From contig JAISER010000056.1 of the NCBI GenBank assembly GCA_031263985.1, forward strand, positions 1 to 38,880: a DNA stretch of 38,880 bases, written 5' to 3'. A model generated the notes under the pieces. That model had not been told where the DNA came from. It saw only the letters and a program-made list of their open reading frames with translations, and ran no database searches. This stretch comes from Clostridiales bacterium. GTDB taxonomy: Bacteria; Bacillota; Clostridia; Lachnospirales; JAISER01. Made by a program: the position numbers and the translations under genes. Positions within the stretch are counted from its first letter, which is position 1, and every line of letters starts with the position of its first letter. Shown here in pieces: positions 1 to 38,880 of this stretch.

Positions 1-1
1 A

Positions 2-1099
2 ATTGATATTATTAGCCAAGCGATCAATCCTAAAACACAAATATGCGTTCCCATGAGCGGTAAAAAATCCGACTTGAAGAAACGCATTTCCGGTGTTTTA
101 GATAGAGGAAGCAAAAAAAGAAGTTTTGCGCTTTTGCTTGTAATGAGCGTATTCACTATCGCGCTAAGCGCTTGCTCTGGTATGAGCTGTCAGGAAAAGC
201 CGGCTCTGTTAAATATAGCTGATTCACAATCGAATACCGTTGATTCTACAGGATTAACGTCAAGTTCACAAGCGCCGGACATATTAAGCGCTGACGCAAG
301 CGCTATTCCTTTTAATAAAAATGTCAATATTCTTGTTGCTGGAATGGACGGCGATGGTGATTTACAAAGCAGGGCTGACACAATTATGGTTGTGCGCCAT
401 AATATTGAAAGCGGGGAAACAAGTTTGCTATCAATTCCAAGAGATACCTATGTGTCTCCGTCGGAAGAAACCTTAACGAAACTGAAAGCGAATTACTCCA
501 ATATTCCTAAAGAAATGAAATTTGGTGAGCTGATCGCGTATGCGGGTGAAAAAGATAAGATGCCAATATTGCGGAATGAAGTAAGCGAATTACTGAATGT
601 TCCTGTCGATTTTTACGTTAAAGTTGATATGTCGGCTTTCAGTATAATTATCGACGCCTTTGGCGGAGTTGAAATGACCGTACCAGAGGGCGGGTTGTAC
701 TATATCGACCCCGCACAGAATCTTGAAATATCTCTTGCGGGCGGCGCTCAAATCTTAGACGGTAAAAAAGCCTTAGAGTTTGTTCGCTATCGTTTAACAT
801 ATAAAAATGGAGATTTAGACAGGATAAATGTTCAGCAAGAGCTAATCTCACAGCTTTATAAAAAGATGTTTGAAGGCGAAAATGTTGTTGAAAAATCACA
901 GGCAATGTTTGACATTTTGACTAAACACACCGAAACCAACTTTACATTAAGCGACTTAATGTCATATTTAAAATACATTCCTAATGTTAAATCGGATAGT
1001 TTGTCGCTTATTGTTTTACCGTGTGAAATGGAATTAATTGGTAACAAATTCTATCTCGTTCCAATTACTAAAGAAGCGGGAAACGTGTTTAGTAAGTAA
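2..1099 (+). CDS. LCP (LytR-CpsA-Psr) family protein, 5' end outside the window
   Basis: LCP proteins act outside the membrane and transfer undecaprenyl-phosphate-linked glycopolymers to the cell wall. The LCP domain begins about residue 95 (counting from the ATG at 53). It shows the typical RADTIMVV stretch, the SIPRDT motif, and the late block LDGKKALEFVRYR followed by GDLDRINVQQ, whose arginines bind the lipid pyrophosphate in characterised members. The frame is open back to base 2 and the ATG at 53 has no ribosome binding site, so the gene very likely starts upstream. Residues just before and after that Met (SDLKKRISGVLDRGSKKR, then a hydrophobic segment ending LSAC) resemble the last cytoplasmic loop and last membrane helix of BlaR1/M56 proteins. 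This suggests an M56-LCP fusion, although LSAC could also be read as a lipobox. LCP assignment is firm; the fusion is inference. Confidence 0.85.
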   Translation: MDIISQAINPKTQICVPMSGKKSDLKKRISGVLDRGSKKRSFALLLVMSVFTIALSACSGMSCQEKPALLNIADSQSNTVDSTGLTSSSQAPDILSADASAIPFNKNVNILVAGMDGDGDLQSRADTIMVVRHNIESGETSLLSIPRDTYVSPSEETLTKLKANYSNIPKEMKFGELIAYAGEKDKMPILRNEVSELLNVPVDFYVKVDMSAFSIIIDAFGGVEMTVPEGGLYYIDPAQNLEISLAGGAQILDGKKALEFVRYRLTYKNGDLDRINVQQELISQLYKKMFEGENVVEKSQAMFDILTKHTETNFTLSDLMSYLKYIPNVKSDSLSLIVLPCEMELIGNKFYLVPITKEAGNVFSK

Positions 1100-1168
1100 A
1101 AATATGACAGATATATAAATATAGTAAGATGTTTTTGAAAAAGTAACGAATTGTGGTAAAATAATCCT

Positions 1169-2024
1169 ATGAGTTATGATAAAAAATATCGGAAAAGAAC
1201 AATAGAATATCATGGAGAAGGACACAGTATCAGGGAAATGGCGAAGCAATAACACGACTGTAAGCGAAGAAGACCTGTTAGCGTATCTAAAAATCAATCC
1301 AGACGCTTACCAATCAGAAATAGGCGAACGCTTCGGCTGCCATCATTATGGCCGCCATCAATCTGTGATTTGCCGGACTCTTAAACGCTTTAATATAACG
1401 CGTAAAAAAAGATGAAGCTTTACAGAGAGCAAGACGCTGAAAAGTCGCCGAATATTTAGAGTCTGTTCAAGATCTCGCTTTTAGCGGATTTTTTGTAATG
1501 ATTTTTCGCCAAACACGGAAGCGCGAACGCCGCGTATTCGAAGAATATACGCAAAGAGCGCTGACAAAGTGTGACGGAAAATAAGCCGAAAAGACGCGAA
1601 ATGGAGATCTTGAACAGGCTCTTAGAACAAATCCGTGATGTTCGACCGGAAAGCGCTGTTTATATTGATGAAACCGGCATCGATACTTTTTTGCGCAGAG
1701 AATACGCTTATTCTAAGCGCGGAGACAAAGTTATTGAGCGAGTTTCCGGTAGGAAATATCGGCGCTTAGGTATTGTCGCCGCTCCAATTTAACGGAACAA
1801 TGGATAGCCGGTTATTTGAGTTTTGGTTTAAAAACTGTCTATTGCGCGAATGTCCTTCTAATTCCGTCATTGTAATGGACAATGACGCTTTTTATCGAAA
1901 GAAACGGCTTATTTCGCTTGCCGAAAGCAATAAACATAAAATAGCGCTCCTACTACCGTATTCCCGGGAATAATCTTATTTTGATAGTTCTGATGATTGT
2001 TTATGTTACTGTTTCAATAGCATT
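1169..2024 (+). pseudogene. IS630-family transposase, broken
   Basis: The start MSYDKKYRKRTIEYH matches copy 2, but an internal deletion causes a stop about 26 codons in. Recognisable remnants follow in different frames: the second helix-turn-helix part (YQSEIGERFGCHHYGRHQ), the first catalytic Asp (YIDETGID), and the second (VIVMDND). The DDE glutamate segment (NPIEKFW in copy 2) is missing. An AAAAAAAG run near 1405 lies where the two reading frames meet. It would join RKKK to MKLYREQ by a -1 shift, as programmed frameshifts do in some IS630 elements. A further missing base at about 1440, the MITE and the deletions make this a clear pseudogene. Confidence 0.85.
1459..1621 (+). repeat. MITE-like repeat A, complete copy inside transposase 1
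   Basis: This is a 163-base non-coding element with inverted ends GAGTCTGTTCAAGATCTC and GAGATCTTGAACAGGCTC (one mismatch). It is flanked on both sides by TTA, so either TA or TTA was duplicated on insertion. The same element sits at exactly the same codon of the second transposase (13280-13441). Rearranged pieces occur at 9711-9893, 12731-12859, 13934-14096 and 33821-33950. The TA target suggests mobilisation by an IS630/Tc1-type enzyme, but the termini differ from those of the host IS630. Confidence 0.85.
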
Positions 2025-2030
2025 CAACAT

Positions 2031-2523
2031 AAAACCGGGCTTGCGCGAGATTCGTCGTCATAAACTTTTCGCTAGTCTTTTGATCGCTTCTAAACGTTGG
2101 AAGTCTCGCGACCTCAACCTTGATGGAAAGATATACCGTTTATTACCATATAGGCTAAATCGACTCTACATTATTACTAATCAACGTTTATCTAAAATAC
2201 CCCAAGCCTTTATTTTCCGAGGAGAACGGATTTAAATTTCATCCACACGTTTTCCCGTCAATATTATGTAAGCGAAGATCATCAATTGTCGCCCGTTGCA
2301 GGCCCAAGGTCGGTCTTTCCGCAAATGGTCTAAACTTCTCGCCTTTACGTCCGCGCTCATATCGTATGCCATAACCTCCCTCCGTATCTCTTGGAGTCAC
2401 CGCTGTTAGCTGGCGTTAAGAATGGGATTTATTAGCGCTAAGAATGGGATGGGGGTTTTGAATAAATATTCAAGTCGCGGCCTTTGCGTTGCCGGATCAG
2501 CGACTTCGTAATGGCGACAAAGG
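2031..2523. other. Gene-poor region with a short direct repeat
   Basis: About 490 bases between the decayed IS and the next ORF. I see no convincing gene on the plus strand. The sequence TAAGAATGGGAT occurs twice (about 2417 and 2440), separated by roughly a dozen bases. One small minus-strand ORF with a good ribosome binding site is listed separately. The rest looks like decayed DNA. Confidence 0.4.
2232..2372 (-). CDS. Possible small protein of 46 residues
   Basis: On the minus strand an ATG at 2372 is preceded by GGAGGGAGG six or fewer bases upstream, a near-perfect ribosome binding site, and opens a 46-residue frame beginning MAYDMSADVKARSLDHL and ending GKRVDEI. The protein is mildly basic with a short hydrophobic stretch (LMIFAYIILTG). 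I recognise no family. It lies in decayed DNA beside an insertion sequence, so it may be the start of a truncated gene. The ribosome binding site is the only strong support. Confidence 0.3.
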   Translation of the reverse strand: MAYDMSADVKARSLDHLRKDRPWACNGRQLMIFAYIILTGKRVDEI

Positions 2524-2793
2524 ATGGAAAAAGAGCGACTGACTTCGACTCAAAAAACTCCAGTCACAATCGCTATATCTCAGATTAATCCGCAAAAATG
2601 TTCCGTGACCGTAAGCGGAACGTTGGGATATTTTTCTTCCGGCAATGGCGGATCTCACCTCTTATACCCCACCATTGTAACGAACGTTGGCGCGACGGCT
2701 ATCGTGCTAGAGCCCAGCTTTACCGGTTACGCCGGCAGCGACTTCTGGTTTTTCGGCGGAAGGGTATCATGGGAAGTCGTAGAATATTATTAA
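2524..2793 (+). CDS. Hypothetical 89-residue protein
   Basis: The ORF encodes an 89-residue, Gly/Thr/Val-rich, probably beta-sheet protein (for example SVTVSGTLGYFSSGNGG, then YAGSDFWFFGG). Composition looks like real protein, but there is no usable ribosome binding site: AAAGG touches the ATG. I recognise no family, and it could be the displaced 3' part of a longer gene. It converges on the minus-strand gene ending at 2804, with 10 bases between the stops. Confidence 0.4.
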   Translation: MEKERLTSTQKTPVTIAISQINPQKCSVTVSGTLGYFSSGNGGSHLLYPTIVTNVGATAIVLEPSFTGYAGSDFWFFGGRVSWEVVEYY

Positions 2794-2803
2794 GTTTCGT
2801 CCG

Positions 2804-4477
2804 TTAAGAGGCGGCCGGCGTTACGCTGAGGTAAGCGCTCAGCGCTTTCAGTTCCTCCGGCGTATAGATATCCCCTTCGCCGTCGCCTTTGCGAAAGCCG
2901 ATCCAGATGAATTTTGTCTCGGCCCGCAAAACCAGCGGTTCTTCTCGCCACGCGTCGGCGACCAGACCGCCCGGTGTCATCGCGTTTTGGTCAATGGGCG
3001 CGCCGGAAAACTCCATGACTGTAAAGACTTGCTCCTTTGGCGCGTCCGCCGTAACGCTTACGGTTTCACCGCCATTGACGCTTAAAAGCGCGTTATACGC
3101 GGCGGCGCGGCTTCCTGCCGCGTCATTATTTACGGAACCTTCCGCGTTCAGATAATGACTTACCGTCCCTGCGGCGGCGCCTGTCGCGATGACGCCCCAT
3201 GTATAGCGCAGCATTGACGGAGCGCTGACGACGGCCAAAGCGTGGCCTTCGCCGTTTCGTACGCTCGGCGAATTGCCCGCGACGAAATGATAGGCCCTCT
3301 CGCTTTTATCGCCGGCGGTCCCGTCCTTGTCGACCGCAGCGACTTGAAGCATGTGTCCGCCGGGTTCCGCTATGTCGGCAATGTCATAGCCTGAGCCTTT
3401 AGCTTCGCCGATATATAGTCCGAAGTCGTATACGTTATATTTCGTCGCGTACCGTGTCTCGCTCCATATGAGAATAGACTGTTCTTCGTCCACGAAGACG
3501 TTTCGCGGGGCTTCGAGCGGTGTAAAAGCGGCGGATTCTTCTTCATCGTCAATGACGGCCGGCGGCGAGGCGTCGTAAAAAACGTCAGTATCTTCCAAGC
3601 GACTTTCTTTGTATCCTTTATAGATGCCTCCGCAGACGCCGATAGCGGCGGCGACGCACGCAGCGACAGTCCAGCGTCGCCTGTATATCGGAATCTTTAT
3701 TTTTAAGGCGGTTTCCCGTACGCTCAGTTCCTTCGAGTAATCCCTGCCGTACACGGATCCGTATGTAATCCGATCGTACAACAGCTTCTTAAAGATTTGG
3801 CCGATAGCCAGACAGTCGCTGAATGCTCCGGATGTTTCCGGTTCCCAGAGATTATAAAAGCGTATCAATGTTTTCAACTCGTAGTTTTCAATGACTTTGA
3901 AGGTTTGTTTTGTGCGATGATTGTACGCCGAAAGGGTCGTTTTGGCGACGGAAGCGATGTCTATAAGCTTTTTTTGAGGTTTTGTCAGGTTTATCCGATT
4001 CGCGTACAAAAAACCCAGACTGAACGTTATGTCATGTGTTAGTATAATTTTTTCATCGCCTATAAAATCAATGACCGATTGAGCGATCGACGATATCGTG
4101 GGGGCGAAAACGGTTTTTTTATCGGTAATTCCCGTAGCCTCAACGCTTTTCGGCGGTATCGATACGCCGGAGTTGATAAGAGTCTGAACATACTCAATGG
4201 GTTCAAAATCCACAAATCTTACCGCAGCCAGCTCGATAATCCGGTCTCGGCTTGGACGTTCCCCTGTCGTTTTCACGCAAATGGTTACAAAGTCTCGTAA
4301 TTTTTGCGCTTCCTCGGACTTTTTTGTAACCGGCGACGATTTAAACAGGGGAATATATCGTTTGTCAGGTTGTTCCGGCGCGGTTTTTGAAATCGGCAAG
4401 TTTACCCTTTTTAGATTCCGCGCTATTTCCTCATAAGCTCGATCGATCATATCACCCGGTTTTTTAGCTTTACGCAT
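2804..4477 (-). CDS. Membrane protein: degenerate DnaQ-like exonuclease domain, TM helix, FN3 domain
   Basis: Residues about 61-235 align with DEDDh 3'-5' exonucleases of the DnaQ/PolC type. They keep the fold landmarks (FVTICVKTTG, the block up to EATGITD, and ILTHDITFSLGFL). The catalytic residues are largely gone: the D and E of the FxDxETTG motif are C and K, and the Asp of the second motif is Ser. The His of the third motif also looks lost, so nuclease activity is unlikely. A single hydrophobic helix follows (about 270-287, after IYRRRW). Then comes an FN3-like domain (about 320-395) and an unassigned C-terminal region. The expected topology is exo-like domain inside, FN3 outside. A consensus promoter (4536-4564) precedes it, and the start has AAAGGGG about 14 bases upstream. 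The architecture is unusual; function unknown. Confidence 0.75.
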   Translation of the reverse strand: MRKAKKPGDMIDRAYEEIARNLKRVNLPISKTAPEQPDKRYIPLFKSSPVTKKSEEAQKLRDFVTICVKTTGERPSRDRIIELAAVRFVDFEPIEYVQTLINSGVSIPPKSVEATGITDKKTVFAPTISSIAQSVIDFIGDEKIILTHDITFSLGFLYANRINLTKPQKKLIDIASVAKTTLSAYNHRTKQTFKVIENYELKTLIRFYNLWEPETSGAFSDCLAIGQIFKKLLYDRITYGSVYGRDYSKELSVRETALKIKIPIYRRRWTVAACVAAAIGVCGGIYKGYKESRLEDTDVFYDASPPAVIDDEEESAAFTPLEAPRNVFVDEEQSILIWSETRYATKYNVYDFGLYIGEAKGSGYDIADIAEPGGHMLQVAAVDKDGTAGDKSERAYHFVAGNSPSVRNGEGHALAVVSAPSMLRYTWGVIATGAAAGTVSHYLNAEGSVNNDAAGSRAAAYNALLSVNGGETVSVTADAPKEQVFTVMEFSGAPIDQNAMTPGGLVADAWREEPLVLRAETKFIWIGFRKGDGEGDIYTPEELKALSAYLSVTPAAS

Positions 4478-4535
4478 AAGGTTAAAATCTCACCCCTTTA
4501 CAGTTTTTACCATATAAAGCGGAACTTGCGCTATT

Positions 4536-4564
4536 ATTTTACATTTCTCGACAGTGTTTGTCAA
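4536..4564 (-). promoter_or_regulatory. Sigma-A-type promoter for the exonuclease-like gene
   Basis: Reading the minus strand, TTGACA (4564-4559) is followed after exactly 17 bases by TAAAAT (4541-4536). Transcription would start near 4529, giving a leader of about 50 bases before the ATG at 4477. Confidence 0.75.
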
Positions 4565-4591
4565 TGGCGATTCATAAACCTTTGGCAACAG

Positions 4592-4664
4592 AGTCGCAAA
4601 GCGCCCTCTGTACATAATGATTTGAACATTATGAATGATTATGCATAGATGGCGCTTTGCGACT
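4592..4664. repeat. Long inverted repeat, 14-bp perfect arms
   Basis: AGTCGCAAAGCGCC (4592-4605) is exactly inverted at 4651-4664. The 45 bases between contain a second inverted pair, CATAATG and CATTATG. The element can form a hairpin or cruciform just upstream of the promoter at 4536-4564. It could be a small MITE, a terminator-like structure or a regulatory hairpin. No homologous copy was seen elsewhere in the window. Confidence 0.6.
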
Positions 4665-4691
4665 GGAAAAACCTATTTTTGCCCAAGCAAG

Positions 4692-4713
4692 AAAAAAGCC
4701 CGTCGCTACGGGC
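4692..4713 (-). terminator. Rho-independent terminator, minus strand
   Basis: On the minus strand a GCCCGT-AGCG-ACGGGC hairpin is followed by six T residues. It would stop transcripts coming from prs (ending at 5080), leaving a 3' untranslated stretch of over 350 bases, or from an unseen small RNA in that gap. Confidence 0.7.
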
Positions 4714-4723
4714 CGTTTCGGTT

Positions 4724-4749
4724 GCGGACCTATCACTTGATAGGTCCGC
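4724..4749. repeat. Perfect 12-bp palindrome with 2-base centre
   Basis: GCGGACCTATCA and its exact inverse are separated by CT. It lies 10 bases from the terminator hairpin, so it may be the first of two tandem stem-loops in a minus-strand transcript, or an operator-like protein-binding site. The surrounding region 4750-5079 shows no convincing gene. Confidence 0.55.
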
Positions 4750-5079
4750 GCAAATATCCTGAAATCCATTTCCATCGTGCGACGCTTGCCGTTATAAATC
4801 TTCATTTCGCTCTTTTGCTCCAAATGCCGTTTAAACCGATATTTAACGCATTTGAACAACAATTAAACTTTATTAAACAACCATTTGAACGCTCCCGCCC
4901 AAATTCATGAAACCGCGCCTTTTTATCCGATTCCCTGTAACTGGTAAATTGGATATCGCGGACCAACTTTCTTCGTTTTCCTTGTCATCCCGCTGTTTCC
5001 CGCCTTTTCCCTCTTTTTCCCACTGACGTCTTCATATCCCACTCTCCACGGTACTTTACAACCGCAGTCAAAACCTCCT

Positions 5080-6036
5080 TTAATCGAACAATTTAGATAT
5101 TGACGATCCTGAATGAATTCTATCTATCGCTGAAGCGAACAACGGCGCAACAGATAATATTTTAACTTTAGGCGATCGCTTTTTCTCCGGCATGGGAATG
5201 GTGTCAAGCGTCACAAGCTCTGATATGGGAGAATTTTCTATAATCTCTATGGCGTTCCTCGTAAAAAGACCATGAGTGCAGCACGCCATAACATCCACGG
5301 CGCCATATTTTTTTATAGCCCGCGCCGCGTTAACTATCGAACCTCCGGTGTCTATCATATCATCCAGCAAAATGGCGATCTTCCCATTAACATCGCCTAT
5401 TACGTTCATGACTTCCGACATGTTAGCCTGAGGACGGCGTTTGTCCACAATAGCGAGCGGAATGTCAAGCCTATCGGCGAACTGGCGCGCCCGCCCGACG
5501 CTGCCGTGATCGGGCGACACAACGACAACGTTCGATTTATCTGGAAATTTGGAGTTGTAATAATTCGACAAAATGCGAACGCCTCGCAAATGATCTACGG
5601 GTATGTTAAAAAAACCTTGCAACTGGTCACAGTGCAGATCCATCGACACCATTCTGTCCGCCCCGGAAGTCGTTAAAATGTCGGCTACCAGTTTAGCCGT
5701 AATCGGATCGCGCGATTTAGCCTTCCTATCCTGACGCGCATAGCCGTAATAAGGCATTACCGCTGTTATGCGCCCGGCGGACGCGCGGCGGCTGGCGTCT
5801 ATCATTATAAGCAATTCCATGAGGTTTTCATTAACAGGCGGACATGTCGGCTGTATTATAAAGACATCGCAACCGCGTACGGGTTCGTTAAAATTAACAG
5901 CGATCTCGCCATCAGAGAATCTCATTACGTTTACATCGCCAAGCCGTATGCCTATTTCTCTAGATATTTCCCTTGCCAGATCTATATTGGCGTTACCGGT
6001 AAAAAGCTTAATGTTTCCCGTGCTTATGAAGTTCAC
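5080..6036 (-). CDS. prs: Ribose-phosphate pyrophosphokinase
   Basis: This cytoplasmic enzyme makes PRPP from ribose 5-phosphate and ATP for nucleotide, histidine and tryptophan synthesis. The 318-residue length is normal for bacterial class I PRPP synthetases. The substrate loops are intact: the ATP-binding region around MPYYGYARQDRK, the catalytic flexible loop with DKRR, and the PRPP-binding loop LLDDMIDTGGS. The metal-binding DLHCDQLQGFF is also present. The start is a GTG at 6036 with GGGAGG six bases upstream. A promoter sits at 6213-6241. It is divergent from flhA; spoVG and glmU, which often accompany prs in Firmicutes, are not seen here. Confidence 0.97.
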   Translation of the reverse strand: MNFISTGNIKLFTGNANIDLAREISREIGIRLGDVNVMRFSDGEIAVNFNEPVRGCDVFIIQPTCPPVNENLMELLIMIDASRRASAGRITAVMPYYGYARQDRKAKSRDPITAKLVADILTTSGADRMVSMDLHCDQLQGFFNIPVDHLRGVRILSNYYNSKFPDKSNVVVVSPDHGSVGRARQFADRLDIPLAIVDKRRPQANMSEVMNVIGDVNGKIAILLDDMIDTGGSIVNAARAIKKYGAVDVMACCTHGLFTRNAIEIIENSPISELVTLDTIPMPEKKRSPKVKILSVAPLFASAIDRIHSGSSISKLFD

Positions 6037-6212
6037 GCTAATCCTCCCGCAAAATACCGTTCGCTAAAATCAAAAAGCGTCCTCTAATGTTTCTAACCTC
6101 CGAAGCGTTTTGCGTCCTATGTAAGAGTTTAATCTCTGAATATACGGCGCGGCGCGCTCGGCGAACGCAACGATGGGCGCGAATTATGTCGCGCCTCCTC
6201 ACAACGACGATT

Positions 6213-6241
6213 ATTATAGCATAACGCGTTAGTATCCACAA
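6213..6241 (-). promoter_or_regulatory. Sigma-A-type promoter for prs
   Basis: On the minus strand TTGTGG (6241-6236) and TATAAT (6218-6213) are 17 bases apart. Transcription would start near 6206 and give a leader of about 170 bases before the GTG of prs. I found no known riboswitch fold in that leader. Confidence 0.75.
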
Positions 6242-6334
6242 GCGCCTCATCATTGCGCCTCTCGAAGCCGCTCGAAGCCCCGAGGTCTTAAGGTTTTGGT
6301 TCGAAGCCTCAGGGCCTCAATATATTTGAAATAA

Positions 6335-8446
6335 ATGAATAGAAAAACGGATTATTATGAAAGATATAACAGAAGGCGTTTGAAGAAGGATGATCTCGCG
6401 GTGAAGCATAAGGAAGTGGCGCTTGGCGTTTTCATTATAGTTATAGTAGCGGTAATAATTATACCAATACCGACGTTTTCGCTCGACTTTCTCATAATGT
6501 TGAACATAGGGCTGTCGATACTGGTGATACTGGACGCGTTATATTCGCGCGAAGCGCTCTCAATGTCGCTTTTCCCTACTGTACTGCTTATAATGACGCT
6601 TTTTCGCATGGCGCTAAACATATCGGCGATAAGGCTGATTCTGGGAAAAGGCTATGCCGGCGCAGTTATAAACGCGTTCGGCTCGTTCGTGGCGGGCGGA
6701 AACATCATTGTAGGTTCGGTGATATTCGCGGTAATAATATTGGTTAATTTTCTTGTAATAACGAAAGGTTCGGAACGCGTGGCGGAAGTCACGGCGCGTT
6801 TCACCCTTGACGCCATGCCCGGCAAGCAAATGGCCATAGACGCGGATTTAAACGCCGGAGTGATAAACGACGACGAAGCTAAAGCGCGCCGCAAAAAGAT
6901 ACAAGACGAGGCTAATTTTTACGGCGCGATGGACGGCGCGAGCAAATTCGTAAAAGGCGACGCCATCTCCGGCCTACTTATAGCTATTATCAATATAATC
7001 GGAGGGCTTACGCTCGGAGTGACGGGCATTGGCGGCGGACCAAAGCTGTCGCTTGCGGAAGCGGCGGAAAAATATTCGATAATGACGATAGGCGACGGGC
7101 TTGTACATCAGCTCCCCGCGCTTTTGATATCCGTCGCGACGGGCATAATAGTAACGAAAACAACGGGCGATGAAGACATTTCATCGTCTATAGCCTCTCA
7201 AATCTTAAACAAACCCATAGCGCTTTATATAACGGGTTTCGTAATGATCGCGCTGGGAGCGCTTATGCCGTTTCCGAGAGCGTTGTTTTTGCCGTTCGGC
7301 GCGGCGCTTATATACGCCGCGAACCGCCGCGCCCGCTTGGATAAAGTCGAAAAAATACGTTCTGAAATTACGGCGGAGGAAGGTGAAGACGCTGTAATGC
7401 GCCGTCCGGAAAACGTCGCGTCGCTTTTGGGCGTAGATCCTATTTTGCTGCTTTTCGGTTATGGCCTGATACCGCTCGTCGATTCAGGCCAGGGCGGCGA
7501 TCTGCTCGACCGCGTAGTGATGATACGCCGTCAAATAGCGGTGGAATTGGGCGCTATCGTGCCGGTAATACGTCTGCGCGACGATATCAATCTAAGCCCC
7601 GGACAATATAAAATACTTATAAAAGGCGTGCCCGTGGCCGGCGGCGAGATAATGTTCGGTCACTATATGGCCATGAACCCGGGCTATGTCGAACGCGAAA
7701 TCGAAGGCATCGAGACCACGGAGCCTTATATGGGCCTGCCGGCCGTATGGATAACCGAAAATCAACGGGAACGCGCCGAATCTTACGGCTACACGGTAGT
7801 GGATCCGCCGTCCATTATAGCGACGCATATGACGGAAATCATACGCTCGAGCCTGCATGAGCTGCTCACGCGCCAAGACACGCAAACGCTTATAGACAAC
7901 GTGAAGGAACGTAACCCCGTGCTGGTGGAAGAACTTATTCCAAAACTGCTCACCGTCGGCGAGGTGCAGAAAACGCTTTCCAATTTGCTTAAAGAAGGCG
8001 TTTCCATACGCGACTTTGTGACGATACTTGAAACGCTGGCGGACTACGCGCCGTCCACGCGCGACATCGACGCGCTTACGGAATACGCGCGGCAAGCGTT
8101 ACGCGGAGCCATTTCCAACAACTATCTTGAAGAAGGCGTAAACAACGTGATAACGCTTGATCCGAAGCTGGAGAGAGAAATCATGGAAAATGTACGCAGA
8201 ACGGAACAGGGTTCTTATTTGGCGCTTGACCCCGAAAAAACGAAACGCATATTTGAAAGCTTAAACAGTGAAACGGCTAAGTTGTCATCCGCCGGACTTC
8301 AGCCTATAGCGCTTACGTCTCCTATGGTGCGTTTATACTTCAAAAGGCTCGTGGAGCAAATAGCTCCAAGCCTTGTCGTATTGTCCTATAATGAAATTGA
8401 CCCGAAGGCGGAAATTCAATCTATTGGGATGGTGAGCATCGCGTGA
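6335..8446 (+). CDS. flhA: Flagellar biosynthesis protein FlhA
   Basis: FlhA is the large inner-membrane component of the flagellar type III export gate. Its C-terminal domains form a nonamer that receives substrates. The N-terminal half holds about eight hydrophobic segments (from about residue 30). The FHIPEP signature region is clear (MPGKQMAIDADLNAG followed by charged residues), and the cytoplasmic domains end at residue 703, a usual length. The ATG at 6335 has no ribosome binding site. A GTG at 6401 has AAGAAGGA ten bases upstream and would give a more usual N-terminus (VKHKEVALGVF), so it may be the real start. The stop overlaps the start of flhF by four bases (GTGA). It begins the motility operon here; no fliP/Q/R or flhB lies upstream. 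Confidence 0.96.
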   Translation: MNRKTDYYERYNRRRLKKDDLAVKHKEVALGVFIIVIVAVIIIPIPTFSLDFLIMLNIGLSILVILDALYSREALSMSLFPTVLLIMTLFRMALNISAIRLILGKGYAGAVINAFGSFVAGGNIIVGSVIFAVIILVNFLVITKGSERVAEVTARFTLDAMPGKQMAIDADLNAGVINDDEAKARRKKIQDEANFYGAMDGASKFVKGDAISGLLIAIINIIGGLTLGVTGIGGGPKLSLAEAAEKYSIMTIGDGLVHQLPALLISVATGIIVTKTTGDEDISSSIASQILNKPIALYITGFVMIALGALMPFPRALFLPFGAALIYAANRRARLDKVEKIRSEITAEEGEDAVMRRPENVASLLGVDPILLLFGYGLIPLVDSGQGGDLLDRVVMIRRQIAVELGAIVPVIRLRDDINLSPGQYKILIKGVPVAGGEIMFGHYMAMNPGYVEREIEGIETTEPYMGLPAVWITENQRERAESYGYTVVDPPSIIATHMTEIIRSSLHELLTRQDTQTLIDNVKERNPVLVEELIPKLLTVGEVQKTLSNLLKEGVSIRDFVTILETLADYAPSTRDIDALTEYARQALRGAISNNYLEEGVNNVITLDPKLEREIMENVRRTEQGSYLALDPEKTKRIFESLNSETAKLSSAGLQPIALTSPMVRLYFKRLVEQIAPSLVVLSYNEIDPKAEIQSIGMVSIA

Positions 8447-9708
8447 AAATTAAAAAATATGAGGCTGATACCGAGCAAAACGCTATGGAGCTTGTAAAGC
8501 GCGACATCGGAGATAACGCGCTTGTGCTGAACATAAAAAAGACCCAGCCTAAAGGCGTGCTTTCGTTTTGGGCAAAGCCGCGCGTAGAGATTACCGCCGC
8601 CTATGAGGAAAAACCTGGTCTCGGAAACGACAGCTTTACAACCAGAGGCTTGACAAACGCGAGAAACGGCGGCTTTGCAAACCCTGACGTGACGGGAAGA
8701 GGCTTGTCAAACGACGCGTTTTCCGTCGAAAACCTCAAAAAGTATGATTTCAAACGCGAGGACTTCTCAAAAAATTATGACTATATCGTTAAAAACGAAG
8801 CCTCTAAGCCCAACGACTTCAAAACGACGCTGGAATCCGCCGAAGAAGCCAAAACTATAGCGCAAAGCGGTATAGTGAACAAAAGCTTTATAATGCAGCC
8901 GAATCATTTGAAAAAACCCAGCGACCACGAAAAATCCGACGGCGTTACAAGGGCTTTGTACGACACTATGTCCAGCGCCGGAGTAACAACCTCCATGCTG
9001 TCGTTTTTGCTCAGAAACCTCCATGATTCCGATATAGGCGAAACCGTCAAAACGGTATACTCAAAAATCATCGGCATATTGGGGCCTTCCGCCCAAACCG
9101 AAACGCGTCTGGCGGAGAAAAAGCCCATGTTCTTTTTCGGCCCCACCGGCGCGGGCAAAACGACGACTCTCGTTAAGCTGGCCGCTAGATATAAAAACGA
9201 GATAGGGCTTAACGTAGGTCTTATCACTTCGGACACGGAACGCATAGGCGCTACGGAACAGCTCAAAGCCTGCGCGGATATAATGGGGCTTGACATAAGA
9301 ATAGCTTATTCGACGCAAGACTTGGCGCGGCATATAGAAGCGTTTAAAGCGTCGAAAGACGTGACGCTCGTAGACACCGCCGGACGTTCGCACAAATCCG
9401 AGGCGGCTATGGACGCGTTTACCGACATGCTTTTGGCGGCGGGCGAAAGCGAACGGTTTTTGGCGCTGAGCGCGCCGACCAAACATGAAGACTCTCTGGA
9501 AATAATAGGAGAATACTCAAAGCGGTGTGATTTCTCGCTTATATTCACAAAGCTTGACGAAACGCCGCGTATAGGCGGCATCCTCAATATATGCCGCGAA
9601 ACCGACAAAAGAATAGCCTATATTACGAACAGTCAAAACCCTCCGCGCGGCTTGGACGAATTTCGCCCGGAAAACCTGGCCAAGACGCTTATGGGGCTGG
9701 ACGCTTAA
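8443..9708 (+). CDS. flhF: Flagellar SRP-type GTPase FlhF
   Basis: FlhF is an SRP-family GTPase that controls the site and number of flagella, usually together with the ATPase FlhG. It starts with GTG overlapping the flhA stop. The N-terminal B domain (MKIKKYEADTEQNAMELVK) is followed by a low-complexity linker. The NG domain has the P-loop GPTGAGKTTT (about 233-242), SDTERIGATEQL, LVDTAGRS and TKLDE. The length of 421 residues fits the family. The partner flhG, which normally follows directly, is absent: a repeat relic and a PilZ gene come next. Confidence 0.95.
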   Translation: MKIKKYEADTEQNAMELVKRDIGDNALVLNIKKTQPKGVLSFWAKPRVEITAAYEEKPGLGNDSFTTRGLTNARNGGFANPDVTGRGLSNDAFSVENLKKYDFKREDFSKNYDYIVKNEASKPNDFKTTLESAEEAKTIAQSGIVNKSFIMQPNHLKKPSDHEKSDGVTRALYDTMSSAGVTTSMLSFLLRNLHDSDIGETVKTVYSKIIGILGPSAQTETRLAEKKPMFFFGPTGAGKTTTLVKLAARYKNEIGLNVGLITSDTERIGATEQLKACADIMGLDIRIAYSTQDLARHIEAFKASKDVTLVDTAGRSHKSEAAMDAFTDMLLAAGESERFLALSAPTKHEDSLEIIGEYSKRCDFSLIFTKLDETPRIGGILNICRETDKRIAYITNSQNPPRGLDEFRPENLAKTLMGLDA

Positions 9709-9710
9709 CG

Positions 9711-9893
9711 AAAACGCGAACGCCGCTTATTTGAAGAATATGCGCGGGTGAGCGCCGGCGCTGAACTCAGTTTGAACCATAGATCTTTTTTGCCCGATTT
9801 GCCTATGTTTCAAACTAAGTTAATTATGACAAAGTATGGCGAAAAATGATCCGAAAAGACGCAATAATGAATATATTGACCAAGCTCTAAGAA
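9711..9893 (+). repeat. Diverged repeat A relic, with repeat B inside
   Basis: Starting two bases after the flhF stop, the sequence follows repeat A: AAACGCGAACGCCGC, then GAAGAATATGCGC. After an interruption it resumes from TGACAAAGTATGGCG through CCGAAAAGACGC to the right end near 9893 (ACCAAGCTCT). The interruption at about 9761-9827 is a second repeat type. The ATG at 9836 lies within the repeat A part, so the PilZ reading frame begins in repeat DNA. Confidence 0.7.
9761..9827 (+). repeat. Repeat B, short copy with inverted ends
   Basis: Ends read CTGAACTCAGTTTGAACCATAG and, inverted, ATTAACTTAGTTTGAAACATAG, about 67 bases end to end. Related ends occur at 14098-14118 and at both ends of the composite at 33734-33964. 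It appears inserted in the repeat A relic between the GCGC and TGACAAAG that are adjacent in intact repeat A. Confidence 0.65.
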
Positions 9894-10582
9894 ACGATGT
9901 AAGGAGCGGATGCGCGTTGCCGACAAATCCTTTTCAAACAGGCGACCGATTTGAAATCGCGGCGAACAACGAAAGCGGGCATATGTCTCGGGTGCAATCG
10001 GTTAATAATATGAGCGTAATAGCCACGGCGCCGATGAAATACGGTAAAACGGTCATGCTTGCGCTTGGCGGAGGATATACGGTGACGCGCTTTACGGAAA
10101 CCGGAATGATAGACTTTGACGCCGCCGTCAAAAACCATTTTATGGAAGGCTACGTCCACTTGATGGAACTAGATCTTCTTTCAGAAGGAAGAACGGTGCA
10201 GAGGCGTTCTTTTTTTCGGTTTTCCGCGCTTATACCGTTTAGGTTCACAATGACGACCGATGTGAAACAAATCGAACGCGACGGCGTTATACAGGACATA
10301 GGCGGCGGAGGCTTTAGATTCGCCGCGAACGATTTCGTCGCTGAAGACGACAAGCTAAAATGCTTTTTGCCGATTGGCGGCGAGTACTTGATTTTAATAG
10401 CGAAAATTTTGAAAACGCGCATCGTCGTCGATCCCATTTTTAGATATGGCTATCGCTGCTCCTTTGTTGACATCCCCCCTAAAGAACAAGAACGGATAAT
10501 CAGGTTTATATTCGCTGAACAATGTAAGGCGAAACCATCCGGCGACGTTTTAGCGCCGCGCCGAAAAATTCGGAGGGCATAA
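9836..10582 (+). CDS. PilZ-domain c-di-GMP-binding protein, YcgR/DgrA type
   Basis: YcgR-type proteins slow the flagellar motor when they bind cyclic di-GMP. The N-terminal YcgR_N-like domain begins about residue 29 (LPTNPFQTGDRFEIA). The PilZ domain follows, with RRSFFRFSALIPFRF (the RxxxR element) near residue 122 and DIGGGGFRF (the D/NxSxxG-type element) near 150. The ATG at 9836 lies in a repeat A relic and has no ribosome binding site. A TTG at 9917 (codon 28) has a perfect AAGGAG ten bases upstream and fits the start of the family domain, so the true protein may be about 221 residues. The gene ends one base before cheC. Position in a flagellar operon supports the role. Confidence 0.88.
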   Translation: MAKNDPKRRNNEYIDQALRNDVRSGCALPTNPFQTGDRFEIAANNESGHMSRVQSVNNMSVIATAPMKYGKTVMLALGGGYTVTRFTETGMIDFDAAVKNHFMEGYVHLMELDLLSEGRTVQRRSFFRFSALIPFRFTMTTDVKQIERDGVIQDIGGGGFRFAANDFVAEDDKLKCFLPIGGEYLILIAKILKTRIVVDPIFRYGYRCSFVDIPPKEQERIIRFIFAEQCKAKPSGDVLAPRRKIRRA

Positions 10583-10583
10583 A

Positions 10584-11192
10584 ATGAAGAACCTTAACGA
10601 CGCGCATTTTGATTTTCTGCGTGAACTAAGCAATATAGGAACGGGAAACGCCGTTTCATCGCTGGCTAAGCTGTTGAACGGCAAAGTCAGCGTAGCGCTG
10701 CCCAACGTCAGAGTGGCGGATTTCGCCAAAATAGCTGATTTTATAGGCGGATCGGAAAACATAATAGCCGGCGTCCTCGTGGACATATCCGGAGGCTTGT
10801 CCGGCATGATGATGTTTCTCATGGAGCGCGGAGAGGCGAAAAAGCTCAGCGTGTCCATCTTAGGCGAAAACGGCGGCGAAGACGGCGACTCGTTTAACCC
10901 AATTGAGCTTTCGATGCTGGCGGAAATCGGAAACATACTGGTATGCTCATATATAGATTCTTTAAGCCGGATAACCGGCAAAAAGATACTGCCGTCAACT
11001 CCGCATGTAGCCATAGATACGGCTAACGCCATACTGTCGGCGCCGGCCACGGAGTTTGGAAAAACATCCGACGAAGTGTTTTTTGTCGAGTCTACGTTTT
11101 GCGACTATTTACAGCGGATATCCGGTTTTTTCATGTTCATTCCAAATTTGGATAATGTCACGACAATATTCGAGGCGTTGGGGGTAGTGTGA
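10584..11192 (+). CDS. cheC: Chemotaxis protein CheC (CheY-P phosphatase)
   Basis: CheC dephosphorylates CheY-P and controls CheD in the Bacillus-type adaptation system. Both pseudo-repeated helices with the ExxN phosphatase signature are present: ELSNIGTGNAVSSLA near residue 14 and LAEIGNILVCSYID near 115. The 202-residue length is normal. The ATG has GGAGGG six bases upstream. The gene is packed between pilZ (1-base gap) and cheD (GTGA overlap), so it is translated with its functional partner. Confidence 0.95.
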   Translation: MKNLNDAHFDFLRELSNIGTGNAVSSLAKLLNGKVSVALPNVRVADFAKIADFIGGSENIIAGVLVDISGGLSGMMMFLMERGEAKKLSVSILGENGGEDGDSFNPIELSMLAEIGNILVCSYIDSLSRITGKKILPSTPHVAIDTANAILSAPATEFGKTSDEVFFVESTFCDYLQRISGFFMFIPNLDNVTTIFEALGVV

Positions 11193-11677
11193 ATATGGGG
11201 GAAGTCATAGTGGGCATGGCTGACTTTAAGGCGGCTAAAGCCCCTGAAATATTGATGACGATAGGGCTTGGCTCCTGCGTGGGCATAGCCCTTTTCGACA
11301 ATGTGAACAAAGTGGCTGGCCTCGCGCACGCTATGCTCCCCAACAGTCAAGAGTTAAGAAATAATCTCAATCCAGCGAAATTCGTGGATACCGCCACGAT
11401 AGCGCTTTTAGACGAGATGACCCGCATCGGCGCCAAGAAACATCTTATAAAAGCGAAGCTGGCCGGAGGCGCGCAAATGTTTAAGTACGACACAACGAAT
11501 GAATCCATGCGAATAGGAGATAGAAACGTCGAAGCCGCGATGAAGATACTCGGTAAACTGTACATCCCTGTAATAGCGTCTCAAACAGGAGAAAACTTTG
11601 GGCGCACAGTGCGATTGAACGCCGCCGACGGCGCTTTGACCATCAAAACGGTAGGGCGCGGCACATTCGCGATATGA
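11189..11677 (+). CDS. cheD: Chemoreceptor glutamine deamidase CheD
   Basis: CheD deamidates receptor glutamines and binds CheC. The catalytic Cys lies in GLGSCVGIALFD and the His in AHAMLPNS, with KAKLAGGAQMF and NFGRTVRLN further on, all family landmarks. Length (about 160 residues) is normal. Start is either GTG 11189, overlapping the cheC stop, or ATG 11195; the published family usually begins close to the second. No cheA, cheB or cheW is seen in the window. Confidence 0.95.
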   Translation: MNMGEVIVGMADFKAAKAPEILMTIGLGSCVGIALFDNVNKVAGLAHAMLPNSQELRNNLNPAKFVDTATIALLDEMTRIGAKKHLIKAKLAGGAQMFKYDTTNESMRIGDRNVEAAMKILGKLYIPVIASQTGENFGRTVRLNAADGALTIKTVGRGTFAI

Positions 11678-11732
11678 CGGACAAAGCGCCCCGCGTATTG
11701 AAAAATAACGGATGAGTTTATGAGGGTTAAGT

Positions 11733-11924
11733 ATGAAAATACACATTTATATATGCGTTTTCGCGCTGCTTATCACCGCGGTTATAAGCTTGTCGCAAGG
11801 CGTGACGCTTGGAACGCTGACGCTAAGGCTTATCGTCACGGCGTGTTTATTTTACGCCATAGGTCTGGCCGCCCGTCATTATATCATGAAAATATTACCC
11901 GCTGAAAAAGACGACGATGAGTGA
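11733..11924 (+). CDS. Small membrane protein in the motility operon
   Basis: The 63-residue protein has two hydrophobic segments (about 5-23 and 31-52) and an acidic tail ending EKDDDE. The ATG has GAGGG about six bases upstream. It lies 55 bases after cheD and 46 before fliA on the same strand, so it is probably co-transcribed. Short membrane proteins of unknown role are common at this place in clostridial motility operons. No family was recognised. Confidence 0.65.
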   Translation: MKIHIYICVFALLITAVISLSQGVTLGTLTLRLIVTACLFYAIGLAARHYIMKILPAEKDDDE

Positions 11925-11970
11925 TTCACGTGACCGCTATGAATGCCGCGCCTAAAGGACGTTTGCCGTT

Positions 11971-12711
11971 ATGGATGAAAATCTCTGGGAACTTTACGCT
12001 AAAAACAAAGACCGGCTCATTAAAGAAAAACTGATTATCAAATACGCGCCGCTTGTCAAGCTCGTAGTTAAACGACTCAGCATACAAACGGTCGAATACG
12101 AAGACATGATAAGCTATGGCATTTTCGGCCTTATAGACGCGATAGACAAATTTGACCCGTCTAAGGGCGTAAAGTTTGAAACATACGCGTCTTTACGCGT
12201 AAAAGGCGCTATTTTAGACAGTCTCAGAAAAATGGATTGGCTGCCGCGCTCCATACGGCAAAAAAAACGCCGCCTCGACAGCGTGCGCGCAAAGCTCGAA
12301 AACGAGCTGGGACGTCCGCCCGACGAGCGTGACGTCGCTCTGGAAATGGGCGTCCCGCTTAAAGAAGCGCGTGTGATGATAAACGACGCGTCCGCGCTGT
12401 CGCTGATATCTTTGGATGAATACATCGAAAAAAACGCGGAATTGCCGTATGCCGACAGTCAAGGAGCGGACAGCCCCGAAGAGAGCCTCAATCGAAACGA
12501 AGTGAAAAAAATACTCGCGCAAGCTATAGAGAAACTTACGGACAGGGAGCGCGAAGTGATTACGCTGCATTATTTTGAGGAATTTACGATCAAGGAGATA
12601 AGCGTCGCGCTGGGCATATCCGAGTCGCGCGCGTCGCAACTGCGCTCGAGCGCCATTTCGCGTATGCAAAACGCCTTGGAGCGGCATAAGGCTCTGCTGC
12701 TTGAGCAATAA
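11971..12711 (+). CDS. fliA: Flagellar sigma factor FliA/SigD (sigma-28)
   Basis: This is the RNA polymerase sigma factor for late flagellar, motility and chemotaxis genes. Region 2 (YAPLVKLVVKRL, YEDMISYGIFGLIDAIDKF, FETYASLRVKGAILDSLR) is intact. So are region 3 and the region 4 helix-turn-helix (LTDREREVITLHYFE, then IKEISVALGISESRASQL). The 246-residue length and the DWLPRS motif after region 2 mark the FliA/WhiG class. AAAGGA lies about 11 bases before the ATG. It is the last gene of the operon, as in Bacillus. No anti-sigma flgM is seen. Confidence 0.96.
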   Translation: MDENLWELYAKNKDRLIKEKLIIKYAPLVKLVVKRLSIQTVEYEDMISYGIFGLIDAIDKFDPSKGVKFETYASLRVKGAILDSLRKMDWLPRSIRQKKRRLDSVRAKLENELGRPPDERDVALEMGVPLKEARVMINDASALSLISLDEYIEKNAELPYADSQGADSPEESLNRNEVKKILAQAIEKLTDREREVITLHYFEEFTIKEISVALGISESRASQLRSSAISRMQNALERHKALLLEQ

Positions 12712-12730
12712 TAAGCCGTCTCGACGATAT

Positions 12731-12859
12731 GAGCGCCCGCTCAAGATCTCGCTTTCGGCGGATTTCCGCGCTCGTTTTCTAAGAGCCTGTTTAAGATCTC
12801 CATTTTGCGTCTTTTCGGCTTATTTTCCGCCACGCTTTGTCAGCCGCTTTTTGCGTATA
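12731..12859. repeat. Repeat A pieces: a short direct left end and an inverted right half
   Basis: 12731-12775 resembles the left end of repeat A (GCTCAAGATCTCGCTTT then GCGGATTT). 12783-12859 is the reverse complement of its right half: it begins GAGCCTGTTTAAGATCTCC and runs through CGTCTTTTCGGCTTATTTTCC to GCGTATA. The inverted element resumes after the insertion sequence at 13934. Confidence 0.75.
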
Positions 12860-12906
12860 TAATAAGATGTTCTTGAAAACGTAACAAATTGTGGTAAAAT
12901 AATCCT

Positions 12907-13929
12907 ATGAGTTATGATAAAAAATATTGGAAAAGAACAATAGAATATCATGAAGAAGGACACAGTATCAGGGAAACGGCGAAGACATTCGGCATATCGC
13001 CAAACGCATTGAACGCTCAGTTAAAACAATATCGCAATAACGGGGGGCTTAATCGAAAATACCGAAGCTATAAAACGGCTGTAAGCGAAGAAGAACCGTT
13101 AGCGTATCTAAAAGTCAATCCGGACGCTTACCAATCAGAAATAGACGAACGCTCCGGCTGCCATCATTATGGCCGCCATCAATCGGTGATTTGCCGAACT
13201 TTTAAACGCTTTAATATAACGCGTAAAAAAAATGAAACTTTACAGAGAGCAAGACTCTGAAAAAGTCGCCGAATATTTAGAGCCTGTTCAAGATCTCACT
13301 TTTAGCGGATTTTTGTGATAACTTTTCGCCAAACGCGAAAGCGCGAACACCGCGTATTCGAAGAATGTACGCAAAGAACGCTGACAAAATGTGGCTGAAA
13401 ATAAGCCGGAAAGACGCGAAATGGAAATCTTGAACAGGCTCTTAGAACAAATTCGTGATGTTCTACCGGAAAGCGTTGTTTATATCGATGAAACCGGCAT
13501 CGATACTTTTTTGCACAGAGAATATGCTTATTCTAAGCGCGGAGAAAAAGTTATTGAGCGAATTTCCGGTAGGAAGTATCGGCGCTTGGGTATTGTCGCC
13601 GCCAAAATAGGCGAAAAAATCATGTCGCCGCTCCAATTTAACGTAACAATGGATGGCCGGTTATTTGAGTTTTGGTTTGAAAACTGTCTCTTGCGCGAAT
13701 GTCCTTCTAATTCCGTCATTGTAATGGACAACGCCGCTTTTCATCGAAAGAAACGGCTTATTTCGATTGCCGAAAGCAATAAACATAAAATAGCGCTCCT
13801 ACCGCCGTATTCCCCGGAATATAACCCTATTGAGAAATTTTGGGCATAGCTTAAACGCGAGCTCAGGAAAGATTTATCTTATTTTGATAGTTTTGATGAT
13901 TGTTTGCGTTACTGTTTCAATAGCATTTA
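12907..13929 (+). pseudogene. IS630-family DDE transposase, interrupted
   Basis: The helix-turn-helix half (12907-13260) shows EEGHSIRETAKTFGIS and YQSEIDERSGCHHYGRHQ. The catalytic half shows YIDETGID, VIVMDNAAFH and EYNPIEKFWA, the three DDE segments. The halves are separated by a one-base frame change in an eight-A run (about 13225-13232) and by a repeat A copy. Deleting 13280-13444 (165 bases, repeat plus one TTA) makes the frame read EYLEQIRDV without a break. An in-frame TAG follows FWA (about 13847), after which LKREL and the normal C-terminus FNSI continue. The protein is therefore at least triply disabled. Confidence 0.88.
13280..13441 (+). repeat. MITE-like repeat A, complete copy inside transposase 2
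   Basis: A 162-base element with inverted ends GAGCCTGTTCAAGAT (left) and the matching ATCTTGAACAGGCTC (right), flanked by TTA at 13277-13279 and 13442-13444. It occupies the same codon of the transposase as the copy at 1459-1621, so the insertion pre-dates duplication of the IS, or was spread by recombination between the copies. Confidence 0.88.
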
Positions 13930-13933
13930 ACTA

Positions 13934-14096
13934 TATTCTTCGAATAGGCGTCATTCGCGCTTCCGCGTTTTGCGAAAAATCATCACAAAAAATGAAATCT
14001 TAGAAAGCCGCGTATTCAACGCAAGCGAGCGCTGACAAAACATGGCGTAAAGTGAGTCAAAAAAGACGCGAGAAATGAAGATTTTGAACAAGCTCT
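13934..14096. repeat. Repeat A pieces: inverted left half joined to a direct right half
   Basis: 13934-14000 continues the inverted repeat A broken by the IS (TATTCTTCGAATA, then GCGCTTCCGCG and GCGAAAAATCATCAC). From about 14001 the sequence switches to the forward right half (CGTATTCAACGC, GCTGACAAAACATGG, ATTTTGAACAAGCTCT). A repeat B end follows directly at 14098. The join shows that repeat A copies have recombined with each other. Confidence 0.7.
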
Positions 14097-14106
14097 AATA
14101 CTGAAA

Positions 14107-14562
14107 TCAGTTTGAAACAACCTTAAACGTTTTCGATAAATACACGGCGTCATCAGAAGGATTAAGCCCGTTTTTTATATAGAACTCAAACGCGGGAGCG
14201 GTCTTAAGCGTCACCAGCGTTAGCGCGCCGGCGCCAAACCGCTTAACCCGCGTTTCGGCGTTCGCCAATAGAGCGCCGCCTACGCCGCGCCCTTGTCGCT
14301 CGCGCGCCACCGCCATTTCACGTATCTCATACGCGCTCGACAAAAAATAATCATAAATTATCCCCAAGCAAAACCCTTCCGTCCTATCGCCATCCGTTTT
14401 GGCGACAAATCCATGAAAACGCGGCGTGTTTTCCAAATCCTCAAAATAGCGCAAAACGCTTTCCGTCGTCATCCATCTAAATTCCCACGGCTCATTCGCG
14501 TAAATATCGACATAAAGCTCGGCGCAAGCCATTCTATCCTCCGAAACGTAATCATAAATCAA
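14107..14562 (-). CDS. GNAT-family N-acetyltransferase
   Basis: The 151-residue protein has the acetyl-CoA binding motif A: IREMAVARERQGRGVGGALL matches (V/I)xxxxxxRxxGxGxxL around residues 78-97. A following helix and a late beta strand before FEFYIKNGL, typical of GNAT enzymes, are also present. Such enzymes move an acetyl group to an amine on a small molecule or protein; the substrate cannot be told from sequence. The last residues (VVSN) and the stop codon lie in a repeat B end, so the natural C-terminus may have been altered. No operon partner is evident; the FN3 genes upstream on the same strand end about 100 bases away. Confidence 0.85.
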   Translation of the reverse strand: MIYDYVSEDRMACAELYVDIYANEPWEFRWMTTESVLRYFEDLENTPRFHGFVAKTDGDRTEGFCLGIIYDYFLSSAYEIREMAVARERQGRGVGGALLANAETRVKRFGAGALTLVTLKTAPAFEFYIKNGLNPSDDAVYLSKTFKVVSN

Positions 14563-14661
14563 CTTTTAAATTCCCTCTCTCGTTAAACATTATTTTAGTG
14601 AGCGAGTTTTTCGCCTCGTGAGGAAGCGAAAAGTGATGCGCGGCAAAACCGCGACGGAGCT

Positions 14662-14847
14662 TCAGCGATGAGCCCAGGCTTTAAGCCTTTCCCGAGCTTC
14701 CGGCGTAATTTTCGTTTTCGCCTTAACTTCATAAAGGCGCGCCAGCGGCGACCATCCGGCCTCTTTCGTCACATAAACGCCGCTTGCAAGCAATTCCGCC
14801 GTTTCCAAGGACCACACGGGTTTCCTTCGACAATGGCGCCCTCGCGG
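14662..14847 (-). pseudogene. Detached C-terminal coding tail of the FN3 protein
   Basis: Beyond the stop at 14848-14850 the same reading frame continues as convincing protein, including WSLETAELLASGVYVTK, GWSPLARLYEVKAK and ITPEARERLKAWAHR, to a stop at 14662. Between the stop and about 14818 the sensible frame is shifted by one base (YSREGAIVEGN) and then returns. Two compensating indels, at about 14852 and 14820, would restore one protein about 62 residues longer than the ORF. The amino acid flow across both joints supports this reading. Confidence 0.6.
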
Positions 14848-16818
14848 CTATATATCATCGCCGCGCGCTGCGGCGGCGATGATATTGTCAAACTCCGTCG
14901 CGGTTACATTCTTGTCAAAGTTCAGAACAGGCGTGTCGGTCACGGAGATTTTATCCGCCGCCATCCAACTGCCGGTCGAGTATGTCTCAAAATATCCGTC
15001 AGCGTCGAATAAATGGCATTCCATAGTGATCGGCTTTGGAAACGTAAGTATTCGCGTTTCGCGTCCTTGCTTCAACGCCTCCACGAAAAATGACAACGCG
15101 GCGCGGTCAAGGCGCCCTTCGCCATTAGTTTTGAGAGTCAGACGCAAATCGGAATAGCCCGCCTTTTCAGCGGCCGTCGTCACGCATTCCGGCGATATAA
15201 CGGCCGCCGCGTTTTCAGTGACAATGCGCAGCGTTATCTTCCGCTCATCAAGCGTCTTCAGGACTGAACGCGGCAGCTCCGCCACGAAACTGAAAACTCC
15301 TCTTCCCGTATCGCCCGCCACGCAATCGAACGCTTCGCTTTCAATAAGCCGCGAGATAAAACGCTGGTCAGCGAACTTACCGCGTGACCCTCCGCGCAGC
15401 CGCCATGTAAGCGTTCGCGATCGCCTATCGTATGTCGTCTCAAAATAACTTGACGGCGATGGATAATTGTCATCGCTTTCGTCCGTGTCATAGGCGCGGT
15501 TTTCATAATCGGCGTCCGTCCTTACCGATATGACCTGAGTCCAGTCGGAATAAACGACCTTTTCGCCGTCAGGAGAAAAAGAGGACGTTTCAACATAAGT
15601 CAGAAAATTATCGTCCTCGGAAAGCTGAACGACGCAGCCAAAAATCCTGTCCGCGTCTTTTGCGGAAGCCGCGGTCTTCGCGCGCGCGTAATATACGGTA
15701 TAAGGCGTGAGCGCGTCAAACTCGGCCCTGTAGCCGTAATCGCCGCCGTTTTTCATCCATTCAAACGTGACGCTGTCCCTTGTTTTCGCGAAAACCCCGA
15801 ATCCGCGCGGCGGGCGAGGCGCGGCGACCTTCGCCGTAATGGTCTCCGCGAATGACGACCATTCCGTTTCCGGCGCCCGTATCCAAAATATATAATCAGT
15901 GGACGCGTACAGTCCGGGCACGTCGCAAACGACATACATCTCTCCGTCTATCATACGTATGACATTATTTTCCATGTTCGCGGCTTGTCCCCCGGCGGGA
16001 TAGTCAGACTGTTCGTCGCTGTAGCGCAGTTCGTATCGTTGCCCCTCAATATATTTCCAGCCCAGAGTCACGGCGTTCTCGCCGGCGTTTAATACGCGAA
16101 GCTTCGGCGCCGCCGGCTTAATGTCAAGCGAGCTTCGTTCTATAAGCGTTGTCGCGTTTAGAAAGCCGACCCCGTATGATATTTTTTCATTATCGTTCAT
16201 TACGTACGGACGCACAAACGCCGCATAGACCGTATTGGAGCGCAAATCCTCAGCGACCGGAGCGTCCGACCGCGTGACTTCATACTCCGGTCCGAAAGCG
16301 TTGACCTCTCTCCACGCCGCGCCGCTATCCTTTCCCAAGCTTTCAGCGTATTCGGCCATACCGCCCGACATATTTAGCGCGTAGTCATATTCCGCGACAT
16401 AAACGTCATACAGCGCGTTCGTCAAATCCCAAACGCGGCTCTTTAATGACTGCACATCATTCGCGTCCGCGCCCATATCGATCAAACGCTTCTTTATTTC
16501 ATCGTCGGACATGGCGACGCCCCTTAAATCAAGCGTCGCTGGCGCGGCTGTCTCTCCGTAAACGAGCGATCCGTTGAATCCTACCGTCTTGCTCCAACTG
16601 TTTTCAAAAGGGTCGTATACTTCCGTCCAAACGGCGTCCCATTGAATCGTAAAAGCGTTTTCCGTTACCGACAAAACGCCGTCTTCCTCTTTTATATTAA
16701 GCGAAATTACCGCGTCCCGCTCATCTTGCGCGGCGCTTACAGGCGTTTCCGACAAAATAAACGCCACCGCGAACGCCATCGCCGCCATCAAGTTAATCTT
16801 ATAATCATTCCTTCTCAT
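14848..16818 (-). CDS. Secreted FN3-repeat surface protein, probably frameshifted near its C-terminus
   Basis: A signal peptide is clear (basic MRRNDYK, then a hydrophobic stretch ending PVSAAQ). The rest is extracellular. It has FN3-like strands at about 50-220 (with an inserted helical part) and clear FN3 repeats at about 232-330 (PAAPKLRVLNAGENAVTLGW) and 332-430 (PRPPRGFGVFAKTRDSVTFEW). A beta-rich domain follows at about 440-640. Such proteins bind polymers or other surface proteins. The start overlaps the stop of the upstream gene by four bases (ATGA), so the two are translationally coupled and probably work as a pair. The ORF stops at 656, but coding sequence resumes to 14662, which points to a recent frameshift pair or assembly errors. 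Confidence 0.75.
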   Translation of the reverse strand: MRRNDYKINLMAAMAFAVAFILSETPVSAAQDERDAVISLNIKEEDGVLSVTENAFTIQWDAVWTEVYDPFENSWSKTVGFNGSLVYGETAAPATLDLRGVAMSDDEIKKRLIDMGADANDVQSLKSRVWDLTNALYDVYVAEYDYALNMSGGMAEYAESLGKDSGAAWREVNAFGPEYEVTRSDAPVAEDLRSNTVYAAFVRPYVMNDNEKISYGVGFLNATTLIERSSLDIKPAAPKLRVLNAGENAVTLGWKYIEGQRYELRYSDEQSDYPAGGQAANMENNVIRMIDGEMYVVCDVPGLYASTDYIFWIRAPETEWSSFAETITAKVAAPRPPRGFGVFAKTRDSVTFEWMKNGGDYGYRAEFDALTPYTVYYARAKTAASAKDADRIFGCVVQLSEDDNFLTYVETSSFSPDGEKVVYSDWTQVISVRTDADYENRAYDTDESDDNYPSPSSYFETTYDRRSRTLTWRLRGGSRGKFADQRFISRLIESEAFDCVAGDTGRGVFSFVAELPRSVLKTLDERKITLRIVTENAAAVISPECVTTAAEKAGYSDLRLTLKTNGEGRLDRAALSFFVEALKQGRETRILTFPKPITMECHLFDADGYFETYSTGSWMAADKISVTDTPVLNFDKNVTATEFDNIIAAAARGDDI

Positions 16819-18803
16819 TCTTTATCCGCCTTTAACAGCGCCTCCAAAAACCTGCCTGCCGTAATAGAACCGCTTATGTCGCTTTTGTCGAATATGCCCA
16901 GCTCAATCGCGGCGCGGGCGCTTTGCGCGTATTGACCGCTTATATCCGCGCTTTGTTTGGAAACGCGGACATCTTTGGCGTCTATTCCGGTTTTCGCCTT
17001 GTAAAGCGTCATAACATACGCCGCCGCCTCATGCGCGCTTAAAGATTCGTCACGGACGCTTGACTCAATATTCGCTCCTCTTTCGCGAAGCCACTCGAAC
17101 GGATCCGTTCCGAGCCGCGCCCCTCCGACCATAGCGGCGCAAGCCGCCGCCATACCGCGCGACGGCGCGTCGTCATATTCATAGCCGTCTATCAAATCTC
17201 CCAGCCCTCTTTCGGCCGCGAACGCGCGAATTTCTTCCGTAAACCCGCCGCCGACGCGGACCTTTTCAAACGCGAAATAACCCGGCCCGGTCACGCGCGC
17301 CGCTCTTGAGCCGTCAAAAAACTCTAAAGACTCCCCTCGCGATTTCACGTCGTAATACGGTTCTTGTTTAATAATTATAAACCCTTCCTTAGCGAAACGT
17401 TTTACGCGCGTTGAATCATGAACGGCGTTTTTAAACGCGTCCTCGGCTATATTCGCGATCTTGCCGCTCATCTCTTCCGTGATATCATCAACGGCGCTCA
17501 AAAGCCTATCCTCGTCCGCGCCGCGTTCGACCATGCGCGTCATATATTCCGCGTACGATCCCAAGTCGTCCTCTATCCGTTCAGCGGCCCGTCTCGATAT
17601 TTCGCCGTCAAAACCCGGCTCGACCTCCACTATATGCGCTATAATTTCCAAACCTTCGCTACGCCTCGACCCCTGGCGCCGGTTTCCCCATTCTACGGCC
17701 AATTTTAAGAATCTTTCCGCGTCAGACTTCGTCCTCGGCGCGGTTATCAATCCCTTCGGCGCCAATACGCCGATATCGCCGCGAGAAATCGAAACGCCGC
17801 CTTGCATAGGCAACGGAACGTACATCGTCAACCTTCGCGCGTCGCTTTCAAAAACGGCCGTCTCAACGGCGGGAGCGTTAGGCCTGAGCAGCGTGACGGA
17901 AAAATCACCGCCCCATGTCCAGTACGAACGCTCACGCTGTTTGTTGAACGTTTCCCTAAAATATTCTATCCAATCGGCTTTTTCGCGCGCCATTTCGATG
18001 ATTAGCGCGTTCGCGTCCGTGCGAAAGGCTGCCTCATTCGTATAAGGCGACGCGCCTCCGGAATAATCCATCGCCCGTACGCGCGCGCTGTAGCTCGTCC
18101 CAGGCCGCAGGCCGGTTATTTTGTATACCCAACCGTCGGCGGCGGCGGTCACGCCCGCCATAACCGTCGCGTCGCCCCACTGTTTTCCCTCTTCCTTAAG
18201 CTGATACTGAAAAATGACGTTTTGCGGGCTTGCCGGCGCGTCGAACGTTATATAAACTTCATTTTCGGGGTTCAAGTCAGAGCGCGCAAGATCTATTCTC
18301 AAATTTTTCACGCCCTGCGCAGGTAAAGTCGTAACGGCCGCGCCGTTCCAAACGGAATACTCAAGACCGCTCGACGCTCTGACATAATAGAAATACGTTC
18401 GATTGGGCTTGAGCGAATTGTCGCGCAGATATATGAACCCCCCGTCGATTTCGAGCGCATCAGCGTCCGCCGGCCCGTCAAAAACGTACATATCTCCCCC
18501 GGTCACAAGCGCTCCGTATTTCTCCGAAGCCTCGTCCCAAACCTCGCGAAACGGCCGTTTCGCGTTTAAAGACCCCGCGTCCATCTCGTTTTCCAGCCGT
18601 ACAATTTCAAAGTCATAGCCGGAATCCCGCCAATACACGGTCGCCGCGTCAACGCCTATGTCTTTCACGCCCACGCTTTCCGGCGCAGGAGAACTGAACG
18701 ACGCTTTCTGATAGGCGTAAAAAGCGCTTATTTCACCGCGCGCGCCAATGAACGCCGTCATAATCGCCAAAACCGTTTTCACAGCATAAAGTTTATTTAA
18801 CAT
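16815..18803 (-). CDS. Secreted FN3-repeat protein with C-terminal SLH-like domain
   Basis: An N-terminal hydrophobic stretch (about 8-28) is a likely signal peptide. FN3-like units cover about 38-165 and 166-270 (KNLRIDLARSDL, then PGTSYSARVRAMDYSG). A central alpha/beta region (about 275-500) has no family I can name. The C-terminal 130 residues look like S-layer homology repeats, ending YAQSARAAIELGIFD and then ITAGRFLEALLKA, which would anchor the protein to cell-wall polymer. The 662-residue protein is the first of two coupled genes. The upstream region 18804-18950 is AT-rich, but no clear promoter was found for it. Confidence 0.75.
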   Translation of the reverse strand: MLNKLYAVKTVLAIMTAFIGARGEISAFYAYQKASFSSPAPESVGVKDIGVDAATVYWRDSGYDFEIVRLENEMDAGSLNAKRPFREVWDEASEKYGALVTGGDMYVFDGPADADALEIDGGFIYLRDNSLKPNRTYFYYVRASSGLEYSVWNGAAVTTLPAQGVKNLRIDLARSDLNPENEVYITFDAPASPQNVIFQYQLKEEGKQWGDATVMAGVTAAADGWVYKITGLRPGTSYSARVRAMDYSGGASPYTNEAAFRTDANALIIEMAREKADWIEYFRETFNKQRERSYWTWGGDFSVTLLRPNAPAVETAVFESDARRLTMYVPLPMQGGVSISRGDIGVLAPKGLITAPRTKSDAERFLKLAVEWGNRRQGSRRSEGLEIIAHIVEVEPGFDGEISRRAAERIEDDLGSYAEYMTRMVERGADEDRLLSAVDDITEEMSGKIANIAEDAFKNAVHDSTRVKRFAKEGFIIIKQEPYYDVKSRGESLEFFDGSRAARVTGPGYFAFEKVRVGGGFTEEIRAFAAERGLGDLIDGYEYDDAPSRGMAAACAAMVGGARLGTDPFEWLRERGANIESSVRDESLSAHEAAAYVMTLYKAKTGIDAKDVRVSKQSADISGQYAQSARAAIELGIFDKSDISGSITAGRFLEALLKADKE

Positions 18804-18956
18804 AATCTACGCCCACCTTGCGCCTGTTCTTGTTTTTTATTATTGCTTAAATATCTCAAAAATAAAAAATATTGTTTTTCCATTTCTGTTAAACAATAGG
18901 CGATTTAACGCTAATAACGCTTTGCCTCAATTGACGTTCCGAACCTAGCGGACGAT

Positions 18957-18985
18957 TTGACGCCAAAGCTCGAATATGGTATAGT
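18957..18985 (+). promoter_or_regulatory. Sigma-A-type promoter for the oxidoreductase gene
   Basis: TTGACG (18957-18962) and TATAGT (18980-18985) are 17 bases apart. Transcription would begin near 18992, giving a leader of about 135 bases that contains a stem-loop and a repeat B relic. Confidence 0.7.
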
Positions 18986-19000
18986 GAAGCGAAAAAATCA

Positions 19001-19022
19001 GGGTTCTGTCGATACCGAACCC
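19001..19022 (+). promoter_or_regulatory. Leader stem-loop
   Basis: GGGTTC and GAACCC enclose a ten-base loop about ten bases after the predicted transcription start, followed by ATTTTAAAA. It could be a 5' stabilising hairpin or a weak attenuator. No known riboswitch was recognised. Confidence 0.4.
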
Positions 19023-19028
19023 ATTTTA

Positions 19029-19120
19029 AAACATAGCCAAACCTGGTGAAGTTTTGCGACAAATCTCGTCGTAAAAAAGACCGTTCGGATGGTTGTGATT
19101 TAGAGCTTGTTCAATATGAG
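19029..19120 (+). repeat. Repeat B internal relic in the leader
   Basis: ACATAGCCAAACCTGGTGA and the later GTTCGGAT...TTTAGAGCTTGTTCAATAT follow the interior of the composite at 33749-33835 in the same order. The relic ends where the GAGG ribosome binding site of the next gene begins, so repeat DNA forms most of its untranslated leader. Confidence 0.6.
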
Positions 19121-19127
19121 GTCTTTC

Positions 19128-20354
19128 ATGGAAAATATAGCGGTAATCGGCGCGGGCGCGTCCGGTCTTATGGCGGCGGTAGCGGCGGGGAGAATTGTGA
19201 GCGGCGCCGGCGTATCCGTATACGAGCGAAATGAAAAATCCGGCAAAAAGTTGCTGGCTACAGGCAATGGTCGCTGCAATATATCGAACGCTTTCGCGGC
19301 GCCTGCGTTTTATCACGGCGAAAACCCAAATTTTGTTAAAAACGCTTTAACTAAGTTCGGCGCGCCAAAAACGCTGGACTTATTTTTGGAAATGGGGCTT
19401 TTTTGCATTGAGGAGCGTGGAGGCCGGATTTTCCCCCGTTGCAAGCAGTCTTCGGCCGTGTTGGACGCTTTGCGCGGTGAGCTTGCGCGTCTTAACGTCA
19501 GCGTAAGCCACCAGCGATATGTAACAGGCGTTTTTGCGGAGAAAACTGGCGGTTTCACAGTTAAAACGAGTGACGGACAGACGCGGCGCCATTCCAAAGT
19601 CATAATAACGTGCGGGGGCGCCGCCGCTCCGTCAACAGGCTCCGACGGCGGAGGATTTAAACTTCTCTCCGCGCTGGGGCACAAAATAGTCCCTCCCGCT
19701 CCGGCGATCTGTCAGCTTAAAACCGACATGACGCGCACAAAGAGCCTTAGAGGCGTAAAAGTCAACTGCGTTATAACGGCGTTCGACGGCGACCGCTCTC
19801 TTGGCGTAAAAGCGGAAGGCGACGCGTTATTCACAAATTATGGGCTTTCCGGCTCGGCGGTTTTTGATATTTCGCGCGTAATCGCCAAAGCCGCGAGACC
19901 CACGCTCGTATTGGATTTTTTCGCGGAATATCCCGAAGAAGAGCTTACCGCTTCGCTTCGTTACCGCAGAGAAAGATTCGCGCGCATCGAATGCGTTGAT
20001 TTTCTAACGGGAGCGGTAAATAAAAACTTGGGACGAGCTATTATGAAGAGCGTTGTGTCTTCCAGATTGTCTCTTCCCGCAAGCGCCCTCACGGATGACG
20101 ATATACGAAACGCGGTCGAAACGCTTAAACGCTTCCCAATCCACGTCATCGGACATAACGGCTGGGAAAACGCGCAAACTACGGCGGGCGGCGCCGATAC
20201 GCGCGATTTCGACGACGCCACGATGCAATCTCGGGTTACGCCGGGTCTTTACGCAGCCGGCGAGGTTTTGGACGTAGCCGGCGATTGCGGCGGATTCAAC
20301 TTGCAATGGGCGTGGTCGTCAGGCCAGCTCGCCGGAATGAGCGCCGCTGAATAG
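19128..20354 (+). CDS. HI0933/BaiN-like NAD(P)/FAD-dependent oxidoreductase
   Basis: A flavoprotein of the HI0933 family. The FAD dinucleotide fold opens the protein (AVIGAGASGLMAA), followed by the family motif KSGKKLLATGNGRCNIS near residue 42. ITCGGAAAPSTGSDG and the C-terminal FAD contact AGEVLDVAGDCGGFNLQWAWSSG are also present. Length, 408 residues, is normal. The ATG at 19128 is preferred over the in-frame one at 19107 because GAGG lies six bases before it and the FAD fold then starts at residue 4. Family members act on various substrates, including bile-acid reduction in gut clostridia, so the reaction here is not predictable. Confidence 0.9.
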   Translation: MENIAVIGAGASGLMAAVAAGRIVSGAGVSVYERNEKSGKKLLATGNGRCNISNAFAAPAFYHGENPNFVKNALTKFGAPKTLDLFLEMGLFCIEERGGRIFPRCKQSSAVLDALRGELARLNVSVSHQRYVTGVFAEKTGGFTVKTSDGQTRRHSKVIITCGGAAAPSTGSDGGGFKLLSALGHKIVPPAPAICQLKTDMTRTKSLRGVKVNCVITAFDGDRSLGVKAEGDALFTNYGLSGSAVFDISRVIAKAARPTLVLDFFAEYPEEELTASLRYRRERFARIECVDFLTGAVNKNLGRAIMKSVVSSRLSLPASALTDDDIRNAVETLKRFPIHVIGHNGWENAQTTAGGADTRDFDDATMQSRVTPGLYAAGEVLDVAGDCGGFNLQWAWSSGQLAGMSAAE

Positions 20355-20400
20355 ACATACCTTTTTTGAAAAACGTTTGAGAGAAATTAAAGATTTCTTT

Positions 20401-20432
20401 GGAGGGAACTTTTTCAAGAAAAAGTTCCCTCC
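20401..20432. repeat. Perfect 14-bp stem-loop between two oxidoreductase genes
   Basis: GGAGGGAACTTTTT and its exact inverse enclose CAAG. The hairpin is stable in either strand, but no T-run follows, so it is not a standard rho-independent terminator. It may be a transcript-processing or stability element. The rest of 20355-20554 holds no gene. Confidence 0.6.
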
Positions 20433-20554
20433 AAACCTCCTTCAAAAAGCTTTTATCTAAAAATTCCGTTTCGCTTTGTTTTTTAGAAGAGGTTGGGAAG
20501 ATTTTTAGAAAAATTAGCGGGTGTGAGCGGAAGCGCGCCGCGCGGGAGATTGTT

Positions 20555-22150
20555 ATGTTAACAATACAAAACGTAAAAGCGGATATCGATGACAATAATG
20601 ACGCGCTCACGGCAAAAGCCGCCAAAAAACTGCGCGTACCCGCGGATAAGATCCTGTCCGTCAAAATATTAAAAAAATCCATAGACGCGCGCGACAAAAA
20701 AATGGTAAAGTACGTTTATTCGCTTCAAGTGGAGCTTACGCCGGAATGCAAGCCGCCACGTTTCGGGCGCGACGTCCAGGAAACGCGGCCATATGTTTAT
20801 TTCCTGCCTAAGGTGAAAAAAAGACTTCCAAACAGGCCGATCGTCGTCGGAAGCGGTCCGGCGGGACTATTCGCGGCGCTTATCATGGCGGAAGCCGGGC
20901 TGAATCCCATACTGATCGAACGCGGCAAAAGCGTTGGCGCGCGGCAAAAAGACGTTTCAACGTTTTGGAATACGGGCAAGCTTAATCAAGAATCAAACGC
21001 GCAGTTCGGCGAAGGCGGCGCGGGCGCGTTTTCCGACGGCAAACTATCGACCGGCATAAGCGATGCGCGCAAAAACAAAATATTCGCCGAGCTTTTAGAA
21101 GCGGGCGCGCCGGAAGAAATCGGCTTCGACGCCAAACCGCGCGTCGGTACTGACAGACTGGTCGAAGTAGTCAGAAACTTGCGCGAAAAGATACTTCTGC
21201 TAGGAGGAGAAATAAAATTTGAAACGCGTTTTTGCGGCTTTGACGCGAAAAACGGCGCCCTCCGCGCGGTCTTTACCAATTCGGAGGAAATTCCCGCCGA
21301 CATGGCGGTTTTAGCGATAGGTCACAGCGCTCGCGATACGTTTGAAACGCTGTACAAAAATGGCGTTCATATGAAAGCGAAGCCGTTTTCAGTCGGAGCG
21401 CGCGTGGAACATAGCCAGGATTGGCTGAATCACGCGCAATATGGCGAATTCGCGGAAAAACTCAAAACCCAAGCGGATTACGCGTTGAGCTGTCGCTCGC
21501 CTAACGGTTCATCGTCCGGCGGGCGCGGCGTTTATACATTTTGCATGTGTCCTGGCGGCTTGGTCATTGCGGCCGCCTCTGAACCGGGACGGCTCGTTAC
21601 AAACGGCATGAGCTATTATGCGCGTGACGGCGCGAACGCTAATTCAGCCATTTTGGTCTCTGTCGGTCCCAATGATTTTAAAAGCGACCATCCTCTGGCG
21701 GGCATCGCCTTTCAACGCGAATTGGAAGAAAACGCCTATAAGCTAGGAGGAGGCGGATTTTTCGCGCCCGTTCAACTGGTCGGCGATTTTTTAAACGACA
21801 AACGCTCGACTCAATTGGATAAAATCACGCCGACGTATTCGCCCGGCGTAACGCTTTGCGACTTGCGGGAATGCTTTAAAAAATATGATTTTATAACTGA
21901 CGCGCTAAAAGCCGGCATTTTGCGATTTGATCAGATCATTCCAGGATTTGCGGCTCACGGCGCCGTAATGACCGCCGTCGAAAGCCGCAGTTCCTCTCCA
22001 GTGGCTATCCCGCGAGACGCCTCAACTTTATGCTCGAACATATCAGGGATTATGCCATGTGGAGAAGGGGCCGGTCACGCGGGCGGCATTATGTCCGCCG
22101 CGACTGACGGCATACGCTGCGCCGAGGCGGTTTGCGCATTGGCCACATGA
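20555..22150 (+). CDS. FAD-dependent dehydrogenase of the COG2509 type
   Basis: An uncharacterised but widespread flavoprotein family, about 530 residues. The N-terminal 90 residues form a small domain (MLTIQNVKADIDD, then KSIDARDKK). The FAD fold follows (IVVGSGPAGLFAALIMAEAG). Then come ERGKSVGARQKDV, the family motif NAQFGEGGAGAFSDGKLST, and the closing GEGAGHAGGIMSAATDG. The longer frame from 20399 is rejected because the ATG at 20555 has GGGAG six bases upstream and homologues start this way. It follows another flavoprotein gene, but a stem-loop and 200 bases separate them. Confidence 0.88.
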   Translation: MLTIQNVKADIDDNNDALTAKAAKKLRVPADKILSVKILKKSIDARDKKMVKYVYSLQVELTPECKPPRFGRDVQETRPYVYFLPKVKKRLPNRPIVVGSGPAGLFAALIMAEAGLNPILIERGKSVGARQKDVSTFWNTGKLNQESNAQFGEGGAGAFSDGKLSTGISDARKNKIFAELLEAGAPEEIGFDAKPRVGTDRLVEVVRNLREKILLLGGEIKFETRFCGFDAKNGALRAVFTNSEEIPADMAVLAIGHSARDTFETLYKNGVHMKAKPFSVGARVEHSQDWLNHAQYGEFAEKLKTQADYALSCRSPNGSSSGGRGVYTFCMCPGGLVIAAASEPGRLVTNGMSYYARDGANANSAILVSVGPNDFKSDHPLAGIAFQRELEENAYKLGGGGFFAPVQLVGDFLNDKRSTQLDKITPTYSPGVTLCDLRECFKKYDFITDALKAGILRFDQIIPGFAAHGAVMTAVESRSSSPVAIPRDASTLCSNISGIMPCGEGAGHAGGIMSAATDGIRCAEAVCALAT

Positions 22151-22459
22151 AACCTCACGCGGAAACCGCGGTCGCTGGAACCGCGGCTTATCGTCGTTAA
22201 CGGAGCTGATGATAGGACATTTTTTATAGCGAGCTAGCGTCGCTAAGGCGCCCCCGCACACGTTCTTTAATATTACAAAAAGCTATGCGAAAATCCGAGC
22301 GGTCTTCGGTTTCTCTTTCAACCCCCGCTGATAAATGACGCATAGCTTAGATGTATATTCAAGGCTTGAACCGGTAAATTATCAACCGGACAATATCGCT
22401 CAAGACAGGACGCCGAAGAAGCGGCGGAAAGCCTTAATCGCGCTGTTCGAGACTTCGAC
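22151..22459. other. Convergent intergenic region with a split inverted repeat
   Basis: No gene was seen. AAGCTATGCG (22280-22289) is exactly inverted at 22339-22348 with about 50 bases between. A short CCGCGGT/ACCGCGG stem lies just after the flavoprotein stop. Either could help end transcription from the two converging operons, but neither has a T-run. Confidence 0.4.
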
Positions 22460-22954
22460 TCACGCCGAAACCCATTCTATATCAGCGCCAATAGGACAAT
22501 AGCATGTCAAAACTACATTTTCAGCGATATTTTTCGTAACGAGCTTCATATCGCGTAACGTCACCACATCGTCCGCGTTCGCTATGTTAACATATCCTAT
22601 GTCGTTTCTTCTGTTATGCGCTTTGAACAGGCATTCCTTCCGCGTCCAAGCGTATGTAGCGTATTTATGCGGATCGTCGTACAGCAGAATCTTTCTTATA
22701 TCATTTGCCGGCAGGTAGAACCGCATTTTTTTGACCAGCCGCTCCAATCCTCCGCTATAGTTTATCGTCTCGATGTCGCAGCCTATAAGCGATGAAGCCG
22801 CGCAAACGGCGGCGTACGCTTTGGTATAGCTTTTTGATATGTATGTACAATTACCTCGGTCTTCGGATATGCGCTTAATAAGATCGTTAGCCGCGCTTCT
22901 CCGGGCGCTAACATTATTCGCGCCGACGGATCTATAATAAACATATACGTTCAT
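22460..22954 (-). CDS. Sfp-type 4'-phosphopantetheinyl transferase
   Basis: The enzyme converts apo-ACP to holo-ACP using coenzyme A. The two signature motifs are present: IGCDIETI (the GVDIE metal-binding motif, about residue 57) and WTRKECLFKA (the WxxKEA motif, about 104). At 164 residues it is shorter than most Sfp proteins and lacks much of the N-terminal half. AAGGAA lies about nine bases before the ATG. It ends the eleven-gene minus-strand cluster and would activate the ACP at 30418. The same cluster holding its own PPTase and ACP argues for a pathway separate from housekeeping fatty acid synthesis. Confidence 0.82.
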   Translation of the reverse strand: MNVYVYYRSVGANNVSARRSAANDLIKRISEDRGNCTYISKSYTKAYAAVCAASSLIGCDIETINYSGGLERLVKKMRFYLPANDIRKILLYDDPHKYATYAWTRKECLFKAHNRRNDIGYVNIANADDVVTLRDMKLVTKNIAENVVLTCYCPIGADIEWVSA

Positions 22955-23056
22955 CAGCTAAATTCCTTCAATGTATTTATATTACACGCGGGAAAATAAC
23001 GGCGTTTCAATAACCTCCGCCCGCCGCCCGCCACCGCGGTTGCCAGCGGCTTGATT

Positions 23057-23800
23057 TTAGAGATCGGCGCCTCCCGCGGCGTCCGCGATTTTAGCCGATC
23101 CCACCGCGTCATCGGCGACCGGCCGATGAGGGTTATCGGCCGGTTCAACCGGCGGATCGTCCGCAGGGCGGCTGTCTCCGCTTCGCGCGTTGCCCAATTC
23201 GCTTCCAGCTACCGACTCTTCGCTTTCGCCCCGCTCGCTTTGTTTGCGCTTGAGACTGCGCCTAACCATCTCCTGCTCCACAAGACGCTTGTTGGCGAAA
23301 TCGTGTAATTCAAGCCCTTCCTCCGTAAAAAACTGGTGGATCTCTTCCTCTCGCTTTTCGCCGTACTCCTTAAAGCTGGTAGACGCTATTTCAAAATCTT
23401 CCCACTGATACATACGCCATGTCTTCATATTCATTTCCGCCAATTTAGCCTTGCACGTCGCCATGAGTTCGCCTGTTTTCTTATTGTATAACTTTTGTCT
23501 AAACTCATATGAGCAATACATCTTGTGCGGAATCATGGAGGTCTTTATGATCAGAACATCGCCCAGTTTGCATGACCTTAAATATTTACATTCGCAATAT
23601 AACGTAGCGCTGACGATATCATCGGAAAACATGTCGTCAATTTTTTTCCCGACCTTAGCGGCATAGTCAAACCGTCCCACCTCAAACCATACGTAATAAT
23701 CGGCGTTATTCGCTATGCCGTAAGGGTCGGTTTCAGCGAATCTGACCGTTATTTCCGTTTCAACCTTGTCAACCAACTGTCTTTTCATAACAGCGGCCAA
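23057..23800 (-). CDS. Hotdog acyl thioesterase (4HBT type) with charged C-terminal tail
   Basis: Residues about 14-145 form a 4-hydroxybenzoyl-CoA thioesterase-like hotdog domain, with the catalytic Asp in AETDPYGIANNADYYVWFE. The remaining 100 residues are helical and then low-complexity, rich in E, R, S, P and D. Such enzymes release acyl chains from CoA or ACP. The start is TTG at 23800: AAAGGAGG lies nine bases before it, whereas the in-frame ATG four codons later is too far. In another frame the tail region carries an open frame ending in TGATG with the PPTase start. This is one of two hotdog thioesterases at opposite ends of the cluster. Confidence 0.82.
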   Translation of the reverse strand: MAAVMKRQLVDKVETEITVRFAETDPYGIANNADYYVWFEVGRFDYAAKVGKKIDDMFSDDIVSATLYCECKYLRSCKLGDVLIIKTSMIPHKMYCSYEFRQKLYNKKTGELMATCKAKLAEMNMKTWRMYQWEDFEIASTSFKEYGEKREEEIHQFFTEEGLELHDFANKRLVEQEMVRRSLKRKQSERGESEESVAGSELGNARSGDSRPADDPPVEPADNPHRPVADDAVGSAKIADAAGGADL

Positions 23801-23833
23801 AACAAGCGCCTCCTTTCCAAACTTTCTCTATCT

Positions 23834-26272
23834 TCAATCAATGCTGGTAGCGATAACTCCGGCGTAAGATCCTCCTAACATACCCGCTGACATAGCGGCG
23901 CAACGTATGCGCCTGCCGTTCAATTCGCGTTTCACAAGGCTCTTATATTCTTCACGGGCGTTCGAAAGATCGCCCGGGTTCGGCGCCTCGCCATATTCCA
24001 TACTGTATAAGCAATTTAACATCGAATAAAGGCCCAAAGAACCTGTAGGCGTGCCTACGTATCTGGCCGTAGAACGCGCCACCGTATTTTCTCCCGTATA
24101 TTTGCGCACAATATCCAATTCTTTTTCATCAAGCGATTTAATGCCATAGGAAGTCATCGCGTAATAATCGATAACAGGGTTGTTGGCCATGTTCATCGCC
24201 AGCTTAAAGCCCTCGTCCCACCTGGATGACGTATCGTCAATTCCGCCCAGGTCGGAGTTGTCGCCGTTAAAGAAATAGCCGTCTATCTTTCCGTAAACTT
24301 TCGCGCCGCGCTCAAGAGCGAGATCCTTTTTCTCCAGAATCAACGATACTGAGCCTTCCGACAATATCATGCCCGACGCGTCACTGTCGAACGCCAACGC
24401 GCCGTTTTTAGTTAAAAGCCCTAACTTTTCGTTGGTGATCTGTAACATCTCGTCCCATTCATCCGCGGCGATCACTATTATAGCGTCGGCTTGGTCGCTT
24501 TTCAGAAGCTGGACGGCGTAAATAATGCCGGCCGCGCCTGACACTCCGCCCGACGTAATCGCGGAAATCGGACCCCTAATATTATTCGCTATTGAAAATT
24601 GCCCCGGAGTGGCTATGAACACGCTGTTCGTGAACAAGTCCGGCGCTATGCCGCTTACGCCGACTTTTAAGATTTGCTCGTTGATAGTGTTAATCGTAGC
24701 GAAAGGACCTGTGCCCGTCGCGTAGACCACGCCTATACGCGAACAGTTTTGCGGCGTAATTTTCAACTTCGCGTCCAATATGGCCTGTTTGCCGCTTGTC
24801 ATGGCCAATTTCGTAATCTTATCAAGTCTACGCAACTTAGCGGCCGGAATGTAATTTTTAAAGAATTTATCGTCCAGTTCCGGCAGTTTGCCAATGTAAG
24901 GGGTTTTAAATCCTTTTTCCCATTCAGTGACATCCACCTTTTCGATACAACTTACGCCGTCCTTAAACGTCTGATAAAGTTCCGACAGATTTCTGCCCCC
25001 AACGCCGACGCAACCCACTCCCGTCACGACCGCGTCGATCTCGGGATATTGATCTATATCGCGTTTGGCGTATTTTGAAAGGATTATCGTGCAATTATTT
25101 CCGCCGAAAGCGAACGAATTAGACAAGACGGCGTTCACTTCCGCATCGATAGCCTTGTTCGGCGCGTGGTTTATGTCACCCTTAGGCGGTTTACGGAAAT
25201 TAGTCGTAGGGGGTATCTTCCCCTCTTCTATGGACATCAGTGAAAAGGCGGCTTCGATAGCGCCCGCCGCGCCCATGCAGTGGCCTATCATCGATTTGTT
25301 GCTTATAAGCGGTATCGAGGTATGCTCACCCACGATCAATTTCCACGACTTTTTTTCGGCCATATCGTTAGCGGGCGTTCCAGTTCCGTGACCGTTAACG
25401 TAATCTATATCCTTAGCCTTGAATCCACTGTTCTTAAGCGCGTTTTTCATACAACGATAAGCGCCCTGTCCGTTTGGATCCGGCGCGGTGGCGTGATACG
25501 CGTCCGCCGACAGACTATAGCCTCGTAATTCGGCGACGATGTCCGCGTTCCGCCTTTTTGCGCTCTCATCGCTTTCCAGAATAAAGAAAGCCGCGCCTTC
25601 GCCTATGTTTATTCCCGAACTGGCGGAATAAGGCTGGCATGGCGACCTGGAAATAGCGCCCAAACACTTAAAGCCCGCGAATGAAAACGGCGACAACGGA
25701 TCCACCCCGCCCGCCAGCACAATGTCGCACAAACCGTCATTAATGATATCGTGAGCTATACCCAGCGCGTTCGCGCCCGAGGCGCACGCCGTGGAAACGA
25801 CGAAACGCGTTCCGTTAAAGCCATATCTTGTCGCGACTATATCGGCCACGGCGCTAAGGGGATATTGCGCCAAAGACACCGGATCCGCGTTGTCAACGCC
25901 GTTCTCAATGCATTCCTTCTGGAACTGACTACCTACCGCTATACCGCCCATAGCCGTCCCGACAACGACGCCAAGCCGCAGCGAGTCAAAATCTTTGGCG
26001 TTTATCTTCGCTTGCGCTATACATTCGTTAGCGGCTTGAAGCGCCAAAACCATCACACGATCAGGCTTTATGCCGCGCTCTTTAAAAAAGGGGTCCTCTT
26101 CCAGTTCAAAATTTATCGCTCCGAACGGAGCCGTAGCGCTCCCGTCCTTATAATCCATAGTTACGTCGGAAATCCCGCCTTTACCGGCGAAAAGCCTAGC
26201 CTTGTTCTCTTCCTTGTTCTTGCCAAGCGAACTTAAAACGCCATAGCCCGTGATAACTATCTGTTTTTTCAT
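23834..26272 (-). CDS. Fused ketosynthase and chain-length-factor-like protein (KS-KS')
   Basis: Two complete KAS II-type domains in one 812-residue chain. Domain 1 (1-402) has the full condensing triad: Cys163 in STACASGANALG, His295 in GHGTGTP and His331 in MIGHCMGAAGA. Domain 2 (about 410-812) keeps the fold but reads AITSGGVSGAAG where the Cys should be. It also lacks the GHGTGT and GHxxGAAG histidines, so it cannot condense. That is the arrangement of type II polyketide KS/CLF pairs, in which the inactive partner sets chain length, but here both are one polypeptide. GGAG precedes the ATG. The upstream 123-base gap can fold around GCGGCC and GGCCGC. Confidence 0.88.
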   Translation of the reverse strand: MKKQIVITGYGVLSSLGKNKEENKARLFAGKGGISDVTMDYKDGSATAPFGAINFELEEDPFFKERGIKPDRVMVLALQAANECIAQAKINAKDFDSLRLGVVVGTAMGGIAVGSQFQKECIENGVDNADPVSLAQYPLSAVADIVATRYGFNGTRFVVSTACASGANALGIAHDIINDGLCDIVLAGGVDPLSPFSFAGFKCLGAISRSPCQPYSASSGINIGEGAAFFILESDESAKRRNADIVAELRGYSLSADAYHATAPDPNGQGAYRCMKNALKNSGFKAKDIDYVNGHGTGTPANDMAEKKSWKLIVGEHTSIPLISNKSMIGHCMGAAGAIEAAFSLMSIEEGKIPPTTNFRKPPKGDINHAPNKAIDAEVNAVLSNSFAFGGNNCTIILSKYAKRDIDQYPEIDAVVTGVGCVGVGGRNLSELYQTFKDGVSCIEKVDVTEWEKGFKTPYIGKLPELDDKFFKNYIPAAKLRRLDKITKLAMTSGKQAILDAKLKITPQNCSRIGVVYATGTGPFATINTINEQILKVGVSGIAPDLFTNSVFIATPGQFSIANNIRGPISAITSGGVSGAAGIIYAVQLLKSDQADAIIVIAADEWDEMLQITNEKLGLLTKNGALAFDSDASGMILSEGSVSLILEKKDLALERGAKVYGKIDGYFFNGDNSDLGGIDDTSSRWDEGFKLAMNMANNPVIDYYAMTSYGIKSLDEKELDIVRKYTGENTVARSTARYVGTPTGSLGLYSMLNCLYSMEYGEAPNPGDLSNAREEYKSLVKRELNGRRIRCAAMSAGMLGGSYAGVIATSID

Positions 26273-26395
26273 TAAAATAGCTCCCAGATTAATTTTTTAA
26301 ACGCGAACTCCGTCCTCAGCCCATAACGACAGATTCTTTTTGCGGCCTCCCATTAGGAAGGCGACCTCCAAACGGCCGCCCTCATGACGTAACGG

Positions 26396-27670
26396 CTATT
26401 CCATTTTCTGATCCCAACTCAACGGCCTGACTATCGGAGCGGAAAACGTGTTTACGCTGACATCCCGTCCGTCCTTACGCCGAGCGAGCATCTGAAACCC
26501 TGACTGCGCGTAGGGCTGGTCAATGACCGCCACTCCTATCACCTTGCCCACTTTCGCGGAATAGAGCGAATAAACGACTTCTCCGATCTTCTCCGGCTCC
26601 ACCTGTTCATTAGGAATATACGGCTCTTCCGCCTGTTCTTGCGTCTGTTCCTGAACCTGTTCTTCGGAAACCGGCTCAGCGGCTTCGCCGTCGTCCGCGA
26701 AAAACGAATCGTCGTTATCCTCTTCGTCCTCCACAACGACTTCGACCTCTATATTCCTGATAAACACTTCAAGCCCCGGCTCTAAAACGGCTTCGTCCTC
26801 AGCGTCGCATATAAAGCCGACCGTGCTCTTTTCCACTCCGGCTTCTAAAATCTCACGCACTTTTTCAAAACCGATGTATTCTTCCTTATCATAACGTATA
26901 AACCACTGCTGACCCAGTTCCATCAGGTTCCCGAACCGTTTCGTTTCTCTCAGAAAATTCGGCTGACGAATCTCCAACATAGCTATTTCCAGACAGTCCA
27001 AGCCGCACTCTCTCATAGGGAACTCTTTTTCTTCGTTATCCTTCATGGCGAGGAACGCCTTATAAATCTTGCCGCTCGTTTCCACGTCCGATATTATAGT
27101 GTAACCGTACTCGCTGGTGCGCCCTACGCGAATGACCGTAACCGGACGCTCCTCAAGATCCACGACTTGCATCGTGTGCAAAGCTATATTTTCTATTTCG
27201 ACGCTAAACAATTCTTTTACGACTTTCCAAGACTTGCACCCTTCGATAGCCAGCACGCCATGACTGCCGCTCAAGTCCTCCACTTCAACCTCATACTCCG
27301 GCGCCTTTTCCTGAAGCCATTTAAGCGCCTTGTCCGCATGTTCCCATGTCGCCAATATTATAAAATCATCTTCACGGCGCAATATAAAGACGCTGGCGAC
27401 GAGGTTGGCCTCTTCGTTCAAAAAATAACATTCAGTTATGCTGCCGATGTTCAAAAAACCTATGTCTTTCGTAGCGAGCCGCTCTAAAAACGCGTCCGCG
27501 TTTTCACCTTTTACGGAATACAAACCATAGCTTCCGCAGTCGTAGATCGTCGAGCCTTCGCGCAAAGCTTTATATTCTTCAGGCAAATCGCCGAAATTTT
27601 TAACCAAGGTCCTATTGTCTATGGTTGTGAATTCCGCTGTTTCAGCGTAAAGTTCGCTGTTTATGTTCAT
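26396..27670 (-). CDS. GcvT-like folate-binding protein with an acidic insert
   Basis: The protein resembles the aminomethyltransferase (T protein) of glycine cleavage, which binds tetrahydrofolate. Matching blocks are LREGSTIYDCGSYGLYSVKG, AFLERLATKDIG, RVGRTSEYGYTI, and the barrel domain near the end (GKVIGVAVIDQPYAQ). Between the second and third domains, about residues 320-375, is a Glu/Asp/Gln-rich insert. No gcvH or gcvP is near, so it is unlikely to serve glycine cleavage. Related proteins demethylate or move one-carbon units for many substrates. Within an acyl-chain cluster a one-carbon modification is possible but is inference. GGAG lies seven bases before the ATG. Confidence 0.75.
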   Translation of the reverse strand: MNINSELYAETAEFTTIDNRTLVKNFGDLPEEYKALREGSTIYDCGSYGLYSVKGENADAFLERLATKDIGFLNIGSITECYFLNEEANLVASVFILRREDDFIILATWEHADKALKWLQEKAPEYEVEVEDLSGSHGVLAIEGCKSWKVVKELFSVEIENIALHTMQVVDLEERPVTVIRVGRTSEYGYTIISDVETSGKIYKAFLAMKDNEEKEFPMRECGLDCLEIAMLEIRQPNFLRETKRFGNLMELGQQWFIRYDKEEYIGFEKVREILEAGVEKSTVGFICDAEDEAVLEPGLEVFIRNIEVEVVVEDEEDNDDSFFADDGEAAEPVSEEQVQEQTQEQAEEPYIPNEQVEPEKIGEVVYSLYSAKVGKVIGVAVIDQPYAQSGFQMLARRKDGRDVSVNTFSAPIVRPLSWDQKME

Positions 27671-27688
27671 AGCGCATCTCCTAAATCT

Positions 27689-28573
27689 TTAAATTTCTTC
27701 CCTTTTTCTCTGTAAGTTCAAAATCATCAAACAAAGAGCGACCAGCCCTACGACCGCCGCGTAAGCTAAAGAGAGCGTATCCGATATCTCTTTATCTGAA
27801 AATTTCAAAACTATGCCGTATATCGACTTATATTCCTCGCCAAAGATAGACGGCACGCCGGAAAAGGCCGTGGCAAGCGCGTCTTTCGTAAACACCTCGC
27901 GGAAGACCTTCGCCACGTTCGCCGACGGAAACGCAGCCAAAACATTTTGAACAGTTGGACTAAGTATGCCTATCGGAACATAAAGCCCGTTTATAAAGCC
28001 TACCGTCGTGCCTATGATTATGCTGGCCATTGAAAACGCGCCGACCGTCCCGAAAAATGAACATACCAAACCCATTGCGAAAGAATTTATTAGAGACGAA
28101 AGCAAAATTAGTCCGAACCCTTGGGCCAGTTGCATGACCGTCAGGCTGTAACCCGTCATCAGATATATTAATATAGGGTATATCACAAGCGGGATAAGGC
28201 TTATGAACACGCCTATCAAAAACGCCGCGACAATGTGCGAGAAAGGATAAACCCACGCCTTGATCGGCGCGCTTTTAAAATCCATTATAACGCTTCTTTC
28301 GCGATCCAAAACCATGCCGCCGAAACCGCCCAGCACGCTTGTAATCGTCGTGATGGACAAAAGCCCTCCCAGTATCCAGCTATGCACGAGGTACGTTACG
28401 GCTTCGGGCGTTATAATGTCGCCCACCCGTTTAGTTATCTCGTCGTTTTGCATCTTCGCAAGAAACACGATGTACAAAATAATCACTATCAGAGCGGAAA
28501 GCAACGAGAAAAAAACGGCTGTTTTATCTCTGAAATAAATCCTTAGATTCCGGGATATAAGATGTTTTACCAT
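27689..28573 (-). CDS. ABC-2 type transporter permease
   Basis: The 294-residue protein has six hydrophobic segments (for example at about 20-40, 60-85, 100-130, 140-165, 170-200 and 265-285) and the pattern of DrrB-type exporters. GGGGAG lies five bases before the ATG. With the ATPase upstream (147-base gap) it forms an export pump; in type II polyketide clusters such pumps carry the product out. Confidence 0.88.
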   Translation of the reverse strand: MVKHLISRNLRIYFRDKTAVFFSLLSALIVIILYIVFLAKMQNDEITKRVGDIITPEAVTYLVHSWILGGLLSITTITSVLGGFGGMVLDRERSVIMDFKSAPIKAWVYPFSHIVAAFLIGVFISLIPLVIYPILIYLMTGYSLTVMQLAQGFGLILLSSLINSFAMGLVCSFFGTVGAFSMASIIIGTTVGFINGLYVPIGILSPTVQNVLAAFPSANVAKVFREVFTKDALATAFSGVPSIFGEEYKSIYGIVLKFSDKEISDTLSLAYAAVVGLVALCLMILNLQRKREEI

Positions 28574-28720
28574 TTATTCTCCCCTACTTTTTATCAATAT
28601 TTATTCGCGCGTTTGCAAGACGCCGTCTCAAACCCCTCACCGAAACCCTTTTGCCTCACTCCAGTTCGCGGCGAAACTAACGCCTTTTAACACGGCTTTC
28701 ACGACGCGTAACCGCGCGCG

Positions 28721-29701
28721 TTATTTTCTTTTAATCAGCTTTTTCAGTTTTTCCTTGCCCGCCGTTCTCTCGTCGCTTTTCGCCAACTCGTTTTCAGCGT
28801 TCGTAATGTTTATGAAAACGTCGTCCATATTTCCATGTATCGCTTCAAACGATCTTATATACGGTTTAAGGTCGTTAAGAACAGCGACGGCGTGCTGCGG
28901 ATCTCTTATCTTTATAATAACGATTTCCTTGTCGGAATCGTATTCATACTCGACGCCGCCCGCGTTTTTAAGGTAGTTAAGCACGTGCCTGTCCGGCTCA
29001 TAGATCTTAATCATATCGTACGTATACGCCTCTTTCAGCTCATTCGGCGTACCGCTCGCGATTATTTCGCCGTTCTGTATAATAGCGATTTTATCGGCGT
29101 TCGACGCTTCCTCCATATAATGAGTGGTAAGGAAGACGGTCATGCTAAGCTCTTTTTGCATTTCGGACACCGTATTCCATATGGACACGCGGTTCGCCGG
29201 GTCAAGCCCCGTAGTAGGCTCGTCCAAAAAGAGTATTTCCGGACTGTTTATTAAAGCGCGCGCTATATCCGCGCGGCGCTTCTGTCCGCCCGACAGCTTT
29301 TCATAGCGCTGATCCAAAAAATCGACGCAATCGGTTATCCTAGCCACTTCATCTATTCTTTGAGTAATCGCGGCGGCGTTTAACCCGTACATGCTTCCGC
29401 GCACGCGCATATTTTCTCTTACGGAAAGAAGACCGTCGAGCACGCCGTTTTGAAATACCGCGCCTATGCTCTTTCTTATCTTGTCATCGTTCTTTCCAAG
29501 CTCATATCCGTCCACAATCACTCTACCGGACGTCTTTTTTATAAGCGTAGTAAGTATATTGATCGTCGTCGTCTTGCCCGCTCCGTTTGTGCCAAGAAAG
29601 GCGAACAAGCTCCCTTTCTCAACGTCAAACGACACGCCGTTCACGGCTTTTACGTTAGAGCCGTAAGTTTTTGTCAAGTCATAAACTTCTACACTGTTCA
29701 T
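28721..29701 (-). CDS. ABC transporter ATP-binding protein, DrrA type
   Basis: The nucleotide-binding domain is complete: Walker A GTNGAGKTTT (about 36-45), a Q-loop in GAVFQNGVLDGLL, signature LSGGQKRR, Walker B ILFLDEPTTGLD and switch His in TTHYMEE. The C-terminal 100 residues match the extra domain of DrrA/CcmA-like export ATPases. It pairs with the ABC-2 permease next to it. The sequence does not show the exported substrate; the surrounding genes suggest an acyl or polyketide product. Confidence 0.92.
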   Translation of the reverse strand: MNSVEVYDLTKTYGSNVKAVNGVSFDVEKGSLFAFLGTNGAGKTTTINILTTLIKKTSGRVIVDGYELGKNDDKIRKSIGAVFQNGVLDGLLSVRENMRVRGSMYGLNAAAITQRIDEVARITDCVDFLDQRYEKLSGGQKRRADIARALINSPEILFLDEPTTGLDPANRVSIWNTVSEMQKELSMTVFLTTHYMEEASNADKIAIIQNGEIIASGTPNELKEAYTYDMIKIYEPDRHVLNYLKNAGGVEYEYDSDKEIVIIKIRDPQHAVAVLNDLKPYIRSFEAIHGNMDDVFINITNAENELAKSDERTAGKEKLKKLIKRK

Positions 29702-29721
29702 ATATTCACCCGCAATTTATT

Positions 29722-30378
29722 CTATCTTCTTTCAGACAGACCTATCACGCCTTTGGCCACCAAATCGTTGCCGACGCGAACTTCGGAATCTATTTGCGTA
29801 AGAGGACCCATCGCGCCCTTCAGCTTCACCCTTATGCGCATAGTGTCGCCGGGACGTATAGGACGCATAAACTTCAAATTCGTAGATATAAGAAACCCGA
29901 CATGCTCGGCCGGCGACTTAAAGTCTTCGGGCAGCTCAAACCCCTCGGGCAGCGCGACGTTTATGCCGTTCATCCGCGCTTCGACAATCGCTTTAATCTC
30001 TTTTTCGGCCTTAGCTTTGGCGGCCGCTTTCGTCTGTTCGTCCGGCTCGGACTCGCCTTTCGCCTCCGCTTCGGCCCTGGCCTTCGCTTCCGCTATGGCA
30101 GTCGCGGCGACGGTCGCCTCCGCGACGAATTTTTCCATTTGACTTATAAACTTGGCGGCCAGCATTACAGCCGCGGTCTGCGCTATAGACTCTATCGTAA
30201 GCGCTCCGGGAAATATAGGCTCCGTCGGGAAGTGCCCGTTGAAAAACGGCTCGTCTATCGTAACGTTTTTTATGCCGACGGCGCTTATGCCCGGCGTGCA
30301 ATCCACCACCTTGTCTATAAGTAAAAACGGCGCCCTGTGAGGCAAAAGTTGGTATATCTTCTGTATGTTAAAATCCAT
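29722..30378 (-). CDS. FabZ-like 3-hydroxyacyl-ACP dehydratase with a charged insert
   Basis: It removes water from a 3-hydroxyacyl-ACP to give the trans-2-enoyl chain. The opening [14 protein letters not shown] is typical FabZ. The active-site His49 ([12 protein letters not shown]) and Glu63 (TIESIAQ) are present. Family members have about 145 residues; this one has 218 because of an Ala/Lys/Glu-rich insert (about 84-140), probably a helix, between the central helix and the later strands. GGAGGA lies nine bases before the ATG. It sits between the ACP and the ABC ATPase. Confidence 0.88.
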
Positions 30379-30417
30379 ATTCGCTGATCCTCCGATAAAA
30401 ACGCCTTTATCGACGCG

Positions 30418-30936
30418 TTAATTTTCGTCTTCGTCAAACTCGTCTTCGCTCATGATGTCTTCAAAGCTTTCGTAATCAGCGTCCACTATATCGCTGAAGT
30501 CGCCGCCGCCGCGCATCTTCATAAGCTCGTCATGATCATATTCATCCAAATGCTCGTAGTATTCGTCCGGAGGCCCTTCTCCGCGCTCCCTGCCCATATT
30601 GTTCCACGCTTCGCGCATCTGCTTTCTAAGCTCGGGGTCTCTGGCCTGCGCGTCCTTAACCGTCTGCACATAGTCGGCTATCGTGTTTATGGAGCTGTAA
30701 ATGGCGGTGTTGTCATCGTTAACGGCCACTTCAAACGCGTCGTACAAACCGACGGATATATCAAGCGCGTCTATCGAGTCAAGCTCAAGCCCGCGCCCAA
30801 AAATAGGCTGGTCGTTAGTAATGAATTCCGGCGTCACTTCAAGCGACAACTGATCTATAATCATTTTTTTAATTTCGTCGCACAGATCCCTGCGCTCTTC
30901 CGCCAATTGGCGTATTCTTTTTTTGACAGTCTTCAT
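30418..30936 (-). CDS. Acyl carrier protein with long acidic C-terminal tail
   Basis: Residues about 15-95 form the ACP domain. The phosphopantetheine attachment Ser54 lies in LELDSIDALDI, followed by the usual acidic helix. The next 75 residues are unusual for an ACP: Asp/Glu/Tyr-rich and ending EDEFDEDEN, giving 172 residues instead of about 80. The tail could mediate contact with basic surfaces of partner enzymes. Gene order (FabG, ACP, FabZ) and the in-cluster PPTase indicate it carries the growing chain. Confidence 0.88.
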   Translation of the reverse strand: MKTVKKRIRQLAEERRDLCDEIKKMIIDQLSLEVTPEFITNDQPIFGRGLELDSIDALDISVGLYDAFEVAVNDDNTAIYSSINTIADYVQTVKDAQARDPELRKQMREAWNNMGRERGEGPPDEYYEHLDEYDHDELMKMRGGGDFSDIVDADYESFEDIMSEDEFDEDEN

Positions 30937-30968
30937 AGCGAATGTTTTTTCTCCTTAATAGTCAATTA

Positions 30969-31730
30969 TCAACCGTTAATTAAACCGCCGTCAGCCGTCA
31001 ACACTTTACCCGTTATATAGCTCGCCTTCGAGGAAAGCAAAAACGCGACGGCGTTAGCTATCTCACTCGCGTCTCCAAAGCGCTTCAGCGGTATTAAGTC
31101 TAAGAACTGTTCCTTAAGCCTCTGCATCACCATCGCTATCATGTCCGTTTCGACGAAACCGGGCGCTACGACGTTGCATCTGACGCCTTTGTCCGCGTAT
31201 TCCTTAGCTATAACCTTTGAAAAAGCGATTACGCCGCCCTTGGAAGCCGCGTAGTTAGCTTGACCTGGGTGTCCGGATATGCCTGTCGTTGACGCGATAT
31301 TCACTATAGAGCCTCCGTTCTGTCTCTTAGAGCACATGAACATCAAGGCCCTTTTCGTGACGTTAAACACGCCGAAAAGGTTGGTCTCGAGCACCGTTCT
31401 GAATTTCTCCTCACCCATTGTAAGCATGTACGCGTCAGCTATAACGCCCGCGTTGTTTACCAAAAGATCAAGCCGCCCCATTTCGCTTTTAATATCCTTA
31501 AACATCTCGTCAACGGCCAAAGGACTGCGAACGTCCGCTTTAACGGCGATGGCCTTAACCCCATAAGATTTAATCTCCTCGCAAGTCTTAAGCGCCGCCT
31601 CATCTTTTTTCGCGTAGTTCACGACTACGTTGACCCCTTCTCTGCCAAGCTCAAGAGCGATAGCTCTGCCTATGCCGCGAGCTCCCCCGGTGACCAGAGC
31701 GACTTTTCCTTCTTCAAACAGCTTCCACAT
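30969..31730 (-). CDS. FabG-like 3-oxoacyl-ACP reductase
   Basis: A short-chain dehydrogenase that reduces 3-ketoacyl-ACP with NADPH. The cofactor motif is TGGARGIGRAIA (about 15-26). NNAGV follows, and the catalytic Ser, Tyr and Lys are in NIASTTG and YAASKGG (Tyr about 160). The C-terminal PGFVETDM and DGGLING are also present. Length, 253 residues, is normal. The start lies six bases after the fabD-like gene stop, with GAGG in the end of that gene, so translation is coupled. Confidence 0.92.
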   Translation of the reverse strand: MWKLFEEGKVALVTGGARGIGRAIALELGREGVNVVVNYAKKDEAALKTCEEIKSYGVKAIAVKADVRSPLAVDEMFKDIKSEMGRLDLLVNNAGVIADAYMLTMGEEKFRTVLETNLFGVFNVTKRALMFMCSKRQNGGSIVNIASTTGISGHPGQANYAASKGGVIAFSKVIAKEYADKGVRCNVVAPGFVETDMIAMVMQRLKEQFLDLIPLKRFGDASEIANAVAFLLSSKASYITGKVLTADGGLING

Positions 31731-31736
31731 AATCAG

Positions 31737-32720
31737 TTACCTCGCATTTAAAATAGTTTGCAACTTTTTCACGCGGTTCATGACTTTCCTGCCGTCCTCG
31801 GCGGCCGTGACGTTAAAGTTCGCGCCCATGTTCCTGAAAAACCCGGAAAGCGTGTGCCCCGGGCCTACTTCAAATATATTTTTTTCATCCTTGATGTCAA
31901 ATATGCGCATAATCGTCTTTGACCACTTAACCGGCGAACGACAATGATTCAACAATTCCTCACGCAAGTCGCTTCCATTATAATAATCTCCAAAACCATT
32001 TAAAATAACCGGAATTTTCGGCTCACGCACAGTTATCCCATTCAAATGCTCCGCGAACTCCGGAATCATTTCATCCATAAGCTTAGTGTGAAAAGCCTGT
32101 CCTACAGGCAAAACGGAAACCGCGCAGTTTGCGCGGCGCTCTTCCATAAAGGCCATAAATTTTTTTACGCCGGCGCGCGTCCCTCCAACGACTATTTGTT
32201 TATCTGAGTTGTAGAGCGCTACATCTATGTAAAATTTCTCTTTCCTTGAAAACAACTCGCATATGTACTCTATTTCTTCAGCGTTTATCGTAACCGGCGA
32301 CTTTACCGCGCATAGACAGCCTTCTTTCGATATTTGGCTCATCAGGGCCGCTCGTCGCTTTATAATCCGGCTAACGTCATACAAGTCAAAGCAGCCGGCC
32401 TCGTATAAAGCGGCGTATTGCCCCGCGCTGTGTCCGGCGACTATATCCGCTCGCGCGCCAAGCCCTTTTATAACTGAAAGATACCCTATATCCGCGGCGA
32501 ACATAACTATCTGCGTAAATTCCGTCCGATTAAGTTCAGTCATGGGAGCGTTTGACATAAAATCCTCTAAGTCAAAACCGACGGCTTCCGATATGATTTG
32601 AAAATCTTCTTTGTAATAATGCTCTCCGTAGGTTTTAAGGCTTTTAATTATCTCCGTCGACTGAGCTCCCTGACCGGGGAAAACGAATATGTTTTTCATG
32701 CCAAACTTATATCCCTCCAT
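31737..32720 (-). CDS. FabD-like malonyl-CoA:ACP acyltransferase
   Basis: It loads extender units onto the ACP. The opening IFVFPGQGAQ and the nucleophile Ser98 in GHSAGQYAALYEAG are family features (GHSLGE is usual). The Arg region RRAALMSQISKEG and the catalytic His in GQAFHTKLMDEM are also present. Length is about 320, normal. The first Met at 32720 is doubtful; Met8 at 32699 fits homologues better, with GGAGGG 13 bases before it. The extender specificity (malonyl or other) cannot be fixed by eye. Confidence 0.9.
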   Translation of the reverse strand: MEGYKFGMKNIFVFPGQGAQSTEIIKSLKTYGEHYYKEDFQIISEAVGFDLEDFMSNAPMTELNRTEFTQIVMFAADIGYLSVIKGLGARADIVAGHSAGQYAALYEAGCFDLYDVSRIIKRRAALMSQISKEGCLCAVKSPVTINAEEIEYICELFSRKEKFYIDVALYNSDKQIVVGGTRAGVKKFMAFMEERRANCAVSVLPVGQAFHTKLMDEMIPEFAEHLNGITVREPKIPVILNGFGDYYNGSDLREELLNHCRSPVKWSKTIMRIFDIKDEKNIFEVGPGHTLSGFFRNMGANFNVTAAEDGRKVMNRVKKLQTILNAR

Positions 32721-32791
32721 CTTCCTCTTTGAGCGTATATTGCGATAATTTTTTCCTCACGCGCTTCAAGCCTGACGCCGTTTTTAAGCCC

Positions 32792-32809
32792 TGAGAGCGC
32801 GCGCTCTCA
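32792..32809. repeat. Perfect 18-base palindrome between thioesterase and fabD-like genes
   Basis: TGAGAGCGCGCGCTCTCA is fully self-complementary. It lies in the 217-base gap 32721-32937, which holds no gene. On the minus strand it is followed by a short AAAAA stretch rather than T, so it is more likely a partial-terminator, processing or protein-binding site than a full terminator. Confidence 0.5.
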
Positions 32810-32937
32810 TCCAGGCGTAAGAAAATGGCGCCCCGCCGTTATCAACCTCGATCCAACAAAAAATCAAAGGATGACTCGCCATCGATTAAAGGCGGTTCCC
32901 TTGCGCTCACCCCTCCCCTAAATTCCTCCGCTCCGCC

Positions 32938-33351
32938 TTAACCGTTCAAATAAGCCGCGATTATCTCTTTAAGTCTCTCATCAAGACCGATCATCAGACC
33001 TCGGGTTTTTGAAACCGTCCCGATAGCGGTCGTTCCTTCCGCGTATTTTGAACCGCGTTCCCCCGTCACTATATGAGTGAACATAAGCTTGGCCACGACG
33101 GGAGGCTCTAATTTTGTTTTAATAAGTATCTTCGTGCCGTTCTTGATAGGCACGGTAAACTTGCATTTGGACTCCAGAACAGGAAAATATATGTCCTCGT
33201 TTTCGCAATACGCGTCAATAAGGCCCATTTGCCTGGATATGACGAACCTCGCGTCCTCAAACCATCGAAAATAATTCGAATTGTGGACGTGTCCGGATGC
33301 GTCGCATTCCCGGAACAACACAGTATGATTCAAAACATGCCATTTGTTCAT
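32938..33351 (-). CDS. Hotdog acyl-CoA/ACP thioesterase, YbgC/FadM type
   Basis: The 137-residue protein is a single 4HBT hotdog domain. The catalytic Asp is in RECDASGHVHNSNYFRWFEDAR, and strands and helix follow the normal order. Such enzymes hydrolyse acyl thioesters, or act as cyclases in a few polyketide pathways. GGAG lies three bases before the ATG. It is the first gene after the cluster promoter (33479-33507), with a leader of about 120 bases. Confidence 0.88.
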   Translation of the reverse strand: MNKWHVLNHTVLFRECDASGHVHNSNYFRWFEDARFVISRQMGLIDAYCENEDIYFPVLESKCKFTVPIKNGTKILIKTKLEPPVVAKLMFTHIVTGERGSKYAEGTTAIGTVSKTRGLMIGLDERLKEIIAAYLNG

Positions 33352-33478
33352 ATACTCCGGCTCTAACCGCGCCTTTTCTCCTTCAAATAATATTTGTTAA
33401 AAATAAACAAAGCGCAAAAATATTACAAATAAACTTATTTAATTTTCTTAATTAACCTAAAATCTCAAGCTTATTTAA

Positions 33479-33507
33479 ATTATACCATCCTCGATGGGAC
33501 TCGTCAA
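33479..33507 (-). promoter_or_regulatory. Consensus sigma-A promoter of the acyl-chain cluster
   Basis: On the minus strand TTGACG (33507-33502) is followed after 17 bases by TATAAT (33484-33479). Start of transcription would be near 33472. The leader to 33351 is AT-rich with repeated TTTATT/AATAAA words. No other equally good promoter was noticed within the cluster, so this one may drive all eleven genes. Confidence 0.8.
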
Positions 33508-33733
33508 GACCTGATTCGTCAATTTAACCCATTGCGCGACCGCAAACAAAATAATATGACATTTTTTAAATATCCGCGCGCGCCGTTTGATGTCAAATCA
33601 AAACAGTTTTTCCATATGTCGCCGTGAAACGCGCCTCTATTTGTATAATATTACTAATTCTTTCCGTAGCTTTAACGCTCCTGTCAACAAGCCCTTCGCG
33701 GCTCCGTCTCTCAACGCGGCGAGCGATCTCATA

Positions 33734-33964
33734 CTGAACTTAGTTTGAAACATCGCCAAACCGAGTGAGGATTTTTCGCGTTAGCCAGGCGCGAAAAAGA
33801 ATGTTCGGATTAGTAGTTTAGAGCCTGTTTAATATCTCCATTTCGCCTCTTTTCGGCTTATTAGACCTGTCCTGAAACATACTCCGGCTTCCGCGCTTGG
33901 CGAAAAATCATCGCAAAAATCCGCTGAAAGCGAGATTTTAGACATGCTCTCAGACTGAGTTCAA
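33734..33964. repeat. Composite repeat: repeat B enclosing an inverted repeat A
   Basis: Ends CTGAACTTAGTTTGA and, inverted, TTGAACTCAGTCTGA are flanked by TA on both sides. Inside, 33821-33950 is a reversed repeat A (GAGCCTGTTTAATATCTCC at one end, AGCGAGATTTTAGACATGCTC at the other) whose middle is replaced by unrelated bases. Repeat A has thus inserted into repeat B. The rest of the 33508-34052 gap shows no gene. Confidence 0.68.
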
Positions 33965-34052
33965 TATCAGCCGCGGTTCACATAAATGCGTCGCCGGAAA
34001 CCAAATTGATCCCTTTCTTACATTTATAGCAACGCGCGGCTAATTACACCTC

Positions 34053-34082
34053 TTGATGGATTAGGTTTGAATAATGTATAAT
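34053..34082 (+). promoter_or_regulatory. Sigma-A-type promoter for the phosphatase-kinase operon
   Basis: TTGATG (34053-34058) and TATAAT (34077-34082) are 18 bases apart. The transcript would start near 34089, about 70 bases before the ATG at 34160, which has AAAGGAGG ten bases upstream. Confidence 0.7.
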
Positions 34083-34159
34083 TGATATGAAAAACGTTCC
34101 CCATCTCCGGATCCTCCCGTTATTCCGCTAATTCCGCTAATAAAGGAGGCTTCTCCGCT

Positions 34160-35944
34160 ATGACCGATTACATAAAGAGCATAACGCGCCGCCATGTCTT
34201 AGAACGCTCCGGCGACGGCTCTTTTACGGGCGTCGCCATCGCCGCTCAAGGCAGAGGCCACGTCTCCGAAGGACTTCCGTGCGCCGACTACGGCGACGTC
34301 AAAGCTGTCGGCGAGTTTCTAGTCTTCGCCTTGTCCGACGGGCATTCAAGCTGTGCGAAGAGCGACTCCGGCGCGCTTTTCGCCGTCGAGTCCGTCTTTG
34401 AGCTTATAGACCGCTTCGTTCGGGCCGGCGTTTCGGAAATCGACCTTCTGCGCCTTTTCAAAAACAGAAGCGCTTACGCCGAATTGCTAAACATATGGAT
34501 TGGAAGAATACGCGACGCGGAAACTTCCGAGAAAATTTCATACGAAAACGACGTCCTCCTAGCGGCGCCTTACGGCGCCACGCTGCTCGCGGCGGTCGCT
34601 TGTCCGTCTTTCATCATATGCTTCGCGGTCGGCGACGGGGGATTTTTCCTTTTAAAAGACGACGCCGTCGTAAACATAATGAATTTTGAAACGATAGGCG
34701 ACGCCGCTCTCACTTCCATGTGCGATTTATCCGCCGACGAGTTTTTTTTCGCGGCGTACCCGCGAACGGAATACAACGGCTTGATGCTTATGAGCGACGG
34801 TCTTGAACAGCCTTGGAAACATACCGGCAGGTTCGAGAAAATAAACGAACTTCGTTCGAAGATAAAAGGCGCCGCTATGGACGCCTTGCTTTACGACTTT
34901 ATAACGAATCACGCGCACCCCATCGAAAGCGACGACGTTTCGCTCGTTTTCGGCGAATTTGAAAAGAAATCCGCCGACGCGATCACTATAGAAAACAACC
35001 GGCTCTTATTCACTTCAACATACCGACGTAAGTTCAAACAAAAAAACGCAGGCGGTCAGCTTGTGACGAAATACGTCGAGGGCGGCTTTCGACGCGCGCT
35101 TTCGCCAAAAACTATAATAAGCGCTGCGCTGAGGCTTTGCGACATCTTTCAACAGCTTGACGACGACGGCGTAGTCGTCGAAAGCTTTGACGAAGCCGCC
35201 GTGATCTACGACATAGATTCCGACGCGCTGTCCTTAGACCGGCGCTCCGTCGCGTCGCCGCCGCCTAACCTTATATTCACGAAACTTTATATGGAATACT
35301 ACGCGCCGCTCATATCCTCCGGCCAAAAAAACGACTTTTTCCTTTCGGCTCTTTTATACAAAACGCTTACGGGCGACGCTCTTCTCGGCGATATCGCGGC
35401 GTCCCGCGCCGATCATCTTCATCACCCGGAAAAACCTGGCTTTTTTGAAGACTTCATTACAAACTACAACGCCGCGCTGCGCGGCGAACCGTCCGAATGG
35501 CGCTCCCCGAGCGAATGGAAAGCCGAAATTTTAAGCGCGCTATGCGTATGCGGCGCCGGACTTTTCGACGGCGACGTTTGCGACCGGTGCGCGAAAACGC
35601 GGCTTGGCGCGGTGGAAGCGCGTTCAAACGGGGTTTCGGCTCCGCTCACGGCTTCGGAATACGATCCGTCCGTTTTCGGTCTTTCATCCGGAAACCGGCG
35701 GCTTTTCAAGACACTGTCCGGCGAGGACGCCGAAGGAAACTTTCGTCTCGCGCTTTTATTCCCGACCGAATGCTCCGTTTCAGCCCTGGACGGCGAAACA
35801 TGGCTTGAGGTGACGCGAAAAAACTCGACGGGTTCCGGCTATATCTTCGACATAACGCACAAGCGGGAAACCGTAAGAATAAACGGCCAAACGTTCGATT
35901 TCTTCGTACCCTCTCTCGCGGAAAGGACGGAGGCCAATGGCTAG
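34160..35944 (+). CDS. PP2C-like protein phosphatase with C-terminal Cys-rich and beta domains
   Basis: Residues about 20-265 are a PP2C_2-type metal-dependent Ser/Thr phosphatase. The metal-binding Asp is in FALSDGHSSC (Asp60, Gly61). ATLLAAV, CFAVGDGGFFLL and LMLMSDGLEQPW match later motifs. A helical region follows (about 330-470), then CVCGAGLFDGDVCDRC, likely a zinc ribbon (about 467-482), and a C-terminal beta domain. The ATG has AAAGGAGG upstream. It overlaps the kinase gene by eight bases, so phosphatase and kinase are made together and probably act on the same targets. The kinase has a similar Cys-rich plus beta C-terminus. Confidence 0.82.
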   Translation: MTDYIKSITRRHVLERSGDGSFTGVAIAAQGRGHVSEGLPCADYGDVKAVGEFLVFALSDGHSSCAKSDSGALFAVESVFELIDRFVRAGVSEIDLLRLFKNRSAYAELLNIWIGRIRDAETSEKISYENDVLLAAPYGATLLAAVACPSFIICFAVGDGGFFLLKDDAVVNIMNFETIGDAALTSMCDLSADEFFFAAYPRTEYNGLMLMSDGLEQPWKHTGRFEKINELRSKIKGAAMDALLYDFITNHAHPIESDDVSLVFGEFEKKSADAITIENNRLLFTSTYRRKFKQKNAGGQLVTKYVEGGFRRALSPKTIISAALRLCDIFQQLDDDGVVVESFDEAAVIYDIDSDALSLDRRSVASPPPNLIFTKLYMEYYAPLISSGQKNDFFLSALLYKTLTGDALLGDIAASRADHLHHPEKPGFFEDFITNYNAALRGEPSEWRSPSEWKAEILSALCVCGAGLFDGDVCDRCAKTRLGAVEARSNGVSAPLTASEYDPSVFGLSSGNRRLFKTLSGEDAEGNFRLALLFPTECSVSALDGETWLEVTRKNSTGSGYIFDITHKRETVRINGQTFDFFVPSLAERTEANG

Positions 35945-37295
35945 ATCAAGACTCGCGCCGCGCCAAGTTCTGCAAAGCTCAAAAAACTCTTACGCCATTA
36001 CGCAAGTTCTCAGCGAAACCGGCGGACAAGGCGGCATATACCTGGCGCGCGACCGGAACGGACAGAAGCGCGTAGTCAAGTGGTACTGGAAAAACGACCC
36101 GCTCCAGAAGCGCAATATAGAAAAAATGGCGCAAAACGGAGCGCCCGCGCAGCTTGAGGCGCTTTCCGGCGTAAAATTTCTATGGCCGCTCGATTACGTC
36201 GTAAACGAAAGCTCCTTCGGCTACATAATGGAATACGTGGACGCTTCCCAGCGTTACAATTATGAAAGCGTCGTCGTGCATGACAAAAAAGGCGGCGTAA
36301 TATGGGACCATCTTACGCTTTGCGAGATGTCGGCGCTGTTGCTTTCCGGCTTCAACGCGCTTCATTCGGCGGGTTATTGTTACATGGACGTAAGCCGCGA
36401 CAACATATCGTTCGGCCGTTCAGGAGACATAATCATCTTTGACCCCGACAACATACGCGTAAACGACCCCGACGCCCTCGACCCGGCTAAAAACGACAGC
36501 CCCGTCAGCGGCACGCCCGGTTTCATCGCGCCGGAAATACTCAATCGCGTAAACAACCCAAACACAAAAACGGACCTCTGGCAGCTTTCCGTTCTGCTCT
36601 TTCTTCTATGGGTAAAACATCACCCGCTCGACGGCGAACTCGCGCTTGACGACGACAAATACAACGACATAAACCTGCTTTGCAAAAATCCTAAATTCAT
36701 ATTCGACCCGAAACAAAAAGACAATTACGTCGGCGGCGATATGGACGACTTCGGCTATGTCAACGCGTGGTGGCGCATGACGCCCAAGCCTATGCGTGAC
36801 CTGTTCGTCCGCGCCTTTACGGACGGCCGCTCGCCGTCCGGACGCGTTTACGAATCCGTATGGGTAAACGCCATAAACGACGCGAAAGCCAACTACATAA
36901 AAAAATGCCCGTTCTGCGGCAAATACGCGTCTACATCATCGCCCTTCTGCTTTTGCTGCAAATCAAAGCTGTCCGCCGGCATATGTCTGCTTATCTTCGA
37001 AAACGGCAAACGCGTAAAAACGCTGCCTGTATCGGACGACGCCGTTTTTTCCGGCGGAGACCTGTCGCACATGCTTAAAGACGTGAAACGCTTCGCCACA
37101 GTCGCCTCTAACCCCAAAAAACCGTGGATAAAGGGGCTTTCCAATGAAACTTCACGTCCGTGGCTGTGCGAACGCCAAGACGGATCGCCGTTTACGGTGG
37201 CGAGCGGCGCGCGCATGACGCTAAAACATCGTAACAAGTTCTCTGTCTCGACTAAATACGGCGACGTCGGCGTTTGCGCTTATGATTTCGGCTAA
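35937..37295 (+). CDS. Atypical Ser/Thr protein kinase with zinc ribbon
   Basis: The Hanks-type fold spans about 20-325. It has a glycine loop ETGGQGGIYLA, Lys48 in VVKWYW, and a catalytic loop YMDVSRDNISF (Asp151, Asn156) where HRDLKPxN is usual. DPDN (Asp169) stands in place of DFG, and the APE motif is GTPGFIAPE. All catalytic residues are present despite the altered words, so it is probably active. After the kinase come CPFCGK and CFCCKSKL (about 327-346), a likely zinc ribbon, and a short beta domain. No membrane helix is seen, so it is cytoplasmic. It forms an operon with the PP2C gene and probably with the Hsp70-like gene 294 bases on. Confidence 0.85.
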   Translation: MARSRLAPRQVLQSSKNSYAITQVLSETGGQGGIYLARDRNGQKRVVKWYWKNDPLQKRNIEKMAQNGAPAQLEALSGVKFLWPLDYVVNESSFGYIMEYVDASQRYNYESVVVHDKKGGVIWDHLTLCEMSALLLSGFNALHSAGYCYMDVSRDNISFGRSGDIIIFDPDNIRVNDPDALDPAKNDSPVSGTPGFIAPEILNRVNNPNTKTDLWQLSVLLFLLWVKHHPLDGELALDDDKYNDINLLCKNPKFIFDPKQKDNYVGGDMDDFGYVNAWWRMTPKPMRDLFVRAFTDGRSPSGRVYESVWVNAINDAKANYIKKCPFCGKYASTSSPFCFCCKSKLSAGICLLIFENGKRVKTLPVSDDAVFSGGDLSHMLKDVKRFATVASNPKKPWIKGLSNETSRPWLCERQDGSPFTVASGARMTLKHRNKFSVSTKYGDVGVCAYDFG

Positions 37296-37382
37296 GAGCC
37301 TGTTCAAAAAAAAGTCTCCTCCAACCCTTATTCAAATTTCGAAACGCCGGCATATTTAAAAACAGCGTGAAGCGGACGTTTT

Positions 37383-37404
37383 AAAAGGGCCTGTCGCCCT
37401 TTTT
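37383..37404 (+). terminator. Rho-independent terminator after the kinase gene
   Basis: AAAAGGGC-CTGTC-GCCCTTTT forms a stem ending in a T-run. It lies about 90 bases after the kinase stop, so part of the transcription may end before the Hsp70-like gene. Confidence 0.65.
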
Positions 37405-37478
37405 ACAGAGTAAGCATGGACATCTCTCTCAATATTTTCCGAAAACTTCGCGAAGCGGTGTTTTTGGCGAAAGGGTTT

Positions 37479-37501
37479 CAAAAGGGACAATGTCCCTTTT
37501 G
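37479..37501 (+). terminator. Second stem-loop, terminator-like
   Basis: CAAAAGGGAC-AAT-GTCCCTTTTG is a perfect ten-base-pair hairpin with T residues in its 3' arm. With the one at 37383 it makes two tandem terminator-like hairpins in the gap 37296-37589, which holds no gene. A GAGCCTGTTCA fragment of a repeat A end lies at 37296. Confidence 0.5.
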
Positions 37502-37589
37502 CGAGGGGTTTTGATGGGCGCCGCCCCCAAATCTTTTATAGAAGACTCCCCTAAAACCCAATACGCGATAAGATAAAAGGACTGAAACT

Positions 37590-38880
37590 ATGCGACATAA
37601 AGTTTTAGGAATAGACTTCGGCACATGTTTTTCGTTTCCAGCCGTTATGATGAATGGCGAACCGCGCTCACTGTTGCCGTCGAAAATAAATGGCGGCGGC
37701 ATACCGTCCGTATTTTACTATGATAAAAAAATGGGCGAGCTGACTGGCGCGCGCGCCGAATCGCACGGCGCTCGAAACCCGTCGTGCATAGCGCGTGAAG
37801 TAAAGCTGCGCATAGGCGGAGCGCCATACTCGCTTGACGGCGAAACATACGGCGCGAGAGAGATATCCGCGAAAATACTCGCCGGAATAACCGCGCTGGC
37901 CAACGAGCAATTTGAAATAGAATTCCGCGAACCGCCCATTCACGACGCCGTAATAGCCGTCCCGGTAAAATTCGGCGACTTGGAACGCAAAATGATCCGC
38001 CTGGCGGCGGGCGTTCCGCGCATAGACGGCGGATCCGAGCTTAATATAAAGACATTTGTGCAAGAGCCTGTCGCGGCCGCTATCGATTACGGCGAAACGA
38101 TAAAAGCCGCGGAATACGCGCTTGTGTACGACTTGGGCGGCGGCACGTTCGACGCCGCTATAGTGGCCCGCACGCTCAACGAACGTCAGCCATACCGCGT
38201 TGTGGACTTCGACGACGCGGAAGTTGGCGGCAAAGACTTCGACGCCTTGTTTTTCGATCATTTATCCGAACGCTTCGCCGCCGAGCGCGGCATCGACATT
38301 TCTACGAACGAACGCGCGAAAAGCGACCTGTCAAAAGCCGCTCGAAACGTGAAGGAAGAATTGTCCGACACGCTCGAAACTGTGGCGGAAGTACAGTTCG
38401 GCGGCGTTTTTTACGAGATAACGGTAACGCGCGCCGAATTCGAGCGCGTCGTGAAGCCGCTTCTGGACAAAACCCTATACGTAGCCAAAAAACTCGCCGA
38501 ACGCAACGGTCTGTTGAATTCGCCGCGACTTCACGCCGTAATGGTCGGCGGAGGCTCGTATATGCCCTGCGCAAAAACCGGACTCGCTCAAGCGCTTGGA
38601 GCGAAAACTCGCGTTCACTTACACCGTCCGGACAAAGCCATAGCGTTCGGAGCCGCGCGTTTGGGCGAAAATATCGGCATAATATCTCAGCTCGCTCCAT
38701 ATTCGTACGGCATAGGCGTTTTTACCGACGGACACGACGAAATATCAAATCTTATATTCAAAAAAACCGCTCTGCCCGCGCGCACGGGCGTAAACGCGTT
38801 CGTCACCCGCGCCGACGGCATGACCGAACAGCGCGTTAAAGTGTACCAAAACTCTTCCCCTGACAAGCGCGTAAATATCT
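37590..38880 (+). CDS. Hsp70/DnaK-like protein, 3' end outside the window
   Basis: The first 430 residues are visible. The actin-like ATPase domain is clear: phosphate loop 1 VLGIDFGTCFS (residues 5-14), EPVAAAIDYGE, phosphate loop 2 YDLGGGTFDAAIV, and the adenosine motif VMVGGGSYMPC. Part of a substrate-binding-like region follows. AAGG lies nine bases before the ATG. The first phosphate loop has C where DnaK has T, and the sequence is clearly not housekeeping DnaK. Hsp70-like genes of this sort occur beside kinase and phosphatase genes in some bacterial signalling or stress operons, so it may be a partner or target of the PP2C-kinase pair. Downstream genes cannot be seen. Confidence 0.88.
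   Translation, partial: MRHKVLGIDFGTCFSFPAVMMNGEPRSLLPSKINGGGIPSVFYYDKKMGELTGARAESHGARNPSCIAREVKLRIGGAPYSLDGETYGAREISAKILAGITALANEQFEIEFREPPIHDAVIAVPVKFGDLERKMIRLAAGVPRIDGGSELNIKTFVQEPVAAAIDYGETIKAAEYALVYDLGGGTFDAAIVARTLNERQPYRVVDFDDAEVGGKDFDALFFDHLSERFAAERGIDISTNERAKSDLSKAARNVKEELSDTLETVAEVQFGGVFYEITVTRAEFERVVKPLLDKTLYVAKKLAERNGLLNSPRLHAVMVGGGSYMPCAKTGLAQALGAKTRVHLHRPDKAIAFGAARLGENIGIISQLAPYSYGIGVFTDGHDEISNLIFKKTALPARTGVNAFVTRADGMTEQRVKVYQNSSPDKRVNI

Follow-up and report, generated by a model that had tools for sequence, protein, structure and literature searches.

What product is assembled by the eleven genes that run in one direction through part of the window (the whole stretch of 38,880 nucleotides analysed here), and do these genes serve housekeeping fatty acid synthesis? 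Reading of the open frames and a domain search of the window placed them in one minus-strand run from 33351 to 22460 (Table 1), and domain and motif analysis bore out the common direction and the gene identities listed in an initial annotation of this DNA. The neighbours on either side lie on the plus strand, so that the run is bounded. An Rfam search of the window gave no match. The initial annotation had also set the genes behind one consensus promoter. The best promoter-like site of the run is found 128 bases ahead of the first start codon; control from that site alone can only be presumed, since consensus matches are common in the region (26 found against 14.4 ± 4.0 expected) and the intergenic gaps within the run, which include 217, 147, 123 and 102 bases, leave room for others.

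Table 1. Features of the eleven-gene run in window coordinates, listed in the direction of transcription.
Feature	Position	Strand	Evidence and remarks
Promoter-like site TTGACG-17-TATAAT, TG before -10 (extended -10)	33479..33507	-	consensus match only
4HBT hotdog thioesterase 1 (TE1), YbgC/FadM-like	32938..33351	-	ECD motif, domain search
FabD-like malonyl/acyl transferase	31737..32720	-	GHSAG, AFHT
FabG-like ketoreductase (SDR)	30969..31730	-	YAASK
Acyl carrier protein (ACP)	30418..30936	-	DSI; nearest NCBIfam match PRK09184-type; low-complexity segment 30418-30650
FabZ-like dehydratase	29722..30378	-	GHFP, ESIAQ; long Ala/Lys/Glu-rich insertion; low-complexity segment 29890-30160
ABC transporter ATPase	28721..29701	-	DrrA-like C-terminal domain
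ABC-2 type membrane permease	27689..28573	-	domain search
GcvT-like protein	26396..27670	-	PF01571; without folate-contact residues; low-complexity segment 26610-26770
Fused gene KS-KS' (KS-CLF), 812 aa	23834-26272	-	domains and residues
KS, N-terminal half of fused gene	25080..26272	-	Cys163/His295/His331
CLF-like KS', C-terminal half of fused gene	23834..25079 (boundary approximate)	-	no Cys, no His
4HBT hotdog thioesterase 2 (TE2)	23057..23800	-	ETD motif; C-terminal tail 104 aa; low-complexity segment 23057-23370
4'-phosphopantetheinyl transferase (PPTase), ACPS superfamily	22460..22954	-	domain and motifs

The FabD-like, FabG-like, FabZ-like and ACP sequences all carry the motifs given in Table 1, the PPTase keeps GCDIE and TRKE..K, and the ABC ATPase has Walker A, LSGG and FLDEP. 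The FabG-like SDR scores highest as a 3-oxoacyl-ACP reductase, and the ketoreductase (KR) and dehydratase (DH) of the cluster score as ordinary FabG and FabZ. In the fused gene, the first KS domain holds Lys326 beside its Cys and two His, while in the second domain Gly replaces the Cys and both His are missing, leaving none of the four residues; the description of a KS fused to a Cys-less KS was correct. A domain and NCBIfam search detected no enoyl reductase (FabI, FabK, FabL or FabV) among the eleven genes, in agreement with the initial annotation. The best family of the ACP is the PRK09184 type, which we take to be related to aryl polyene clusters.

Low-complexity stretches of 52-104 aa, acidic or rich in Ala/Lys/Glu, occur as tails or insertions in the ACP, FabZ-like, GcvT-like and TE2 proteins; in the relatives compared they are missing or much shorter. 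The acidic C-terminal tail of the ACP (77 aa) does not occur in relatives, and the FabZ-like insertion falls in a loop that is variable among them. AlphaFold models of KS-KS' and of the GcvT-like protein, built from three-sequence alignments, had pLDDT values of 34 and 50 and were unusable.

The genome (2.1 Mb in 124 contigs, about 90% complete) encodes a separate, complete fab operon on contig C113, with FabH, FabK, FabD, FabG, FabF, FabZ and acetyl-CoA carboxylase genes. In a KS tree of 49 rows, from which Iga11 and L124 are absent, the housekeeping FabF group had support of 99/96 and the cluster KS fell outside it, within a 13-row group (99/91) shared with ApeO of aryl polyene synthesis and with KS domains from further KS-CLF fusions. 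In this tree comparison, which the initial annotation had proposed, the nearer grouping of the KS with ApeO and with a KS-CLF fusion from Streptomyces has modest support (83/80). The KS'/CLF halves formed one group mirroring the KS tree, and the CLFs of loci L073 and L074 branched outside the GcvT-associated CLF group. Resolution was weak in the trees of FabG, FabZ, FabD and ACP; the cluster copies of FabG and FabZ were not recovered as one clade, which points to a possible exchange of these components. The separate operon with FabK and the position of the KS outside the FabF group argue that the cluster does not serve housekeeping fatty acid synthesis, as the initial annotation had held. A housekeeping system would be the only or main fab operon, with a KS in FabF and an enoyl reductase, and the cluster shows none of these features.

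The cluster is not limited to this genome. A contig scan with the single KS-KS' protein recovered no relatives, and a scan with a GcvT alignment recovered two. The same core (FabD, FabG, ACP, FabZ, GcvT-like and fused KS-CLF) was present in the same order in ten other loci that were read: those of Priestia megaterium plasmid pBM500, two Ruminiclostridium genomes (one being R. papyrosolvens C7), Candidatus Allocopromorpha excrementigallinarum, and genomes G096, G953, G1515, G1271, G1511 and G1238. The order TE-FabD-FabG-ACP-FabZ-...-GcvT-(KS-CLF) is kept over several classes or orders of Bacillota, and sharing of both order and content by ten other loci indicates that the eleven-gene cluster is not a chance assembly. 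The initial annotation had proposed to look for conserved co-occurrence around the KS-KS' and GcvT anchors, and had also named two findings that would tell against its reading, namely a KS within FabF in a genome with no other fab operon and a fabI or fabK gene joined to the cluster in relatives. Neither was made, and none of the ten other loci contained an enoyl reductase.

Around this core the loci vary. A PPTase gene is present in the Clostridia loci, G096, G953 and pBM500, and was not identified in the stretches read of G1515, G1271, G1511 and G1238. Most loci have exporter genes of varying type (ABC or MFS), that of pBM500 being an MFS transporter; near the G953 locus lies an AMP-ligase, and accBCDA adjoins the locus of G096. 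Glycosyltransferases and flavodoxin-like/FMN_red proteins occur in the Ruminiclostridium and Allocopromorpha loci. The loci of G096, G1515, G1271 and G1511 each encode a GNAT-like protein (534 to 1081 residues), joined in G1515 and G1511 by a DUF6365 protein. Related clusters from the class of G953 (L121, 4391-8707; L123, 7535-16058) encode GNAT proteins that are about 1000 aa long, and two of the related clusters also have DUF6365; the GNAT could pass the acyl chain to an amine.

Between the two Ruminiclostridium copies, dN/dS was 0.05 for KS, 0.09 for CLF, 0.21 for GcvT and 0.05-0.08 for FabD, FabG, ACP and FabZ, low values which indicate that the genes are kept by purifying selection. The family has a patchy distribution across Bacillota, with members in clostridia of the chicken gut, in clostridia that degrade cellulose and on plasmids of Priestia. 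Own genome aside, a GcvT match above 300 bits was found in 2 of 391 genomes of the class sample, and the phylum sample gave 1 of 398; the class of G953 gave 7 of 389 genomes, with G1307 among them lacking GcvT, and reading covered all of these but G1249.

The GcvT-like protein is the sole GCV_T match in the genome, in which, at about 90% completeness, neither the P nor the H protein of glycine cleavage was found. It shares the fold and overall sequence of the glycine cleavage T-protein (1WOO/1YX2) and differs from it in its folate site. When ten cluster proteins were aligned to Thermotoga maritima GcvT (1WOO), Asp96, Asn112, Glu195 and Arg227 (T. maritima numbering) were kept in none of them, and Tyr83 and Tyr188 were also lost in most. 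Generic homologues of other genomes in most cases retain nearly all of the contact residues. In GcvT, these residues bind folate. The ten proteins form one clade, separate from GcvT, with support of 100/99, and phage records with GcvT matches are only about 23% identical. Where the initial annotation listed the GcvT-like protein as one item among others, its presence was confirmed, and judged by sequence it is in fact a family-specific component and marker of the cluster that has lost its folate site. The cluster would on this evidence hold two "pseudo-enzymes", the CLF half and the GcvT-like protein. These findings also bear on the idea of a duplicated housekeeping fatty acid operon with a relocated GcvT. 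Such an origin would account for the Fab-like character of the majority of the enzymes, yet it is already contradicted by the full fab operon elsewhere and by the position of the KS, as well as by this solitary, folate-site-dead GcvT homologue and the patchy distribution, and we regard it as extremely improbable.

In type II PKS systems, the ACP is converted to its holo form by a PPTase and loaded with malonate, the chain is extended by KS-CLF, reduced by KR and dehydrated by DH, and where no enoyl reductase (ER) acts the double bonds stay. By this logic, the PPTase of the cluster would activate the ACP, the FabD-like transferase would load malonate, and the fused KS-CLF would carry out iterative decarboxylative condensations, each followed by FabG-like reduction and FabZ-like dehydration, so that every cycle would leave a trans-enoyl unit. 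As the cluster encodes no enoyl reductase, these double bonds would be retained, and the outcome would be a short polyunsaturated acyl chain or conjugated polyene, its length governed by the CLF half. Release would fall to a hotdog thioesterase and export to the ABC-2 system. The starter is likely acetate or malonate, since the cluster contains no starter-activating ligase or aryl-starter gene. The unsaturated product and its export, as put forward in the initial annotation, fit the gene content, from which we infer every catalytic step, the polyene and its export. The motifs, the KS outside FabF, the conserved core order and the lack of an ER in any locus speak for this scheme, and we consider it reasonably probable that the run forms a self-contained unit of highly reducing type II PKS-like character, belonging to a new "GcvT-KS/CLF" subfamily, and that it yields a short polyene or polyunsaturated acyl compound for export.

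Against a polyene, the FabK encoded elsewhere could act in trans, and the flavodoxin-like/FMN_red proteins of the Ruminiclostridium and Allocopromorpha loci might reduce something. A dedicated acyl synthase that borrows the housekeeping FabK would instead supply an exported lipid or glycolipid with a special acyl chain, whether saturated, beta-hydroxy or mono-unsaturated; such a role would suit the glycosyltransferase genes of the same loci, the GNAT proteins of four others and the ordinary FabG and FabZ scores of KR and DH. We hold this to be rather unlikely, given that a segregated pathway is implied by the presence of an ACP, a PPTase and a Cys-less CLF half in the cluster itself, that no relative has an ER and that the KS lies outside FabF.

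In the polyene scheme, the GcvT-like protein would have a folate-independent accessory role in chain assembly or release. It is conceivable, with the balance slightly against, that an aminomethyltransferase fold without its folate site was recruited once in the family ancestor as a new PKS component, and that it acts on the unsaturated chain, either ACP-bound or after release (by cyclising, isomerising or off-loading it, for instance), towards a product class unknown from Bacillota. The literature searched, in which subscription papers were mostly outside the scope, yielded no paper tying GcvT to a KS/CLF cluster.

Compared with known systems, the cluster resembles highly reducing type II PKSs (such as ishigamide Iga11-Iga12, PDB 6KXD-6KXF; Streptomyces plasmid loci L070/L071) in the sequence features compared, sharing a KS with Cys-His-His and a Cys-less CLF, discrete ACP, KR, DH and FabD, no ER, and a KS that groups outside FabF with KSs of the highly reducing and aryl polyene types. 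L070 and L071 also have a fused KS-CLF, with the KS in the same broad clade, but no GcvT; the window cluster differs in having only one KS-CLF, an in-cluster PPTase and the GcvT-like protein. The initial annotation saw no matching known pathway, and no characterised match appeared in the literature searched (again mostly without subscription papers), but the machinery itself is a variant of this known kind. The GcvT gene was absent from the stretches read of five KS-CLF-fusion loci (L070, L071, L073, L074 and L124), in which the CLF is more distant or the profile score lower. L073, L074 and L124 are further uncharacterised, highly reducing type II PKS-like loci from other Bacillota; they combine the fusion with FabG and FabD, and L073 and L124 also have a FabZ-like protein and carboxylase genes.

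The aryl polyene cluster of E. coli CFT073 (ape, L112) has in common a KS of the ApeO clade, KR, DH, TE, ACP, a transporter and the unsaturated logic. Compared to L112, the window cluster has no aryl starter supply (ammonia lyase, ligase), no MMPL/LolA export and no methyltransferase, its KS and CLF are fused and it contains the GcvT-like protein; an aryl polyene assignment was rejected. Celluxanthene of cellulolytic clostridia is likewise a polyene from anaerobic clostridia, but it is made by the iterative type I PKS CexF with KASIII enzymes (PMC12144888), an unrelated architecture. The cispentacin pathway (AmcB-H, PMC10698177) shares an ACP, a hotdog enzyme and, in AmcF-AmcG, a KS with a Cys-less partner. 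Weak NCBIfam matches of AmcB, AmcE and AmcF type raise the prospect of a one-extension cyclising pathway in the style of cispentacin or coronafacic acid, with the KS' half as cyclisation factor and the GcvT-like protein helping to shape the ring. We judge it improbable, as all of these matches lie under the family cut-offs, the housekeeping FabF matches AmcF too, and the AmcH-type 2-oxoglutarate ligase is missing from the window cluster.

The conserved core defines a type II PKS family of compact build, which occurs in Clostridia of the gut, in cellulolytic ones, in Priestia and in other Bacillota, and of which we found no description; the P. megaterium pBM500 papers found concern, in the parts available, the exosporium. 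Because members occur in named strains (R. papyrosolvens C7 and P. megaterium QM B1551 pBM500), the product can be sought directly, and the role of a folate-site-dead GcvT homologue beside a ketosynthase is a question for enzymology.

The same genome contains a second type II PKS-like cluster on contig C60 (L075, 479-18579), with an ACP, three KS/CLF pairs, a double FabA/FabZ protein, FabG, FabH and an enoyl-CoA hydratase, together with four HGD-D proteins, relatives of 2-hydroxyacyl-CoA dehydratases and double-cubane reductases, and an activase of the BcrAD/BadFG type. The joining of a PKS to a radical dehydratase/reductase system looks unusual, and a literature search found no paper on it. 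On contig C26, an open frame of 3134 aa contains three PP-binding domains and probably encodes a nonribosomal peptide synthetase.
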